From NCBI RefSeq assembly GCF_002000365.1, contig NZ_MVBK01000046.1:1-64000 (forward strand): DNA of 64,000 bases, given 5' to 3'. This document shows, piece after piece, positions 1-64,000 of the stretch. Origin of the DNA: Thioalkalivibrio denitrificans (GTDB lineage: Bacteria > Pseudomonadota > Gammaproteobacteria > Ectothiorhodospirales > Ectothiorhodospiraceae). How positions within the stretch are numbered: position 1 is the first letter of the stretch; each line of letters begins with the position of its first letter. A program made the position numbers and the translations under genes. The notes beneath the pieces were generated by a model. That model worked only from the letters and a program-made list of their open reading frames with translations. It did not search any database and had not been told where the DNA came from.

Positions 1-60
1 CAGATTTAATTACAGTCCCCCCTCGCCTTCCCCATGAGGGGAGGGGAATGGCGGGTTAGA

Positions 61-249
61 CTTTGCATTCAGCATTCAGCATTCAGCATTCAGCATTCAG
101 CTTTCAGCGTTCAGCAATCAGCGTTCAGCATTCAACCTTCATCCTTCATCCTTCGCCCGAAGGGCGTTCAACCTTCATCCTTCAACCTTCATCCTTCGCC
201 CGGAAGGGCGCTCATCCTTCGCCCGGAAGGGCGCTCATCCTTCATCCTT
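61..249. repeat. Tandem 7-bp repeat array (CATTCAG then CCTTCAT units)
   Basis: About ten direct copies of a 7-bp unit (CATTCAG and variants CTTTCAG, CGTTCAG, CAATCAG) run from about 65 to 141 and change phase-for-phase into CCTTCAT units up to 249. Three short palindromes of the form CGCCCGAAGGGCG or CGCCCGGAAGGGCG interrupt the second part. No facing arm is seen, so this may be one arm of an element whose partner lies outside the window. The first 60 bases hold only a small hairpin (CCCCTC at 19-24 with GAGGGG at 36-41) and no gene. The array ends just before the stop codon of the next gene. Confidence 0.85.
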
Positions 250-528
250 TAAATGATGCGGCGTCCTTCCGCTGAGGAAGTAGACGAACGCCAGCACTTC
301 CGCTACGGCCACGTAGAGATTCTCCGGGATCTCGTCTCCCAGGGGGACCTGGGCGAGGGCCGCGGTGAGGAGCGCATCCTCGTGAACGGGGATGTCGTGT
401 TCCCGGGCCAGCGCGAGGATGCGTTCCGCAACCGGGCCGCCGCCTTTGGCCGTAATGCGCGGTGCCTGTTTGCCCGTGTAATGCAGGGCGACAGCTCTGC
501 GCGGGGGGTCGGGTCGCTTGTCGCTCAT
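235..528 (-). CDS. Stand-alone FlhB C-terminal-domain protein (FhlB-like)
   Basis: A 97-residue protein matching the cytoplasmic C-terminal domain of the flagellar export switch FlhB/EscU. Residues about 11-85 carry the family pattern AVALHYTG, AP(R)ITAKG, HDIPVHED, GDEIPENLY and AVAEVLAFVY. The autocleavage motif NPTH of full FlhB is replaced by residues PPRR and the membrane domain is absent, so it cannot act as a full export gate. Short FlhB paralogues of this kind are common in flagellated proteobacteria, usually beside fliK. The start is the ATG at 528, overlapping the fliK stop by 4 nt (ATGA), which implies translational coupling. The exact role is unknown; modulation of substrate switching is an inference. 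Confidence 0.85.
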   Translation of the reverse strand: MSDKRPDPPRRAVALHYTGKQAPRITAKGGGPVAERILALAREHDIPVHEDALLTAALAQVPLGDEIPENLYVAVAEVLAFVYFLSGRTPHHLKDEG

Positions 529-1778
529 GCGTGATCGTCCAGCAGCGGGCCGCGCTGCGCAGTCGGACCGCGCGCAGGCGGGCGTCCCGGATTGCAGCCC
601 AGGTCCCGGACCGTCAGGTCCCGGTTCTCGAAGCCGTCCTTCAGCTTCGGCAGCGCGGCGCGCACACGCCTGACGGTCTCTTCGGATTCGGCCCAGAAAC
701 GGGTCTGGACCTGTGAACCCGTAATCGCCACGTGTACATGCAGCGGTCCGAGCCCGGGCAGATCCAGGGCAAGTTCGGCACGCCAGGTGGGTTCGTCGGA
801 TGATTCGTGCTGTCGGGGTTCCTTCTCCAGCAGCAGGTGGATCAGGTCCACGCCCTGCTGGTTGCGCAGCGGCAGTTCCAGGAGCCATCGGGGCAGGCCG
901 GATTCCGCGCTCTCCACGGCGCTCCATTGGTGCAGCACCATGCGCGCAAGGGCGGCGTCAGTGCGCGTGCGCAGTGTCTCCAGCAGGGCCTCGCGCCCCA
1001 GGTGAACGAGATGGGCTTCCATCCGCGGTTGCGGGGTCGGTGATTGACCGGGGCTGGGCGGGGGCGGGATGTTCGCGTTGCGCACGTTCGGCGGTGGCTG
1101 GGCCGAGACCGGGAAGGCGCGCAGGCGTGCCGCCAGTGACAGCAGCGCCGACTTGAGATTGGCGGCCGGAACCGAAGCCGAGCCCGACGAGGCAACTGCC
1201 TGAACCGCAAGGGTGCTCTCGTGAAACAGGCCCGAGTCACGCACCGCCTGCCGCAGGCCCTGCGCGTTTGTTGCCTGGTCCATGGGGGTCAGCTGTTGCG
1301 CAACCTTCAGGACTTCCGCACGAACGGGTTGGGGCAGGGTCTGAAGACGCTGCGGCTGCGCGTCAAGCCATGACAGGGCGGCCAGCAGATGGGCCTGACT
1401 GCCTTGGACGGGCAACAGGCTGGTGAGCCAGTTTGCGGATAGGATGCCCGGTTGCGCGGGCGCCGTCGCTACCGATGGAGACGGTGCGGGGGAATGAGGC
1501 ACCGGGACCTGGGTCGCGGCGGTCGCTGCGGGACTGACAAGATTGAGTACGGGTCGGGCACCGGCCTGCACCACCTGCAGCAGCAACCTGGTCCCCTCGG
1601 GCACCCGGGTCGGCAGTTGCACCGCCAGCTGCAGCTGGCCGACGCGGATCTCGGCGCGGGTGCTGCCGCGTTCCGAACGCACGACCAGCGCATCCAGGAT
1701 CTGTCCGGCCCGCCATCCCGATGTCTGCGGATTCGAACCGCTGAGTATGACTGTCTGGGCCGGCGGGGGGATCTGCAT
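525..1778 (-). CDS. fliK: Flagellar hook-length control protein, FliK-like
   Basis: A 417-residue protein, rich in Ala, Pro and Gln through its first two thirds, with a C-terminal FliK-type domain in roughly the last 120 residues (LLELPLRNQ, then an LxLDLPGLGPLHVHV segment and TRFWAESEETVRRV). FliK measures hook length and switches the flagellar type III exporter from hook to filament substrates, which fits the FlhB-like gene translated directly after it. An upstream ATG at 2006 would add 76 residues of atypical sequence. I prefer the ATG at 1778, where a family-like N-terminus (MQIPPPAQTV) starts, although the Shine-Dalgarno is weak. Distant FliK family members are hard to tell apart, so the symbol is tentative. 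Confidence 0.75.
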   Translation of the reverse strand: MQIPPPAQTVILSGSNPQTSGWRAGQILDALVVRSERGSTRAEIRVGQLQLAVQLPTRVPEGTRLLLQVVQAGARPVLNLVSPAATAATQVPVPHSPAPSPSVATAPAQPGILSANWLTSLLPVQGSQAHLLAALSWLDAQPQRLQTLPQPVRAEVLKVAQQLTPMDQATNAQGLRQAVRDSGLFHESTLAVQAVASSGSASVPAANLKSALLSLAARLRAFPVSAQPPPNVRNANIPPPPSPGQSPTPQPRMEAHLVHLGREALLETLRTRTDAALARMVLHQWSAVESAESGLPRWLLELPLRNQQGVDLIHLLLEKEPRQHESSDEPTWRAELALDLPGLGPLHVHVAITGSQVQTRFWAESEETVRRVRAALPKLKDGFENRDLTVRDLGCNPGRPPARGPTAQRGPLLDDHA

Positions 1779-2006
1779 GACGGGGGCCGAGGTTTGGCGG
1801 GAGTTCAGTATCGGACAGGCACATCCCCCTTGCCAAGGCAACGCACCGTCCTGCCGCCACCGGCCGGCGCGCGAATCATGAGCTTTGTCGGATCCCGCCT
1901 TCATCAATTGGGGCAACCGGGAGACTGTCCCCCAAGTGGATAATGGACGCCCGTGCCACGAAAATGCGAAGGTAGGCATCGGCAAAATTGGGAAGGTTCC
2001 GGTCAC

Positions 2007-2483
2007 ATGGTGAAGGTACTGTTCGTCTGCATGGGCAACATCTGTCGGTCACCCATGGCCCAAGGGGCTTTCGAGATGCTCGTCAACGACGCGGGCATCG
2101 GCCACCTGATCAAGGTGGATTCGGCGGGCACCCATGCCTACCACGTGGGTTCGCCGCCGGACGAGCGCGCACAACGCACAGCCCATGGCCGGGGTATCGA
2201 CATCAGTGGACAGCGGGCACGCCTGCTCGAACCCGATGATTCGGAGGCGTTCGACTACGTGCTCGTCATGGACGAGGACAATCTGGAGAATGCCAGGCGG
2301 GTGAGCCCGCCGGAGCACCACGAGCGTATCCGACTGTTCCTGGATTTCGCGGAGGATCTGCCGGATCGCGAGGTGCCGGATCCGTACTACGGTGGCAACG
2401 CGGGATTCGACCGCGTCATGGACATGGTGCAAAGTGCTGCCGAGGGACTGCTAGACGATCTCAAGCGCCGATACCGGTTCTGA
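2007..2483 (+). CDS. Low-molecular-weight protein-tyrosine phosphatase
   Basis: A 158-residue protein with the family P-loop CX5R at residues 8-14 (CMGNICR) followed by Ser15, and the general-acid aspartate in VPDPYYGG (Asp125). Length and both catalytic motifs are complete, so it should be active. LMW-PTPs hydrolyse phosphotyrosine; bacterial members often act on tyrosine autokinases of exopolysaccharide export, but no such kinase is in the window, so the substrate is open. The start at 2007 is preceded by GGAAGG. The gene is divergent from fliK and convergent with rne, with a hairpin between the two stop codons. Confidence 0.92.
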   Translation: MVKVLFVCMGNICRSPMAQGAFEMLVNDAGIGHLIKVDSAGTHAYHVGSPPDERAQRTAHGRGIDISGQRARLLEPDDSEAFDYVLVMDEDNLENARRVSPPEHHERIRLFLDFAEDLPDREVPDPYYGGNAGFDRVMDMVQSAAEGLLDDLKRRYRF

Positions 2484-2527
2484 CCCGAATATTGTGTCGG
2501 CCCACGGTGTCATGGGCCGAAGTGACA

Positions 2528-2549
2528 GGGGCGATCGGAAGATCGCCCC
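2528..2549 (+). terminator. GNRA-capped hairpin between converging genes
   Basis: A perfect 9-bp stem GGGGCGATC / GATCGCCCC closed by a GGAA tetraloop lies between the phosphatase stop (2483) and the rne stop (2560). On the + strand a short GGTTTT follows at 2555-2560, so it can act as a factor-independent terminator for the phosphatase gene. On the - strand no U-tract follows, but the stem could protect the rne 3' end. Confidence 0.6.
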
Positions 2550-2559
2550 CGTCTGGTTT

Positions 2560-5292
2560 TCAGCCTCGTCCTTCCCGGTCCGACGGGTCGGCTTCTGCGG
2601 TTTCCGTGCGACGGGGACGCTCGGATTCGGCGTTCCGTGTACGTTCGCTGTCGCCGGAGCCAGGCGTAGACCCGGACCCGGAGCCGGATTCGGCCGGCGC
2701 AGAGCGAGGCACTGGCTGCAGTTCCGGCCGGCTTTCCGGCCGGGGGACCGGGGTTGCCACGTTCTCCGCCTTCGATGCGGGGCTTCCGTCCGCTGTGTTG
2801 AGGTCCCGCGTCGGCGCAGGGGCCGCAGGCGCTCTTGGCGGCAGCCCGGGCGGCTGGGCAGCAGCAGTATCCGGTTGTGCGGGAGCGGGCTTGTCCCGTT
2901 GCGGGGTCGGGCTTTCGCCGGATGGAGACGTTCGCTCGTCCGGGCGGGTTGCCTGCGCGGGTTGTTCCCGATTCGACGTGTCAGCCCGGGCAGGGGCGGG
3001 TGACCGCACTTCCGGCGGCGACTCGGGCTCCTTGGCCGGTGCAGGACGCGGGCCGGCGTCGGGCGCCTTCTCACGCTCCGCGTCAACCTTGGGCGGTGCC
3101 GCCTCGGCGGACTTGCCGCGCTGTTCCTCACGTAAGGGAGCGTCCTTTTCCGTGGAACCGGTGCGGCTCTGGGTGTCCGAGCCGCTGGTCTGTTGCTCCG
3201 AACCGGACGAGTCCTCACCACCGCCACGTCGGCGGCGGCGTCCACCGCGGCGTCCGCGGCTGCGCCCCGAACCGGACCTGCGGCCTTCGCTGCCGCCGTC
3301 GGCGTCCTGTTCGGGCTTGTTCGGGGTTTCCTTGGCGCCCGCCGGGGCCTTCGTGGCGGCGGGTTTTGGTTTCTTGCGCTCTTCCACCGCGGTGCCTTCG
3401 TCGGAACTGCCGCGCCGATTGCTGCGGCCGCGCCCCCCACTACCCCCACTACGGCGGTTTCCGCGACCGCGCGCGCTGCGCCCGCTCTCTTCATCCCGCG
3501 AACTGCTGCGCGATGCGCCGCGATCGCTCGGCCCACGTGTGCCGCTTTCGCCTTCGGAGGTCGTCTCACTGCTCCCGGTGCCGGCGAACAGGCTCTTCCA
3601 GACCCGGGTGAAAAATCCCGGTTGCGGGATTGCCCCGGGCGCCGTTTCAGGCGCCGGCGGCTCTGGCGGCCTGGGGGCCGGTATGGGCGGGCGGATGGTT
3701 TGTACGGCCGGGCGCTCGATGCTGGGCAGTTCCGTCGTGTCGGTGATGACTTCCTCCACATCGGGTTCCGGCAACATCTGGTAACTGCTCTTGTCGCGCA
3801 GATCCTCGGGCACGTCGTCGAAGCGAATGCGACGGACCTGGAAATGCGGTGTCACCATGTCCGGCGTCGGCACCAGGGTGACCATGACGCCGTGGCGCCG
3901 CTCGATGGCATTTACGGCGTCACGCTTTTCGTTGAGCAGGAAGGTGGAGACATCCACCGGCAGCTGTGCGAGCACGCGGCCGGTCTTCTCCTTCATGGCT
4001 TCTTCCTCGATGAGGCGAAGCACGGAGAGGGCGAGTGACTCGACGCTGCGGATGTGTCCGTGTCCGCTGCAGCGGGGACACACGATCTGGCTGGATTCGC
4101 CCAGTGAGGGACGCAGGCGCTGGCGCGACATCTCGAGCAGGCCGAAGCGCGAGATGCGCCCCACCTGAACGCGGGCCCGGTCCATTTCCAGGGCGTCGCG
4201 CAGCCGGTTCTCCACCTCGCGCTGGTTGCGGGCCGGCCCCATGTCGATGAAGTCGATGACGATCAGGCCGCCCAGGTCCCGCAGGCGCAACTGGCGGGCG
4301 ATCTCGTCGGCTGCCTCCAGATTGGTGTTGAGCGCCGTATCCTCGATGTCGCTGCCCTTGGTGGCGCGGGCGGAGTTGACGTCGATGGAGATCAGGGCCT
4401 CGGTGTGATCGATGACGATGGCGCCCCCGGAGGGGAGCGTGACCTGGCGCTGGAAGGCCGCCTCGATCTGGCTCTCGATCTGGTACCTGTTGAACAGCGG
4501 GACGTGCTCTTCGTAGAGCTTGAGCTTGCGCAGGTTGTTGGGCATGACCTGCTGCATGAACTCCTGGGCCTGCCGATACACGGCCGGATCGTCGATGATG
4601 ATCTCGGCGATGTCGTTGCGCAGGTGATCGCGCAGCGCCCGGATGATGACGTTGCTTTCCTGGTAGACGAGGAAGGGCGCCTTGCGGCTCTCGGCGGCCT
4701 CGGTGATGGCGGCCCAGAGCGTCTTGAGGTACTCGAGGTCCCACTGAAGCTCTTCCACGGCGCGGCCCACGCCCGCCGTGCGCGCGATCAGGCCCATGCC
4801 CTGGGGGACCTCCAGCTGGCTGAGTGCTTCGCGGATCTCGCTGCGGTCCTCGCCCTCGATACGCCGGGACACCCCACCCGCGCGGGGGTTGTTGGGCATG
4901 AGCACGAGATAGCGGCCGGCCAGGCTGACGAAGGTTGTCAGCGCGGCGCCCTTGTTGCCGCGCTCTTCCTTCTCAACCTGGACAATGAGTTCCATGCCCT
5001 CCTTGACCAGGTCCTTGATGGAACCGCCGTTGCCGCCATCGTCCTGGCCACCGCCGGGCAGGCAGCTGCGGGCGATCTCCTTCAGGGGAAGGAAGCCGTG
5101 GCGTTCGGAACCGTAGTTAACAAACGCGGCCTCGAGACTGGGTTCAACCCGGGTGACGACCGCCTTGTAGACGTTGGCCTTTTTCTGTTCCCGTGAGGGG
5201 ACTTCGATGTCCAGGTCGTAGAGCTTCTGGCCATCGACCATGGCCACACGCAGCTCTTCGGGCTGCGTGGCATTGATCAGGATTCGTTTCAT
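2560..5292 (-). CDS. rne: Ribonuclease E
   Basis: A 910-residue endoribonuclease, the core of the RNA degradosome, which cleaves AU-rich single-stranded RNA, processes 9S rRNA and tRNA precursors and starts mRNA decay. The S1 domain (about 37-120), RNase H-like and DNase I-like parts are all recognisable. The magnesium ligands are Asp304 (ISIDVN) and Asp347 (VIDFID), and the Zn-link cysteines are Cys405 and Cys408 (CPRC), each shifted one residue from E. coli. After about residue 520 the chain becomes a disordered scaffold rich in Ser, Gly, Arg, Pro and Glu, including Arg/Gly-rich RNA-binding blocks. The ATG at 5292 gives the conserved [10 protein letters not shown] start. Confidence 0.97.
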
Positions 5293-5729
5293 GAAAGGGT
5301 TCTCGAAGGGTCGGTCTTGCCGCGCCGCCCGGTCCGGGGACCAGGCCTTCGTCCATCGCCGCGGGCACGTGCGTGCGGGCGCGCATCAACAGCAGCGCAC
5401 ACAGGCACCACCAGGGGATCATTTCTCCCATGGGCCGGCCGGCAAAGGATGCGTGGGCAAGGTTGTTCATTTGATCGCTCGGGTACTTGCGTTCCTGCTT
5501 CATTCCGGGCGGCGCAACCAGACGGCAGAATGCCGCGTCCGGCCGCCGGCCGGGGAAAATCTGCTGGTCACGATGGTGGAGGGCGATTCGGACACCGCAA
5601 GGAATGGGCCGGCGCAGGGGAGATCAGCCGATCCTTCCCTCGTGACACCCCATGATACCAATTGGCAAGTAGGCGTTCAAACCCTTGATGAATCGGTTAT
5701 TATCCCGATCCCGACCGAATACCCCGCCC
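5293..5729. other. rne-rluC divergent intergenic region (long rne leader)
   Basis: This 437-bp gap separates the divergent rne and rluC genes, the same arrangement as in E. coli and Pseudomonas. In E. coli the rne mRNA has a long structured 5' UTR through which RNase E controls its own level, and the size of this gap allows the same here, though I could not match the E. coli hairpins by eye. No credible ORF was seen. A GC-rich palindrome (GGCCGCCGGCC) lies near 5540. Confidence 0.5.
5676..5703 (+). promoter_or_regulatory. Candidate sigma-70 promoter for rluC
   Basis: TTCAAA (4/6 match to the -35 consensus) at 5676-5681 and TATTAT (5/6) at 5698-5703 are separated by 16 bp. Transcription from here would start near 5710, which supports the rluC start at 5730 and makes the alternative start at 5685 unlikely. 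Confidence 0.4.
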
Positions 5730-6701
5730 ATGAAAGAGCCAACCTCTCCAGTGTCGCGCGTCGTCCTGGTCCGCGTTGAGCCGGATCAGGCCGGGCAGCG
5801 CCTGGACAATTTCCTGCTGGGACGTCTCAAGGGGGTACCCAAGAGCCATGTGTACCGCCTGTTGCGCAAGGGCGAGGTGCGGGTCAACAAGGGGCGCGCG
5901 CGGCCGGATTATCGGCTGAGCGCAGGGGACCAGGTGCGCATTCCCCCGGTTCGGCGGTCCATCCCGGCGGACGGAAGAGAATCCCGACCCCTGCCCGATG
6001 ACCTGGCCCGAACCCTGGAGAGGGCGATCCTGCTGGAGGACGACAACGTACTCGTGCTGGACAAGCCGCCGGGGCTGGCCGTTCACGGCGGCAGTAACGT
6101 GCGCGTGGGGCTCATCGAGGCCATGCGCCGGATCAGGCCCGCTGCCCCCTTCCTGGAACTGGCGCATCGACTGGATCGCGAGACGAGCGGCTGCCTGGTG
6201 CTGGCCAAGCGCCGCGAGGCGTTGCTGGCCTTCCACGCCGCCCTCAAGGCAGGCGGGGTGGACAAGCACTATCTCACCCTGCTGGCCGGCGTCTGGGAGG
6301 GTGGTCCGCGCCGCGTGTCCGAGTCACTGACCCGCGAGGGGCCCCGAACGCGGGTGCGCAATGCAGTGGTGGACGAGGGCGGAAGAAGCGCCGAGAGTTT
6401 CTTCTATCCCCGTCGGCATTTCACCGACTGCACACTCATGGGGGTTGAAATCGGTACCGGCCGGACCCATCAGATCCGAGTGCACGCCGCCCACGAAGGA
6501 TTTCCCGTGGCCGGTGACAGCCGGTACGGGGATTTCGACTTCAACCGGCGCATGAAGCGCCTGGGCCTGAAGCGTCAGTTTCTGCATGCGGAAAGCCTGC
6601 GCTTTCACCTGCCGGGGCGCGACCGGCCTTACCATGTGCAGGCGCCATTGCCGGCCGATCTCGAATCGGTACTGGAACGCCTGGAACCTGTGGACGTCTG
6701 A
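5730..6701 (+). CDS. rluC: 23S rRNA pseudouridine synthase RluC
   Basis: A 323-residue RluA-family enzyme with an N-terminal S4 RNA-binding domain (about 22-75) and the catalytic signature HRLDRETSG with nucleophile Asp149. It should isomerise the uridines equivalent to E. coli 955, 2504 and 2580 in 23S rRNA. RluC rather than RluD is supported by the position divergent from rne, as in E. coli and Pseudomonas. The start is chosen from the promoter position and the family N-terminus (MKEPTSPVSRVVLVRV). A phased 9-bp inverted repeat begins 20 bp after the stop. Confidence 0.93.
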   Translation: MKEPTSPVSRVVLVRVEPDQAGQRLDNFLLGRLKGVPKSHVYRLLRKGEVRVNKGRARPDYRLSAGDQVRIPPVRRSIPADGRESRPLPDDLARTLERAILLEDDNVLVLDKPPGLAVHGGSNVRVGLIEAMRRIRPAAPFLELAHRLDRETSGCLVLAKRREALLAFHAALKAGGVDKHYLTLLAGVWEGGPRRVSESLTREGPRTRVRNAVVDEGGRSAESFFYPRRHFTDCTLMGVEIGTGRTHQIRVHAAHEGFPVAGDSRYGDFDFNRRMKRLGLKRQFLHAESLRFHLPGRDRPYHVQAPLPADLESVLERLEPVDV

Positions 6702-6721
6702 GTGTTTTCCGAATGTTTCTT

Positions 6722-6806
6722 TGCCACAGAGGTCACAGAGGTCACAGAGAAAGAAACGCAGGCAGCGCACGAGTTGACTCTGTGCCCTCTGTGTCCTCTG
6801 TGGCTC
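6722..6806. repeat. Inverted repeat of 9-bp units (CACAGAGGT type)
   Basis: The left arm (6722-6754) consists of phased CACAGAG units at 9-bp spacing. The right arm (6776-6806) is the reverse complement, with CTCTGTG units. A 20-bp unrelated centre separates them. It lies between rluC and the downstream HAD gene on the same strand, so it would form a stem in the joint transcript. Confidence 0.85.
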
Positions 6807-6825
6807 AAGATTGATTCGAACCTGC

Positions 6826-7512
6826 ATGTCATCCAAACCGTATCAACTACTGGTATTCGACTGGGACGGGACGCTGATGGATTCGGCGGCCCGGATCGTG
6901 TCCTGTCTGCGCGGGGCGATTGCGGATACGGGGGCGGAGGAACGCGACGAATCCGCGCTGCGCGATATCATCGGGCTGGGTCTGGACGAGGCCATCCTCG
7001 CCCTCTACCCGGGTGCCGGGAATCGCTTTCTCGCGGACTTTCGCGAGGCCTACCGGGTCCATTTCCTGGAGCGCGACGAGACGCCCTCGGCACTGTTCCC
7101 GGGCGTGGGGGAAATGCTGGCCGCCCTCGAGTCGGCGGGCTACTGGCTTGCGGTGGCTACCGGCAAGTCCCGCCGGGGCCTTGACCGGGTGCTGGACGAC
7201 ACCGGTCTCGCGCGGCATTTTCTCTCGACCCGCTGCGCGGACGAGACCTTCTCGAAGCCCAATCCGGCCATGCTCAACGAGATCATGAATGAACTGGGCC
7301 TGGGCCCGGAGGATACACTCATGATCGGCGACAGCGAGTACGATATGCTCATGGCCAGCAACGCGGGTACCGATCGCCTGGGAGTCACTTATGGCGTGCA
7401 CGGCGGACAGCGGCTTTCGCAGCACAGTCCGGTGGCGCTGATGGATGATCTGAGGGTGCTCCCCGGTTGGCTCTCCAGAACTGTGAAGGTGGAATTGGGA
7501 AGTGCGAAGTGA
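6826..7512 (+). CDS. HAD-superfamily phosphatase, phosphoglycolate-phosphatase-like
   Basis: A 228-residue subfamily IA HAD hydrolase. The catalytic DxD is Asp12 and Asp14 in FDWDGTLMD. Motif II is the Thr of VATGKS and motif IV is GDSEYD. The cap domain lies at about residues 18-80. The location between rluC and an S49 peptidase matches Pseudomonas, where the equivalent gene is annotated as a phosphoglycolate phosphatase-like hydrolase; the true substrate is unproven. The start is the ATG at 6826, within 20 bp of the repeat arm. The last nine residues (VKVELGSAK) are encoded by the left arm of a repeat, so the natural C-terminus has probably been replaced. Confidence 0.85.
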   Translation: MSSKPYQLLVFDWDGTLMDSAARIVSCLRGAIADTGAEERDESALRDIIGLGLDEAILALYPGAGNRFLADFREAYRVHFLERDETPSALFPGVGEMLAALESAGYWLAVATGKSRRGLDRVLDDTGLARHFLSTRCADETFSKPNPAMLNEIMNELGLGPEDTLMIGDSEYDMLMASNAGTDRLGVTYGVHGGQRLSQHSPVALMDDLRVLPGWLSRTVKVELGSAK

Positions 7513-7551
7513 ATGCACTGATTCCCACTTCCAGATTTCCGCTTCCCACCT
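7486..7551. repeat. Inverted repeat of GAAGTGG-type units overlapping a gene end
   Basis: The left arm, units of the GGAAGTGNG type at 7486-7514, contains the stop codon of the HAD gene. The right arm, with CACTTCC and CGCTTCCC units, runs from 7521 to 7551. A related single arm (GAAGTGAGAAGTG and GGGAAGTGGG) is found near 13157-13192. Confidence 0.7.
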
Positions 7552-7569
7552 CAGAAAAGGATCGATTCC

Positions 7570-8505
7570 ATGTCTCAAGAAAACTGGGAACGTGATGCCC
7601 TGACCAGGATCGCCCTTGCGGGCGTTCAGGAACAGCGCAGAGCGCGGCGCTGGGGTATCTTCTTCAAGCTGCTGGGTTTTGCCTATCTGTTCCTCCTGCT
7701 GGGGCTGTTCCTGACGGGGCCGTTCGCCACGGACACGCGCAAGGCCGGTCCGCATACTGCACTGGTGGATCTGCAGGGCGTGATCACTGAAGGCAGCCAG
7801 GCAAGTGCGGATCTGGTGACCCAGGGGCTGCGCAACGCGTTTCGCGACAAGAACACCGAGGCCGTGCTGCTGCGCGTGAACAGCCCCGGCGGCAGCCCGG
7901 TTCAGTCGGCCTACATCAACAACGAAGTGCGCCGGCTCAAGGAGGCGCATCCGGATACGCCCGTGTACGCAGTGATCAGCGACGTGGGCGCATCGGGCGG
8001 CTATTACGCGGTGGTGTCCGCGGACTGGATCTACGCCGATGCCTCCAGTGTCGTGGGTTCCATCGGCGTGCGTATGGATGGTTTCGGACTGGTGGACGCC
8101 ATCGACAAGCTGGGCATCGAACGCCGGCTGATGGTGGCCGGAGACAACAAGGCCCTGATGGATCCGTTTCTCCCCGTGAAGCCGGAGGACCAGGCCCACG
8201 TGCAACGCCTGCTCGACAACATCCATACACAGTTTGTGGATGCGGTGAAGACGGCGCGCGGGGATCGCCTCAACGGGTCTGACGAAGAACTCTTCGGGGG
8301 GCTGATCTGGACCGGTGACGAGGCCCTGGAACTGGGCATCATCGACGGCCTCGGCAGCCCCGGCTACGTGGCCCGTGAAGTCATTGGCCAGGAGAACATC
8401 GTCGACTTCACCCCGCGCCAGGATCTCCTGCGCCGCCTCGCCGACAGCTTCGGCGCAGCCATCGGTCGGGCCATCGTCAATCTCGGCGAACCTGCCATTC
8501 GGTGA
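7570..8505 (+). CDS. sppA: S49-family signal peptide peptidase SppA
   Basis: A 311-residue, single-domain S49 serine peptidase anchored by one N-terminal membrane helix (about residues 31-52). It degrades cleaved signal peptides in the inner membrane. The Ser/Lys dyad is visible as Ser142 in VGASGGYY and Lys194 in AGDNKALMDPF, at the 52-residue spacing expected for the short bacterial form, and the NSPGGSP loop is present. Downstream of rluC and the HAD gene as in Pseudomonas, it is probably in the same operon. It is convergent with csiV across a complex repeat. Confidence 0.93.
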   Translation: MSQENWERDALTRIALAGVQEQRRARRWGIFFKLLGFAYLFLLLGLFLTGPFATDTRKAGPHTALVDLQGVITEGSQASADLVTQGLRNAFRDKNTEAVLLRVNSPGGSPVQSAYINNEVRRLKEAHPDTPVYAVISDVGASGGYYAVVSADWIYADASSVVGSIGVRMDGFGLVDAIDKLGIERRLMVAGDNKALMDPFLPVKPEDQAHVQRLLDNIHTQFVDAVKTARGDRLNGSDEELFGGLIWTGDEALELGIIDGLGSPGYVAREVIGQENIVDFTPRQDLLRRLADSFGAAIGRAIVNLGEPAIR

Positions 8506-8523
8506 GATTTCCGAAAAGGCCTG

Positions 8524-8797
8524 TTTTAACCACGAAGCACACGAAGAGCACGAAGAGCACGAAGAGCACGAAGAGCACGAAGAAAGAAAAAAAGTTTCTC
8601 TCGCAAAGCCGCAAAGCACGCCAAGAAGATCAATAGGGCGGGCATGCCCGCCGAACCGGAATCTATCAAGGTGCGGTCGGCGCCCATGGGGCGCCCTATG
8701 CATAGATCGCTTTTCTTTGCGTGCTTTGCGGCTTTGCGAGAGAAAGGGTTTTTCTAATTTGAGTTTCTTCGTGCTCTTCGTGTGCTTCGTGGTTAAA
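8524..8797. repeat. Triple-nested inverted repeat element
   Basis: Three different inverted repeats sit one inside another. The outer arms are CACGAAGAG 9-bp units at 8524-8589 and their reverse complement at 8764-8797. The middle arms are CGCAAAGCC-type units at 8595-8629 and 8706-8746. The core (8633-8700) is a palindrome opening with ATAGGGCGGGC and closing with GCGCCCTAT. The left outer arm has five unit copies against about three on the right, showing unit-number change. It fills the 315-bp gap between the converging sppA and csiV genes; no ORF is present. Confidence 0.9.
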
Positions 8798-8820
8798 CAA
8801 CGATTCTCAATACCCCGAAG

Positions 8821-9582
8821 TCAGTCTTCCACCGGCGTGACGTGGACGATGACGCCCATCAGGGGGTGATCCAGGTAGTGGGTTTCGCCGGAGCGCATGC
8901 GCCGGCGTTCGGTGACGTGGCTCTCGGCGAATTGATCGCCCTCCAGGGTTGTCACGTGATCGCCGGGCAACCGGTCGCCGGTGGCGGGGCGGTAGAGCAG
9001 GTCGGTGTGGATGTGCAGGAAGCGGGCGAGCGTCAGGGTGATCACGCCGTCCACTTCATACAGCAGCTCCGGTTCGTCCGGTTGCTCGGGCACGCCTCCG
9101 AGCACCGGCTGGATCTGCCATGGCGCGAACGGCGGTGGCTCGAAGGCGGGCGGCATGCGGCCGAGGACCTGGCCTGACCGGATACGCACTGGTATCGCCT
9201 GCTCCTGCGGCAGTCCCGGTTGCTCCCAGGCGTAGCTTGCGATCACGTCGTAAAGGGGCGACTGTTCGAGCCGGTTGACCACGCCGCGCAGGCCGAAGGG
9301 TGTGCCCGATACATCGCGAAACAGGTGGTCCACCTCGTCCTCATCCAGTTCGGTCAGGTCCAGCGCATGCTCAAGCCCCGCCACATCACCGCTGCGCCAC
9401 ACTTCTTTCAGCAGGGCGTCGGCGTCGGTGTGGCGCAGGAGCACCACTTCCACCCGGTACATGCGCGGCTCTTCCGCCGGCAGTTTCCCGGGCAGGATGG
9501 CGGTCACGGCCAGCGCCACCAGGAGGAGGAGAGGGAACAGGGGAGAATGCGATCGGCATCGTGTCATGAATCGGGTGTCCAT
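8821..9582 (-). CDS. csiV: CsiV-family periplasmic protein
   Basis: A 253-residue secreted protein with a signal peptide (about residues 14-36, cleaved near LPAEE), then YRVEVVLLRH at the mature N-terminus and a conserved C-terminal half (HIHTDLLYRP, SETHYLDHPLMGVIV pattern). It fits the CsiV family (Pfam PF10972), described as a peptidoglycan-binding protein in Shewanella. The neighbour mfd, 19 bp upstream on the same strand, matches Pseudomonas synteny. Two in-frame ATGs (9582 and 9567) are possible starts and neither has a strong Shine-Dalgarno. Confidence 0.8.
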   Translation of the reverse strand: MDTRFMTRCRSHSPLFPLLLLVALAVTAILPGKLPAEEPRMYRVEVVLLRHTDADALLKEVWRSGDVAGLEHALDLTELDEDEVDHLFRDVSGTPFGLRGVVNRLEQSPLYDVIASYAWEQPGLPQEQAIPVRIRSGQVLGRMPPAFEPPPFAPWQIQPVLGGVPEQPDEPELLYEVDGVITLTLARFLHIHTDLLYRPATGDRLPGDHVTTLEGDQFAESHVTERRRMRSGETHYLDHPLMGVIVHVTPVED

Positions 9583-9601
9583 ATGGTGGCGGGGGTCCGC
9601 A

Positions 9602-12600
9602 TCAGGCGGCCTCCTGCTTGAGCGCCAGCGTGGCGATGATGCGCTTTACGGCCTGAATGCGTGCTTCCAGATTGTCCATGGGCTCATGAAAGCGCAGGCG
9701 CTGTTCCGGGTCCAGCCTGAACTTCTTCGGGTCTGACTGAATCAGTGCGATCAGGCGTGCAGGATCCAGGTTCGGATTAGGCTGGAAGGTGAAGCGTCCG
9801 CCCTCGGGTCCCGCCTCCAGCTTGCGCACGCCCAGCGGTTGCAGGCGCAGCCGCAGTTCCGTAACGGCGACCAGATTCCTGGCCTGCTCGGGCAGCAGCC
9901 CGAAACGATCGATCATCTCCACCTGCAGTTCACGCAGCGCGGTTTCCGACTCGCAACTGGCGATGCGCTTGTAGAGTATCAGGCGCGTGTGCACGTCCGG
10001 TACGTAGTCGTCCGGCAGCAGCGCGGGCACCCCGAGGTCCACTTCCGTCACGTCCGCCATGGGGCGGTCCAGGTCCGGCACCTCGCCCTTCTTCATGGCC
10101 GTGACCGCGCGTTCCAGCAGTTCATTGTAGAGTGTGAAGCCGATCTCATGAATCTGCCCGCTCTGGTCCTCGCCCAGCAGCTCACCGGCGCCGCGGATCT
10201 CCAGGTCGTGTGAGGCCAGGGTGAAGCCCACGCCCAGGTCCTCCAGAGATTCGATGGCCTCGAGCCGCTTGACCGCGTCGGCGGTCATCGCCGACGGATG
10301 CGGGGTGATGAGGTACGCGTAGGCACGATGATGGGAGCGCCCCACGCGGCCGCGCAACTGGTGCAGCTGGGACAGCCCCAGCTTGTCGGCACGATCGATG
10401 ACGATGGTGTTGGCGGTGGGTACGTCGATGCCGCTCTCCACGATGGTGGTGCACACCAGCACGTTGTGACGTCGGTGATAAAAGTCCAGCATCACGCGCT
10501 CCAGTTCGCTTTCGCGCATTTGCCCGTGGGCGATGCCGATGTCGGCGCCCGGCACCAGTTCCGCCACCTGCCGTGCCGCACGCTCGATGGTTTCCACGCT
10601 GTTGTGCAGGAAGTACACCTGTCCGCCGCGGCGGATCTCGCGCGTGATGGCCTCCTGGATGAGGCTGTCGTTCCACTGGCTGATGAAGGTCTTGATGGCA
10701 TGCCGTTCCATGGGCGGCGTGGCGATGATGGACAGGTCGCGCAGTCCGGACAGGGCCATGTTGAGCGTGCGCGGAATCGGCGTGGCCGTGAGGGTGAGCA
10801 TGTCCACCTCGGCGCGCAGCGCCTTGAGGCGCTCCTTGTGCCGGACACCGAAACGGTGTTCCTCGTCGATGATGACCAGGCCCAGGCGCTTGAACTTGAC
10901 GTCACCCTGGATGAGCTTATGGGTGCCTATGACGATGTCCACCCGGCCGTCCGCCAGCCCTTCCAGCGCGGCCTTTTGCTCCTTCGCGGACCGAAAGCGC
11001 GACAGGGTTTCTATCCGGATCGGCCACTCTGCGAACCGGTCGGAAAAGTTCTGGAAGTGCTGCTGGGTGAGCAGCGTCGTGGGCACCAGCACCGCCACTT
11101 GCTTGCCGCTGTTGGCCGCCACGAAGGCAGCGCGCATGGCCACCTCCGTCTTGCCGAAACCCACGTCGCCGCACACCACGCGGTCCATGGGTCGATCCGA
11201 GGCCATGTCGTCGAGCACCGCCTCGATGGCGCGGGCCTGGTCCGGCGTCTCCTCGAACGGAAAGCCCGCGGCAAAGGCCTGGCAGTCGGTGGCCTGGATA
11301 TCGAAACTGTGGCCCTTGCGCGCGGCGCGCCGTGCGTAGATATCCAGGAGTTCGGCGGCCACGTCCCGGGCCTTCTCCGCCGCCTTGCGCCGGATGCGGG
11401 CCCACTGCTCGCCGCCCAGCTTGTGCAGTGGCGCATGTTCCGTGTCCGCGCCGGTGTAGCGACTCACCAGATGCAGTGAGGACACGGGTACGTAGAGCTT
11501 GTCACCGCCGGCGTACTCAAGTGTCAGGAACTCCGCCTCCTGACCGCCCACAGACAGCTTCTGCAGGCCCAGGTAGCGGCCGACGCCGTGCTCCTCGTGA
11601 ACCACGGGTGCACCCGGGTGCAGGTCGGTGAGATTGCGGATGACTGCGTCCGAGTCCCGTGTCGGGCGCCTGCGCCTGCGCTCCTGCCGCGCCCGCTCGC
11701 CGAAAAGGGCGGACTCTGTGACGACCGCCAGCCCGCAACAGGCCAGCCGCATGCCGTCCTCGATGGGCGCGACGGTGATGGCGAGGGGGGCATTGCTTTC
11801 CAGGAACTCCTGCCAGTCGTCCACCGGCGCGGGTACGAGCCCGAAGGGACGCAGACTGTCGATGACGAACTCCCGACGTCCGGCGGACTCGGCGGCGATC
11901 AGCACCCGTCCGTCGAAGCCGTCCAGAAACGTCTTGAACGCCGCCGCGGGATCCGCCTGGCGGACGTGGATGCGCACATCGGGCAGCGCGCCCACGTCGA
12001 AGTTGACGCCTCCGGCCACCTGTTCCAGCTGTTCCGGCCGTTCCACGCGGATACCGGGCCGCCCGGTGAGTTGCGCCTTCAGTTCATCCAGGCCGAGAAA
12101 TAGTTCCTCCGGGGCGTGGATGGGACGCTCGCGGTCGTGCCGGCGCTGTTCGTAACGCTGGGCCGCCTGGTTCAAAAAGTCGTCGGCCGCGGTCTCGATG
12201 TCGCCGGCCTGCACCAGCCGGACGTTGCGGGGCAGATAGTCGAACAACGTGTCCAGAGCGTCGAAAAACAGGGGCAGGTAATACTCGATGCCCGCCGGGG
12301 CGGCGCCCTGGCTCACGTCACGGTAGATGACGCTGGCCTGGGGATCGCCCTCGAAGCGGGTGCGGTAGCGCTGGCGAAAACCCCGGATGGCCTCTTCATC
12401 CATGGGAAATTCGTGGGCGGGCAGCAGGCGCAATGCATCCACGGTCTGCAGGCTGCGCTGCGTTTCCGGATCGAAGCTGCGGAGGGTCTCGATCTCGTCG
12501 TCCATGAGATCGATCCTGTAGGGCACGTCGCTGCCCATGGGGAAGAGGTCGACGAGCGAGCCGCGTACCGCGAATTCGCCGTGTTCCATGACCTGGCTGA

Positions 12601-13081
12601 CACAGTGGTATCCGGCCTGCTCCAGATTGCGGCGCATGGTATCGCGGTCCAGGCGATCGCCTGCGGCCAGCATCAGCACCTGCCCCTGCAGCCAAGCCCT
12701 GGGCGCGATGCGCTGCATGAGGGTGTTGACCGGCACCACCAGGATGCCGCGCTGCATTGCGGGCAGTCGGGAGAGCACCTCCAGGCGCCGCGAGATGATG
12801 TCCTCGTGCGGCGAGAACAGGTCGTAGGGCAGGGTCTCCCAGTCGGGGAGCGTCAGGACCTGCGGGTCATCCCCGGACAGGAAGAACGCCAGTTCCTGGG
12901 CGAGGATCTCGGCCTCCCGGGTGTCCGGCACCATGACCATCCCGAGGCCGTCGTGATCCTTGAGCGCCCGCGCGATGGCCAGTGCACGGGCGGCACCATA
13001 GAGCCGGCCCCAACGGCGCAGGCCGGGCTGATCCGGCAGGGCCGGCGGTGTCAGGGGGCTGTGCAGGGACTGCGCGGACAT
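9602..13081 (-). CDS. mfd: Transcription-repair coupling factor
   Basis: A 1159-residue SF2 translocase that removes stalled RNA polymerase and recruits UvrA/UvrB. In order: a UvrB-homology module (1-350), the RNA polymerase interaction domain (around 490-560, GAPVVHEEHGVGRYLGL), RecG-like motor domains with Walker A GDVGFGKTE and DEEH box (IIDEEHRFGV), TATPIPRT and GRVGRS motifs, and a C-terminal regulatory domain. Full length compared with E. coli (1148 residues). The start is the ATG at 13081. Functionally linked to the double uvrA gene at the other end of the window. Confidence 0.97.
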   Translation of the reverse strand: MSAQSLHSPLTPPALPDQPGLRRWGRLYGAARALAIARALKDHDGLGMVMVPDTREAEILAQELAFFLSGDDPQVLTLPDWETLPYDLFSPHEDIISRRLEVLSRLPAMQRGILVVPVNTLMQRIAPRAWLQGQVLMLAAGDRLDRDTMRRNLEQAGYHCVSQVMEHGEFAVRGSLVDLFPMGSDVPYRIDLMDDEIETLRSFDPETQRSLQTVDALRLLPAHEFPMDEEAIRGFRQRYRTRFEGDPQASVIYRDVSQGAAPAGIEYYLPLFFDALDTLFDYLPRNVRLVQAGDIETAADDFLNQAAQRYEQRRHDRERPIHAPEELFLGLDELKAQLTGRPGIRVERPEQLEQVAGGVNFDVGALPDVRIHVRQADPAAAFKTFLDGFDGRVLIAAESAGRREFVIDSLRPFGLVPAPVDDWQEFLESNAPLAITVAPIEDGMRLACCGLAVVTESALFGERARQERRRRRPTRDSDAVIRNLTDLHPGAPVVHEEHGVGRYLGLQKLSVGGQEAEFLTLEYAGGDKLYVPVSSLHLVSRYTGADTEHAPLHKLGGEQWARIRRKAAEKARDVAAELLDIYARRAARKGHSFDIQATDCQAFAAGFPFEETPDQARAIEAVLDDMASDRPMDRVVCGDVGFGKTEVAMRAAFVAANSGKQVAVLVPTTLLTQQHFQNFSDRFAEWPIRIETLSRFRSAKEQKAALEGLADGRVDIVIGTHKLIQGDVKFKRLGLVIIDEEHRFGVRHKERLKALRAEVDMLTLTATPIPRTLNMALSGLRDLSIIATPPMERHAIKTFISQWNDSLIQEAITREIRRGGQVYFLHNSVETIERAARQVAELVPGADIGIAHGQMRESELERVMLDFYHRRHNVLVCTTIVESGIDVPTANTIVIDRADKLGLSQLHQLRGRVGRSHHRAYAYLITPHPSAMTADAVKRLEAIESLEDLGVGFTLASHDLEIRGAGELLGEDQSGQIHEIGFTLYNELLERAVTAMKKGEVPDLDRPMADVTEVDLGVPALLPDDYVPDVHTRLILYKRIASCESETALRELQVEMIDRFGLLPEQARNLVAVTELRLRLQPLGVRKLEAGPEGGRFTFQPNPNLDPARLIALIQSDPKKFRLDPEQRLRFHEPMDNLEARIQAVKRIIATLALKQEAA

Positions 13082-13118
13082 CTGGACGGTCGGTATACAG
13101 GCAAACGGCCGCCCATTC

Positions 13119-13145
13119 TACTGCACTGCGGGGGGTGGTGCAGTA
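13119..13145. promoter_or_regulatory. Palindrome upstream of mfd
   Basis: TACTGCAC and GTGCAGTA form a perfect 8-bp inverted repeat separated by 11 bp, about 40 bp upstream of the mfd start. It could be an operator or a leader hairpin. It does not fit the LexA pattern (CTGT-N8-ACAG). On the - strand a TAGAAT (5/6 of the -10 consensus) overlaps its edge, but no good -35 goes with it. Confidence 0.4.
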
Positions 13146-13156
13146 AAGGAGTGGAG

Positions 13157-13274
13157 GGGGAAGTGAGAAGTGTGAATTGGGAAGTGGGAAGGCACCACCC
13201 CCTCCCGGGCCCTCTCGCTGAAGCACAGGGAGAGAACCCCCTCTTCCGCTTGCGGGGGAGGGCCGGGGAGGGGG
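13157..13274. repeat. Composite repeat: GAAGTGG arm plus GC-rich palindrome
   Basis: Positions 13157-13192 hold phased GGGAAGTG-type units. Positions 13197-13274 hold a GC-rich inverted repeat whose arms read CCCCCTCCCGGGCCCTC and GAGGGCCGGGGAGGGGG. The second part belongs to the same CCCTCTCCC/GGGAGAGGG family that is inserted in frame in uvrA at about 63211-63258. It lies between mfd and the upstream small membrane gene. Confidence 0.75.
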
Positions 13275-13290
13275 CCTTGCTACTTGGGAG

Positions 13291-13485
13291 CTACTTCGTA
13301 GTGCGCATGCCGATCAGGCTGTAGGCGGGGCACCAGCTGATGACGGCGGTGGCCAGCGGGATGATGCCGATCCAGCCCCAGGGCGTCTGCGGTCCGATGA
13401 AGACCAGGCTGATGAGCACGATCCCGACTATGGCCCGAATCACCCGGTCCGCCACTCCCATGTTCTTCATGGTTGCCATGTCCAT
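13291..13485 (-). CDS. Small YgaP-like (DUF2892) membrane protein
   Basis: A 64-residue protein with two predicted membrane helices (about 20-35 and 42-56) separated by GPQTPWGW, matching DUF2892, the membrane part of YgaP-type proteins. An upstream ATG at 13518 would add 11 residues, but GGGAGGAG sits six bases before the ATG at 13485, which therefore decides the start. Function unknown. The rhodanese domain of full-length YgaP is absent. Confidence 0.8.
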   Translation of the reverse strand: MDMATMKNMGVADRVIRAIVGIVLISLVFIGPQTPWGWIGIIPLATAVISWCPAYSLIGMRTTK

Positions 13486-13604
13486 ATCCGTCTCCTCCCG
13501 GTCAAAGGGAACATGCAATAAGCATAGATCGAGCCGCGCCGGATTGCAGCAGGCCGGCGTATGGATCCTGGTCGGGTCGGGCTAAGTGGAATGTGAAATC
13601 AGAA

Positions 13605-13725
13605 AAGCCGGAACCGCGAAGGGCGCGAAGGTATGCGCGAAGAACGCAAAGTAAGTCATTTGTGGGAAAGACCTCGCGTACTTTGCGCATACCTTCGCGC
13701 CCTTCGCGGTTCGCTTTCCGGCGGT
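13605..13725. repeat. Inverted repeat of 9-bp GCGAAGGGC units
   Basis: The left arm 13605-13652 reads as phased units GCGAAGGGC, GCGAAGGTA, TGCGCGAAG, AACGCAAAG. The right arm 13679-13725 is its reverse complement with small differences. The element begins 6 bp beyond the aguB stop and fills the gap upstream of the DUF2892 gene. The same family recurs at 39016-39130 and 59196-59300. Confidence 0.88.
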
Positions 13726-13731
13726 CTGAGT

Positions 13732-14607
13732 TCAGTCCCGGTAGCGCTTCAGCAGATCCTGGTAGGCGTCGATGCGCCGATCGCGCAGGTAGGGCCAGAT
13801 GCGGCGCACCTGTTCGGCGCGGGAGATGTCCACCTCGGCCACCAGGACCGTTTCGCGGTCCGTGGGGGCCTGGGCGAGCAGTTCCCCCTGCGGGCCGCAC
13901 ACGAAGCTGCTGCCCCAGAATGTGCTGCCGCTCGTGACGCCGCTCGGGTCCGCTTCAAAGCCCACCCGGTTTACACTCGCCACCGGCAGTCCGTTGGCCA
14001 CGGCGTGCGCCCGCTGGATCGTTATCCAGGCGTCGCGCTGTCGGGCCTGCTCGTCCTCGGGGTCGTCGGGGTTCCAGCCGATGGCCGTGGGATAGATCAG
14101 CAGTTCCGCCCCGGCCAGTGCCATGAGCCTTGCCGCTTCCGGAAACCACTGGTCCCAGCAGACCAGCACGCCGAGCCGGCCCACGGAGGTATCCACGGGT
14201 TCAAAGCCCAGATCGCCGGGGGTGAAGTAGAACTTCTCGTAGTAGCCGGGATCGTCCGGAATGTGCATCTTGCGATAGCGCCCGGCCAGCCGGCCGTCGG
14301 CATCCAGAACCACCGCCGTGTTGTGGTAGATCCCCGCGGCACGGCGCTCGAACAGGGAACCGACGACCACCACGCCATGCTTTGCGGCAGCCTCCGACAG
14401 CGCCTGCGTGCCGGGGCCAGGAATGGGCTCGGCCTGGTCGAACACGGCGGTGTCCTCCGTCTGGCAGAAGTACAGGCCGGTGTGGAGTTCCTGGAGCACC
14501 ACCAGCCCGGCCCCGGCATCCGCCGCCTCACCGATGGCCTTCAGGCTCTTCGCCAGGTTGGCCTCACGGTCGGTGCTGTTGGCTTGCTGCACGAGTGCGA
14601 TCTTCAT
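13732..14607 (-). CDS. aguB: N-carbamoylputrescine amidase
   Basis: A 291-residue carbon-nitrogen hydrolase (nitrilase superfamily) converting N-carbamoylputrescine to putrescine, CO2 and ammonia. The Glu-Lys-Cys triad is Glu40 (LQELHTG), Lys113 (YRKMHIPDDP) and Cys150 (VCWDQWFPE). The partner enzyme aguA lies immediately upstream on the same strand, giving the complete agmatine-to-putrescine pathway; no arginine decarboxylase is visible in the window. A 209-bp inverted repeat separates the two genes, which may uncouple or attenuate their expression. Confidence 0.93.
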   Translation of the reverse strand: MKIALVQQANSTDREANLAKSLKAIGEAADAGAGLVVLQELHTGLYFCQTEDTAVFDQAEPIPGPGTQALSEAAAKHGVVVVGSLFERRAAGIYHNTAVVLDADGRLAGRYRKMHIPDDPGYYEKFYFTPGDLGFEPVDTSVGRLGVLVCWDQWFPEAARLMALAGAELLIYPTAIGWNPDDPEDEQARQRDAWITIQRAHAVANGLPVASVNRVGFEADPSGVTSGSTFWGSSFVCGPQGELLAQAPTDRETVLVAEVDISRAEQVRRIWPYLRDRRIDAYQDLLKRYRD

Positions 14608-14650
14608 GGTGGAGTTCCGGGGATGGGATTGGTGGCGTGTTTAAAAGGAT

Positions 14651-14859
14651 TTTCGACGCAAAGACGCGAAGACGCAAAGGAACGCAAAGAAATACCCTGT
14701 TGTCTTCCGACTAACGGTGAGATCTCCACCTTCCCTGCGAGACACAGAAATCGGAGTTATAACCGTGTCGCCGCAATCAAGTACCGCAATGAGGCATCGA
14801 CACACCGAAAGCCAACAGCCAAAGATCTTCTTTGCGTTCCTTTGCGTCTTCGCGTCGAG
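14651..14859. repeat. Long inverted repeat inside the aguA-aguB unit
   Basis: The left arm 14651-14692 (phased ACGCAAAG and ACGCGAAG units) faces its reverse complement at 14827-14859. The 134-bp centre has no recognisable gene. It starts 22 bp after the aguA stop and ends before the aguB start, so a joint aguA-aguB mRNA would contain a stem of about 30 bp. Confidence 0.85.
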
Positions 14860-14880
14860 GCTTTTCCCGCCTGAAACCCG

Positions 14881-15915
14881 CTAACCCAACACGCCCTCCG
14901 GCAACTGCATGGTGACACAGTGGAGGCTGCCGTACTGGCGGATGAGGGTGCGGCAGTCGATGCCGATGATCTCCCGATCCGGGAACACCGCGCCCAGGCG
15001 CTCGAGGGCGACAGTGTCGGTGGGGTCGTCATAGACGGGTACCAGCACCGCGCCGTTGATGATGAGAAAGTTGGCGTGGGTGGCGGGCAGGCGCCGGCCG
15101 TCCTCGTCGCGCACGGGCGCGGGCAACGGCAGGGCGACGAGGCGGTACGGGTCGCCCGAGGCGGTGCGCAGGGCACGGAGTTCGGTCTCCATGGCCCGAA
15201 GGGGGGCGTGGTGAGGATCGTCCGGGTCATCGCAGGTGACGTACGCGATCGTGTCCGGGGTGCACAGGCGTGCGAGCGTGTCCACGTGGCCGTCGGTATC
15301 GTCACCCTCCAGTGCGCCGTGTTCCAGCCAGAGCACCCGCCGTACACCCAGAAAGCCCTTGAGCGTAGCCTCGATGTCCGCCCGACTCAGACCCGGGTTG
15401 CGGGTGGGGGTGGGCAGGCAGCCGGCGGTGGTGAGCAGTGTCCCCTGGCCGTCGGACTCGATGGAGCCACCCTCGAGCACCAGGTCGATGGTTTGCAGCG
15501 GGGTTTCGCCGAACACGCCCGCGGCATGCAGCGCGGCGGTGATGCGGTTGTCGTCATCGGCCGGGTACTTGCCGCCCCAACCGTTGAAGCGGAAGTCGAG
15601 CAGCACGGGGCGGCCGTTTTCGATCACGGTGACGGGTCCGTGGTCCCGCGCCCAGGTGTCGTTGGAGGGGGCGATGGCCGTCAGGGTACGTTCAAGGTCT
15701 GCGCCCGCCCGGCGCAGGCACGCGATGACGTGGCGTTCATGGTCGGCGTCGCGGCACACGACCAGGAGCCGCTGGAAACGGGTCACGGCGGTGCCGATCG
15801 CCGCAAAGGCTGTATCGGCCTCCTCGATCAGGGTGGCCCAGTCGCTTCGATCATGGGGCCATGTGAGCATGACGCCGCTCTGGGGCGCCCACTCGGCGGG
15901 CAGTATCCGGGTCAT
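14881..15915 (-). CDS. aguA: Agmatine deiminase
   Basis: A 344-residue member of the porphyromonas-type peptidyl-arginine deiminase fold that converts agmatine to N-carbamoylputrescine. Catalytic features visible: the NDTWARDHGP loop (85-94), the LEGGSIE segment (147-153), His210 in DDTDGHVD, and nucleophile Cys333 in GSLHCVTMQ. Complete and close to usual family length. Forms a two-step polyamine pathway with aguB downstream. Confidence 0.95.
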   Translation of the reverse strand: MTRILPAEWAPQSGVMLTWPHDRSDWATLIEEADTAFAAIGTAVTRFQRLLVVCRDADHERHVIACLRRAGADLERTLTAIAPSNDTWARDHGPVTVIENGRPVLLDFRFNGWGGKYPADDDNRITAALHAAGVFGETPLQTIDLVLEGGSIESDGQGTLLTTAGCLPTPTRNPGLSRADIEATLKGFLGVRRVLWLEHGALEGDDTDGHVDTLARLCTPDTIAYVTCDDPDDPHHAPLRAMETELRALRTASGDPYRLVALPLPAPVRDEDGRRLPATHANFLIINGAVLVPVYDDPTDTVALERLGAVFPDREIIGIDCRTLIRQYGSLHCVTMQLPEGVLG

Positions 15916-16015
15916 GCGTGTCGGCCGGCGGCCGCGGTGAAGTGGTGGTTCTGAACGGGCGAGGTGAGGCTGACCATGTGTGGGATGGCCGGGCCTGCTT
16001 CGAGTCCGGCAGGCC

Positions 16016-16315
16016 TTACGGTTGATCCAGATCCGCGCGGCGCACCACGGTGTGGATCACAAAGGAGCCCTCGAAGAAGACGGAGTAGCCGTCGTAGTCC
16101 CAGCGACTGATCGGCGGTTCTCCCACGGCCGGATGACGGGCGTCCGGCTCCCCGTACCGGGAGATTACGGTGCGCTCATGCATGCCGCGCGTGGGCTGAT
16201 CCGCCCGTTCAACCACCACCGGTTCACCGTCCAGCATCAGGACATCCGCGCTGGCGGGAAGGGTCGCCAGACCAACGGCCAACAGGCAAAGCACGATTCC
16301 GCGTACAATGGGCAT
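16016..16315 (-). CDS. Conserved small secreted protein of unknown function
   Basis: A 99-residue protein with a signal peptide (MPIVRGIVLCLLAVGL, cleavage near PASA) and a mature part containing the pattern ISRYGEP, PAVGEPPISRWDY and FFEGSFVIHTVV. Comparable small proteins are widespread in Gammaproteobacteria without an assigned function. The ATG at 16315 is preferred over upstream alternatives because GGAG lies six bases before it. It is divergent from sfsA and 22 bp remain between its upstream end and unrelated sequence, so it is probably monocistronic. Confidence 0.65.
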   Translation of the reverse strand: MPIVRGIVLCLLAVGLATLPASADVLMLDGEPVVVERADQPTRGMHERTVISRYGEPDARHPAVGEPPISRWDYDGYSVFFEGSFVIHTVVRRADLDQP

Positions 16316-16449
16316 GATGCGCTCCGGCATGCTCAAAGGGGCATGGCCAGACTATAGCATTGAACTTCCGCATCAGGAAACCTGTCCAGGTTGTTGACCG
16401 TTCAGTGTTTTTGACCTTTCGTCGGCCCACAGAGCCCATTGGACCATTC

Positions 16450-17157
16450 ATGCATTTCGATCCTCCCCTGACGGAGGCCACCCTGCTGCGGCGTTACAAG
16501 CGCTTCCTGGCCGACGTAAGGACGGCAGACGGACGGGAGTTTACGGCCCATTGCCCGAACACCGGTTCCATGCTCGGCTGCATGATGCCGGGATCGCGCG
16601 TATGGCTGAGTCGATCAGACGATCCGAAGCGCAAGTACGCCCATACGTGGCAACTGGTGGAGGCCGACGGCACGTCCGTGGGCATCAACACCGGACTGGC
16701 CAACCGGCTGGTGGAGGAAGCCCTCGCCGACGGTGTGATCACGGAACTGGCTCAATGGCCCGAAGTGCGCAGGGAGGTGCGCTACGGTGCCCGGCGCAGC
16801 CGCATCGACCTGCTGCTGGGAAACGGGGCCAGTCAGTGTTACGTGGAAGTGAAGAATGTCACTGCCGCGGTGGAGGACGGGGTGGCCGTCTTTCCGGACG
16901 CTGTTTCCACACGGGGTACGCGGCACCTGGAGGAGCTGATGCTCATGCGCGAGGCGGGTCAGGACGCGGCGCTGGTGTTTTGCGTGCAGCGCGCGGACGT
17001 GACCCGTGTGCGTCCCGCGGACGATATCGACCCGGTGTACGGCGCCCGGTTGCGCGAGGCGGCCGATGCCGGCGTGCAGGTGCTGGCCTACGGCGCCGAT
17101 GTGAGCCCCGAGGCCGTCCGGCTGGTCCGGGCGCTGGATGTAGACCTCTCACCATGA
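16450..17157 (+). CDS. sfsA: SfsA family protein (sugar fermentation stimulation protein homologue)
   Basis: A 235-residue SfsA protein: the N-terminal OB-like part has FLADVRTADG and HCPNTGSMLGCM, and the C-terminal nuclease-like part has RSRIDLLL and YVEVKNVT, with Asp and Glu-x-Lys at PD-(D/E)XK positions, then FPDAVSTRGTRHLEEL. Known in E. coli as a maltose-related regulator or DNA-binding protein; structure suggests nuclease ancestry, and the true function is uncertain. The start ATG at 16450 gives the standard family N-terminus; a longer in-frame start at 16360 is unlikely. Confidence 0.92.
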   Translation: MHFDPPLTEATLLRRYKRFLADVRTADGREFTAHCPNTGSMLGCMMPGSRVWLSRSDDPKRKYAHTWQLVEADGTSVGINTGLANRLVEEALADGVITELAQWPEVRREVRYGARRSRIDLLLGNGASQCYVEVKNVTAAVEDGVAVFPDAVSTRGTRHLEELMLMREAGQDAALVFCVQRADVTRVRPADDIDPVYGARLREAADAGVQVLAYGADVSPEAVRLVRALDVDLSP

Positions 17158-17223
17158 ATACCGGAGTCGCACAAACGTGTTTCGTCCATGCAAGCAGCCC
17201 CCGGCTGTGATTTAATCCGCCCC

Positions 17224-18471
17224 ATGTTTCGTCCCCTGGAACTGTTCATCGGCCTGCGCTACACCCGCGCCAAGCGCCGCAATCATTTCATCTCGTTCAT
17301 CTCGCTGATCTCCATGGTGGGGATCACCCTGGGCGTGATGGCGCTGATCACCGTGCTGTCCGTGATGAACGGCTTCGAGAAGGAACTGCGGGAACGCATC
17401 CTGGGCATGGTGTCACATGCCACCATCAGCGAGTTCACGGGCCGGTTGAGCGACTGGCAGGAATTGGCGGCTCGGGTCGAGGGTCAGCCGAATCTGCTGG
17501 GCGTCGCGCCGTATGTTCAGGCAGAGGGTATGCTCACGGCGGCCGGACAGGTGAGCGGTGCCATGGTGCGCGGCATCGTGCCGGATCAGGAGCGCACCGT
17601 GTCGCGGGTGTCCGAGCACATACGGTTCGGTAGTCTCGATCGCCTCGAGGACGGGGCCTACGGCATCGTGCTCGGCAGCGAACTGGCCAGGATCCTCGGG
17701 GTGGGCATGGGCGATCGGGTGACGCTCGTCACGCCACAGGCGTCCATCACACCCGCCGGAGTGATGCCGCGGCTCAGGCGCATGCTGGTGGTGGGCATAT
17801 TCGAGGTGGGCATGTACGAATACGACCGGGGCACGGCGTTCATCCACCTGGACGATGCCCGGCGGGTCTTCCAGATGGGCGACGAGATCACCGGCCTGCG
17901 CCTGCGCATGGACGACATGATGCGCGCCCCGTTCATCGCCCGTGACCTCGCCAGGGATCTGGGAGGCGGGTTCTGGGTCAATGACTGGACCCGCCAGCAC
18001 GCCAACTTCTTCCGTGCCGTGCAGACGGAGAAGACGGTGATGTTCATCATCCTGTTCCTGATCGTCGCCGTGGCCGCGTTCAATATCGTCTCCACCCTGG
18101 TGATGGTGGTGACCGACAAGCAGTCCGACATCGCCATCCTGCGCACGCTGGGCCTGACGCCGGGCTCCGTGATGGGCGTGTTCATGGTCCAGGGCACCCT
18201 CATCGGGTTCATCGGCACCACGATGGGCGTGATACTCGGTGTGCTGCTGGCACTGAACGTGGAGACCATCGTGCCTGCCATCGAGCAGATGCTGGGCCAC
18301 CAGTTCCTGGCCCCCGATGTGTACTACATCAGCGATCTCCCGTCGGAACTGCGCACGACCGATGTGGTGCGGGTGGGCAGCCTCGCCTTTCTGATCACGG
18401 TTCTGGCAACCCTCTATCCGGCCTGGCGGGGTTCGCGCACCCAGCCCGCCGAAGCCTTGCGTTACGAATGA
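17224..18471 (+). CDS. lolC: Lipoprotein-releasing system membrane subunit LolC/LolE (LolF-type)
   Basis: A 415-residue permease of the Lol ABC exporter, which frees outer-membrane lipoproteins from the inner membrane and passes them to LolA. It has a first membrane helix (about 25-50, with the [19 protein letters not shown] signature), a large periplasmic MacB-type domain, and three C-terminal helices of the FtsX fold. The lolD gene overlaps its stop by 4 nt. Only one such permease gene accompanies lolD here, so it may work as a homodimer (LolF arrangement), though a second copy elsewhere cannot be excluded. The start ATG at 17224 matches family proteins. Confidence 0.94.
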
Positions 18472-19166
18472 CCATGGTGGACACCGACTTCAACAACGGG
18501 CCGGTCATCCAGGCCCGGGGCCTGTCCAAGACCTTCGACGAGGGCGGGCTCAAGGTCGCCGTCCTCAATGGGATCGATCTCGAGATCGAGGCCGGCGAGC
18601 GGGTGGCCATCGTGGGCGCCTCGGGCAGCGGCAAGAGCACCCTGCTGCACCTGCTGGGCGGGCTGGACCGACCCACGGCGGGCACGGTACGCGTGTGCGG
18701 GAAGGACATGGGCGCGCTGGGAGACGCCCAGCGCGGACGGGTGCGCAACCAGCATCTGGGGTTTATCTACCAGTTTCACCACCTGTTGCCGGAGTTCACC
18801 GCGCTGGAGAACGTGGCCATGCCCCTGTTGATTCGCGGCATGCACCCCACGGCCGCGTCCGATCGCGCACGCCACCTGCTGGAACGGGTGGGCCTGACCA
18901 ACCGGCTCATTCACAAGCCCGGTGAGCTGTCCGGCGGCGAGCGCCAGCGCGCGGCCATCGCCCGCGCGGTCATCACCGAACCCCAGGCCGTGCTGGCCGA
19001 CGAGCCCACCGGCAACCTGGACCGGCGCCGCGCCGAGGACATCTACCAACTCATGATGCGTCTGAACCAGTCTTCGGGTACGGCTCTGGTCGTGGTCACC
19101 CACGACATGGGCCTCGCCGAGCGAATGGACCGCGTGCTGACGCTGGTGGACGGGAAACTGTCCTGA
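18468..19166 (+). CDS. lolD: Lipoprotein-releasing system ATPase LolD
   Basis: A 232-residue ABC ATPase powering the LolC-type permease encoded upstream. Walker A is GASGSGKST (50-58), signature LSGGE (154-158), Walker B VLADEPT (175-181), with a conserved H-loop His in [12 protein letters not shown] overlap with lolC implies coupled translation. A REP hairpin follows directly after its stop, between lolD and the convergent DUF2062 gene. Confidence 0.96.
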
Positions 19167-19170
19167 TGTA

Positions 19171-19238
19171 GTAGGAGCCCGGCCCTCCGGGCGAAGATTT
19201 TGGCGGACACACGTTCGCCCGGAGGGCCGGGCTCCTAC
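19171..19238. repeat. REP-type perfect hairpin, GTAGGAGC family
   Basis: A perfect 25-bp inverted repeat (19171-19195 and 19214-19238) begins with GTAGGAGCCC and has an 18-bp loop. The GTAG start and GC-rich stem match REP sequences mobilised by RAYT transposases in Pseudomonas and Xanthomonas; no RAYT gene is in the window. It supplies the TAG stop codon (19235-19237 on the - strand) of the DUF2062 gene and probably acts as a bidirectional 3' hairpin. Confidence 0.85.
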
Positions 19239-19750
19239 GCTTTTCTGCGTTTCTTCGAGCTGAGGCGCCTCAGGATATGCAGGCGCCACAGCAATCGTAT
19301 CGCGATGTAGCCGGTCAGGCCGGCCGCGGTGCTGAAGATCAGGCTCCCGGTCAACAGCGGCTTCCAGATCGGGAGCATGTCGTGGGTGAACCAGGACAGG
19401 CTCAGTTCGAAGTTGAACCCTATCTTGGGCTTGTCCAGCACTCGAAGCCCCAGCCGGTACGCGGCATAGAAGACCGGCCCCATGGTCAGCGGGTTGTTGA
19501 CCCATACCAACAGGACCGAGATGGGCAGGTTGACCCGCACGAGAATGGCCACGGCGGCGGACACCACCATCTGGAACGGGATGGGCAGGAAGGCCACGAA
19601 CAGGCCCACGGCAAATGCACCGGCCACGGAGCGCCGGTTCAGGTGCCAGAGGTTGGGATCGTGCAGCAGGGCGCCGAACAGGCGCAGGGATTCGTGATCC
19701 CGGACCCGATGGTACGAGGGGAACAGCCGCTTGATGAACTTTTTTGCCAT
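19235..19750 (-). CDS. DUF2062 membrane protein
   Basis: A 171-residue inner-membrane protein with three or four hydrophobic segments (around 45-85, 95-115, 128-150). Typical DUF2062 features are SVAGAFAVGLFVAFLPIPFQM and WVNNPLTMGPVFY. Function unknown. In Pseudomonas a homologue also sits next to comEC and the lol genes. Its stop codon is formed by the edge of a REP element, so the basic C-terminus (SSKKRRKA) may have been altered by that insertion. Confidence 0.88.
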   Translation of the reverse strand: MAKKFIKRLFPSYHRVRDHESLRLFGALLHDPNLWHLNRRSVAGAFAVGLFVAFLPIPFQMVVSAAVAILVRVNLPISVLLVWVNNPLTMGPVFYAAYRLGLRVLDKPKIGFNFELSLSWFTHDMLPIWKPLLTGSLIFSTAAGLTGYIAIRLLWRLHILRRLSSKKRRKA

Positions 19751-19828
19751 GCAGAGTGATTGCGGGTTCTAATTGCTGCTCACGATCTGTTTGACCGGCC
19801 CACATGCCGGGTTCCCAGGGAGGGGAAA

Positions 19829-22135
19829 ATGCCCGCAATCGCGCTCGGCTTCCTGCTGGGGGTATGGACACTTCAGCAACAGCCCCATCTGCCGTCTTTC
19901 GCGTGGTTGGCCGTAGTCCTCACCGCGGCGCTCGTGCCTGCAGTGGCATTGTACCGTCTGCGTGTCCGGAATCACCCCCGATGGCTGAGGCCCGTCGCCG
20001 CGTTCCTGCTGGGCGCCAGCGCGGGGTTTGCGTGGGCGCTGATCGATGCCCGCGCACATCCCGAAGACGCCCTGATCGATCACCGTGCGGACGTGGTTCT
20101 GGACGGCCGCATCGCCTCGCTGCCCGTGGTCTCGGACCACGTCACGCGTTTCCTGTTCGATGTGGCGGGGGACCGGGGTCCACGGCGCATCCGGGTGAGC
20201 TGGTACGGGGATGCCCCGCGGGTGGGACCGGGCGAGGCCTGGCGCCTGACTCTGAGGCTCCGTCAGCCGCGCGGTTACATGAATCCGGGCGGTTTCGACT
20301 ATGAGGGCTGGTTGCGGCAGCAGGGCGTCTGGGCCGTGGCCAGTGTGCGCCCGGGTCAGGAAAACCGTCGGCTCGCGCGGGCGAGGGGCGGCGACGGCCT
20401 CGTGGACCGGGTCCGGCTGCGTATCGTCGAAGGATTTCGTGATTCCTCGGACGGTCGTACCTTCAACGGGGTGCTCATGGCCCTGGCGGTCGGCTATCGC
20501 CCGGACATCAGCGATGCGCACTGGGACGTGTTCCTCGCCACGGGTACGAATCACCTGATGGCCATCTCCGGCCTGCATATCGGTCTCATGGCGGGCCTGG
20601 GCTACGGCCTGGCTGCGTGGTTCTGGCGTCGCATTCCGGGGGCCCCGTTGCGGCTGCCGGTGCAAAGGGCCGGGGCACTGGCCGCCATCGCCACCGGCCT
20701 GGCCTATGCATTGCTGGCCGGCCTGTCGGTTCCCACCCAGCGTGCGCTGGTGATGCTGAGCGTGGCCATGATGGCCGTATGGCTGGGGCGTACCGGGCGG
20801 CCGTGGCATGTGCTGTCGGTGGCGCTGGTTGCGGTACTGCTTCTGGACCCGGCCGCAACGCTCGGCGCGGGGTTCTGGCTGTCCTTCGGCGCCGTGGCCG
20901 TGATTCTCCTGGCCGTGGCGGGTCGGTTGCGTGCACCCTCGGGCTGGCAGGCGGCTGTCACGATCCAGGTGGTGGTGGCCGTTGGTCTGACGCCGCTGCT
21001 GCTGATCCACTTCAACCAGACCTCGGTGGTCGCACCGCTGGCCAACGTGGCAGCCGTCCCCTGGGTGGGCCTTCTGGTGGTCCCGGTCACGCTGCTGTCG
21101 GCGGTGCTGATGCTTATCCACCCGGCGCTGGGTGCGTTGCCGGCGGACCTGGCCAACTGGCTGATGGGGATTGTCTGGTGGTGGCTCGATGTCCTTGCCG
21201 GGCTCCCCTTCGCCCGATGGCAGGCGGCGCGTCCGGCATGGACATTGTGGCTCGCGTCCGTGGGCATCGTGCTTTGGCTTGCCCCGGCCGGGATGCCGGG
21301 CCGTGTTCTGGCACCCGTCCTGTGCCTGCCTCTGTTGTGGCCGCCGGCGCCCGCCATCCCGGAGGGCGGCGTGCGTCTCACCCTGCTGGACGTGGGGCAG
21401 GGGCTGGCGGCCGTGATACAGACCCGTCATCACACCCTGGTCTACGATGCGGGCCCGGCGTTTCCTTCCGGCCTGGATACGGGGGATGCCGTCGTGGTGC
21501 CCTTCCTCCGCCACGCCGGCATCCGTCGCGTGGATCGCCTGGTCATCAGTCACTCCGACAACGATCATGCCGGGGGCGCAGCCAGCGTGCTGGCGCGCCT
21601 GCCCGTGGGCGCGGTGAAGGGTGTCTGGGGCCGCACGCAGGACCGTGTCCCGACACTGGACTGTGAGCGCGGCGCAAAGTGGCGCTGGGACGGTGTGACG
21701 TTCAGGGTACTGCATCCACCGCCGCACTGGGGCGATGACAACATTTCGTCCTGCGTGGTGCACGTCTCGGGGCCGGGCGGTTCGGTGCTCCTGCCCGGCG
21801 ATGTGGACGGGCTGGGAGAAGCGGTGCTGTTGCGCCATGCCGGCCAGTCATTGCAGAGCGATGTGCTGGTGCTGCCCCACCACGGTGCCCGGGATGCCGC
21901 CAGCGGTGCTTTCCTGGACGCCGTCGCGCCACAAATGGCACTGGTGGGCGCGGGCTTCCTGAATCGCTACGGACATCCACATCCGGAAGTGATCGCGCGT
22001 TTGGAAGCGCGCGGAGTGCCGCTGCGGGGCACAGCGGAAGAGGGCGCCATGCGCGTGGACCTGTTCCCCGGAGAGGCCCTGCAAAGCCCGCCCGGCTGGC
22101 GCATCACGGCGCGTCGTTATTGGCACGGAGAATAG
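19829..22135 (+). CDS. comEC: ComEC/Rec2-family DNA uptake protein
   Basis: A 768-residue polytopic membrane protein that forms the inner-membrane DNA channel in natural transformation. It has an N-terminal soluble OB-type domain (about 90-190), the Competence domain with many membrane helices and the motif TGTNHLMAISGLHIGLM, and a C-terminal metallo-beta-lactamase domain (LDVGQGLAAVIQ, VISHSDNDHAGG, VLPHHGA) thought to degrade the non-transported strand. GGGAGGGG immediately upstream of the ATG at 19829 selects that start over the one at 19760. Full length, so competence is plausible. Confidence 0.95.
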   Translation: MPAIALGFLLGVWTLQQQPHLPSFAWLAVVLTAALVPAVALYRLRVRNHPRWLRPVAAFLLGASAGFAWALIDARAHPEDALIDHRADVVLDGRIASLPVVSDHVTRFLFDVAGDRGPRRIRVSWYGDAPRVGPGEAWRLTLRLRQPRGYMNPGGFDYEGWLRQQGVWAVASVRPGQENRRLARARGGDGLVDRVRLRIVEGFRDSSDGRTFNGVLMALAVGYRPDISDAHWDVFLATGTNHLMAISGLHIGLMAGLGYGLAAWFWRRIPGAPLRLPVQRAGALAAIATGLAYALLAGLSVPTQRALVMLSVAMMAVWLGRTGRPWHVLSVALVAVLLLDPAATLGAGFWLSFGAVAVILLAVAGRLRAPSGWQAAVTIQVVVAVGLTPLLLIHFNQTSVVAPLANVAAVPWVGLLVVPVTLLSAVLMLIHPALGALPADLANWLMGIVWWWLDVLAGLPFARWQAARPAWTLWLASVGIVLWLAPAGMPGRVLAPVLCLPLLWPPAPAIPEGGVRLTLLDVGQGLAAVIQTRHHTLVYDAGPAFPSGLDTGDAVVVPFLRHAGIRRVDRLVISHSDNDHAGGAASVLARLPVGAVKGVWGRTQDRVPTLDCERGAKWRWDGVTFRVLHPPPHWGDDNISSCVVHVSGPGGSVLLPGDVDGLGEAVLLRHAGQSLQSDVLVLPHHGARDAASGAFLDAVAPQMALVGAGFLNRYGHPHPEVIARLEARGVPLRGTAEEGAMRVDLFPGEALQSPPGWRITARRYWHGE

Positions 22136-22138
22136 GGA

Positions 22139-22263
22139 AGGATTCAAGATTCAATATTCAAGATTCAAAGGGACAGCCAGGGCCTGGACCCACGCCGTGG
22201 GAAGTGAAACCACCTTGTCCTTTGAATCTTGAATCTTGAATCTTGAATCTTGAATATTGAATC
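22139..22263. repeat. Inverted repeat of 7-bp ATTCAAG units
   Basis: The left arm, four GATTCAA-type units at 22139-22172, faces six TTGAATC-type units at 22219-22263. A 46-bp centre has no gene. It begins 4 bp after the comEC stop. Same family at 28287-28401 and 50977-51067; the right arm has more units than the left each time. Confidence 0.9.
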
Positions 22264-22364
22264 CCCGAAGGGGCTCCTTCCGGCCCCTCGGGCAAATCAA
22301 GTATCATGTCTCGCGCCGGTGAGTGTGCCGGCACACGCTCATTTCCCGCGAGGTATCCGACACC

Positions 22365-22985
22365 GTGTACGAACTGGTCAAGGCAGGGGGGTGGTTGATG
22401 CTCCCCATCATCGCCTGTTCCGTGGTGGCGCTCGCCATCGTCGTGGAACGCTTCTGGAGTCTGCAGTACCGAAGAGTCATCCCGCGCCAACTGGTGGTAC
22501 AGATCTGGCAGCTCATCCAGGCCGGACAACTGACTGAGGAACGCCTGCGCGAACTGCGCGACGGCTCCCCCCTGGGCCGCGTACTCACGGCAGGGCTGCT
22601 CAACCTGGGCCATTCACGCGAGGTCATGAAGGAGGCCATCGAGGAGACCGGCCGCCACGTGGCCCACGATCTGGAACGCTTTCTCAACAGCCTCGGCACC
22701 ATCGCCGCCATTACACCGCTGCTGGGTCTGCTGGGCACGGTGGTGGGCATGATTCAGGTGTTTTCCGTAATCACCGACGTGGGCGTGGGCAGTCCCGGCG
22801 AACTGGCCGGCGGGATCTCCCAGGCGCTCATTACCACTGCCGCAGGCATCTCCGTTGCGGTGCCGGCGCTGATCTTTCATCGCTATTTCCGCGGGCGCGT
22901 GGATGAACTGGTGCTGGAGATGGAGATGGAGTCCATCAAGCTGGTGGAGGTGATCCACGGCGAACGCGAGGCCGGGCGCACGTGA
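22365..22985 (+). CDS. exbB: ExbB/TolQ-family proton channel protein
   Basis: A 206-residue MotA/TolQ/ExbB protein with three membrane helices (about 10-30, 105-130, 150-175) and the conserved segment TPLLGLLGTVVGMI. With ExbD it converts proton motive force into movement of a periplasmic partner. No TonB or TolA gene follows; as in Pseudomonas, this pair heads an msbA-lpxK operon, so a link to LPS or envelope transport is a reasonable inference. The start is GTG at 22365, giving VYELVKAGGWLM, the typical family N-terminus. Confidence 0.92.
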   Translation: MYELVKAGGWLMLPIIACSVVALAIVVERFWSLQYRRVIPRQLVVQIWQLIQAGQLTEERLRELRDGSPLGRVLTAGLLNLGHSREVMKEAIEETGRHVAHDLERFLNSLGTIAAITPLLGLLGTVVGMIQVFSVITDVGVGSPGELAGGISQALITTAAGISVAVPALIFHRYFRGRVDELVLEMEMESIKLVEVIHGEREAGRT

Positions 22986-23404
22986 ACTTCCGTCCGCGCC
23001 AGTCGGAGGACGTGGGCATCAACCTGACGCCACTCATCGACGTGGTGTTCCTGATGCTCATCTTCTTCATGGTGTCCACCACGTTCGAACGCCATGCCGA
23101 ACTGCAGATCGACCTGCCGCGCGCCGAGACCGCCCAGGAAGAACAGCGCCGGGAGATCATCGAACTGGCCATCGACGCCCAGGGGCGCTATTTCGTGAAC
23201 GGCCAGGAACTGGTGAACACGCGGCCGGAGACGCTGCGTGCGGCGTTGACCCAGGTGTCGGACGGCGATACGTCCCTGCCGCTGATCATCCGGGCCGATG
23301 CCAACACACCGCACCAGTCGGTGGTGACCGCGATGGACGTCGCCGCCCGGTTGGGCATCGCGCGCCTGTCCATTGCCACCACGCCCGACCGCGATCGCGA
23401 CTGA
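22982..23404 (+). CDS. exbD: ExbD/TolR-family protein
   Basis: A 140-residue partner of the upstream ExbB: a short cytoplasmic start, one membrane helix (about 15-36) carrying the essential Asp in LTPLIDVVFLMLIFFM, and a periplasmic domain to the end. The GTG start at 22982 overlaps the exbB stop (GTGA). The two proteins would form the ExbB5D2-type proton channel. The gene ends four bases before the msbA start, so co-expression is expected. Confidence 0.93.
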   Translation: MNFRPRQSEDVGINLTPLIDVVFLMLIFFMVSTTFERHAELQIDLPRAETAQEEQRREIIELAIDAQGRYFVNGQELVNTRPETLRAALTQVSDGDTSLPLIIRADANTPHQSVVTAMDVAARLGIARLSIATTPDRDRD

Positions 23405-23408
23405 GCCC

Positions 23409-25172
23409 ATGGCGCGCGAACCGGAACACTACACCGGCGTGGAGGTCTACCGGCGGCTGCTGTCGTACTCCTTCCGTTACTGGCGCGTGCTGCTCCTGTC
23501 CGTGCTCGCCATGTCGGTGGTGGCCGCCACCGAGGCGGGCTTCGCCATCCTGATGCGTCCGCTCATGGATTCCGGCTTCGTGGAGCGGGACCCCAGCACG
23601 ATTCGCTGGGTGCCGCTGGCGATCGTCGGGATATTCGCAGTGCGCGGTGTCGCGGAGTTCACCGCCTCCTACACCATGAAGTACGTGGGGCGCATGGTGG
23701 TCAAGCTGCTGCGCGGCGAGATGTTCGACCAGTTGCTGCGCATGCCGGTGCACCACTACGACCGTGCCACGTCCGGGCAGTTGATCTCCCGCCTCTCCTA
23801 CAACGTGGAGCAGGTGGCCTCGGCTGCCACCGACAGTGTCACCATCCTGATCCGCGATTCGCTCACGGTCATCGGCCTGCTGGCCTGGATGCTCTATCTC
23901 AACTGGATGCTCACCCTAGCGGTGCTGCTCGTTGCGCCGGCCGTGGCGTTTCTGGTGAGCCAGGTCACCATGCGCTTCAGGCGCATCAGCCATCGCATCC
24001 AGCGAAACATGGGAGACGTGACCCAGGTGGCGCAGGAGGTCATCGAGGGCAATCGCGTGGTGAAGATCTTCGGCGGGGAGGCCTACGAGCGCGCCCGCTT
24101 CGGGGACATCATCGAGCGCAACCGCCGTCTGCACATGCGCATGGTCTTCACCCATGCCATGCACATGCCGCTTGTGCAGTTTGTCGGTGCGCTGGCGGTG
24201 GCGCTGATCGTCTGGCTTGCCACGCTGGAACCGATCATGGAGACCGTCACGGTGGGCACCTTTGTCTCCCTGATTACCGCGCTGCTTCTGCTGCTCAATC
24301 CGATACGTCGCCTGACCAACGTGAACCAGACGCTGCAGAAGGGTATCGCCGCCGGGCAGAACATCTTCGCGCTGCTGGACTCCGAGTCGGAGCGCGACAA
24401 GGGCGAGCTGCGCATCGCCCGGGCGCGAGGCGATATTCAGTATCGTGGCGTGCACTTCCACTACGACACCGACAAGGGGCCGGTCCTGCGCGGCATCGAC
24501 CTGCATGTCCAGCCGGGCGAGACCGTGGCACTGGTGGGCCGATCGGGCAGCGGCAAGACCACGCTGGTGAACCTGCTGCCGCGCTTCTACGATCCGCAAC
24601 AGGGCGAGGTGCTGCTCGACGGGGTCGACGTGCGCCAGTACCGCCTTGCGGACCTGCGCAACCAGATCGCCTACGTGGGCCAGCACGTCGTTCTTTTCAA
24701 CGACACCATCGGGCGCAACATCGCCTATGGCAGCCTGAGTGAGGTCAGCGACGAGGACATCGTGCGCGCCGCCGAGGCGGCCCATGCCATGGAGTTCATC
24801 CGAGCCCTGCCGCAGGGCCTGGAGACTCCGGTGGGTGACAAGGGCGTCATGCTCTCCGGGGGGCAACGCCAGCGCCTCGCCATCGCCCGGGCACTGCTCA
24901 AGGACGCACCGATCCTGATCCTCGACGAGGCCACCTCTGCACTGGACACGGAGGCCGAGCGCCATATCCAGGCGGCGCTGGAGAACCTGATGCGCAACCG
25001 CACCACGCTGGTGATCGCCCATCGACTGTCCACGGTGGAGCGCGCCGATCGCATCATCGTCATGCAGGGCGGTGAGATCGTGGAGTCCGGGAGTCACTCC
25101 GACCTGATCGAACGCGACGGCGTGTATGCCCGGTTGCATCGCCTGCAGTTCGAGAGTCCGGGTGTCGTCTGA
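23409..25172 (+). CDS. msbA: Lipid A export ABC transporter MsbA
   Basis: A 587-residue half-transporter that flips lipid A-core from the inner to the outer leaflet of the inner membrane. Residues 1-320 carry six membrane helices; the C-terminal ATPase has Walker A GRSGSGKTT, signature LSGGQRQR, Walker B ILILDEAT and the H-loop IAHRLSTV. Size and order match E. coli MsbA (582 residues). It lies in an envelope operon with lpxK and kdsB. Confidence 0.96.
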   Translation: MAREPEHYTGVEVYRRLLSYSFRYWRVLLLSVLAMSVVAATEAGFAILMRPLMDSGFVERDPSTIRWVPLAIVGIFAVRGVAEFTASYTMKYVGRMVVKLLRGEMFDQLLRMPVHHYDRATSGQLISRLSYNVEQVASAATDSVTILIRDSLTVIGLLAWMLYLNWMLTLAVLLVAPAVAFLVSQVTMRFRRISHRIQRNMGDVTQVAQEVIEGNRVVKIFGGEAYERARFGDIIERNRRLHMRMVFTHAMHMPLVQFVGALAVALIVWLATLEPIMETVTVGTFVSLITALLLLLNPIRRLTNVNQTLQKGIAAGQNIFALLDSESERDKGELRIARARGDIQYRGVHFHYDTDKGPVLRGIDLHVQPGETVALVGRSGSGKTTLVNLLPRFYDPQQGEVLLDGVDVRQYRLADLRNQIAYVGQHVVLFNDTIGRNIAYGSLSEVSDEDIVRAAEAAHAMEFIRALPQGLETPVGDKGVMLSGGQRQRLAIARALLKDAPILILDEATSALDTEAERHIQAALENLMRNRTTLVIAHRLSTVERADRIIVMQGGEIVESGSHSDLIERDGVYARLHRLQFESPGVV

Positions 25173-26301
25173 TCCCTGGGGGGCGTCCCCCTGGCCCGTG
25201 TGGAGGCAGAACCTGCGCGACCGGCTGGCCGGGGCACATGCCCGCGCCAATGCGCGCAGCGGCTTTCTGCGCAAGCCGCCCGGACGGGGGCGCATCATCT
25301 GGATCAAGGCAGGAGGCACGGCGCAGTCCCTGCGTCTGGGCGTCGAACTGCTTGGCGCCATCCGTCAGAAGCGTCATGACGTGCGCCTGGTGCTCACATT
25401 CGAACGGGACGACGAGGCCATCCTGGCGCCCCGGCTTGGCGGGATGCGGCGCGTCGGCCTGGGTTACGGGCCTTCGGACAGGCCGCGGACCGTGCGCCGG
25501 GTGATGGAGCGGCTGGAGCCCTACGGACTGATCCTGGCCGACGCCTTGCCTTATCCCAATCTGTTGCGGGAGGCGGCCGCCGGGGGCGTGCGCTGTGCGG
25601 CGTACAACACCGACCCGTGGCCCGTGCCCGTCGAGGCCGCCTATCCCCGGGATGCGGTGCAACACGCCGCCTGGACGGCCTCCGGCAGGGCGCGCCACCT
25701 GGCGCCCGCGGCGGATCCGGCCAGCCTGTGGGCCGAGGCGCAGGCGGATGTGACTCTGCGGACCCTGAGCGGGGCCGGTGAGACGGGGCGCCTGTGGTGG
25801 TGGCATGGGCCGGCAGCTCGCTGGTCTGACTGGGTGGCCGCCTGGCAATCGGATGCCCGGTTTCGCGAGGATCGGCTGTTCGTCTCCGTGTGCGAGCAGG
25901 CCCCTGAATCGTCACCCGCCCTGCCTCGCATCAGCGAGTGGGATCGCACTCCCCTGGCCCCCGGGTGCGTGGTCTGGGTGGACGACCGACGCTGGCTGGC
26001 GGCAGTCGCCAGTGCCTGCCATGCGGGTCATCTGGAGGCCGCGGACAACGCGGTGTTGTGGCAGGCTCTGGCCGGGGGCAGACCGTTGAGTGTCGGCACC
26101 GGAGCGGCTGCAATGGCGGGAGGGGAGGTGCTGCCGCTTTGCGAGGCATCCGCCACAGTCCTGGACCGCTGGGCCGGCTATGCTGACGACCCCATGGCTG
26201 CGCGCCGCGATGGCGATGCGGGCAGAAGGAGATTCTGGGAGGAACGCAGGGGAGTGGAGTCCGTGATGTCCGAGTTTCTGCAGCGGGTGTTCGACTGGTG
26301 A
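25162..26301 (+). CDS. WaaA (KdtA)-like protein without the catalytic glutamate
   Basis: A 379-residue protein between msbA and lpxK. Its N-terminal half aligns by eye with Kdo transferase WaaA: IIWIKAGGTAQSLRLG corresponds to the W(I/V)HAVSVGE(V/L) segment, and LILADALPYPNLL to LILMETELWPNLL, with the usual spacing between them. The catalytic base Glu (E31 in Aquifex WaaA) is replaced by Gln in GGTAQS, and the C-terminal half lacks the CMP-binding motifs I would expect. It is therefore a diverged relative, perhaps a non-catalytic LPS assembly factor or a transferase with a different mechanism. Start GTG at 25162 overlaps msbA by 11 nt; its end overlaps lpxK (GTGA). Confidence 0.65.
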   Translation: MSSDPWGASPWPVWRQNLRDRLAGAHARANARSGFLRKPPGRGRIIWIKAGGTAQSLRLGVELLGAIRQKRHDVRLVLTFERDDEAILAPRLGGMRRVGLGYGPSDRPRTVRRVMERLEPYGLILADALPYPNLLREAAAGGVRCAAYNTDPWPVPVEAAYPRDAVQHAAWTASGRARHLAPAADPASLWAEAQADVTLRTLSGAGETGRLWWWHGPAARWSDWVAAWQSDARFREDRLFVSVCEQAPESSPALPRISEWDRTPLAPGCVVWVDDRRWLAAVASACHAGHLEAADNAVLWQALAGGRPLSVGTGAAAMAGGEVLPLCEASATVLDRWAGYADDPMAARRDGDAGRRRFWEERRGVESVMSEFLQRVFDW

Positions 26302-27323
26302 ATCGGCGCACCGCCAGCTCACCCGCCGAGCCGCGCCTGGTGCGCTACTGGAACACGCGCAACGCGGTCGCCCTGGCACTGTTTCCCCTGTCGCTCGTGT
26401 ACTGTGCACTGATGCGCTTGCGCCGCATGGTGTACGGCTGGCTGCCGGCGCGCCGGGTTCCCGCCCGCGCCGTCATCGTGGTGGGCAATCTCACCGTGGG
26501 CGGTACGGGCAAGACGCCCATGGTGATCTGGTTGTGCAGGCTGCTCGCCATGCACGGCTATCGTCCGGGTGTGGTGAGCCGGGGGCACGGCGGGCGGCGG
26601 GACCACGCACGGGCACTGCTGGTGACGCCGGAGAGCGATCCGGCCCACGTGGGCGACGAACCCGTGCTCATCGCGGCGCGTACCGGCTGCCCTGTGGTGG
26701 TGGATCGGCGCCGCCCGCGCGGCGCGAGACTGCTGGTCACGGAGCTGGGGTGCGACGTGGTGGTGGCGGACGACGGTCTGCAACACTACGCGCTGGCCCG
26801 GGACGTGGAAATCGTCATGATCGACGGGGCGCGGCGGTTCGGCAACGGGCTGTGCCTGCCCGCCGGTCCGCTGCGGGAATCCGCCGACCGCCTGGGGGAT
26901 GCCGATTTCGTAGTCGCCACGGGCAGGGCGGCACCGGGGGAGTTCCCCATGGAGCTGGTGGCCCCCGTGGCCATCAAGGTGGCGGACCCTTCCGAGGCGC
27001 AGCCGCTCAAGTCCTTCGCCGGCAAGGCGGTTCACGGGGTTGCCGGCATCGGCAATCCCGAGCGCTTCTTCACCATGCTCGAAGCCGCCCGCATTCGGGT
27101 GGACCGCCACGCGTTTCCCGATCATCATCCCTATCGTGCCGGCGATATCCGCTTTCCTGACAGCCTGCCGGTTCTGATGACGGAGAAGGATGCCGTAAAA
27201 TGCAGAGCCATTGCCGACGACCGGCACTGGTTCGTACCGGTGGCCGCCGCACCGGACGAGGCCCTGGCCCCGGCCATCCTCTCCACTCTACAAGCCGTTT
27301 CAAGTCTGCACAGCCTGAGGTAA
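26298..27323 (+). CDS. lpxK: Tetraacyldisaccharide 4'-kinase
   Basis: A 341-residue lipid A kinase that adds the 4'-phosphate to the tetraacyl disaccharide. An N-terminal membrane-associated helix (about 22-45) precedes a P-loop with Walker [13 protein letters not shown] (63-74), then VVSRGHGG and [12 protein letters not shown], all standard for LpxK. GTG start at 26298 overlaps the previous stop. Upstream neighbours msbA and exbBD and downstream ycaR and kdsB are the usual company. Confidence 0.95.
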
Positions 27324-27327
27324 ACCC

Positions 27328-27522
27328 ATGGACAAACGCCTGCTGGATATCCTCGTCTGCCCCGTCACCAAGGGGCCGCTGATCTACGACAAGGGGAACG
27401 AGGAACTGATCTCGCGCAGCGCACGGCTCGCCTATCCGATTCGCGACGGCATTCCCGTGATGCTCGAGGATGAAGCGCGGCAACTGACCGACGATGAGCT
27501 GGATCGGTGGAAAGACAAGTAG
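27328..27522 (+). CDS. ycaR: Trm112-family protein YcaR
   Basis: A 64-residue protein of the Trm112/UPF0434 family: [18 protein letters not shown] at the start and [12 protein letters not shown] in the second half. Only one of the zinc-binding cysteines (CPVTKG) is present, as is usual for the bacterial YcaR branch. Function in bacteria is unclear; some bacterial homologues activate methyltransferases. Always located between lpxK and kdsB, as here. Confidence 0.93.
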
Positions 27523-27549
27523 CGGTCACCACTGACTGAACGCATCGGC

Positions 27550-28320
27550 ATGCCCTTCAAGGTCGCCATTCCGGCGCGTTACGCCTCGACGCGCCTGCCC
27601 GGCAAGCCGCTGCTTGAGCTCGCCGGCCACCCCATGATCCGCTACGTGCACGAGTGTGCACGACGAAGCGGTGCGCAGGAGGTGGTCATCGCCACCGACG
27701 ATGAGCGCATTCGCGATGCGGCCGAGGCCTTCGGGGCGCGGGTGTGCATGACCGATCCCGCACACCAATCGGGCAGTGACCGGATCGCCGAAGTCGCCCA
27801 CACCCTCGGCTGGAGCGACGAGGACATCGTCGTCAACCTGCAGGGCGATGAACCGCTGACACCGCCGGTGATCGTGAGCCAGGTGGCCGATGCGCTGTTG
27901 CGCCATCCTGAAGCGGCCATGGCCACCCTGTGCACGCCCGTGACCTCAGTGGAGCAGATGCTGGATCCCAACGTGGTCAAGGTGGTGCGCGACCGCAACG
28001 ACTTCGCGCTGTATTTCAGCCGTGCCCCTGTCCCCTGGGACCGCGATGCGCCGACTGCCCGTCAGCGCAGCGTCGAGGGCTGCCAGCGACATATCGGGAT
28101 CTATGCCTACCGGGCGGGATTCCTGCACGCCTTCGCCTCCATGTCACCCTGTGCCCTGGAGATCACGGAGCGTCTGGAGCAGCTGCGCGCGCTCTATGCC
28201 GGTGCCCGCATTCAGTGTCCGGAGGCCGCCGAGGTCCCGCCACAGGGGGTGGACGTGATGGAAGACGTGGAAAGGGCGAAGAAAGCGATTCAAAATTCAA
28301 AATTCAAGATTCAAGGGTAA
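27550..28320 (+). CDS. kdsB: 3-deoxy-manno-octulosonate cytidylyltransferase
   Basis: A 256-residue enzyme that activates Kdo as CMP-Kdo for LPS inner-core assembly. Motifs: IPARYASTRLPGKPL at the N-terminus, VVIATDD, SGSDRIAE, VNLQGDEPL, and HIGIYAYRAGFL. The last ten residues, IQNSKFKIQG, are translated from the left arm of an ATTCAAG repeat; the natural end was probably near VERAKKAI. The extension is remote from the active site and the enzyme should remain functional. Confidence 0.95.
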   Translation: MPFKVAIPARYASTRLPGKPLLELAGHPMIRYVHECARRSGAQEVVIATDDERIRDAAEAFGARVCMTDPAHQSGSDRIAEVAHTLGWSDEDIVVNLQGDEPLTPPVIVSQVADALLRHPEAAMATLCTPVTSVEQMLDPNVVKVVRDRNDFALYFSRAPVPWDRDAPTARQRSVEGCQRHIGIYAYRAGFLHAFASMSPCALEITERLEQLRALYAGARIQCPEAAEVPPQGVDVMEDVERAKKAIQNSKFKIQG

Positions 28321-28401
28321 AGTCGGCAATCATTTCGGTTAGCCTGAATCCTGAACGTTGAATCTTGAATCTTGAATCTTGAATCTTGAACTTTGAATTT
28401 C
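28287..28401. repeat. Inverted repeat of 7-bp ATTCAAG units overlapping the kdsB end
   Basis: The left arm 28287-28315 (GATTCAA and AATTCAA units) lies inside kdsB and reaches almost to its stop. The right arm 28344-28401 (TTGAATC units) ends 15 bp before the stop of the convergent gene. The centre is 28 bp. Confidence 0.9.
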
Positions 28402-28415
28402 CCTTGGTGCTTGGT

Positions 28416-28697
28416 TTAGAGGAGGTTGCGCAGCCGCGTGGCCAGGTCCTCGCCGGCCAGGGCGCGCACGACGGGGTGCAGATCATCCCGGATGCCGCTC
28501 TTGAGAGGGAGTGTATGCGTGCGGGGCACACGGCGCTGGGGATCGCCGAACTGGTTGGCCTGGATCTCCGCGCCGTCAAGCTCACGCACCACCACGCGGG
28601 GGCCCGATTCCAATATCTCGATCACCTGACAACGGACACCGTCCACCACCGCCTCGCGGCCGACCAGTGCCTGTAGTGTCCGGATCAGTTCGTTCAT
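28416..28697 (-). CDS. Small conserved hypothetical protein
   Basis: A 93-residue protein I do not recognise. The first half (LVGREAVVDGVRCQVIEIL, then GPRVVVREL) looks like a small beta-barrel such as an SH3-like or KOW-like fold; the second half is helical. No signal peptide, membrane segment or metal motif. Coding is supported by the GC-rich third positions and the lack of a better frame on the other strand. Convergent with kdsB across the ATTCAAG repeat, divergent from nudF. Confidence 0.6.
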   Translation of the reverse strand: MNELIRTLQALVGREAVVDGVRCQVIEILESGPRVVVRELDGAEIQANQFGDPQRRVPRTHTLPLKSGIRDDLHPVVRALAGEDLATRLRNLL

Positions 28698-28788
28698 GAA
28701 TCACAGTATATGGCAGTCGTTGAACCACCGTATACGATCACGGCATTGACTTGTATCTTGTCTCTGATCACTTGCCTCTGGTGCCTTT

Positions 28789-29385
28789 ATGAAATGGGAA
28801 ATCCTTGACGATCGCGTCGTGTATGAAGGCTTCTTCCGAGTTCGCAGCCTGCGCCTGAGCCACAGCCGTTTTCAGGGTGGAGAGCCCCTGGAGATCAGGC
28901 GGGAGCTTCTGGAAAGGGGTCACGCGGCTGCCGTGCTGCCCTACGACGCCGTGCGCGACCGGGTGATCCTCATCGAGCAGTTCCGGGTGGGGGCGCTGGA
29001 GTCCGAACGGGGTCCGTGGCTGATGGAGGTGGTGGCCGGCATGATCGCCCCCGGCGAACGGAGCGAGGACGTGGTGCGCCGCGAGGCGCTGGAGGAGGCG
29101 GGCTGCCAGCTGGGCGAGCTGGAGTATCTCTACGAATACCATGCTACCCCGGGTGGCGCATCGGAGCGCGTGTCCCTCTACGTGGGACAGGCAGACAGCG
29201 CCGGCATCGGTGGCATTCACGGGCTGGATGATGAAGGCGAGGATATTCGTGTCCATGTGCTGGACGCGGAGGAGGCCTTCGCGCGCATGGACAACGGACT
29301 CATGGACAACGCCATGACGCTGATTGCGTTGCTCTGGTTGCGAATCAACCGGGACACCCTGAGAGAGAAATGGGGAGGGCAGTAA
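28789..29385 (+). CDS. nudF: ADP-ribose pyrophosphatase (Nudix hydrolase)
   Basis: A 198-residue Nudix enzyme hydrolysing ADP-ribose to AMP and ribose 5-phosphate. The complete Nudix box GX5EX7REUXEEXGU spans residues 84-106, with PGERSED and RREALEEAG visible, and an N-terminal ADPRase-type segment (YEGFFRVRSLRL) precedes it. The C-terminal YHATPGGASERVSLYVG also matches NudF. A stand-alone promoter is likely because the upstream gene is divergent. The stop abuts AAGGATG 7-bp repeats. Confidence 0.92.
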   Translation: MKWEILDDRVVYEGFFRVRSLRLSHSRFQGGEPLEIRRELLERGHAAAVLPYDAVRDRVILIEQFRVGALESERGPWLMEVVAGMIAPGERSEDVVRREALEEAGCQLGELEYLYEYHATPGGASERVSLYVGQADSAGIGGIHGLDDEGEDIRVHVLDAEEAFARMDNGLMDNAMTLIALLWLRINRDTLREKWGGQ

Positions 29386-29409
29386 AGGATGAAGGATGAA
29401 GGATGAAGG
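29385..29409. repeat. Short AAGGATG 7-bp tandem repeat
   Basis: Three and a half AAGGATG units start at the last base of the nudF stop codon. This is the reverse complement of the CCTTCAT units seen at 141-249. No facing arm is present, so it is a single-arm remnant or seed of the same family. Confidence 0.8.
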
Positions 29410-29443
29410 CTCGATGGGGGGAGGCGATTGCGGGCGGTGTGGT

Positions 29444-30283
29444 TCATGATGAAGTGTTGCCGGGCCGGTCACTCGCGGATTCAGCCAGATCGCCTGCGAC
29501 GGCGATGCGGGTGACGCAGGCGAAGAACTCACCGGTGTCGATGGCTCGGCGCACATCCTCCCACCACAGCGCAAGACGCCGGGCGTCGATTCCGGCGGCG
29601 CGGGCGACATCCAGGCGCGATTCCAGGAATGCCACCCAGTTGGGATCACCGGTCCTGACGCTGTCGACGAATGCATGCACCTGCACATCGCGGAAGCCCG
29701 CTCGGCGGAACAGTGCGGTCAGCCGGCGGCCGGAGGCGGCATTCGCCTGCCGGTCGCTATTGGCATGGACGATGCGCCGCACGAGATCGGTGTCTCCGGG
29801 GGAAATGCACAGGCTGTCCCAGTCCGTTTCCACGACCAGTACCCGGCCGCCGGGGCGCGTCACGCGCAGCATCTCCAGCACGGCTGCGAGGGGGTGGGGC
29901 AGGTGCAACAGCAGCCATCGTGCGAAGACACGGTCGAAACGTTCCGCGGGGAAGGGCAGCGCGCCTGCGTCGCCTTGGATGCAGATCAGACTCCGGTTCC
30001 GTTGTCGGGCGTGCGCCAGCAATGCGGCCGAGCGATCCAGTGCACAGACAGTGCCGCGGGCGGTGACACGGGCGGCCAGATGGTTCGCGACGTGGCCTGC
30101 GCCTGTGCCCACATCGAGCACGTCGTGCCCCGGTTTCAGTTGCAGTAGGTCGGGGTAGCGAAGCACCGCCGCCTGTTCCGCCGGTGTGCCGTGCAGTTGC
30201 TCGATGCGGGACACCGCCATGCGCGCATGGTCATCGCTGTCGACAGCTGCCCAGCGGTCGGGCCTATGCGGGTCAGACCGCAT
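29444..30283 (-). CDS. SAM-dependent methyltransferase (class I)
   Basis: A 279-residue methyltransferase: motif I VLDVGTGAGHVANHLA, acidic loop LDRS, motif for substrate-proximal strand GDAGALPFP, then RVFARWLLLHLP and RPGGRVLVVE. It resembles the UbiE/arsenite methyltransferase-like group used by many small-molecule pathways; the substrate cannot be read from sequence. The start ATG at 30283 overlaps the end of the upstream phosphotransferase gene by 11 nt, so the two are probably translated together. Confidence 0.82.
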   Translation of the reverse strand: MRSDPHRPDRWAAVDSDDHARMAVSRIEQLHGTPAEQAAVLRYPDLLQLKPGHDVLDVGTGAGHVANHLAARVTARGTVCALDRSAALLAHARQRNRSLICIQGDAGALPFPAERFDRVFARWLLLHLPHPLAAVLEMLRVTRPGGRVLVVETDWDSLCISPGDTDLVRRIVHANSDRQANAASGRRLTALFRRAGFRDVQVHAFVDSVRTGDPNWVAFLESRLDVARAAGIDARRLALWWEDVRRAIDTGEFFACVTRIAVAGDLAESASDRPGNTSS

Positions 30284-31403
30284 ATCTGTCTGCGATGGTC
30301 TGTGCCGTATGCAGGGCATGCCGGCACAGGGCCCTTTGGCGGCGATCGACGTCGGGGTCATCGCCCGCGTCGTCATTGTCGGCCAGGACAAAGCCCAGTT
30401 GCAGGAAGACCCGCAGCCAGCCGAGGTCCCAGGTTGCATCGAAGGCCTTGCGATCCACCTTGTGTCCCAGGAGATTCTCCAGATGCTCCAGGTAGGCATC
30501 CCGCAGCCAGAGTCTCTCTTCGGACCGGCGTCCGTCATCAGGCGGATAGGCCCAGTACTGCAGGAACCAGTGCCAAGTGAGATCGAGTGCCGCCGGCCCG
30601 TGCATGGCGAAGTCCCAGTCGAACATCACTACCCGGTCGCCTACAAACGCGAGATTCGCTCCGCGTGTGTCCCCGTGGACGCGGGTCGGTGCGAACTGTT
30701 CCAGGGCTGCGACCACCTGAGGCCAGGCCCGGCACAGGTCTAGGTAAGTGTCGGCGTCCCGCGCTCCCAGCAGTTCGACGAAACGCGGCAAGAAGGCAGC
30801 GGCAACTCCGAATTCGCCGGCGGCGCCCTCGGCCCATGTGGTGCGGGCATCGCCGGTTGCGGCGTAGATGGCCGTCTCGACGAACACCCCGGTGGTGCCG
30901 GCCGGAGTCCCCAGGCCTGCGGTCGGCTCGGGTTCGCCCCAGGCATCTGCATGCAAGGCAGCCAGGGCCTCGAACAGCCGCAGGGTGTGTTGTTCGGTCC
31001 AGTGCCCGCGAGCCACGATGCCTTCCGAGACATCATCCATCAGGACCCACCACTCGTCCCGTTCGCAGTGATAGCTGACGTCGAAGGTGGGGTTCGCCAG
31101 GGGAGGGGGTACCCCTCTGGTCGTACCGGCCAGCCAGAACACGGCTTCGCCTTCGGTGCCGAGGCCGCGGGCGAAGGCCCGCCGCCTCGGCACACGCTTT
31201 AAGACATAGTGCGGACCCGTCCCGCACACAAGCCGGCTCACGGGCTGGCTGGTTCTTCCCCCTGTCAGGGGCGCGATGCGGGGCGCCCGTGCGCCGGCCG
31301 GCGGTTCACGTCCGGCGCGGCGCAGCGCAGCGGTGAGAAACTCACCATCGGGCGCACCCCTGACGGTGGGTGCGAGGGCGGCAGGTTTGCTCGTCGTCGA
31401 CAT
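30273..31403 (-). CDS. Aminoglycoside-phosphotransferase-family kinase
   Basis: A 376-residue small-molecule kinase of the APH/choline kinase fold. The Brenner motif VHGDTRGANLAF and the following MFDWDFAMHG supply the catalytic Asp, Asn and the Mg-binding Asp. A hinge (WWVLMDDVSEG) is also visible. The family phosphorylates diverse alcohols and amines; resistance is not implied. GGAG eight bases before the ATG at 31403 supports the start. It is co-transcribed with the methyltransferase downstream. Confidence 0.8.
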   Translation of the reverse strand: MSTTSKPAALAPTVRGAPDGEFLTAALRRAGREPPAGARAPRIAPLTGGRTSQPVSRLVCGTGPHYVLKRVPRRRAFARGLGTEGEAVFWLAGTTRGVPPPLANPTFDVSYHCERDEWWVLMDDVSEGIVARGHWTEQHTLRLFEALAALHADAWGEPEPTAGLGTPAGTTGVFVETAIYAATGDARTTWAEGAAGEFGVAAAFLPRFVELLGARDADTYLDLCRAWPQVVAALEQFAPTRVHGDTRGANLAFVGDRVVMFDWDFAMHGPAALDLTWHWFLQYWAYPPDDGRRSEERLWLRDAYLEHLENLLGHKVDRKAFDATWDLGWLRVFLQLGFVLADNDDAGDDPDVDRRQRALCRHALHTAQTIADRYAV

Positions 31404-31519
31404 GGTTCGTCTCCCGGTACCAGACCGTGGCGATCAAGGCCCGGCCACGTGCGGCTCCCCTTGCGGAAGAGCCGACGGGCCGAGCCGGTTGCGAACGGTC
31501 CCTCAGAGGGCGCCCTGCG

Positions 31520-31930
31520 TCATTGCCCGGAAAATATGGCGTCCACTTCCCGCTCCCACTGACTTTCGCTGTACTGAGATCCATTGAGCATCGTGCTCCA
31601 CTTGCGGATCAGTGAAGCAACTGCCAGCGCCTCCCGGATCTCGGCATCCGTGGCCCCATGTGCTTTGGCTGCCCTTGTGTGGTAGTACACACAGTAGTCA
31701 CAGGGCACCTGTGCCGCAACGGCGAGCGCCATGAGTTCCTTGGTCCTCGTGTCGAGCGCGGCGTCCGGATCCAGGAAGACGGATTCGTAGCTTTCCCAGG
31801 CGGCCTCGACCCCCTGTTCAGGGAAGGTATTCTGGACAAATGCCGGCGGCTCATCGCTCTGTGCCGGGCTGATCAGTGCGATGAATGTGAAGGCCAGCGC
31901 GGATGCGGTGATGATCAAGGCTGATTTCAT
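31520..31930 (-). CDS. Secreted carboxymuconolactone decarboxylase (AhpD-like) protein
   Basis: A 136-residue protein with a signal peptide (about 1-25) and a CMD/AhpD helical domain containing the CxxC site PCDYCVYYHTRAA and the downstream EIREALAVASL segment. AhpD-like proteins use this cysteine pair and the nearby His for peroxide or thiol redox chemistry; here the protein would act in the periplasm. AGGAGGT before the ATG at 31930 is a strong ribosome site and fixes the start. It lies in a divergent arrangement with the GlxA-type regulator further upstream. Confidence 0.82.
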   Translation of the reverse strand: MKSALIITASALAFTFIALISPAQSDEPPAFVQNTFPEQGVEAAWESYESVFLDPDAALDTRTKELMALAVAAQVPCDYCVYYHTRAAKAHGATDAEIREALAVASLIRKWSTMLNGSQYSESQWEREVDAIFSGQ

Positions 31931-31980
31931 GGTTACCTCCTGTGCAGTCTGCACGGAATGACAGGTCGGCGCTGCGACCC

Positions 31981-32247
31981 TCAGGTCAGTTGACGCGGGG
32001 GCAGTCCGATAGCGTGTGGCTCAGCGACCGGGAAGTAGCGTTGCGTGCTTGCGGCCCCGAGTGCGCTGTCCAGGTGGCTGCGAAGTATCTCCACCGACGG
32101 CGCCTCATAGAGGCAGGCGGCCCTGCTCAGATCGTCGGCGGGCAGAAAGTGGTGTACATGCAGGTTCTCCGGCAGCGGAAATACCTGTTCGGCGCACTGC
32201 CGGAACCTGTCGGGATCATGGATTTCGTGTTCGATGGCAATGAACAT
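31981..32247 (-). CDS. Small conserved protein, possible ferredoxin-like fold
   Basis: An 88-residue protein beginning MFIAIEHEIHDPDRF, with VHHFLPADDLSRAACLYEA in the middle. The pattern of alternating strands and helices suggests a dimeric alpha-beta barrel or similar small ferredoxin-like fold, but I do not recognise the family. AAGGAG six bases before the ATG at 32247 decides this start over a longer frame to 32343. It lies 50 bp upstream of the AhpD-like gene on the same strand and is divergent from the glxA-like regulator, which may control both. Confidence 0.65.
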   Translation of the reverse strand: MFIAIEHEIHDPDRFRQCAEQVFPLPENLHVHHFLPADDLSRAACLYEAPSVEILRSHLDSALGAASTQRYFPVAEPHAIGLPPRQLT

Positions 32248-32395
32248 GTTCGTCTCCTTCGGTGTGGGTTTGAGGGTTCCGGGCGGATCCTGATCGACCG
32301 CCTGTCTCCCTGTGTCAAACCATGCGCCTTGAAACATGCCCATCCCAGAGCCAGACTGATCGCAAGCGGCCCATTCTGATCATCGGAGAAGAAAA

Positions 32396-33415
32396 ATGGC
32401 GTCGATTGCCCCGCCCAGACGTGTCAGCGTGTTGGCGCTGCCCGACGAATCCACCGGGACACCGATCAACGGTCTCTACGAGACCCTGGTGTTCGTGGAT
32501 GCGGTGGCCAGTTCCCCGGACGGGGGTGCTGCGCGGCTCTTTGACGTGGAGATCGTCGGCCCCGAGCAGGGCATATTCCAGAGCGCCTGTGGATTGCCCC
32601 TCAAGGTGCACCGGGCGCTTCGCGAAGTCGATGACACCGATATCGTCATCGCTGCGTCCATGCTGTTCGAGAACCTGGAATGGGTGAGCGGACGTCACGC
32701 CGAAACGGTGGAGTGGCTGCGTCGTATGCACAGAAACGGCGCGGATCTCTGTTCAGCCTGTGCCGGTGCCTTGCTCCTTGCCGAAACCGGTCTGCTCGAC
32801 GGCCTCGAGACCACGACCCACTGGGCGTTCGCTCCGACCTTCAGGCGGAATTTCCCGAACGTCCACCTGCGGGTCGAGGAGTTGCTCATCGTGGCGGGGC
32901 GGAACGGCGAGTTCGTAATGTCCGGCGCCGCCAGTTCCTGGCAGGACCTGATTCTGTTCCTGATCTCACGCCATGCCAGCGCGACGACGGCGCAAGCGAT
33001 CGGCAAGTTCCTGTTGTACCAGTGGGACTCCAGGAGCCAGGCACCGTTTGTACCCTTTGCACCACCAACGGATCACGGTGACGGCGCAATACGGAAAGTG
33101 CAGGACTGGCTCCATGCCGGGGACGCACTGGATGCTTCCGTTGACAAAATGGCCTTTCTGTGCGGATTGCCCCGTCCCACCTTCAACCGCCGCTTCAAGC
33201 GTGCGACCGGCTACTCCCCGATCCACTATCTGCAGAACCTGCGTGTCGAGCAGGCCAAGCAACTGCTGGAACGAACCGATACCCCGGTGGAGGAAATCAG
33301 CTGGAAGGTGGGCTACGAGGAAACGGCCGCCTTTCGGCGCGTCTTCAAGCGCATCACCCGACTGAGCCCCGCCGAATATCGCCGGAAGTTCCGTTTCCCC
33401 AGGCACGGCGCCTAG
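32396..33415 (+). CDS. GlxA-type AraC-family transcriptional regulator
   Basis: A 339-residue regulator with an N-terminal DJ-1/PfpI-like domain (about 10-195; nucleophile-elbow region CSACAGALLLAETGLLDG, then TTHWAFAPTFRRNFPNV) and a C-terminal AraC HTH domain (about 230-335; VDKMAFLCGLPRPTFNRRFK, VGYEETAAFRRVFKR, SPAEYRRKFR). Family members sense small metabolites such as choline derivatives; the ligand here is unknown. GGAG seven bases before the ATG at 32396. Divergence from the small protein and AhpD-like genes suggests these as targets (inference). Confidence 0.88.
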   Translation: MASIAPPRRVSVLALPDESTGTPINGLYETLVFVDAVASSPDGGAARLFDVEIVGPEQGIFQSACGLPLKVHRALREVDDTDIVIAASMLFENLEWVSGRHAETVEWLRRMHRNGADLCSACAGALLLAETGLLDGLETTTHWAFAPTFRRNFPNVHLRVEELLIVAGRNGEFVMSGAASSWQDLILFLISRHASATTAQAIGKFLLYQWDSRSQAPFVPFAPPTDHGDGAIRKVQDWLHAGDALDASVDKMAFLCGLPRPTFNRRFKRATGYSPIHYLQNLRVEQAKQLLERTDTPVEEISWKVGYEETAAFRRVFKRITRLSPAEYRRKFRFPRHGA

Positions 33416-33530
33416 GCCACCGGTTCACAGGTGCTGGTAGCTATGGACTTCGCCGCGCGGGCCGCTTCCCGCGCCGGCTGTCGCCCATATCGGGATGACG
33501 AATTCGGGAGCTACGCTGGAGATGTATGCG

Positions 33531-33758
33531 ATGACAGGCGAGGAACTCAAGCAGGTACTGCGAAGGTGGGGGTTGAATGCCGCCCAGGGGGCAAAGGTGT
33601 TGTGCGTTCACAGCAACAAACTGAGCGAGTATCTGGAAGACGTGAGTCGTATTCCCTGCGCGGTACGGTTTCATGTGGAGGCTCTTGAACAGCTGCCCGA
33701 GGACAAACGGCGCGTGCTGATTGAGCAGCGTGTTCGGCGCAAGGCGCATGAAGGTTAG
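33531..33758 (+). CDS. Small protein, possible Cro-like helix-turn-helix
   Basis: A 75-residue protein. The segment MTGEELKQVLRRWGLNAAQG followed by AKVLCVHSNKLSEYL reads like two helices of a Cro/CI-type HTH, and the remainder is helical and charged. GGAG (33518-33521) is nine bases before the ATG at 33531 and too close to the ATG at 33522, so the shorter start is chosen. Function unknown; DNA binding is an inference. A hairpin and REP-like sequence follow its stop. Confidence 0.55.
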   Translation: MTGEELKQVLRRWGLNAAQGAKVLCVHSNKLSEYLEDVSRIPCAVRFHVEALEQLPEDKRRVLIEQRVRRKAHEG

Positions 33759-33785
33759 GCCGTGCAATCCCCCGGTTGAATAAGC

Positions 33786-33847
33786 GAGGCACATCCACCG
33801 TGCCTCAGCCCGGTGTGCCGGATGCGGCTGCGCCTTATCCGACCTGC
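33786..33847. repeat. Hairpin plus enterobacterial-style REP sequence
   Basis: GAGGCAC-ATCCACC-GTGCCTC is a perfect 7-bp stem at about 33786-33806. It is followed at 33817-33847 by GCCGGATGCGGC...GCCTTATCCGACCTGC, which closely resembles the classic E. coli REP consensus. It lies between a + strand gene and the stop of the convergent secretin-like gene and probably acts as a 3' stabiliser or terminator. The unit is imperfect and no other copy is in the window. Confidence 0.65.
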
Positions 33848-33884
33848 CAGCAGGCTGCAGGCCCATAGCGGCTCAGGTTGGCAC

Positions 33885-34670
33885 TCATTCCATTATGTCG
33901 ATCCGGATCTGGACGCTCTTTTCGTCCCGGTCCCGGGTGCGGCGGGTGCCGATGATGCGCTCGTCATCGCGCCTGTCCTGTCCCACGGTGCCGCCCAGGT
34001 CGACCCATTCGCCCGGGGCCACGGTGGTAACGGTTTCCAGGGTCTGCGTTTCGATCCGCCCGCCGGGGCCCTCGCGCTCGGCGATCTGCGCGATATGCAG
34101 GCGCACACGTTCGTCCGGCGTGATGACGGGCGTCACCACGAAGCCGCGATCCAGGGTCCGGTAATCGATGCCGCCGATCAGGGTGCCGTCGGGACGAAGC
34201 ACGGCCACACCGGCCATGGGGATCACCTCGCCCTCGCGGATATGGGCCTGCTGGCCTTCCTGGACACGCACCCATTGTTCCGTCTCACGGCGTGCCGTGG
34301 TGTAGCGCCGTACCACACGGCCGTCGGCGTCTTCATGCTCCCGGGCAGGATCCAGGCTGCGGTGGTCACGGTCTGCGGCATCGCTCACCCGTACCGACAG
34401 ACGCAGCTCGCGCGTGGGGCGGTCGAGTGCCTCCACCAGTTCGCGGATCTGCCGGAGGCGCCCCGGACTGGTGCGTACGATCAGTCGGGATCCCGTGCCG
34501 GTGAGCCCGTCCCGCGGACCGAGCAACGGTTCCACCAGGGGCAGCAGTTCATCGGCACTGCGATGCTGCAGCTCAATGATCTCGATGGGGATCTTGTCGT
34601 CCGTTTCCGCCTGCACGCCCCCCACGAACAAGGCCGCCAGCAGCAGGATGAAAAGGATGGAAAACTTCAT
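33885..34670 (-). CDS. Secretin N-domain (NolW/STN)-like periplasmic protein
   Basis: A 261-residue secreted protein with a signal peptide (MKFSILFILLLAALFVGGVQA). Residues about 28-95 (IEIIELQHRSADELLPLVEPLLG, then RLIVRTSPGRLRQIRELVEALD) form a NolW/secretin_N-type domain, with a secretin-like beta region behind it (VIPMAGVAVL, FVVTPVITPDERVRLHI). The chain lacks the membrane-inserting secretin end and no secretion genes are adjacent, so it cannot form a full channel alone. Start ATG at 34670 marks the signal peptide; the upstream extension is encoded partly by repeat sequence. Confidence 0.72.
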   Translation of the reverse strand: MKFSILFILLLAALFVGGVQAETDDKIPIEIIELQHRSADELLPLVEPLLGPRDGLTGTGSRLIVRTSPGRLRQIRELVEALDRPTRELRLSVRVSDAADRDHRSLDPAREHEDADGRVVRRYTTARRETEQWVRVQEGQQAHIREGEVIPMAGVAVLRPDGTLIGGIDYRTLDRGFVVTPVITPDERVRLHIAQIAEREGPGGRIETQTLETVTTVAPGEWVDLGGTVGQDRRDDERIIGTRRTRDRDEKSVQIRIDIME

Positions 34671-34725
34671 GCTGGAATACTCACGGTGCGGGAAGGTGCT
34701 CCCGGAAGGGCAAGCCAAAGGCGTT

Positions 34726-34852
34726 CTGACAGGATTAACATGATTAACAGGATTATTCATGAAACCTCGTAATCCTGTTAATCATGTTAATCCTGTCAGA
34801 AATTCTTTCTTATCCTGTCAATCCTGAACAATCCTGTTCATCCTGTCCATTC
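34726..34852. repeat. Perfect 30-bp inverted repeat of CAGGATTAA units plus an orphan arm
   Basis: Positions 34726-34755 and 34770-34799 are perfect reverse complements over 30 bp with a 14-bp loop; the units are CAGGATTAA, CATGATTAA. A second arm at about 34814-34852 (ATCCTGTCA, ATCCTGAAC, ATCCTGTTC units) has no partner here; it equals the right arm of the element at 54168-54347 apart from a few bases. It ends 5 bp before the stop of the next gene. Confidence 0.92.
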
Positions 34853-34856
34853 GAGA

Positions 34857-35375
34857 TCAGATCTTCAGCCGACGCAGCTCAGGATCCGGCACCGCATGGG
34901 TCCAGAAAGTGCGAAAGCGGTCCTCGAACGTCCGCACCCGCGGCGGTGCATTGGCATCGGCCAGTGCCACGGGATCCGCGGCGCGCGGCTGGTGCAGGTA
35001 GGCGCGATCGTCCACCAGCATCAGGGATTCAACCAGGGAGGGATCGTCGGGACTGCGGCGCCGCAACTGGATGCGGCTGCTCATGCGAAGGGCCAGGTCA
35101 ACGAGCCGATGCCCTTCCGGGGGCAGACTGCGGCTGTCCTGGATGAGGATGCGCACGTCCGAATGACGGCTGCGCCGGGCCAGGGCGGACACGGCGTCGG
35201 CCATAGCGGCATGGTCGTAGACGGCGGGGGCCAGGTCAGGACTCAGTATCCAGATCCGGCGCCGCGCCTCGGCGATCTGCGTGTGCACGAACCCGGTGAT
35301 GGCGGCCAGACCTTCCAGGCGTTGCGGCCCCGCAGGCTCACGCGCAGTGGGCTCCCGATTGTCCTTCTCTGGCAT
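34857..35375 (-). CDS. PLD-like domain protein (DUF7931-type)
   Basis: A 172-residue protein with a phospholipase D-like strand-helix pattern (RIWILSPDLAPAVYDHAAMADAVSAL, then DVRILIQDS and LMLVDDRAYL) but no intact HxK motif, so catalysis by the PLD mechanism is not expected. This family commonly follows a GNAT acetyltransferase, as here, and overlaps it by 38 nt. Function unknown. Start ATG at 35375. Confidence 0.65.
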   Translation of the reverse strand: MPEKDNREPTAREPAGPQRLEGLAAITGFVHTQIAEARRRIWILSPDLAPAVYDHAAMADAVSALARRSRHSDVRILIQDSRSLPPEGHRLVDLALRMSSRIQLRRRSPDDPSLVESLMLVDDRAYLHQPRAADPVALADANAPPRVRTFEDRFRTFWTHAVPDPELRRLKI

Positions 35376-35853
35376 GGTTGTCGATCCTTTGCACCATGCG
35401 GACGTGGGGTATGCCGGCATCCATGAAGACATCGCCCGTTTCAAGGAAGCCGGCCTCCCGGTAGAAGCCGCTGGCTTGGCACTGTGCATGTAGCTCCACT
35501 TTAGCCAGGCCCTGTTCCTTTGCAAGTTTTACGGCGGCCGCCAGGAGGGCGCGGCCCACGCCCCGGCCGCGCCAGGCGGGCAGGACCGCCATGCGCCCGA
35601 TGCGTCCGTTCGGAGCCAGCCGGGCGGCCCCGATGGGATGGCCGTCGGCATCGCGGGCGATCAGGTGCAGGGAGGGGAGGTCGAGACCGTCCCGTTCCAG
35701 TGCCAGCGGAACCCCCTGTTCCCGGACGAATACGGCCTCACGGACACTGCGCAGGGCCTCCGCGTCCCGGGGCCACTGGGCCTCGGACACCTGGAACCCG
35801 GGCTTGTCGGCCGGGCGTTGCTGATGAGGAACTGTCACGGGTTGACGGGGCAT
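35338..35853 (-). CDS. GNAT-family N-acetyltransferase
   Basis: A 171-residue acetyltransferase of the ElaA/YjcF-like group: VREAVFVREQGVP at the N-terminal part, the acetyl-CoA loop RMAVLPAWRGRGVGRALL (Q/RxxGxG/A pattern), then ELHAQCQASGFYREAGF and PHVRM near the end. Substrate unknown. The following gene starts inside its 3' end, so the two products are probably made together. Confidence 0.85.
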   Translation of the reverse strand: MPRQPVTVPHQQRPADKPGFQVSEAQWPRDAEALRSVREAVFVREQGVPLALERDGLDLPSLHLIARDADGHPIGAARLAPNGRIGRMAVLPAWRGRGVGRALLAAAVKLAKEQGLAKVELHAQCQASGFYREAGFLETGDVFMDAGIPHVRMVQRIDNHAREGQSGAHCA

Positions 35854-36063
35854 GTGGTCACGGTATCCCCCTGTGTTGCGGATGCTACATCCTAGACAGG
35901 ACGGGCTCCGACACCAATGACCACGGTCAAGAGGAGTGCGCTATCCCGGATATTGCCCCAAGGCGGCCACGGGGCGCCCTATGGCTACGCTTCTCCTTCC
36001 AAAAACGGCGCGAGACAGGCCCAGAGACGACGATCATTCGCGACCCCTGGTGCAATACCCGCG

Positions 36064-36798
36064 TTACCGGCCGTGACCGGACCCCAGCAGGGCATCCCTC
36101 AGGCTGCTTGAGAGGGGGCGGTCTCCCAGCCAGATGCCGAAGTAGGCTCGGGCGAAGTCGCGGCCCTCGATGGTTACCAGCGTCTCGCCGTTGAGGCGCA
36201 ACTCGGTGCCGTGGCCGGGCAGGTACTCCATGACGTAACGGTCCCCCGGGCGAACCGGCCGGTAGGCGTCGTGGAGTCTGTCGATGCGCGGCGCCAGAGC
36301 CTGGAGCAGCGCCGGCTCCAGTTGCCGCTCGAGGATGGTATCGGCAGCCCTGGCGAGGTCGGAGGCCTCGATGTCGACGAAATACTCGATCTCCAGCCGT
36401 TTTCGCTCATCCTGTTCCAGCAGGCCCTGCGCAGGCACGCCTTGCGGGCCGTAGAGCCCGGCCCCGTAAACGCGGATGAACAGGGCGTAACGGGCCAGAC
36501 CCGCACCCTTGAGCTCGAGGGTTCGGCCCGAATCGTCCTGCAACACGGCGGGGAAGCGGGCATCGCCCACGGTCACCACGCTGGCGTGGACCGGCATCGC
36601 AAGCATCAGGGCGATCAGCAGCAGTGTGACACGCGTGACGGCGATGTGAACGCGGAGGGCGCGGAGGCGCGGAGGTCGCAGAGAATGATCGAGAAGATGT
36701 GTCTTCCTGCTCCGCGTTCTCCGCGCATTTGGGTCCTGCGCGACAACGACCTTTGCTGACACGGCGCACACACCGGGAACAGGGTGATTTTCACACAT
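36064..36798 (-). CDS. Chalcone-isomerase-like periplasmic protein, repeat-modified N-terminus
   Basis: The C-terminal 180 residues form a chalcone isomerase-like domain as found in many bacterial periplasmic proteins (GAGLARYALFIRVYGAGLY, RLEIEYFVDIEASDLARA, FGIWLGDRPLSSSLRDALLG). The segment VTLLLIALMLAMPVHA is an evident signal peptide, but no ATG, GTG or TTG precedes it closely in frame: a 9-bp inverted repeat (36648-36730) sits exactly there. The best start left is the ATG at 36798, overlapping the upstream gene by 8 nt with GGAGG nine bases before it, which adds about 50 residues encoded partly by the repeat. Secretion may be impaired or the start may differ. Confidence 0.6.
   Translation of the reverse strand: MCENHPVPGVCAVSAKVVVAQDPNARRTRSRKTHLLDHSLRPPRLRALRVHIAVTRVTLLLIALMLAMPVHASVVTVGDARFPAVLQDDSGRTLELKGAGLARYALFIRVYGAGLYGPQGVPAQGLLEQDERKRLEIEYFVDIEASDLARAADTILERQLEPALLQALAPRIDRLHDAYRPVRPGDRYVMEYLPGHGTELRLNGETLVTIEGRDFARAYFGIWLGDRPLSSSLRDALLGSGHGR
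36648..36730. repeat. Inverted repeat of GCGCGGAGG-type 9-bp units inside a coding start
   Basis: The left arm 36648-36683 has phased GCGGAG units at 8-9 bp spacing. The right arm 36700-36730 carries the reverse complement (CTCCGCG units). The reading frame of the chalcone-isomerase-like gene runs through both arms without a stop. Confidence 0.75.
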
Positions 36799-37120
36799 GG
36801 GCGTTGTCCTCCAGGATTTCGACGGCGTTGCCTTCGCTGTCTTCGAGATAGATGGATGCGCTGCCGTCCCGGTGCGTCTTGAGCACACCGAAACTGCGCG
36901 CGTCCGGATGCACCACGCCGATGTGGGGCGGATGCTGCCCGGGCATCACCAGGGCGAGTCGGGTGTTTGCAAAGGACAGCAGCGCCCAGGTCTCGTCCTG
37001 ATAGATCAGCTCCAGGCGAAACCGGCCGCAGTACCAATCCACGGCGCGGGCCACGTTTCGTACCGGGATGGCCACGTGATGCAATGCATCCAGTGGTGGA
37101 TTGCGTCTCGCTTCGCTCAT
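36791..37120 (-). CDS. VOC (glyoxalase-fold) family protein
   Basis: A 109-residue vicinal oxygen chelate protein of the glyoxalase/dioxygenase fold: HHVAIPVRNVARAVDWYCGRF at the N-terminus and SIYLEDSEGNAVEIL at the C-terminus, supplying the usual His and Glu metal ligands. Substrate unknown. Its ATG overlaps the stop of the DUF3833 lipoprotein gene by 4 nt, so it belongs to the same operon. Confidence 0.82.
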   Translation of the reverse strand: MSEARRNPPLDALHHVAIPVRNVARAVDWYCGRFRLELIYQDETWALLSFANTRLALVMPGQHPPHIGVVHPDARSFGVLKTHRDGSASIYLEDSEGNAVEILEDNAHV

Positions 37121-37665
37121 GTGTCCTGTGCCTCCTTGCGGAAGAAGAGAGTCACTTCTCCGAGGCGGATGCCGAACTTGCGCATCTCGGCGCGGTTGAT
37201 GAGCACGCCATCCTCGTGCATGAACATCCAGTCGTTGAAGTTCACGCGCCAGGTGCGTTCACCCACGTCCAGGAGCAGGGTGTAGCGGAAATTGAAGGCC
37301 TGACCGTAGAGCACGCCCCTGGCCACGCCGTCCACGTCCTCCGCCCGGCCCTCGTAGTGGTGTTCGTCGATGCGGGTCAGGCGCCACACGCGCCGGCTCT
37401 GCTCCCCGTCGGCGTAGACAAAGTCCTCCTCAAGCACCAGATCATCCCCGTCCCGATAGCCCAGAATGTCTACGGTGAACTGACGGCGGATGCTGCCGCT
37501 GCGATCCTGGAAGATGCCCCAGGCCCGCACCTGTCCCGTGAAGTAGTCCTCGAGATCCAGGGCGGGCGTGGTGTCCCGGAAGTCCTCAGGCTTCATGCCG
37601 GCGCATCCGGTGACCAGAGTCGAGAGAAACAGCAGGATGAGGAGACGGCGAATGGATCGGCTCAT
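37117..37665 (-). CDS. DUF3833 lipoprotein
   Basis: A 182-residue lipoprotein: signal peptide with lipobox LVTGC (Cys21), then the DUF3833 domain (LEDYFTGQVRAWGIFQDRSG, DWMFMHEDGVLINRAEM). DUF3833 genes are regular companions of cyclopropane fatty acid synthase, DUF1365 and FAD oxidoreductase genes, as here, and the cluster is stress- or light-induced in several proteobacteria. Molecular function unknown, envelope lipid related by association. Its start lies 80 nt inside the end of the upstream transporter gene. Confidence 0.85.
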   Translation of the reverse strand: MSRSIRRLLILLFLSTLVTGCAGMKPEDFRDTTPALDLEDYFTGQVRAWGIFQDRSGSIRRQFTVDILGYRDGDDLVLEEDFVYADGEQSRRVWRLTRIDEHHYEGRAEDVDGVARGVLYGQAFNFRYTLLLDVGERTWRVNFNDWMFMHEDGVLINRAEMRKFGIRLGEVTLFFRKEAQDT

Positions 37666-38992
37666 GAAGTGACTCCGTCGGGTTGGCAAGATGCGAGCGA
37701 AGGCGTGCGTGGGCGCTTGCGTCGATGGGGAAGTGCCAGATGAGCGCAGTGGCGGCGAGTTTGAGCAGTACCGGCAGGCCCGCATACAGGAGCGCGAGCC
37801 AGAGCAGGGCCGAGCCGCTGTTTTCGGCGCCCGGGTCGAAGCCGGCCAGCTGCAGCAGCGGGAAGGCGATGCCCACAGCCAGGGCGAGCGCGAGCTTGGT
37901 GGCCATGCCCCACAGGCCGAAGAACACGCCGGCACGCTCGCCGCCGCCGTTTGCGGTGTCCAGGTCGACCACGTCGGCCTGTATGGCGGAGGGCAGGGCC
38001 AAATCAACTCCCAGGCTGAGGCCGGACAAGAGGCAGATCACCGCGAAGGCCCACACCTGTCCCTCGGACAGGAACGGTACCCAGAGGAAGACCGCGCAGG
38101 CCCAGAGCATGGAGATCGTCCAGGCGCGGTGTTTCGAGGTGATGCGTGCAAGGCGCAGCCAGAGCGGCAGGCTCAGCACACCGGCGGCGAAGTAGATCAG
38201 CAGCAGCATTCCGGCCATGTCGGCAGCGCCCAGGACGTGGCCCACGAACAGCAGGAACAGTGTGGCGGGCAGGGCATTGGCGGTGCCGTTCAGGACGTAG
38301 GCCATCAGCAGCCGCTTGAAGGGTGCATTGCCCAGCAGGATGCGCCAGCTATGTGACCAGGCCATGGGCGCGCGCCGAAGGGCGGGTTCATGGACCCGTC
38401 GCAGCAGCAGCAAAAGGCTGGCGGGAATCATGATCCAGAGCCACAGGGTGAGGCTGGAAAGCGTCGCCCCTGTATCACCGCCGTGGCCCAGCAGCACCGG
38501 GGCCGCTGCCGCGAGCAGGGTGCCTGCAATGACAAAGCCCTCGCGGCTGGCCGCAATGCGGGACCGCTGGTGATAATCGGGCGAGAGCTCCGCACCCCAG
38601 GCAGTGTAGGGCAGGGCCACCAACGTCCAGCCCAGGTAGGTGAGCAGGCTGAAGGTCAGCAGGTAGGCCACACCGGGTGTGCCCACAGGCATGAACAGAA
38701 AACTCGCGCCGATGAGCAGCAGGGGTGCCCCCGCCGCCATCCAGACCCGTCGTCGCCCGAAGCGTGAGCGGGTGTGATCGCTCAGGTGACCCACCAGGGG
38801 ATCGGTGACCACGTCGAACAGCCGGGCCGCCAGCAGCGCGGCGCCCACCGCCGCCAGCCCGATACCGAAGTGCTCCGCGTAAAAGGCAGGCACGAACACA
38901 TACAGCGGCAACCCCAGCACCGCCAGCGGCAACCCCGGCAGGCCGTAGGCCAGCAGGGTGGTCGTGTTAACGCTGTTTGGCTGTGTGTTCAT
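37586..38992 (-). CDS. MFS transporter of the GPH/MelB-like type
   Basis: A 468-residue, twelve-helix carrier of the glycoside-pentoside-hexuronide type: FDVVTDPLVGHLSDHTRSRFGRRR is the family signature between helices 2 and 3, and SPDYHQRSRIAASRE follows. Similar carriers accompany cfa/DUF1365/DUF3833 clusters. Substrate unknown. The last about 27 residues (from around NPTESLHEP) overlap the next gene in another frame, suggesting a lost stop codon. Start ATG at 38992. Confidence 0.85.
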   Translation of the reverse strand: MNTQPNSVNTTTLLAYGLPGLPLAVLGLPLYVFVPAFYAEHFGIGLAAVGAALLAARLFDVVTDPLVGHLSDHTRSRFGRRRVWMAAGAPLLLIGASFLFMPVGTPGVAYLLTFSLLTYLGWTLVALPYTAWGAELSPDYHQRSRIAASREGFVIAGTLLAAAAPVLLGHGGDTGATLSSLTLWLWIMIPASLLLLLRRVHEPALRRAPMAWSHSWRILLGNAPFKRLLMAYVLNGTANALPATLFLLFVGHVLGAADMAGMLLLIYFAAGVLSLPLWLRLARITSKHRAWTISMLWACAVFLWVPFLSEGQVWAFAVICLLSGLSLGVDLALPSAIQADVVDLDTANGGGERAGVFFGLWGMATKLALALAVGIAFPLLQLAGFDPGAENSGSALLWLALLYAGLPVLLKLAATALIWHFPIDASAHARLRSHLANPTESLHEPIHSPSPHPAVSLDSGHRMRRHEA

Positions 38993-39015
38993 GGTTGAGG
39001 TTGTTGATCGAAAAA

Positions 39016-39130
39016 GCTTCACCGCGAAGGGCGCGAAGGCATGCGCAAAGGACACAAGGTAATGCGCTTTGATCAAAGACCCTTCGCGTCCTTCGCGTCA
39101 CCCTTCGCGACCTTTGCGGTTTGCTTTTCA
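39016..39130. repeat. Inverted repeat of GCGAAGGGC 9-bp units
   Basis: The left arm 39016-39060 (GCGAAGGGC, GCGAAGGCA, TGCGCAAAG units) faces 39080-39130 (CCTTCGCGT, CCTTCGCGT, CCCTTCGCG, CCTTTGCGG). It lies 24 bp after the cfa stop and before the MFS gene, so it interrupts the operon. The right arm has one extra unit. Confidence 0.85.
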
Positions 39131-39154
39131 GTTCTTCCTGTTCAGTTATCCGAT

Positions 39155-40381
39155 TTACACCGATTCCTTCACGAGGACCGTTTGCATGAGATCGGTGCGG
39201 CCGGTGCGGAAGGCGGCCTCGCAGTAGCTCAGGTAGTAGCGCCACATGCGCAGGAAGCGTTCGTCGTAGCCGAGCGCGGGAAGGATGTCGGCGTGGGCCA
39301 GGATCTGGCGATGCCAGCGGGCCAGCGTCTCGGCGTAGTCCAGGCGGTGGAAGCTGCGCCTGTCCGTGCGCAGGCCTGCCGCATCGGCCGCGGCGCTGAA
39401 GCGCTCCACGGAGGGCAGCATGCCGCCGGGGAAGATGTTGAGCTGGATGAAATCGGCACCCTTGCGGTAACGCTCGAACACCGCCTCGTCGATGGTGATG
39501 ACCTGGATCGCCGCGCGTCCACCGGGGCGCAGGACCCGGTGCACGGTCTCGAAATACGTGGGCCAGTAGGGCTCCCCGACGGCCTCGAACATCTCGATGG
39601 AGACCACGTGGTCGAAACGCTCGTCCTGATCACGGTAGTCCTGCAGGCGCAGCTCCACCCGCTCCGACAGACCGGCGGCGGCGATGCGCCGGTTGGCGTA
39701 ATCCAGCTGTTCCTTCGATAGCGTCAGTCCCGTGACGCGATGCCCCCGGCGCGCGGCCAGTTCGGCGAATCCACCCCAGCCGCAGCCGATCTCGAGGATG
39801 TGGGCGCCGGGTTCGGCGTTGAGGCCGTCCAGCAGGCGCGTGTACTTGCGCTGCTGCGCGCTCTCCAGAGATTCGTCGGGGGCGGCGAACACGGCGCTGG
39901 AGTAGCTCATGGTCCGGTCCAGCCACAACCGGTAGAACTCGTTGCCCAGATCGTAATGAAACGAGATGTTGGTACGGCTGCCGCGCCGGCTGTTGCGGTT
40001 CATCAGGTGGCGCACTCTGCCCATCAGACCAGTGAGGCGGCTGGCCTCGATGACCCCCGACAAGCGGTGCTCGTTCATGACGCCAAGGCTCAGCAGGGCG
40101 CTCAGGCACGGCGTGCTCCATTCCCCCTGCATGTAGCTCTCCGCCAGGCCGAGGTCGCCCCGCGCCAGAAGGCGCAGCAACAGCCGGATCGGACGGTGGA
40201 CATGAAGGGCGGCTCTGGGCCCGGTGTGCTCGCCGGTCATCGTATGGCGCTGGCCGTCAGGGCCGATGAGGGTCAGTTCCCCGAACTGCAGCTGTCCCAC
40301 GCGGCCGACCAGCCAGCGCATGGGCAGGGGCAGCGCCGGGAGGGTGAGTTCGGACGCAATGCGATCGGACGGTGTGGACAT
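39155..40381 (-). CDS. cfa: Cyclopropane-fatty-acyl-phospholipid synthase
   Basis: A 408-residue SAM-dependent enzyme that adds a methylene bridge to unsaturated acyl chains of membrane phospholipids. The N-terminal lipid-binding part runs to about 130; the catalytic part has SFHYDLGNEFYRLWLD, MSYSSAVF, the SAM motif ILEIGCGWGGFAELAA, SIEMFEAVG and FIQLNIFPGGMLPS, all typical. It protects membranes against oxidative and acid stress. Translationally coupled to DUF1365 (stop and start share one base). Confidence 0.94.
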   Translation of the reverse strand: MSTPSDRIASELTLPALPLPMRWLVGRVGQLQFGELTLIGPDGQRHTMTGEHTGPRAALHVHRPIRLLLRLLARGDLGLAESYMQGEWSTPCLSALLSLGVMNEHRLSGVIEASRLTGLMGRVRHLMNRNSRRGSRTNISFHYDLGNEFYRLWLDRTMSYSSAVFAAPDESLESAQQRKYTRLLDGLNAEPGAHILEIGCGWGGFAELAARRGHRVTGLTLSKEQLDYANRRIAAAGLSERVELRLQDYRDQDERFDHVVSIEMFEAVGEPYWPTYFETVHRVLRPGGRAAIQVITIDEAVFERYRKGADFIQLNIFPGGMLPSVERFSAAADAAGLRTDRRSFHRLDYAETLARWHRQILAHADILPALGYDERFLRMWRYYLSYCEAAFRTGRTDLMQTVLVKESV

Positions 40382-41154
40382 CAGGTCATTTCCTCCCGGG
40401 GTGGGGCGGGCTTGCTGTGGAACCGGCCGCCCTTGAGCCAGATCTTCAGGGCCTGCCAGTGGATCATGGTGATGACCTTGAAGGTCATGAGCGGCATGCG
40501 CAGCCAGGTGCGCAGCAGCTGTGCGTCGGTGAATGGGCGGACATCGCCGGTCTGGGTCGCGATCAGCATGAGTTCGTTCTGCCGGTATTCATGAATCAGC
40601 ACCCGCAGCTTCCCGTCGGGCACGGAGATCCGGAACCGGTACTCGGTATCCATGTCGATGAATGGCGAGACATGAAACACCTTGTCCCGCCGCTGGCGCA
40701 CGGGGCTTGGCATGGCACGGCCCGCGTCGTGGAGCAGATAATGGTGGTGCTCGCCGAAGGTGTTGCTCACCTCGCAGATCACGGCCCGCAGGCTGCCGTC
40801 GCGGTGGTGGCAGAACCAGACACTCAGGGGGTTAAAGGCATAGCCGAGTACCCGCGGCATGAAGAGCAACCTTATGCTGCCGCCCTGCAGCCGGATGCCG
40901 TGTTCGGCCAGTTTCGCCTCGACCCAGGGTCGCCAGGCGCGCCCGTCACGGGGCCCGTGATCCCTGGTGTGCAGGCTCAGCAGGTTGAAGCGTCCGAACG
41001 AGAACACACGGGAAGCGCTGCTGATCTCCTCCAGCCGGTCGATGTCCACCAGCAGGCTGAACACCGGGTAGACGAAGCGGTAAGCCACGGGGAAGCGGCG
41101 CTGGTGCATCACCTGCGTGACATACAGCCAGGCTGTTTGCTCAGCCGTGTTCAC
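40381..41154 (-). CDS. DUF1365 protein
   Basis: A 257-residue DUF1365 protein with HQRRFPVAYRFVYPVF at the N-terminus, FMPRVLGYAFNPLSVWFCH and FHVSPFIDMDTEYRF further on. It is found almost always between an FAD-dependent oxidoreductase and a Cfa-like methyltransferase, as here, and is thought to take part in modifying membrane lipids; its biochemistry is not established. Start GTG at 41154 overlaps the upstream stop (GTGA). Confidence 0.88.
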   Translation of the reverse strand: MNTAEQTAWLYVTQVMHQRRFPVAYRFVYPVFSLLVDIDRLEEISSASRVFSFGRFNLLSLHTRDHGPRDGRAWRPWVEAKLAEHGIRLQGGSIRLLFMPRVLGYAFNPLSVWFCHHRDGSLRAVICEVSNTFGEHHHYLLHDAGRAMPSPVRQRRDKVFHVSPFIDMDTEYRFRISVPDGKLRVLIHEYRQNELMLIATQTGDVRPFTDAQLLRTWLRMPLMTFKVITMIHWQALKIWLKGGRFHSKPAPPREEMT

Positions 41155-42482
41155 GCTGCCTGCACCACGCCGGCGTCGGCCGGTATCGGGGGCTGCACCG
41201 GCCGGTGCGATGCCCAGGGTGCCGTCACCCCCATGCGCCACGCCACCGACAGGGCCGACCTGAGACCGTCCTCGTGGAAGCCGAAACCGCACCAGGCGCC
41301 GCAGAACCAGAGCCGGTCCTGCCCCTGGAGTCCCGGAATGCGATGCTGGGCCGCCATGGCCATGCGGTCGAACACCGGATGGTGATAGGTCATCTCCGCC
41401 ACCACGCGCTCGTCTCGAGGTTCCAGCAGGGGGTTGAGACTCACCAGACAGGGGCCCAGTGTCTCGGGCAGGCGCTGCAGGCGGTTCATCCAGTAGGTGA
41501 CGGACACCTCGGGCCGGCTGTCCCGGTCGGTTCGCGCAAGGTAGTTCCACGAGGACCACACGCTGCGTCGCCGGGGCATCAACCGCGCGTCGGTATGCAG
41601 CCACACGTGGTTCCCCTGGTAGCGGAAGGCACCCAGCACGGCCCGTTCGGCCTCGGTGGGCCGTTCGATCATGCCCAGGGACTGGTCCGCGTGGCTCGCG
41701 AGCACCGCGTGGTCGAAATCCTCCAGGCGCCCGTTGGCACAACGTACCTGCACCCGGTCGGGGCGGCGTCTCACCAGCACCACGGGGGAGCCCGTGTGCA
41801 CGGTGCCGTGGAAAGTGTCCAGCATGCGCTGCACGTATCGTTGGCTGCCCCCGGTCACCGTGCGCCACTGCGGGCGGTCGGTCAGGTCAAGCAGGCCGTG
41901 ATTGCGGAAAAAGCTCAGAAAGGAGGCCAGAGGAAAATCCAGCATGACGCGGGTGGGGCAGGACCAGATGGCGGCCGCCATGGGCAGCAGGTACTCGTCC
42001 CGGAAACCGGGGCCGTAGCCTTCGCTGAAGAGATAGTCCCCAAGCGCCACGTCCGGTACGGCACCGGCATCCAGCAAGGCCTTGGCGCGCCGGTTGAAGG
42101 CCAGGATGTCGGCCACCATGCGCAGGAACCGCGGCCGCGCCAGGTTCAGCCGCTGGGCAAACAGGGTGTTGAGGCTCGTGCCGGCATACTCCAGCCGTCC
42201 GCCGTCGATGGAGGCGCTGAAGGACATGTCGGTGTCCTGGGCGGCGACATCGAGGTGGCGGAACAGGGCGGTCAGCTCCGGGTAGTTGCGTTCGTTGAAT
42301 ACCATGAACCCGGTGTCCACCGGCACGGGTCCAGCGGCTCCTTGTACATACATTGTATTGCTATGCCCGCCCACGCGGGCTTCAGCCTCGAACAGCGTGA
42401 CCTGATGCCGCTGCGCCAAGAGCCAGGCGGTGGCGAGACCGGAAATGCCGCCACCGATGACGGCAATACGGGAAGGGTTCAT
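41151..42482 (-). CDS. FAD-dependent amine oxidase-like oxidoreductase
   Basis: A 443-residue flavoprotein. The dinucleotide motif IAVIGGGISGLATAWLLA opens the chain, the GG motif follows (EARVGGHSNTM), and the C-terminal LWFCGAWCGFGFHEDGLRSA closes the FAD site. This is the NAD/FAD-binding protein always paired with DUF1365. First gene of an operon with DUF1365, cfa, the MFS carrier and DUF3833. GGAGG nine bases before the ATG at 42482. A promoter with a strong palindrome lies 70-120 bp upstream. Confidence 0.9.
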   Translation of the reverse strand: MNPSRIAVIGGGISGLATAWLLAQRHQVTLFEAEARVGGHSNTMYVQGAAGPVPVDTGFMVFNERNYPELTALFRHLDVAAQDTDMSFSASIDGGRLEYAGTSLNTLFAQRLNLARPRFLRMVADILAFNRRAKALLDAGAVPDVALGDYLFSEGYGPGFRDEYLLPMAAAIWSCPTRVMLDFPLASFLSFFRNHGLLDLTDRPQWRTVTGGSQRYVQRMLDTFHGTVHTGSPVVLVRRRPDRVQVRCANGRLEDFDHAVLASHADQSLGMIERPTEAERAVLGAFRYQGNHVWLHTDARLMPRRRSVWSSWNYLARTDRDSRPEVSVTYWMNRLQRLPETLGPCLVSLNPLLEPRDERVVAEMTYHHPVFDRMAMAAQHRIPGLQGQDRLWFCGAWCGFGFHEDGLRSALSVAWRMGVTAPWASHRPVQPPIPADAGVVQAA

Positions 42483-42549
42483 GGGGTCGTTCCTCCGGGC
42501 CGGCGGGCAGGTGCGCCCCTCGGTGGCGCATCCGTCACATGCTTGATGC

Positions 42550-42599
42550 AATACTTATACACTAAATGTACAATTATTGTAAATTGTTGTACAAGTATT
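42550..42599 (-). promoter_or_regulatory. Palindromic promoter/operator of the cfa-type operon
   Basis: An AT-rich island in GC-rich DNA. AATACTTATACA (42550-42561) and TGTACAAGTATT (42588-42599) are inverted repeats with 11 of 12 matches; inside them ACAATT (42570-42575) faces AATTGT (42582-42587). On the - strand TTTACA (-35, 5/6) and TATAAG (-10, 5/6) are separated by 18 bp and lie within the palindrome, so a bound regulator would cover the promoter. A long spacer and a TGTACAA-type dyad suit MerR-family (for example LitR/CarH) control, but no such regulator is in the window. It may also serve the divergent gene at 42675. Confidence 0.6.
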
Positions 42600-42674
42600 T
42601 CCGTGGCCGGCAGGACATGACTCCGCCCAGGCCGAAGGACAACCGACCATCCAGTCATCCTCGGAGGGAGATCC

Positions 42675-43472
42675 ATGAACCCGCCCCAACCCGTTTCCCT
42701 GCCCCGGGCAGCGCGCACGCAGGGCGCCAGCCAGCCGGAATGGCTCGCGGATGCCGTGTCCGGGGCCGATGTGGTCGTGTTCGGATCGGGACTGACCGAC
42801 CTGCGCCTGGTGCGTGAGGCCCTGGCGGCCCGCCCGGAACTCTCGGTTCGGGAGGCGCAGATGCCCATGGGCAGCCTCGAGCAACGGGAGCGCTTCCACG
42901 CCCTCAGGGCCTGCACCGGCTGGCCGACATTGCCCCAGGTGTTCGTGCGGGGGGCGTTCGTGGGCGGTCAGACTGAGCTGCTCCGTCACCCGATACTGGG
43001 AGTGCGCGAGCCGGCTGCGGGCTTGCCCGCGTCCCCGAAGCGGGTCATGACACTGGGTTTCGCAGGTCTGCTGCCGTTTCTGGCCGGACTGGTGATGCTC
43101 AGTGCACCCGGCGTGGCGGTGTCGCAGGCCTTCGCCGCTACATGGCTTCTCGGGTACGGCGCGGTGATCGCCGCGTTTCTGGGGGCGGCCCATTGGGGCA
43201 TCGCCCTGACCGGCACAGATTCACCTTCGCCGGACCGGTTGGCGGCCTGGGCCGTGATCCCGTCGATCCTGGCCTGGATGACCCTGCTCGTGGAACCTGC
43301 CTGGGGCCTGGCCGGTCAGGTCTTGCTGTTCGCCCTGATCCTGGCCGTGGACCTTCGCGTCGGTGCGCAATCGGGCTGGCCCCGGTATTATCGGCGCCTG
43401 AGAACCAGTCTCAGTGTGGCTGTCATTGTTGCGCTGGGCGTGGGCTGGACAGTGCTTCAGAGCGCGGGTTGA
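42675..43472 (+). CDS. Glutaredoxin-like domain fused to DUF3429 membrane domain
   Basis: A 265-residue protein. Residues about 22-110 have the glutaredoxin pattern (VVVFGSG in the first strand, then GWPTLPQVFVRGAFVGGQTEL with the cis-Pro loop), but the active-site CxxC/CxxS is missing: the sequence reads FGSGLTDLR where CPYC would stand. Residues about 120-260 form DUF3429, with four or five membrane helices and the AAHWGIAL motif. Redox catalysis by the first domain is therefore unlikely; it may bind glutathione or act as a scaffold. GGAGGGAG precedes the ATG at 42675. Divergent from the FAD/cfa operon and upstream of folE. Confidence 0.78.
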   Translation: MNPPQPVSLPRAARTQGASQPEWLADAVSGADVVVFGSGLTDLRLVREALAARPELSVREAQMPMGSLEQRERFHALRACTGWPTLPQVFVRGAFVGGQTELLRHPILGVREPAAGLPASPKRVMTLGFAGLLPFLAGLVMLSAPGVAVSQAFAATWLLGYGAVIAAFLGAAHWGIALTGTDSPSPDRLAAWAVIPSILAWMTLLVEPAWGLAGQVLLFALILAVDLRVGAQSGWPRYYRRLRTSLSVAVIVALGVGWTVLQSAG

Positions 43473-43525
43473 GCGCGATGCTTCGGGAAAACGCAGACAT
43501 GATCAACGGACACAGGTAGACATCG

Positions 43526-44134
43526 ATGACCGAGCACCAATGCCATTCGGACGACGACGATTTCCCGCGCGCGGAATCCGAGCAGCGCATGGCCGAGCAA
43601 TTCACGCGCATCATCGCCGGTCTCGGCGAGGACCCGGAGCGCCACGGACTGGCCGGCACACCGTTGCGTGCGGCCCGCGCCATGGCGTACCTCACCCGGG
43701 GCTACGAGCAGAGCCTTGAGGAACTGGTCAACGGGGCGCTGTTCGACACGGACAACGACGAGATGGTCCTGGTCCGGGACATCGAGTTCTATTCCCTGTG
43801 CGAGCACCACCTGCTGCCGTTTCTGGGCAAGTGCCACGTGGCCTACCTGCCCAAGGGGCGGGTGGTCGGCCTGTCCAAGATCGCCCGCATCGTGGACATG
43901 TTCTCCCGCCGCCTGCAGATCCAGGAGACCCTCACCCGCCAGATCGCGGATGCCATCGAGTCGGTGACCGATGCCCGGGGCGTGGCGGTGGTGATGGAGG
44001 CCAAGCATCTGTGCATGATGATGCGCGGCGTGGAAAAGCAGAACGCCACCATGACCACGTCCATGATGCTGGGCACCTTCCGCGAGGATGCCCGCACACG
44101 GGCGGAGTTCATGGGGCTCATCCGGGGCGGGTGA
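43526..44134 (+). CDS. folE: GTP cyclohydrolase I
   Basis: A 202-residue type I enzyme that starts folate synthesis by converting GTP to 7,8-dihydroneopterin triphosphate. The zinc ligands are visible in [11 protein letters not shown] and [10 protein letters not shown], and the substrate loop is [20 protein letters not shown]. Extra folE copies near cfa and LOV/LitR genes are known from light-induced regulons, where they feed the folate cofactor of photolyase. Whether this is the housekeeping or a stress copy cannot be decided from the window. Confidence 0.95.
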
Positions 44135-44140
44135 CGCCCG

Positions 44141-44794
44141 TCAGAAGCGGTAGCTGACGCCCACCGACACGACGGGATAGAACCTGAAGTCCTTGACCTC
44201 ATCCTTGAGGTTGCGTTCCTCGCGACGCCGATTCTCCTCGAAGCCGGGGTCGTTTGTGCCGTCTCCGGAGGCCTTGAGCCGCACGTCGGGGGACCCGGTG
44301 AACATCACCCCCGCATCGGCGCTGAAACGCCACCGGCCTCCCTGCAGCGGATTCCCGTAACCCATGCCCAGGTAGGGTGCCATGCTGCGCCAGTCGATGG
44401 TCGCATCGAGGCGCACGTCATACGTATCATCACCCACCTCGAGATCACCTTCCGCACTGCCCTTGAACTCGTTGCCGTTGTGGAACAGGCCGGCGGTGAT
44501 GCGGAATGACCCACCGTAGGGATGCCAGTCTCCCAGGACACCAAAGGTGCTCAGGCGCAGGTCGCCCTCGTAGGTGATTTCTCCGTCGTCGATCTCGGTG
44601 CTGTAGTTGAAGCCGTAGTAGCCGGCGCGCAGGTTGAGCCTGTCGGTGACACGCGCGGTGGCCTCAAGCCCAAGCCCCGGCGTTCCTGCCTTCAGGCCAA
44701 TGGCAAACGAGCCTTCCGCTGCAGCCGGGCCGGCAGCAGCCAGAGTGAGCAGGGCGACGAGTGTGCGGCAGGCAGGGCGTAGGAAGTCGGACAT
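44141..44794 (-). CDS. Outer-membrane beta-barrel protein
   Basis: A 217-residue protein with a signal peptide (cleaved after AAAGPAAA) and alternating amphipathic strands typical of small eight- to ten-stranded barrels; it ends in the BAM recognition motif SVGVSYRF with terminal Phe. GLEATARVTDRLNLRAGYYGFNY and GLGYGNPL-like segments resemble the OmpA/OmpW-type barrel annotated as hypothetical in many Gammaproteobacteria. Role unknown. Converges with folE, 6 bp apart. Confidence 0.78.
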   Translation of the reverse strand: MSDFLRPACRTLVALLTLAAAGPAAAEGSFAIGLKAGTPGLGLEATARVTDRLNLRAGYYGFNYSTEIDDGEITYEGDLRLSTFGVLGDWHPYGGSFRITAGLFHNGNEFKGSAEGDLEVGDDTYDVRLDATIDWRSMAPYLGMGYGNPLQGGRWRFSADAGVMFTGSPDVRLKASGDGTNDPGFEENRRREERNLKDEVKDFRFYPVVSVGVSYRF

Positions 44795-44930
44795 GCGGAT
44801 GCTTCGCCTTCATCACGGAAGGGGACGTTCCGGTGAGGGGTACGATCACGCCTCTATCGGCATTCAGGGACAGTGTAGCCTCCGGTACACGTGAAGCCGG
44901 CGTCGACGGTCAGGGATTTCAGCGCATCGG

Positions 44931-45374
44931 TCAGGACTTGCGGAGGGCGTCCAGTTCGCGCAGCGCTTCGTCGCGCTGGCGTTCCGCCTCGACCCGGTCG
45001 GTCACGTCCTTCTGGATGCCGATGTAGTAGGTGAGTTGGTCCTCGTCGTTGTAGACGGGTGTGATGCTCAGCTCGTTCCAGAACAGCGTACCGTCGCGCC
45101 GGTAGTTGCGGATCACCTCGCGGCAGGGTTTGCCGGCCCGGATGGCCTCACGGATGCGCTTCAGACCCTCCTGGTCCCGGTCACCCTTTTGCAGGAAGCG
45201 GCAGTCCTGGTAGAGGATCTCGTCGGCGCTGTAGCCGGTAAGACGCTCGAACGCCGGGTTTACGTAGATGAGGATGTTGTCGTCGCCTTCCTGCTCGGCG
45301 ATGGTGATGCCGTCGTTGGAGGCGTCGACGGCCAGTTCCAGGAGGTGTGCGTCGATAAGCCTTTGCTTGGTCAT
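44931..45374 (-). CDS. Short LOV-domain blue-light photoreceptor
   Basis: A 147-residue PAS/LOV protein closely resembling the short LOV proteins of Pseudomonas putida (PpSB1/PpSB2-LOV). The photoactive cysteine is Cys58 in YQDCRFLQ. The flavin contacts fall at the expected offsets: Asn90 (VIRNYRRDG), Asn100 (FWNELSITP) and Gln121 (YIGIQKDV), giving the same Cys-Asn-Gln spacing as the characterised proteins. A C-terminal helix (128-147) could be the J-alpha dimer coil. No output domain, so it would signal by dimer change to a partner. Start ATG at 45374. Confidence 0.88.
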   Translation of the reverse strand: MTKQRLIDAHLLELAVDASNDGITIAEQEGDDNILIYVNPAFERLTGYSADEILYQDCRFLQKGDRDQEGLKRIREAIRAGKPCREVIRNYRRDGTLFWNELSITPVYNDEDQLTYYIGIQKDVTDRVEAERQRDEALRELDALRKS

Positions 45375-45469
45375 GGATGGCCTGATCGGGTGACGGGCTG
45401 TGCCCCGCGATACCGGCAATCTATCACGGTCCCCGGCCGCCTGACCAACGCCGGCCAAGGGGGCGAAAG

Positions 45470-45501
45470 GGCAGCGGCCCCCACCGGAGGGAGCCGCTGC
45501 C
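45470..45501 (-). terminator. Hairpin terminator after the cytochrome gene
   Basis: GGCAGCGGC and GCCGCTGCC form a perfect 9-bp stem with a 14-base loop, 8 bp beyond the stop of the - strand DUF3365 gene, followed on that strand by a short CTTTC. It probably separates that gene from the LOV gene. Confidence 0.55.
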
Positions 45502-45509
45502 GGACTGCC

Positions 45510-46073
45510 TCAGTCCATGGCCTTGCGAACCACGAAGGCACCACGCAGGTCGCCCACATTGTAGCCACGGGCAGCGTCGTCGGGATAAAGCCGCTTCAGG
45601 GCGCCTTCAACCGGGGGCGCCACCTGGGCCCCATGGCAATTGAGGCAGACCTCGCCCGTGGGGATCGCCTTCATGAAGCGATATTCCTTCTGGTCCCCCC
45701 GGATATAGACGGCCTGTTTCTCGATGTGGGCCGGGTTCTCGCCGGCTGCCCGCCGGGCATCGAACGACTCCAGCACCTCGCGTTCCCAGGCGTCCGGGCT
45801 GTTGGCGGGGTTGCGGATCTTCAGGCTGGTGCGGCTGATTGCCAGGCCGTGTTTCTGCGAGATGCTGTCGGCGATCTCCGGGGCCCGCTCGCTGCAAACC
45901 TGGATGGCCTGCGGAGGACCGCCCGCCTGCATGGCGGCCTGCAGTTCCCCCTGAAGGCTCTGTGCGAATTCCTGGATGGCGGCCCGGCTGGCGGCGAGCC
46001 TGTCTGACAGCTCCTCTGCCGCCACGGGCGTGGCAATCATGGCGAGCAGACTGATTACTGCGACTCTTTTCAT
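45510..46073 (-). CDS. DUF3365 (Tll0287-like) c-type heme protein
   Basis: A 187-residue periplasmic protein with a signal peptide (MKRVAVISLLAMIATPVAA) and one heme attachment site CLNCH near residue 143. The rest fits the Tll0287-like PAS-type fold (SLKIRNPANSPDAWEREVLESF, then GAFVVRKAMD at the end). Such cytochromes are proposed redox or ligand sensors. GGAG eight bases before the ATG at 46073 supports the start. Monocistronic between a -10 box upstream and a hairpin downstream. Confidence 0.87.
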   Translation of the reverse strand: MKRVAVISLLAMIATPVAAEELSDRLAASRAAIQEFAQSLQGELQAAMQAGGPPQAIQVCSERAPEIADSISQKHGLAISRTSLKIRNPANSPDAWEREVLESFDARRAAGENPAHIEKQAVYIRGDQKEYRFMKAIPTGEVCLNCHGAQVAPPVEGALKRLYPDDAARGYNVGDLRGAFVVRKAMD

Positions 46074-46140
46074 GGGTGCGCTCCTCTGAGGGGTGTCCTT
46101 GGGACGATGGGACCTGATCTGTTTTATGGACTTCACGGAA

Positions 46141-46146
46141 TTATAA
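46141..46146 (-). promoter_or_regulatory. Consensus -10 box upstream of the DUF3365 gene
   Basis: On the - strand TATAAT (6/6) lies 68 bp upstream of the start codon. No good -35 hexamer is found at 16-18 bp, so an activator or alternative recognition would be needed. Confidence 0.4.
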
Positions 46147-46194
46147 GGCAATCGGGCGTCCATCGGCTCAGTGACACAGCTGTATTGTTTTTTC

Positions 46195-46363
46195 TAGGAG
46201 CCTGTCGGACTTAGGTGCCCGTAGCGAGCCGCGTGGGAGAGCGAGGCCATTTTTCCGATCGTTTGAGGAGAATAGCCGTAGCTATTTGACGAAAAGGATC
46301 GGAAAAATGGACCGCTCTCCCACCGGCGCAGTAGGAGCAGCCTAAGTCCGACAGGCTCCTAGT
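46195..46363. mobile_element. 169-bp palindromic MITE-like element
   Basis: A non-coding element with perfect 22-bp terminal inverted repeats (46195-46216 and 46342-46363), beginning CTAGGAGCCTGTCGGACTTA. A second inner inverted repeat follows (GTGGGAGAGCG, ATTTTTCCGATC), and a small central hairpin AATAGC/GCTATT. The whole can fold into one long stem. The CTAG at both ends may reflect the target. No ORF. It lies between the Smr gene and the DUF3365 gene; together with flanking DNA it accounts for the 342-bp gap here. No related transposase is in the window. Confidence 0.85.
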
Positions 46364-46415
46364 GAGCCGCTGGATGACCATAAGTGACGGCAGGGCCCGG
46401 CGGTGTTGACCTGGG

Positions 46416-46961
46416 TCAACTCTGGTGACGCAACAGCACGTACACGGCCCCGGTGCCGCCGTCGGCGGGCCGTGCGGAGGTGTAGGCCAGTACTTCGTCG
46501 CGCAGCGCGAGCCAGTGTGCGACCTGTGCCTTGAGCACCGGACCGCGATTGGAGGACCGCAAGCCCTTGCCGTGCACGATGCGTACGCAGCGCCAGCGCG
46601 CTTCGCGCGCCTCCGACAGGAACAGCGCCAGGGACTGTGCGGCCTCGGCCACAGTCAGTCCGTGCAGGTCCAGTTCGGCATCCAGACGGAACTGACCCCG
46701 GCGCAGCTTGCGATAGACGCTGCGTTGCAGTCCGGGGCGTGCAAACTGCAGTTCGTCCCCGGGCTGGACGTCCGTGCCCGAAAAGGGGTCCGAGGTGAGA
46801 TCCCGCACCACCGCCCGATCCTCGGCCTCGGAATGATGCGGACGGGGCCGGGGTGGGCGGCGCCTGGGCAGGTGACGATCCTGGCGCATGGGGCGCACCG
46901 GGCCCACTGCCTTCCGGAACAGGGCACTGTCGTCATCGTCCGGTGGCGTGTCGTGATCCAT
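46416..46961 (-). CDS. Smr-domain protein
   Basis: A 181-residue protein with a C-terminal Smr domain (about 95-178): the [12 protein letters not shown] and [12 protein letters not shown] motifs carry the DxH and HGxG signatures of Smr nucleases. The N-terminal 60 residues are Arg/Pro-rich and disordered. Close to E. coli YfcN (SmrB), which cuts mRNA at collided ribosomes; I assign the family only. Start ATG at 46961. Confidence 0.85.
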
Positions 46962-47095
46962 GGCAAGGGCTCCGGTACATGCCGGCCCCGGTTACGCAAG
47001 GGCCGGACGGGAGCGCGGTATCGGCGGACAGCCAGGTCTGCGATTGCCGCGGGCTTTCAAGTATATTACCCGTCATGCCGCAAACCCGCCCACCC

Positions 47096-47851
47096 ATGCG
47101 CATCCTGCTCAGCAATGACGATGGCGTGCATGCCCCCGGACTGCAGTGTCTTGCCGCCGCTCTGCGCACGGTGGCGGAGGTGTTCGTCGTGGCCCCGGAC
47201 AGGGATCGCAGCGGGGCCAGCAACTCCCTGACGCTGGCGCGTCCCCTGCGGGCGACGCGACTGGAAAACGGCGACATACGGGTCGACGGCACGCCCACGG
47301 ACTGCGTCCATCTGGCCATCACCGGCCTGTTGGACGAGGAGCCGGACATGGTCATCTCCGGTATCAATTCGGGCGCGAACCTGGGCGATGACGTGCTCTA
47401 CTCGGGGACCGTGGCCGCCGCCATGGAGGGGCGTTTCCTGGGGCTCCCGGCCATTGCCGTGTCGCTGAACAGTCACGAGGGCAAGCATTACGATTCCGCC
47501 GCCCGGGTGGTGCTGGACCTGCTGCGCCGCCTGGGGGATATGCCCTTGCCGGCCAACACCATTCTGAACGTGAACGTGCCGCACCTCCCGTGGAGCGAGA
47601 TCCGTGGCTTCCAGGCCACCCGCCTCGGGCACCGCCACAAGTCCGAGCCCGTCGTGTGCAGCGAGGACCCGCGCGGCCGGCCCATCTACTGGGTGGGCCC
47701 GGCAGGTCCGGAACAGGACAGCGGTCCCGGCACGGACTTCCACGCCGTGCGTTCAGGTTACGTGTCGGTCACGCCCATCCAGGTGGATCTCACCCGCTAC
47801 GACGCCATCGACACGGTGGCCAACTGGCTCTCCGAGGGGGGCGGTGAGTGA
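47096..47851 (+). CDS. surE: 5'/3'-nucleotidase SurE
   Basis: A 251-residue metal-dependent nucleotidase, with [16 protein letters not shown] carrying the metal-binding Asp8-Asp9, [25 protein letters not shown] and [19 protein letters not shown]. Length equals E. coli SurE (253). An ATG at 47075 would add seven residues; 47096 is the family start. First gene of surE-pcm-yqaA-nlpD-rpoS, a stationary-phase survival operon. Confidence 0.96.
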
Positions 47852-48516
47852 ACAGCACCCATACGACGGGTATCGGCATGACCTCCCAACGTACCCGGGA
47901 CCGGCTGGTTCGCCAGTTGGAGGAAGCGGGTATTCGCGATCACCGTGTACTGGAGGTGATCGGCAGCACGCCGCGCCATTTGTTCGTGGACGAGGCCATG
48001 TCCAGCCGCGCCTATGAGAATACGGCCCTGCCGATCGGTTACGGCCAGACCATCTCGCAGCCCTATGTGGTGGCGCGCATGACCGAGGCGCTGCTCGAAG
48101 GCGGTCCCCGCTCTCGGGTGCTGGAAGTGGGCACCGGTTCCGGCTACCAGGCGGCGGTGCTGGCGCCGCTGGTGGAGCGCGTGTACAGCGTGGAGCGCAT
48201 CCTGGGCCTGCAGCGCCGCGCGCGCGAGGTGCTCAGTGCCCTGCGCATCCGCAACGTGAGCCTAAAGCACAGCGACGGAAACTGGGGCTGGCCGGAGCAG
48301 GGCCCCTTCGACGGCATCGTGCTTACGGCAGCCCCCCGGGAGGTGCCCGAGGCCCTGCTGGCTCAGCTGGCCGTGGGCGGGGTGCTGGTGGCGCCGGTGG
48401 GCGCGGACGGCGAGGTGCAGACATTGATGCGCATCACCCGCCGCGCCGACGCCTACGAGCGAGAGTACCTGGAGGCGGTCAGCTTCGTGCCGATGCTGCC
48501 CGGGACATCCCGATGA
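47848..48516 (+). CDS. pcm: Protein-L-isoaspartate O-methyltransferase
   Basis: A 222-residue repair methyltransferase for isoaspartyl residues. The SAM site is [36 protein letters not shown] is the PCMT signature. GTG at 47848 overlaps the surE stop (GTGA), though the in-frame ATG at 47878 is also plausible because the family start is closer to [10 protein letters not shown]. Confidence 0.94.
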
Positions 48517-49100
48517 AGCTGTTCGAACCCCTGTATGACCGGGTCATGCTGTGGTCGCGGCACCGCCACGCGCCGCGCTACCTGGCAGCGCTGTCCTTTG
48601 CGGAATCCTCCTTTTTTCCCGTTCCCCCGGACGTGATGCTGGCCCCGATGGCCGCGGCGCGGCCCGATCGCAGCGTGCGCCTGGCCTTTATCACCACGCT
48701 GTTCTCCGTGCTTGGTGGGGTGCTGGGTTACGTGATCGGCTGGCTGGCCTTCGGCCTGGTGGAGCCCTGGGTGATCGCCGCCGGCTACGGAGAGGAACTG
48801 CTGCAGGCAAAGGACTGGTTTGATGTCTGGGGTGTCTGGGTGGTGCTCGTGGCGGGGTTCTCGCCCATTCCCTACAAGCTGTTCACCATCACGGCGGGGG
48901 CGCTCTCAATGGCCCTGCTGCCCTTCGTCATCGCCTCCTTCATCGGGCGCGGTGCGCGGTTCTTCGCCGTGGCGCTGCTGATCGGCTGGCTCGGGCCCAG
49001 GGTCGAGCAGAGACTGCGCCCCTACATGGAGTGGCTGGGATGGCTGACGGTGCTGCTCTTGGTGGCGGCGGCGGTTGTCTATCAGATGCAGGGGAGATGA
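48513..49100 (+). CDS. yqaA: DedA/VTT-family membrane protein YqaA
   Basis: A 195-residue inner-membrane protein of the SNARE-associated/VTT domain family, with [19 protein letters not shown] and [17 protein letters not shown] as the paired re-entrant motifs. DedA relatives are lipid scramblases or undecaprenyl-phosphate flippases; YqaA itself is uncharacterised. ATGA overlaps link it to pcm and nlpD. Confidence 0.9.
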
Positions 49101-49873
49101 AGACCTGGCGTGCCGTGATTCTGGCGTGCGTGGCAGTGGCCCTGGTGGCGGGCTGCGCGGCGCCGCCGCGCAGTGCCGACACCGGTTTCCGCTCGGGTTA
49201 TTACACGGTGCGCGCCAATGACACGCTCTATTCCATTGCCTGGCGCTATGGAGTGGACTGGCAGCAGCTGGCCGCGTGGAATGGCATTTCGTCCCCCTAT
49301 ACCATCCGTCCCGGACAACGCCTGCGCATGAATCCGCCGCCCGGCGGCGCCGTGGCTGCCTCGCCCCCACCGCCGGCGCGCAGTGAGCCCTCGTCCGCGC
49401 CGCGAAGCGGCGCGTCGCAGCCCCGATCGGAATCGTCGGCGCCGGCACGGCCGGCCCCCGCCCCGCGGCCCGCGCAGCCCGCCCCGAGCGCAGCGGCAAG
49501 CGGCATCCGCTGGCAATGGCCCACCGACGGACAGGTGATCCGCCCGTTTCCGGACGGTGACACGGGCAAGCGCGGCATCGGGATATCGGGCACACGCGGT
49601 CAGCCTGTACGCGCGGCCGCGTCAGGACGCGTGGTATACAGCGGAAGTGGACTTGTCGGATACGGTCAGCTTATCATCGTAAAGCACGACGAGAATTTCC
49701 TAAGCGCTTACGCACACAATGAAAAGCTCCTGGTGACGGAGGGGATGAATGTTGCGGCAGGGCAGCAGATCGCCCGGCTGGGCGACAGCGGAACCGACCG
49801 TCCCATGCTGCACTTCGAGATTCGGTATGACGGCAGGCCCGTGGATCCGGTGCGGTATCTGCCGAGGCGTTGA
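49097..49873 (+). CDS. nlpD: NlpD-type LysM/LytM lipoprotein
   Basis: A 258-residue lipoprotein, lipobox LVAGC with Cys20. Residues about 36-79 are a LysM peptidoglycan-binding domain (YYTVRANDTLYSIAWRYG), a Pro/Ala/Ser-rich linker follows, and residues about 150-255 form a LytM/M23 domain (LIIVKHDENFLSAYAHN, LHFEIRYDG). As in E. coli NlpD the zinc ligands are incomplete, so it should activate amidases such as AmiC rather than cut peptidoglycan. The rpoS promoter of other species lies within nlpD. Confidence 0.92.
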   Translation: MKTWRAVILACVAVALVAGCAAPPRSADTGFRSGYYTVRANDTLYSIAWRYGVDWQQLAAWNGISSPYTIRPGQRLRMNPPPGGAVAASPPPPARSEPSSAPRSGASQPRSESSAPARPAPAPRPAQPAPSAAASGIRWQWPTDGQVIRPFPDGDTGKRGIGISGTRGQPVRAAASGRVVYSGSGLVGYGQLIIVKHDENFLSAYAHNEKLLVTEGMNVAAGQQIARLGDSGTDRPMLHFEIRYDGRPVDPVRYLPRR

Positions 49874-49909
49874 ACCGGGGAAGTGAGGGGCCCCGAAACA
49901 GGAGGCTAC

Positions 49910-50971
49910 ATGCCAAAGCGGCGCAGGGTCGAACCCGATTCCGATGTGGCGGACGATACACCCAAGGACGACGAATTCACCGCGGAGGGCAAGGCGGACG
50001 AGGACGAGTCCAGACTTGAACTCCTGGACGATGACGACACCGTCCTGGACGAAGAGGCCGACGGGGCCGAGGAGCTCGAGGTGGAGGTCGCCGAGCCCAA
50101 GGCCAAGGTCTACGCGGCCGGTGAACTGCCGAAAGGCGAACTGGACGCGACGCGTCTCTACCTGAACGAGATCGAATTCCGGCCTCTGCTGACGCCGGAA
50201 GAGGAAGTGTATTACGCGCGGCTGGCGCAGAAGGGCGACGAAAGCGGCCGGCGCAAGATGATCGAGTGCAACCTGCGTCTGGTGGTCAAGATTGCCCGCC
50301 GGTACATGAACCGGGGGCTCGCTCTTCTGGATCTCATCGAGGAGGGTAATCTGGGTCTGATCCGCGCGGTGGAGAAGTTCGATCCGGAGCGCGGTTTCCG
50401 GTTCTCCACCTACGCCACCTGGTGGATCCGTCAGACTATCGAGCGGGCGCTCATGAACCAGACCCGCACCATCCGGCTGCCGATCCACGTCATCAAGGAA
50501 CTCAACGTCTACCTGCGCACCGCCCGCAAGCTCGCCCAGGAACTGGACCACGAACCCTCCGCCGAAGAAGTGGCACGCCGTCTCGACCGCCCCGTCGATG
50601 ACGTCAAGCGCATCCTGGCCCTCTCCGAGCGCGTGACTTCCGTGGACCTGCCCATCGGCAAGGACGGCGAGCGCGCATTGCTGGACGTCATCCCGGACGA
50701 GCACACCCCGGAGCCCTCGGTCCTCATCCAGGACGAGGGCGTGGTGCAGTTCGTGGACGAGTGGCTGCTGGAACTGGACGACAAGCAGCGCGAGGTGATC
50801 GTACGCCGCTTCGGCCTGCACGGCTACGAGCGCTGCACCCTGGAGCAGGTGGGTGCGGAACTTGGCGTCACCCGCGAGCGCGTACGGCAGATACAGATGG
50901 ATGCATTGAAACGCCTGAGAAAGATTTTGGAGAGTCGCGGGTTTTCGGAAGAGGCGCTTTTACAGGGATAG
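49910..50971 (+). CDS. rpoS: RNA polymerase sigma factor RpoS
   Basis: A 353-residue stationary-phase sigma factor. An acidic N-terminal tail (1-75), region 1.2 ([21 protein letters not shown]), region 2 ([29 protein letters not shown] and the -10-binding [16 protein letters not shown]), region 3 and region 4 HTH ([20 protein letters not shown]) are complete. GGAGG sits just before the ATG at 49910. The following repeat starts 6 bp past the stop. Confidence 0.96.
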
Positions 50972-50976
50972 ATGAA

Positions 50977-51067
50977 ATTCAAGATTCAAAATTCAAGATT
51001 CAAGGGAGGGGAGGGCAACCTCATCTTTGAATCTTGAATCTTGAATCTTGAATCTTGAATGTCGAAT
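50977..51067. repeat. Inverted repeat of 7-bp ATTCAAG units after rpoS
   Basis: The left arm 50977-51005 (ATTCAAGATTCAAA pattern) faces 51026-51067 (TTGAATC units). The centre is about 20 bp. It spans the space between rpoS and the convergent DUF498 gene and ends 6 bp before the latter's stop. The right arm has about two more units than the left. Confidence 0.9.
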
Positions 51068-51072
51068 ATGCC

Positions 51073-51444
51073 CTAAATCATCAACAACGCCGCTGCCACC
51101 GGCCGTCCCTCGGCCATGACGATGTTGTATGTGCGGCAGGCGGCGCCGGTGTCCATCACCTCGAAACCGATCGAGCGGCTGCGAAAGGCGGCCAGGATGT
51201 CCCGTGGCGGGAATCGCAGGGTCGCGCCGGTGCCGAGGATCACGATTTCCGGCGGGTCTTCCAGCAGGGATCGAAAGCAGGCCAGGTCCAGATCGTCGAA
51301 GCGCTCGGGGGGCCAGCCGGTGTCCACGCCCTCTGGGGTCACGATCAGACTGGTCGTGTGCCGGGTTTCGTTGATGCGCACCATGCCGGCCCCGTAGCCG
51401 GTGATCAGGTAACTGCCGCTCCCGAAATCCTGTGTCATCTTCAT
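51073..51444 (-). CDS. Mth938-domain (DUF498) protein
   Basis: A 123-residue protein of the Mth938/NDUFAF3-like family: GYGAGMVRINETRHTTSLIV, EIVILGTGATLRFP and MDTGAACRTYNIVMAEGRPVAAALL. Bacterial members often neighbour amino-acid genes, as here before alaC. Eukaryotic NDUFAF3 assembles complex I; the bacterial role is unknown. Starts at 51444 or 51438 are both possible. Confidence 0.88.
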   Translation of the reverse strand: MKMTQDFGSGSYLITGYGAGMVRINETRHTTSLIVTPEGVDTGWPPERFDDLDLACFRSLLEDPPEIVILGTGATLRFPPRDILAAFRSRSIGFEVMDTGAACRTYNIVMAEGRPVAAALLMI

Positions 51445-51525
51445 GCGCGTAAGCTACCGCCGTCGCTCATGGATCTGCAACAGGGCGCACAGTGTCCACA
51501 TTGACAGCCCCCGTACCCCGAAGTA

Positions 51526-52809
51526 ATGTCGTCAGTTTATTCGCGTACGCCCCTGTTCGGGTCGGCGGACGCGCCCCTGCTCATATCCAATGCCCCGGCG
51601 ACTGCATCCGTGATCGACGAATTTCCCAGAATCAAGCGCCTGCCGCCCTACGTCTTCAATATCGTCAATGATCTGAAGGCCAAGGCCCGAGCCCGCGGGG
51701 AGGACATCATCGATTTCGGCATGGGCAATCCGGATCAGCCCACCCCGAAGCACATCGTGGACAAGCTCTGCGAAGTGGCGCAGCGCGACGACACCCATCG
51801 CTATTCCATGTCCCGGGGTATCCCGCGCCTGCGCCGGGCCATCACCCGATGGTACAAGGACCGCTTCAATGTGGACTTGGACCCCGAGACCGAGGCCATT
51901 GTCACCATCGGTTCCAAGGAGGGTCTTGCGCATCTGGCCCTGGCCACCCTGGGGCCGGGCGACGCCGTGCTGGTACCCAATCCCGCCTACCCCATACATC
52001 CCTACGGTTGCGTGATCGCCGGTGCCGACATCCGGCACGTGCCGCTCACGCCCGGCGTGGATTTCTTCGCGGAACTGGAGAAGGCCATTCAGGACAGCTG
52101 GCCCCGGCCCAAGATGCTGGTGCTGAGCTTTCCCGCCAACCCCACGGCCCAGTGCGTGGAACTGGGTTTCTTCGAGAAGGTGATCGACATCGCGCGCGAG
52201 TACGGCATCTGGGTGGTGCATGATCTCGCCTATGCCGAAATCACCTTCGACGGTTACCGGGCCCCCTCCATCCTGCAGGTGTCCGGGGCCAAGGACGTGG
52301 CGGTGGAGTTCTACAGCCTCTCCAAGAGCTACAACATGCCCGGCTGGCGAGTCGGTTTCATGTGCGGCAATCCGAAACTGGTGGCCGCCCTGGGGCGCAT
52401 CAAGTCCTACCTGGACTACGGCACCTTCACCCCGATCCAGGTGGCATCCATCGCGGCGCTGGAGGGGCCGCAGGACTGTGTAGGACAGATACGCCAGCTG
52501 TATCAGAGCAGAAGGGACGTGCTCTGCGACGGCCTCAACGCCCTGGGCTGGGTCGTGGAGAAGCCCAAGGCGACCATGTTCGTCTGGGCGCCCATCCCAG
52601 AACAGTACGTGCACATGGGTTCGCTGGAGTTCTCCAAGAAACTGCTCAAGGACGCCAAGGTGGCGGCCTCTCCGGGGGTCGGTTTCGGCAGCTACGGTGA
52701 CCAGTATGTGCGCTTCGGCCTGATCGAGAACGAGCACCGCACGCGCCAGGCCGTGCGGGGCATCAAGGCCATGTTCCGGGAAGACGCCCGGTGCGGCAGT
52801 GACACCTGA
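51526..52809 (+). CDS. alaC: Alanine-synthesising aminotransferase AlaC
   Basis: A 427-residue class I PLP aminotransferase making alanine from pyruvate and glutamate. PLP lysine in [15 protein letters not shown]; substrate-binding FPANPTAQ and [13 protein letters not shown]. The first 28 residues are not family-like, so the GTG at 51610 ([17 protein letters not shown]) may be the real start; neither has a clear ribosome site. Followed by hom and thrC, as in Pseudomonas. Confidence 0.92.
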
Positions 52810-52853
52810 TCATGCCGCCGTTCTCGCCCTGACTCCTATCCCGAGGAAATGAC

Positions 52854-54164
52854 GTGAAACCGGTCAAAGTCGGCCTGCTTGGCCTGGGCACCGTAGGGTG
52901 CGGAACCATCAACGTGCTCACCCGCAACGGTGACGAGATCGCCCGGCGTGCCGGCCGCGGCATCGAAGTGGTGGCGGCTTCGGCCCGTGATATCCAGCGC
53001 CCCCGGGATTGCCGGCTTGAAGGCATCCGACTCACCACGGATCCGTTCGACGTGGTCAACGACCCTGAGGTGGGGATCGTGGTGGAACTGATCGGGGGTA
53101 CCAGCCCCGCAAGGGAACTGGCGCTGGCGGCCATAGCGCAGGGCAAGCATGTGGTGACGGCCAACAAGGCGCTGATTGCCCTGCACGGCAACGAAATCTT
53201 TGCGGAGGCACAGAAGAGGGGTGTGATGGTGGCCTTTGAGGCGGCCGTGGCGGGTGGTATCCCGATTATCAAGGCCATCCGCGAAGGACTCGCCGGCAAC
53301 CGCATCCTGTGGCTGGCCGGGATCATCAACGGCACCGGCAATTTCATCCTCACGGAGATGCGCGACAAGGGCCGGGAATTCGACGACGTGCTGGCGGAGG
53401 CCCAGCGGCTGGGCTATGCGGAGGCCGATCCCACCTTCGACGTGGAAGGTATCGATGCTGCCCACAAGCTCACCATCCTGGCCTCCATCGCCTTCGGCAT
53501 TCCGCTGCAGTTCGACAAGGTCTACACGGAAGGGATCACCCGCGTCACCCGCGAGGACGTGGCCTATGCCGCCGAACTGGGTTATCGCATCAAGCACCTG
53601 GGGGTGGCGCGCCAGACCGATCAGGGCATCGAGCTGCGCGTGCACCCGACGCTGATTCCCCACCGGCGGCTGATCGCCAACGTGGACGGTGTCATGAACG
53701 CCGTGCTGGTCAAGGGCGACGCCGTGGGGCCGACCCTGTACTACGGCGCCGGTGCCGGCGCGGATCCGACCGCATCGGCAGTGGTGGCGGATCTCGTGGA
53801 CGTGGTGCGCGCGCTCACCTCCGACCCCGAGAACCGCGTCCCGCATCTCGCATTCCAGGCCGACGCGCTGTCGGATACGCCTGTGCTGCCCATGGAAGAC
53901 GTGCAGACCGCCTTCTACCTGCGCCTGCGTGTCCAGGACAAACCCGGCGTGCTCGCCGACATCACCCGCATCTTCGGTGACGAACGCATCAGCCTGGAGG
54001 CCGTGCTGCAGCGCGAGCCCGATGAACAGGCCTCCGAGGCCAGCGTCATCCTGCTTACCCACAAGGTACGCGAAGGCAACATGAACCGCGCCATCGAGGC
54101 CATCCGGCAGCTCGACACCGTCATCGCCCCGGTCGTCCGCATCCGCATGGAGACCCTGAAGTAA
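52854..54164 (+). CDS. hom: Homoserine dehydrogenase
   Basis: A 436-residue NAD(P)-dependent enzyme that reduces aspartate semialdehyde to homoserine. The N-terminal Rossmann motif is VGLLGLGTVGCGT, the catalytic domain has FEAAVAGGIPIIKAIREGL and GTGNFIL, and the C-terminal ACT domain (about 350-430; YLRLRVQDKPGVLADI) allows feedback by threonine. GAGG eight bases before the GTG at 52854. The next repeat element begins 4 bp after the stop. Confidence 0.96.
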   Translation: MKPVKVGLLGLGTVGCGTINVLTRNGDEIARRAGRGIEVVAASARDIQRPRDCRLEGIRLTTDPFDVVNDPEVGIVVELIGGTSPARELALAAIAQGKHVVTANKALIALHGNEIFAEAQKRGVMVAFEAAVAGGIPIIKAIREGLAGNRILWLAGIINGTGNFILTEMRDKGREFDDVLAEAQRLGYAEADPTFDVEGIDAAHKLTILASIAFGIPLQFDKVYTEGITRVTREDVAYAAELGYRIKHLGVARQTDQGIELRVHPTLIPHRRLIANVDGVMNAVLVKGDAVGPTLYYGAGAGADPTASAVVADLVDVVRALTSDPENRVPHLAFQADALSDTPVLPMEDVQTAFYLRLRVQDKPGVLADITRIFGDERISLEAVLQREPDEQASEASVILLTHKVREGNMNRAIEAIRQLDTVIAPVVRIRMETLK

Positions 54165-54167
54165 TTT

Positions 54168-54347
54168 ATGGACAGGATGAACAGGATTTTTCAGGATTGA
54201 CAGGATCTAATGAAGCGAAAAGAAATAGACATGAATAACAGGATTAAGAGCATTGAAGAAATAATCATGTAAATGCTGTTAGTCCTGCTAATACGCTTTC
54301 TTGTCCTTATCCTGTCAATCCTGAGAAATCCTGTTCATCCTGTCCAT
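54168..54347. repeat. 39-bp inverted repeat of ACAGGATNN 9-bp units, nested
   Basis: The left arm 54168-54206 (units ACAGGATGA, ACAGGATTT, TTCAGGATT, GACAGGATC) and right arm 54309-54347 are reverse complements with one mismatch in 39. Between them a weaker pair (ACAGGATTA near 54239 and GTCCTGCTAAT near 54282) suggests an older inner element. It fills the 211-bp gap between hom and thrC on the same strand; no ORF. Confidence 0.92.
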
Positions 54348-54375
54348 TATCCTTTCGAACCCAGAGAACATCACG

Positions 54376-55515
54376 ATGCCATTTCAAACCCGCTACACCG
54401 GACTGATTGATCGCTACCGTGACCGGCTGCCGGTGCATGACGATACGCGCATCATCAGCCTGGGCGAGGGCAATACGCCGCTCATCCGCCTGAACAACAT
54501 CCCGCGCATCGTCGGCAGGGAAGTGGACATCTACGTGAAGTACGAGGGGCTTAACCCCACCGGGTCCTTCAAGGATCGCGGCATGACCATGGCCGTGACC
54601 AAGGCCGTGGAGGAGGGCTCGAAGGCCATCATCTGCGCCTCCACCGGCAATACGTCCGCGGCCGCCGCCGCCTACGCGGCCCGTGCCGGCATCACGGCCT
54701 TCGTGATCATTCCCGACGGAAAGATCGCCAAGGGCAAGCTGGCCCAGGCCATGATGCACGGCTCCGTGGTCATCCAGATCAAGGGCAACTTCGATGACGG
54801 CATGCGCCTGGTGAAGGAAGTCGCCGACGAGGCCCCGGTGACCATCGTCAACTCCATCAACCCCTTCCGTCTGCAGGGCCAGAAGACCGCCGCCTTCGAG
54901 ATCGTCGAGGAACTGGGCCGAGCCCCGGATTACCACTGCCTGCCCGTGGGCAACGCCGGCAACATCACCGCCCACTGGATCGGCTACTGCGAGTACAGTT
55001 CCGGCTCCGGCGACCACGTCACCGAGGCGTGCACCTTCTGCAAGGGACACTGCACCTACGCGGGCGGAGCCGTGGTGGGCAACCGCCCGAAGATGGTGGG
55101 CTACCAGGCCTCGGGCAGCGCCCCCTTCATGCGCGGCGCCATGGTGGACAACCCCGAGACCGTGGCCACCGCCATCCGTATCGGCCATCCCCAGTCCTGG
55201 GATTCTGCCTGGAAGGTGAAGGAGGAATCCGGTGGCTGGTTCGACGAGTGCACCGACGAGGAGATTCTCGCGGCCCAGAAGCTGCTGGCGGAAAGGGAGG
55301 GCGTGTTCTGTGAGCCGGCTTCTGCCGCTTCGCTTGCCGGTGCCCTGCGGGACGTGAAAAACGGCAAGATCCCCGAAGGCTCCAGCATCGTCTGCACACT
55401 GACGGGCCACGGCCTCAAGGACCCCGAGACCGCCATCGCCCAGAGCACCCGCCCGCTGGTCAATGTGGAAGCCACGCTTGACCAGGTGAAGCGCGCCATC
55501 ATGGACAACATGTGA
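54376..55515 (+). CDS. thrC: Threonine synthase
   Basis: A 379-residue PLP enzyme converting O-phosphohomoserine to threonine. PLP lysine in [11 protein letters not shown], the glycine-rich phosphate loop PVGNAGN, and the [17 protein letters not shown] segment are intact. Class II threonine synthase size. Together with hom it ends the aspartate branch to threonine. It is bracketed by arms of the ACAGGAT repeat family on both sides. The ribosome site is weak, so its translation may depend on its own promoter. Confidence 0.95.
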
Positions 55516-55518
55516 CGG

Positions 55519-55542
55519 AAAAATCCTGTTCATCCTGTCCAT
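55519..55542. repeat. Single arm of the ACAGGATNN repeat family
   Basis: An orphan 24-bp right arm (ATCCTGTTC and ATCCTGTCC units) starts 4 bp after the thrC stop. It is identical to the last 23-24 bases of the right arms at 54347 and 58242. No left arm is close by, so thrC is flanked by two right arms in the same orientation. Confidence 0.85.
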
Positions 55543-55598
55543 TTCTTTTCCCCTGGTCCGCGCCACGGCCCCCTAATTCCATGACTTTGTTGAGGATA

Positions 55599-55643
55599 TG
55601 CCGACCTCCGGAGGTTGGCAGTGTCCGCATGCTCGCATATAGT
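55599..55643 (+). promoter_or_regulatory. Strong sigma-70 promoter with overlapping palindrome (sulP)
   Basis: TTGGCA (5/6) at 55615-55620 and TATAGT (5/6) at 55638-55643 are separated by exactly 17 bp. A near-perfect 22-bp palindrome, TGCCGACCTCC/GGAGGTTGGCA at 55599-55620, covers the -35 hexamer and is a likely operator. Transcription would start near 55650 and leave a leader of about 125 nt before the transporter gene. Confidence 0.6.
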
Positions 55644-55776
55644 CGCCTTGCCAAAGGGCGCCTGTGACCATCGGCCTTCTTCCCGGTGGTTGATGCGGAC
55701 GCCTACAAGAACAATGCGATGGCGGGCTGGCGCAGGTGTGGTCCCGCGAACCCCACACTAAACCGGAAAGGCATGG

Positions 55777-58080
55777 ATGGAAGAGAAGCCGAGTAACGGC
55801 ATAAAGGGTCTTAAACACTGGCGTTACGACCTGGGGGCGGGACTCCAGGTGGCGCTGGTCTCGTTGCCGCTCTCCCTCGGCATCGCCATCGCATCGGGCG
55901 CGCCGCCTGTCACCGGCATCGTCTCTGCGATCATTGCCGGCCTGATCTTCCCTTTCCTGGGCGGCGCTTATGTGACCATCAGCGGTCCCGCCGCCGGTCT
56001 CGCGCCGGCCTTGCTGTCGGGCATGCTGCTGCTGGGGGGCGGAGACCTGGCCGCCGGTTATCCGTTGGTGCTGGTGGCCATCTGCCTGACCGGACTCCTG
56101 CAGATCATCCTGGCGTTCATGAACGCCGGGCGGTTTGCCATTTTCCTGCCGGTGACCGTGGTGGAGGCGATGCTGGCCGCCATCGGCATCATGATCATCC
56201 TCAAGCAGATCCCGTTGCTCGTGGGCGATCTCTCGCCCGTGGCGCCCACCAGCGTGGATTCCATCGTCAAGATGCCGCAAACGCTGATAAACATCGAGCC
56301 GGTGGTGTTCTTCATCGGTGCGCTCTGCCTGTTCCTGATGTTCTACCTCAACGCTACACGCCACCAGTGGATGCGCCGCATCCCGGCGCCGTTGTTCGTG
56401 GCGTTGCTCGGTCTTGCGCTGGCCACCGCCATGGGCCTGGACGCGGATTACCTCATCACCATGCCCGAGAGCATTCTCGAGGGCGGTATCACCGTGCCCG
56501 CGTTTGAAGAGATGTTCAACCGGCCGGAGCTGTGGGTGAGTCTGCTGATCGTGGTGATCACGCTGACACTCATCGACGGCATCGAGTCCCTGGCCACCAT
56601 CGCTGCCGTGGACAAGATCGATCCCTTTCAGCGCAAGTCCCACCCGAACGTGACGTTGCGGGCCATGGGCGTGTCCAACGTCCTCTCCAGCCTGGCGGGC
56701 GGACTGACCATCATCCCCGGCGGCGTGAAGAGCCGTGCCAACATCGATGCGGGCGGGCGCACGCTCTGGGCAAACTTCTACAACGCCATCTTCCTGATCA
56801 TCTTCCTGATGCTCGCCACGGACATCATTTCGATGATTCCCCTGGCGGCCGTTGCGGCCATCCTGATCTACGTGGGCTGGCGCTTGTGCGAGTACCGGGT
56901 TTTCAAGAAGACGTTCACCATCGGTCGGGACCAGATGGTGATCTTCCTGATCACCGTGGGCGCGATACTTCTTACCGATCTGTTGTGGGGCATTCTCATC
57001 GGCATGGTGGCCGAAGTGTTCATGCTCGCCTACCTGCTGACGCCATCGTTCCGGGCAGTCCTGACCGGACGCCTGACGTTTTCCCAGTCGGTGGAACTGG
57101 TGGTGAGGAACTTCGTCGGCCTGTTTCACAATCCGATCATCAAGGTCCGCAACGATATCCGTGATGGCCGGGAGCATTACGAGATCTACCTGGGCTCCCT
57201 GGTGTGCTTCAACCTGCTGCCGCTGGACAAGCTGCTGCAGCAGATCCCGGAAGATGCCTCGATCACGATGATTGCCACCGAATCGGGGCGCATCATCGAT
57301 CATACGGCCATGGAGTATCTGCACCACCTGCAGGAGGAATCCCTCCGTCGCCGCAGACCCTTCGAATTGCACGGGCTGGAGAATTATTACCAGTTCACCC
57401 AGCACTCCCTGTCAGCGCGGATGCATGATGCCGCGCTGGTGCGCCGCGAGGCCCAGCTGTCCGCCCGTGCCGCCGAGATGCGCGAAGTGGCGCAACGGCA
57501 TGGTCTGGACTTCAATCCGGCCACCCTGGCCATCCTGGACCCGCACGGATTCGTCTATCTGCGCCGGGGTGACCGCAAGCAGGAGCGCCATGTGATGACC
57601 GGGCGCTACCGTGACTGTGACGTGAAAGTCTTCGACTACAGCCATACCGCCGCCCCCGACTACTATGCCGAGCACCTGCACACTCTGGTTGTCGTGCGAC
57701 TGCCTGAGAAGGGTCCGGAGCTGCCGGACATGGTGTTGGCCCCCGGGCATTACCTGAAGCGCTACCTGGTCGATTATCGCGAACTGGATCCACCCGAGGC
57801 ATCCGGATTCCCGGAGGGCTATCGCATCTATTCGCGGCGTTCCGACGAGTCCGCCCTGGCATCCGCAGGGCATATGCGCGACTTCCTGCACAGGTATCCC
57901 GGGGTGTACCTGGAGGTGCGTTCCAATGCGTTGCTGGTGTTCCGCCCGGACCGGGAACTGGAAACACCCGAAGGCATCGAGGAACTGCTGGAGGTCATCG
58001 AGCACTGCCTGGAGGATTCTCCATCCCCCGCTGATGACGACGTATCCGACGCGGACCCCGCGGAGGAGGGGGCATCCTGA
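55777..58080 (+). CDS. SulP-family anion transporter with an extended C-terminal region
   Basis: A 767-residue inner-membrane carrier. Residues about 20-440 form the SulP membrane domain (SGPAAGLAPALLSGML is the anion-site helix; VDKIDPFQRKSHPNVTLRAMGVSNVLSSLAGG the second signature). Residues about 455-540 look like a STAS domain. A further 220 residues follow (YRDCDVKVFDYSHTAAP, YPGVYLEVRSNALLVF) that I cannot assign. The N-terminal pattern is closest to SulP members linked with bicarbonate uptake, but sulfate remains possible. GGAAAGG before the ATG at 55777. Confidence 0.88.
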   Translation: MEEKPSNGIKGLKHWRYDLGAGLQVALVSLPLSLGIAIASGAPPVTGIVSAIIAGLIFPFLGGAYVTISGPAAGLAPALLSGMLLLGGGDLAAGYPLVLVAICLTGLLQIILAFMNAGRFAIFLPVTVVEAMLAAIGIMIILKQIPLLVGDLSPVAPTSVDSIVKMPQTLINIEPVVFFIGALCLFLMFYLNATRHQWMRRIPAPLFVALLGLALATAMGLDADYLITMPESILEGGITVPAFEEMFNRPELWVSLLIVVITLTLIDGIESLATIAAVDKIDPFQRKSHPNVTLRAMGVSNVLSSLAGGLTIIPGGVKSRANIDAGGRTLWANFYNAIFLIIFLMLATDIISMIPLAAVAAILIYVGWRLCEYRVFKKTFTIGRDQMVIFLITVGAILLTDLLWGILIGMVAEVFMLAYLLTPSFRAVLTGRLTFSQSVELVVRNFVGLFHNPIIKVRNDIRDGREHYEIYLGSLVCFNLLPLDKLLQQIPEDASITMIATESGRIIDHTAMEYLHHLQEESLRRRRPFELHGLENYYQFTQHSLSARMHDAALVRREAQLSARAAEMREVAQRHGLDFNPATLAILDPHGFVYLRRGDRKQERHVMTGRYRDCDVKVFDYSHTAAPDYYAEHLHTLVVVRLPEKGPELPDMVLAPGHYLKRYLVDYRELDPPEASGFPEGYRIYSRRSDESALASAGHMRDFLHRYPGVYLEVRSNALLVFRPDRELETPEGIEELLEVIEHCLEDSPSPADDDVSDADPAEEGAS

Positions 58081-58101
58081 AGCGCGTTGAACGGACAGAG
58101 A

Positions 58102-58242
58102 ATGGACAGGATGAACAGGATTTTTCAGGATTGACAGGATTCAAGACGAAAAACATTTGACAGGATTAACAGGATTTACATAACTATTCGTGAAAGGCCT
58201 TTAATCCTGTTAATCCTGAAAAATCCTGTTCATCCTGTCCAT
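58102..58242. repeat. 40-bp inverted repeat of ACAGGATNN 9-bp units, nested
   Basis: Left arm 58102-58141 and right arm 58203-58242 are reverse complements with one mismatch in 40. An inner GACAGGATTAACAGGATT (about 58159-58176) can also pair with the same right arm, so two alternative stems are possible. It lies between converging stops, 22 bp after sulP and 5 bp before the end of the next gene. Confidence 0.93.
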
Positions 58243-58247
58243 TGCCT

Positions 58248-59114
58248 TCAACCGCCGATCTCCAGACCTTTCTGCCCCGCCCAGTCCCGCGCGAACTGCC
58301 ACGCCACGCGGCCGCTGCGTGAGCCTCGGCCCAGGGCATAGCGCAGGGCCTCAGCGCGGCTCTCCTCTGTTTCGATGCAGCCCAGGCGGGTGAGCCAATG
58401 GTTCACCACGGCCAGGTACTGTTCCTGGTTGAAGGGATGGAAGGCCAGCCAGAGGCCGAAGCGCTCGGAGAGAGAGATCTTTTCCTCCACGGCCTCGCCG
58501 GGGTGGATTTCGTCGTCGACCCGTTTCACCTCCAGATTGTCCATCATCTTTTCCGGCATCAGGTGGCGGCGGTTGGAAGTGGCGTGTATGAGCACGTTCT
58601 CGGGTGTTCCCTCCAGTGACCCGTCCAGCATGGCCTTCAGCGCCTTGTAGCCAGGGTCGCTGGCTTCGAAGGAGAGATCGTCCGCCAGCACGATGAAGCG
58701 CTCGGGGCGTCCCGCCAGGGGCCGGGCGATATCGGGCAGATGGACCAGGTCGTGGCCATCGACCTGGATGATGCGCAACCCGTCATGCCTGAATTCGTTG
58801 AGCAGCGCGCGCATGAGCGAGGACTTGCCTGTGCCCCGGGAGCCCCAGAGCAGCACGTTGTTGGCGGGGAGATGCTTGAGGAACTGCCGCGTGTTGCGAA
58901 CCAGTTGCGCCTTCTGCCGTTCGATGTGCAGCAGGTCATCCAGAGACAACGGTGCGATCTCATGCACCGGGCTCAGGTGACCGTCCCGGTGCCAGCGATG
59001 CGCCGGTGCCGACCAGTCCGGATCCGGCGGCGGCACGGGCAATAGCCGCTCCGCCCGGTCCATGAGCCGGGAAAACTGTTCCAGCACGTCTTTGAGTTCG
59101 ATGTCGTGGGTCAT
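58248..59114 (-). CDS. DUF815 AAA-type ATPase
   Basis: A 288-residue P-loop ATPase of the DUF815 family: Walker A WGSRGTGKSSL, Walker B FIVLADDLSFE, sensor region HATSNRRHLMP followed by the DUF815 hallmark HPGEAVEEKISLSERFGLWLAF. Function unknown; structurally it resembles DnaA/RuvB-type AAA modules. Start ATG at 59114. Upstream lies a nested repeat shared with the divergent uvrA gene. Confidence 0.92.
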   Translation of the reverse strand: MTHDIELKDVLEQFSRLMDRAERLLPVPPPDPDWSAPAHRWHRDGHLSPVHEIAPLSLDDLLHIERQKAQLVRNTRQFLKHLPANNVLLWGSRGTGKSSLMRALLNEFRHDGLRIIQVDGHDLVHLPDIARPLAGRPERFIVLADDLSFEASDPGYKALKAMLDGSLEGTPENVLIHATSNRRHLMPEKMMDNLEVKRVDDEIHPGEAVEEKISLSERFGLWLAFHPFNQEQYLAVVNHWLTRLGCIETEESRAEALRYALGRGSRSGRVAWQFARDWAGQKGLEIGG

Positions 59115-59151
59115 GGGTCGTGTCCGGGGGCGTTTTGCTTAGGATCATGGA

Positions 59152-59345
59152 GTCCGCGAATGAACGCAAATCAACGCGAATTCAGATCCAAAAAAGCGAA
59201 CCGCGAAGTACGCGAAGGTATGCGCGAAGGACGCAAAGGTTTTTTGATCACATGATTTCCCTTGTGCCCTTCGCGCATACCTTCGCGCCCTTTGCGGTTC
59301 ATGCTTTGGCTTTTCATTCGCGTTGATTTGCGTTCATTCGCGGAC
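59152..59345. repeat. Nested pair of 9-bp-unit inverted repeats
   Basis: The outer arms 59152-59181 and 59316-59345 are perfect reverse complements over 30 bp (CCGCGAATG, AACGCAAAT, CAACGCGAA units). Inside them a second inverted repeat of the GCGAAGGGC family (59196-59240 and 59259-59300) is present. It occupies most of the 312-bp divergent gap between the DUF815 and uvrA genes; no ORF. Unlike most other elements it is upstream of both neighbours. Confidence 0.93.
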
Positions 59346-59426
59346 CCCTATTTTCACTGTGCCATTCACCACAGGACCCCAAGGATCGGGTAACCTGTCC
59401 TGCCTCCGAAAGTCCCAAAATTGCCC

Positions 59427-62400
59427 ATGTCCCAGGATCGTATCCGTATCTTCGGCGCCCGTCAGAACAATCTGAAGGGCCTGGACCTCGAATTGCCCCT
59501 GAACGAGCTGATCGTGGTCACCGGGGTGTCCGGCTCCGGCAAGTCCTCTCTGGCCTTCGACACGGTCTACGCGGAGGGACAGCGGCGTTACGTGGAGACC
59601 TTTTCTCCCTACGCCCGGCAGTTCCTGGATCGTATGGACAAGCCGGCAGTGGACCGTATCGAAGGCGTGCTGCCGGCCATCGCCATCGACCAGACCAACC
59701 CGGTGCGCACCTCGCGCTCCACCGTGGGCACCATGACGGAGCTCAATGATCACCTGAAACTCCTCTACGCCCGGGCGGCACACCTGCACTGTCGGGGCTG
59801 CGGCGCGCCCGTGCGGCGGGACAGCCCCGAGTCCATCGCCGACGAGTGGCTTACGCGAAAGGAATCCGGAGCGGGGCGCGTCATGGTGGTCTTTGCGGTG
59901 CCCGTGCCCGAGAATTTCTCGGCCCAGGAGGTGAAGGGGCACCTGAGGGCGCAGGGCTATGAACGCCTGCACGTGGACACGGGTACACGGCTGGAGGTGA
60001 TCCAGGACCGCCTCCGGGTCGAGCCGGGCAATCGGGGGCGCCTGGTGGAGGCCCTTGAGACAGCCCTGCATCATGGCCAGGGTCGCGTGCGCGTCTACCC
60101 GCTGGGTGAGGACCGCGAACCGCTCGCGCCCATGGACTATTCCGCCGACCTTCATTGCGCCGCCTGCGACCTGCATTACAGCGAACCCACCTCCAACCAC
60201 TTCTCCTTCAACTCCCCCATCGGCGCCTGCGAGGCCTGCCGGGGATTCGGCCGCACCATGGGCATCGACCTGGACCTGGTGATCCCGGACGGTCGGATGA
60301 GTCTCGGTGACGGGGCAGTGAAGCCCTGGCAGACCGACGCCTACTACGAATGCCAGGCGGAACTGAAGGTCTTCGCCCGCAAGCGGGGCATCCCGCTGGA
60401 TGTGCCCTGGGATGATCTGAGCGATGAACAGCAGGCTTGGGTGATCGAGGGGGAAGGGGACTTCGACGACGGCGTCTGGTACGGCATCCGGCGCTTCTTC
60501 GACTGGCTGGAGACCAAGAGCTACAAGATGCACATCCGGGTGCTGCTGTCGCGTTACCGCAGCTACGAGCCCTGCAAGGTCTGCCAGGGTGCGCGGCTCA
60601 AGCCCGACAGCCTGCTCTGGCGTCTGGGCACGAAAGCCGATGCGGACGGCGTTCTGCAACCCGGTGCCCGCTTTCTGCCGGCGGGTGTCTCCTGGTCCCG
60701 ACCACGGCTCGAGTCCCAGCCGGGCCTGTGCCTGCATGATCTCATGCAAGTACCCCTGGCGCGCTGCAAGGCCTTTTTCGATCACCTCCATCTGCCGAAG
60801 CCACTGGATGAGGCCACCGACCTGCTGCTCGCCGAGATCCGCGCGCGCCTGAACTATCTGTGCGAAGTGGGGCTCGGCTATCTCACTTTGGACCGCCAGT
60901 CCCGGACCCTGTCCGGCGGCGAGGTGCAGCGCATCAACCTGACCACGGCGCTGGGCACCTCCCTGGTGAACACCCTGTTCGTGCTGGACGAGCCTTCCAT
61001 CGGCCTGCATCCCCGGGACATGGACCGGGTGGTGGGTGTGCTGCGCCGGCTGCGGGATGCGGGCAATTCCCTGCTGGTGGTGGAACACGACCCCCAGGTG
61101 ATGCGCGCCGCGGACCGCATCCTCGACATGGGACCCGGCCCGGGGGAGCGGGGCGGGGAGGTGGTGTTCTTCGGCACGCCGGCGCAGATCCTGCGTTCCC
61201 GCCAGTCCCTCACCGGTCAGTACCTGAGCGGCCGCAAACAGGTGGCCTTGCCGTCCGCCGGCCTGCCACCGGATCGGGACACCGTCTGGCTGGAACTGCA
61301 CGGCGCGGTCCAGCACAACCTCAAGGGCATCGACGCGCGCTTCCCCCTGGGCCGCCTGGTGTGCGTCACCGGCGTGTCCGGCTCCGGCAAGTCCACCCTC
61401 ATCCAGAACCTGCTCTATCCGGCGCTGGCCAAACTCAAGGGGCGCCCGGAGTATCCCGCCGGCGCCTTCGGCTCCCTGAGCGGTCACGAGTCCCTGGACG
61501 CGGTGGTGATGGTGGACCAGTCCCCTATCGGCCGCACCGCCCGTTCCTGCCCGGCCAGCTACGTGGGCGCCTTCGACGCCATCCGCAAGCTGTTCGCCGA
61601 GGAACCGCTGGCAAAGGAGCGCGGCTACACCGCCGGCACCTTCAGCTTCAACTCCGGCAATGGCCGCTGCCCGGTGTGCACCGGCTCCGGTTTTGAATAC
61701 GTGGAGATGCAGTTCCTCTCCGATGTGTATCTTCGCTGCGGCGAGTGCGACGGCAGGCGCTACCGGCCCGAGGTGCTCCAGGTGAAGGCCCTGGGCGCGG
61801 AGGGGCACGCCGCGGATCTCTCCGGCGTGCTGGAGATGACCGTGACCGAGGCCCTGGCATTCTTCGCCCATGTGCCTGAGATCCAGCAGAGCCTGGAACC
61901 GCTGGCGGCGGTGGGCCTGGAGTACCTGCGCCTGGGCCAGCCGGTGCCGACCCTGTCGGGCGGGGAGGCCCAGCGCCTGAAGCTGGCCGGGCATCTCGTG
62001 AGACACACGGGGAGGACTGTAGGTCGGGCTTGTTCGGCGCATCCCTGCGCCTCACCCCAAGGGGGCTCGCGCGACGAATCGCTCCCGGCGATTCGTTCAG
62101 CCCGACAGCAGAGTGTCCCGGAGCCAAATGGGCGTCGGGCTAAAGCCCGACCTGCAGAGCGCGGCGCCACCCTGTTCCTGCTGGACGAACCCACCACCGG
62201 CCTGCACTTCGAGGACATCGCCCGGTTGCTCAAGGCCCTGAGGCGCCTGCAGGCGGAGGGCCATTCCCTGATTGTCATCGAGCACAACCTGGACGTGATC
62301 CGCGCCGCCGACTGGCTCCTGGATCTCGGTCCCGAGGGCGGCGACGGCGGCGGTGAGATCGTCTGCGAGGGCACGCCGGCGCAGGTGATGGACCACCCCG

Positions 62401-64000
62401 GTTCCCATACCGGCGCGGCCCTGCGCGCCGAGGCTGCCGGCGGCATCTCGGAGTCGTCGGCACCGTCGTATCGCAAGGCCGCGAAAAACGTCCCCGCCGA
62501 GATCCGTATCAGCAACGCCCGGGAACACAACCTCAAGGGCGTGGACATCCAGGTGCCCCGCGACCGCTTTACCGTGGTCACCGGCGTGTCCGGCTCGGGC
62601 AAGAGCACTGTGGCCTTCGACATCCTGTTCAACGAGGGCCAGCGCCGCTACCTGGAGTCCCTGAATGCCTACGCCCGTTCCCTGGTGCAGCCGGCCTCGC
62701 GCCCCGAGGTGGACGCGGTCACCGGCATCCCCCCTACGGTGGCCATCGAGCAGCGCACCAGCCGCGGAGGACACAAGAGCACTGTGGGCACGCTGACCGA
62801 GGTGCACCACTTCCTGCGCCTGCTGTACGTGAAACTGGGCACCCAGTACTGCCCGGACTGCGACGTGCCCATCGAGCCCCAGACCCCGGAGGCGATTCTG
62901 GCCGCATTGCTCAAGCAGTGGAAGGATCGGGAGGTGCACGTGCTGGCGCCCCTGGTCTCGGCCCGCAAGGGCTATTACACGGACCTGGCACGCTGGGCCC
63001 GCAACCGGGGTTTCAGCCATCTGCGCGTGGACGGCGAGCTGATCCCCACGGATCCCTGGCCGCGCCTGGACCGCTACCGGGAACACGACATCGAACTGCC
63101 GGTGGCGAGCCTCAGGGTGACGCCCAAGGCCGAGGCTGCGCTGCGCGAGGCCATCGCCCGGGGCCTGGATCTTGGCAAGGGCATGATCCGCGTCGCACCT
63201 GTGAACGGCCGGGGCCGTTCCCCCCACCCCGGCCCTCTCCCGCGTGCGGGAGAGGGGGACGAGAAGGTGTCGCTGCACGACGGTCGTGCCAAGGGCCGCG
63301 CCGAGAAACTCTACTCCACGGAACGGGCCTGCCCGTCCTGCGCCCGGTCCTTCGACGTGCCGGACCCGCGCCTGTTCTCCTACAACGCCCGCCATGGCTG
63401 GTGCCGCACCTGTTTCGGCACCGGCGTGGTGCTGAAGGGCTTCGACGAGGCCCACAGCGGCGAGGAAGGGGAGTGGCTGGAAGAAGGCGAGTCGCGCCAG
63501 ACCTGTCCCGCCTGCCACGGCCAGCGCCTGCGGCCCGAGGCCCTGGCGGTGCGTTTCCGGGAACGCTCCATCGGCGAGCTGTCGGCCCTGCCGGTGAAGG
63601 CGGCACGCGCCTGGTTCGAGAAACTCAAACCGAAGGCGCGGGAATCCGCCATCGCCCGGGACATCCTGCCCGAGATCCGCGGCCGCCTAGCCTTCCTGGA
63701 ACAGGTGGGGCTGGGTTATCTGAGCCTGGATCGCGGCGCGCCGACACTCTCCGGCGGCGAGGCCCAGCGCATCCGCCTAGCGGCGCAGCTGGGCACCAAC
63801 CTGCAGGGGGTCTGCTACATCCTGGACGAGCCCACCATCGGTCTGCACCCACGGGACAACCGCATGCTGCTGGACACCCTGCATCGCCTGCAGGCCAAGG
63901 GCAACACCGTGGTGGTGGTGGAACACGACGAGGACACCATCCGCAGCGCGGAGCACGTGATCGACCTGGGTCCCGGCGCAGGCGAGCGGGGCGGACGGCT
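59427..64000 (+). CDS. uvrA: Tandem-fused double UvrA (excinuclease ABC subunit A), 3' end outside window
   Basis: An open frame of 1524 codons runs to the window edge. Residues 1-1010 are a complete UvrA: Walker [10 protein letters not shown] (33-41), CRGC zinc site, LSGGEVQRI and LDEPSIGLH, second Walker [10 protein letters not shown] (649-657), zinc CPVCTGSG and [24 protein letters not shown] second UvrA starts near residue 1027 ([15 protein letters not shown]) with Walker A at 1053-1061 and continues to VVVVEHDE and [11 protein letters not shown] before the cut. Tandem UvrA fusions are known, for example in Chlamydia. Two repeat-derived segments are inserted in frame (about residues 865-910 and 1262-1277). 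Start ATG at 59427; weak ribosome site. Confidence 0.92.
62019..62155. repeat. REP-like element inserted in frame in uvrA
   Basis: GTAGGTCGGGCT at 62019-62030 and AGCCCGACCTGC at 62144-62155 are inverted repeats (11 of 12), and an inner hairpin ACGAATCGC/GCGATTCGT lies at 62073-62096. The reading frame passes through without a stop, adding about 46 residues between the ABC signature and Walker B of the second ATPase in copy 1. GTAG at the edge and the GC-rich stem are typical of REP elements. Confidence 0.85.
63211..63258. repeat. CCCTCTCCC-type palindrome inserted in frame in uvrA
   Basis: CCCTCTCCCGC and GCGGGAGAGGG form a perfect 11-bp stem with a two-base loop at 63233-63256, preceded by CCCCCCACCCCGG. 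The translated part reads [13 protein letters not shown], a peptide often produced when this widespread intergenic repeat is translated. The frame stays open. The same family is at 13197-13274. Confidence 0.85.

Follow-up and report, generated by a model that had tools for sequence, protein, structure and literature searches.

A three-layered composite palindromic repeat between convergent genes of Thioalkalivibrio denitrificans and its probable assembly by insertion into hairpin loops

The window analysed here is a 64,000-nucleotide stretch of Thioalkalivibrio denitrificans DNA. The 315-bp gap between a gene for an S49 peptidase and a convergent csiV-like gene is filled by a composite repeat element (Table 1). 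Its outer layer, H, is built of CACGAAG 9-mers, its middle layer, M, carries the motif TCTCGCRAAG, and its inner layer, at 8633-8699, is a REPIN-like doublet of REP hairpins, of which two exchangeable kinds occur. A sequence-only reading had described three nested inverted repeats of different families, and this description was confirmed by the matching arms of H and M and the inner REP-like pair; the three-layered form also recurs at dozens of sites at the ends of genes. The CACGAAG array comprises six heptads on the left (8529-8582) versus three on the right (8767-8793), and the three surplus 9-mers of the left outer arm keep the layers from being a perfect palindrome throughout.

Table 1. 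Features of the composite locus and its flanking genes (window positions)
Feature	Position	Strand	Evidence
S49 peptidase gene, 3' end towards the element	7570..8505	+	PF01343, E 1.7e-29
Outer layer H, left arm (TTTAACCACGAAGCACACGAAGAGCACGAAGA)	8525..8556	+	32/32 complementary to 8766-8797
Three extra CACGAAG 9-mers of the left H arm, partnerless on the right (array expansion)	8557..8582	+	sequence
Middle layer M, left arm TCTCGCAAAGCCGCAAAGCACGCCAAGAA	8599..8627	+	one mismatch versus right arm; 47 two-armed copies in 838 kb
Inner REP-like hairpin ATAGGGCGGGCATGCCCGCC, left half of the 67-bp doublet, type X	8633..8652	+	same doublet in other M loops
Inner REP-like hairpin GGCGCCCATGGGGCGCCCTAT, right half of the 67-bp doublet, type X	8679..8699	-	same doublet in other M loops
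Middle layer M, right arm	8713..8741	-	one mismatch versus left arm
Outer layer H, right arm	8766..8797	-	32/32 complementary to 8525-8556
Convergent CsiV-like gene	8821..9582	-	PF10972, E 8.3e-30

Modelling of the fold, proposed as a check by the earlier reading, showed that the locus is far more stable than shuffled sequences. The DNA fold reached -103.1 kcal/mol versus -45.2 +/- 3.9 for the shuffles (z = -14.7) and the RNA fold -163.5 versus -89.3 (z = -14.0), and no shuffle equalled the locus in either case. A scan for terminators and promoters was negative for both, with no intrinsic terminator (GC stem plus U tract) in 8450-8870. Rfam gave no match to a curated family, the only hit being tfoR at 16.2 bits against a gathering score of 70, and the plasmid collection contained no match. 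The same reading had proposed looking for single layers at this locus in relatives. Here, the congener G002 has nothing, G004 has a CGCAGAG hairpin, and in G003 a GTAGGATGGG doublet lies next to a CGCAGAG hairpin. These states do not reveal in which order the layers were assembled here.

The window also contains further inverted repeats, at 6723-6804, 13611-13712, 14663-14856, 22140-22264, 28287-28400, 34724-34801, 50977-51067, 54168-54347 and 58101-58243. These belong to other short-period families, namely CACAGAGG, CGCGAAG, CGCAAAG, ATTCAAG and ACAGGAT. The left arm of the tandem families is nearly always purine-rich.

The families were followed through the 3.64-Mb genome (167 contigs). Layers were counted in sampled stretches of 838 kb and nesting order in 945 kb; several of these stretches were picked for holding the motif, and their densities do not represent the genome as a whole. 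Across the complete genome, the outer motif CACGAAGNNCACGAAG was counted 330 times, far above chance, since its reversed-pattern control occurs four times. The four congeners have 15, 3, 3 and 5 such H motif pairs versus 330 here; the composite is thus strongly expanded in this lineage. Shared genes of this genome and the congeners are mostly 75-85% identical in nucleotides, locally up to 91%, while G003 and G004 are ~94% identical to each other and G001 and G002 ~85-99% in the flanks of the compared sites. The recurring plan is TTAACCACGAAG(NNCACGAAG)n, an A-rich spacer and TCTCGCRAAG..., followed by a 67-bp ATAGGGCG doublet (X), an 85-87-bp GTAGGTTGGGG doublet (G) or a plain loop. M hairpins with both arms numbered 47 in 838 kb, of which 28 had H on both sides and 26 had both ends of an inner doublet. 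Partial combinations were also present: doublet-bearing M lacking H, H or M on its own, and H-M without a doublet. The doublet lengths (67, 85-87 bp) and the spacings are nearly constant among loci.

The order of the layers is fixed. In 945 kb, there are 23 cases of H around M and none of M around H, and ten of M around the GTAG doublet with no reverse case; M lies around the REPIN in every nested case. Twenty of the 28 GTAG REP copies lie between both M arms and 25 adjoin at least one M arm. Two of the other three adjoin arms of other purine-arm repeats, and one is solitary.

The inner layer is strongly centred, the outer approximately so. For all nine GTAG doublets that have clean arms, the relative position in the loop is 0.47-0.52, with host loops of 29-31, 53-54 and 66 nt, and the X doublets are central in most copies although not in all (0.08-0.62 of the loop). 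Empty M loops measure 26-55 nt (mean 40), close to the host loops minus their insert (29-66 nt, mean 44). The precise centring claimed earlier held only approximately: at this locus the layer centres, 8661, 8670 and 8666, are concentric to within 9 nt, but eight of the 28 H-M pairs in the sample are off-centre by 32-57 nt because of extra DNA in one spacer. Off-centre insertion at random arm positions had been named as the finding that would count against loop targeting. The off-centre pairs partly correspond to it, but their extra DNA lies in the spacers and not inside the arms; insertions that interrupt arms would be harder to recognise with the patterns used.

Comparison with the congeners revealed orthologous H-M sites whose inner layers differ. 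At C59:33686, this genome and G002 match in the flanks and in the H and M arms, but the inner doublet is X here and GTAG in both G002 and G001. The inner layer differs again at C59:30527 and C59:48860 (X or an X remnant here, GTAG in G001 and/or G002), where the outer layers are at least partly shared. The present inner layers are therefore younger than the outer ones, since orthologous sites, of which only five have H-M shared with relatives, agree in the outer layers and differ in the inner. The spacer at C59:33686 is also found in the neighbouring C59:29338, ~4 kb away, and the payload difference may reflect arm recombination instead of fresh insertion. At C15:13438, the inner doublet is 82% identical to that of G001 when inverted versus 70% when direct, and the linker is not decisive.

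Other sites in the genus carry different repeats. Two intergenic sites with an H-M-X composite here, C33:54005 and C90:921, carry an ATTCAAG hairpin in congeners, the former in all four and the latter in G001 and G002. At C90:921, G004 has a CGCAGAG hairpin that encloses an ACAGGAT hairpin. The site of a 168-bp inverted-repeat element at C59:32362-32529 is empty in G001/G002; G003 and G004 have many dispersed copies similar to this element (84-96%).

The direct case of loop insertion is found on contig C125. This contig has an intact M hairpin at 46-140, another with a nearly identical loop at 3593-3687, and one that is split (~866-2560). The split loop holds ~1.58 kb encoding a RAYT-kind Y1 transposase (PF01797), a MazE-like antitoxin (PF11455) and a PemK/MazF-like toxin (PF02452). 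GAAAGGRGATC stands on both sides of the insert, as GAAAGGGGATC and GAAAGGAGATC, an 11-bp duplication. In T. sulfidiphilus ALJ17 (G003), the M hairpin is uninterrupted and has the same left flank, with 97% identity over 669 bp. The site is thus empty in one genome and filled in the other, with the break falling in the loop. The M arms on C125 do enclose a RAYT gene, but on a segment inserted into a pre-existing loop. This sole clean loop insertion carries a RAYT gene and not a REPIN. Among the loci compared, we found no pair of otherwise identical hairpins with and without a REPIN, and a comparison of emptied loops with M-only loops for before/after paralogues of the REPINs gave no clear match. 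Neither H and M nor the REPIN showed a recognisable target duplication; for H and M, this was also the case against the near-empty orthologues of C4:30047 and C90:13729, where the congeners are too diverged.

C125:245-912 is 97% identical to contig C4 of G003 (L237), in a genus whose shared genes are ~80% identical, and this similarity suggests a recent transfer of a segment that carries M hairpins. At C19:31787-33262 (L261), an H-M-GTAG composite has identical arms 1.4 kb apart, and an insert of ~1.2 kb separates its GTAG doublet from the right M arm. The insert includes a gene for a 191-aa protein without a Pfam match, and the outer and middle arms are still identical on both sides.

Both inner doublets, the 67-bp X and the 85-87-bp G, consist of two inverted REP hairpins with a short linker, as REPINs do. 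They resemble published REPIN/RAYT systems (PMC3116915, PMC2817692) in this structure and size, in high copy number, in intergenic position and in the presence of Y1 transposases in the genome. The G doublet has the GTAG terminal tag (GTAGG...CCTAC) and fits the published GTAG class; GTAG REPs of Thioalkalivibrio HL-EbGR7 are listed in PMC3733652. Unlike the REPIN/RAYT systems, the doublets here occur almost only inside M loops, none of the eight RAYT-type genes is flanked by them, and the 67-bp type starts with ATAG, not GTAG, the copy at this locus beginning with ATAGGGCG. The eight genes, identified as matches to PF01797 (Y1_Tnp, IS200-like), were scanned over +/-1.5 kb. One was flanked by GTAGGTCGG and the rest by other repeats or none, and neither the GTAGGTTGGGG (G) nor the 67-bp (X) doublet flanked any of them in that range. 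One X copy lies 275 bp from a RAYT fragment.

REP dimers within palindromes were described in three other genomes in 2013, including GTAG-15 of A. variabilis and GTAG-23 of T. roseum (PMC3733652). As in those genomes, a REP doublet lies here within a longer palindrome and recurs in one genome. In contrast, the earlier cases have two layers, and two of the three lack empty host palindromes, whereas the present system has three layers, two host families, two exchangeable doublets, empty hosts and a cross-species comparison. Insertion sequences at the symmetry axis of REPs are also known, such as ISPsy8 and ISRm22 (PMC1525189). The present insertions resemble them in position at the palindrome axis of a repeated hairpin and in a short direct repeat, and differ in that the target is another hairpin family (M) and the inserts are mostly non-coding doublets, one carrying RAYT and MazEF.

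MITEs are short, non-coding, dispersed elements with inverted termini and lineage-specific expansion. The H and M layers, with terminal inverted repeats and many dispersed copies, resemble MITEs in all of these respects but have no recognised target duplication or parental transposase. In the literature searched, we found neither the H or M families described, nor a fixed-order composite of three layers, nor a cross-species payload difference, and a search for the motif strings returned nothing relevant. We came across hardly any account of composite palindromes of this sort, and the present small genome set allows tests of hairpin-loop targeting, arm homogenisation and local spread.

Many nested loci look like copies of finished composites. 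Interior (non-arm) sequence is shared between composite loci, mostly between near ones: in five of the seven best distinct pairs both loci lie on the same contig, versus ~6% expected. The left and right H-M spacers are weakly complementary (P 0.006), as are the left and right M-GTAG spacers (P 0.03), suggesting that finished symmetrical composites may have been copied as units. The arms also agree at variable bases more often than chance predicts, though by no means everywhere, with a concordance of 58% versus 26% for H and of 242 versus 205 of 352 for M, where many variable positions are mismatched. In G001, a copy of the downstream flank has taken the place of one M arm, with GGCACGGGGCA microhomology at the junction, which is the signature of a template switch. 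Template switching between the arms of inverted repeats homogenises arms and inverts spacers (PMC8604942), and it creates and maintains hairpins (PMC8794818).

The elements are enriched between convergent genes, where 23 of 49 lie, compared with 105 of 502 among intergenic regions (P 2e-5, with genes called by a simple ORF rule), and they avoid divergent gene pairs (four of the 49). A role in RNA at the 3' end is possible judging from this placement, but tolerance of mobile palindromes away from promoters explains it equally well. The elements are most likely tolerated parasites, possibly mRNA-end hairpins, and not classical terminators.

Taken together, the layer order is fixed, the inner doublet is exchangeable and mostly central, and a 1.6-kb RAYT-MazEF segment has entered one M loop, accompanied by an 11-bp duplication. 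We consider the locus to be one copy of a composite palindromic mobile repeat (H, M and an inner REPIN-like doublet) that was nested by loop insertion and then spread as a finished composite, with a probability of about 0.6. M would have entered the loop of H, and REPINs would have entered the loop of M, probably via a RAYT/IS200-type transposase acting on single-stranded hairpin DNA. Recombination, or template switching during replication, through the shared arms would then have spread the finished composites, for the most part locally; the same switching would re-symmetrise layers and occasionally flip or delete them, and selection would leave copies at gene 3' ends. The proposal that new elements favour the loop of an existing hairpin is thus supported for this system, by the empty/filled pair, the orthologous H-M hosts with differing doublets and the central GTAG doublets in M loops of varied size. 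It does not hold as a general property of hairpins and appears specific to certain ones, since the inverted repeats of ATTCAAG (58), GAAGGAT (56) and ACAGGAT (30) had no insert of another named family in 945 kb; the sole inner repeat in the ACAGGAT family is one that is unclassified.

The precise centring of the layers had been called hard to explain by random insertion. The nested loci are not all independent events, and copied composites may have carried much of this centring along. A single palindromic MITE, in which H, M and the doublet formed once as a unit and all nested loci are its copies with no loop targeting, would account for the near-constant doublet lengths and spacings, for the interior sequence common to neighbouring loci, and for spacers that are weakly complementary and, for H-M, alike in composition. 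We nevertheless regard it as rather unlikely, because the layers also occur in partial combinations, two unrelated doublets occupy the same place, even within the same orthologous H-M, and the M loop that holds the RAYT-MazEF segment here is empty in ALJ17. The mRNA-end interpretation can be extended to the whole structure, with the hairpin kept as a bidirectional terminator or 3'-end stabiliser and nesting selected for a longer stem. The convergent placement, the very stable fold and the arm concordance agree with this, whereas the locus has no terminator-like U tract, the same intergenic site in congeners holds unrelated hairpins or none, and the arms mismatch at many variable positions; this explanation appears improbable. 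Stepwise outward growth of the arms, suggested by the earlier reading as the other route and conceivable as fold-back template switching that adds inverted flanks around an old hairpin, could draw on the template switching visible at these hairpins. It is disfavoured by the outer layers, which are specific dispersed families rather than copies of local flanks, exist as H-only and M-only hairpins, and are common to species while the inner layer differs, and we consider it extremely unlikely. The series of layers, the empty hosts, the differing payloads and the one empty/filled pair indicate nesting by loop insertion, not outward growth.

Arm sequences of a related hairpin family differ between the genomes. 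ATTCAAR heptamer hairpins (e.g., at L305:6152-6270 and on contig C21 of this genome) have GTTCAAR in both arms in G002, with the orthologous flanks and loops conserved. Pure GTTCAA trimers account for 317 of 426 in G002, 53 of 276 in G001, 6 of 228 in G000, 0 of 248 in G003 and 0 of 219 in G004. The change in G002 looks like a genome-wide concerted rewriting of hairpin arms. It is conceivable, though decidedly unlikely in our estimation, that a hairpin-directed process both places DNA at the tips of chosen hairpins and rewrites their arms. Such a process, as yet undescribed and perhaps relying on a dedicated protein that recognises the heptads, which also occur in unrelated phyla, would copy and homogenise the arms of H, M and related families of 7-9-bp period where they stand, even genome-wide.

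CACGAAG 9-mer inverted repeats were observed in other phyla, on contigs of Opitutae, Chloroflexi, Desulforhabdus, Phycisphaerae, Brevundimonas and Rhodanobacteraceae (L148, L157, L171, L172, L179, L182, L187, L212). The ACCACGAAGNNCACGAAG motif was present in 38 of the 398 sampled genomes of the phylum.
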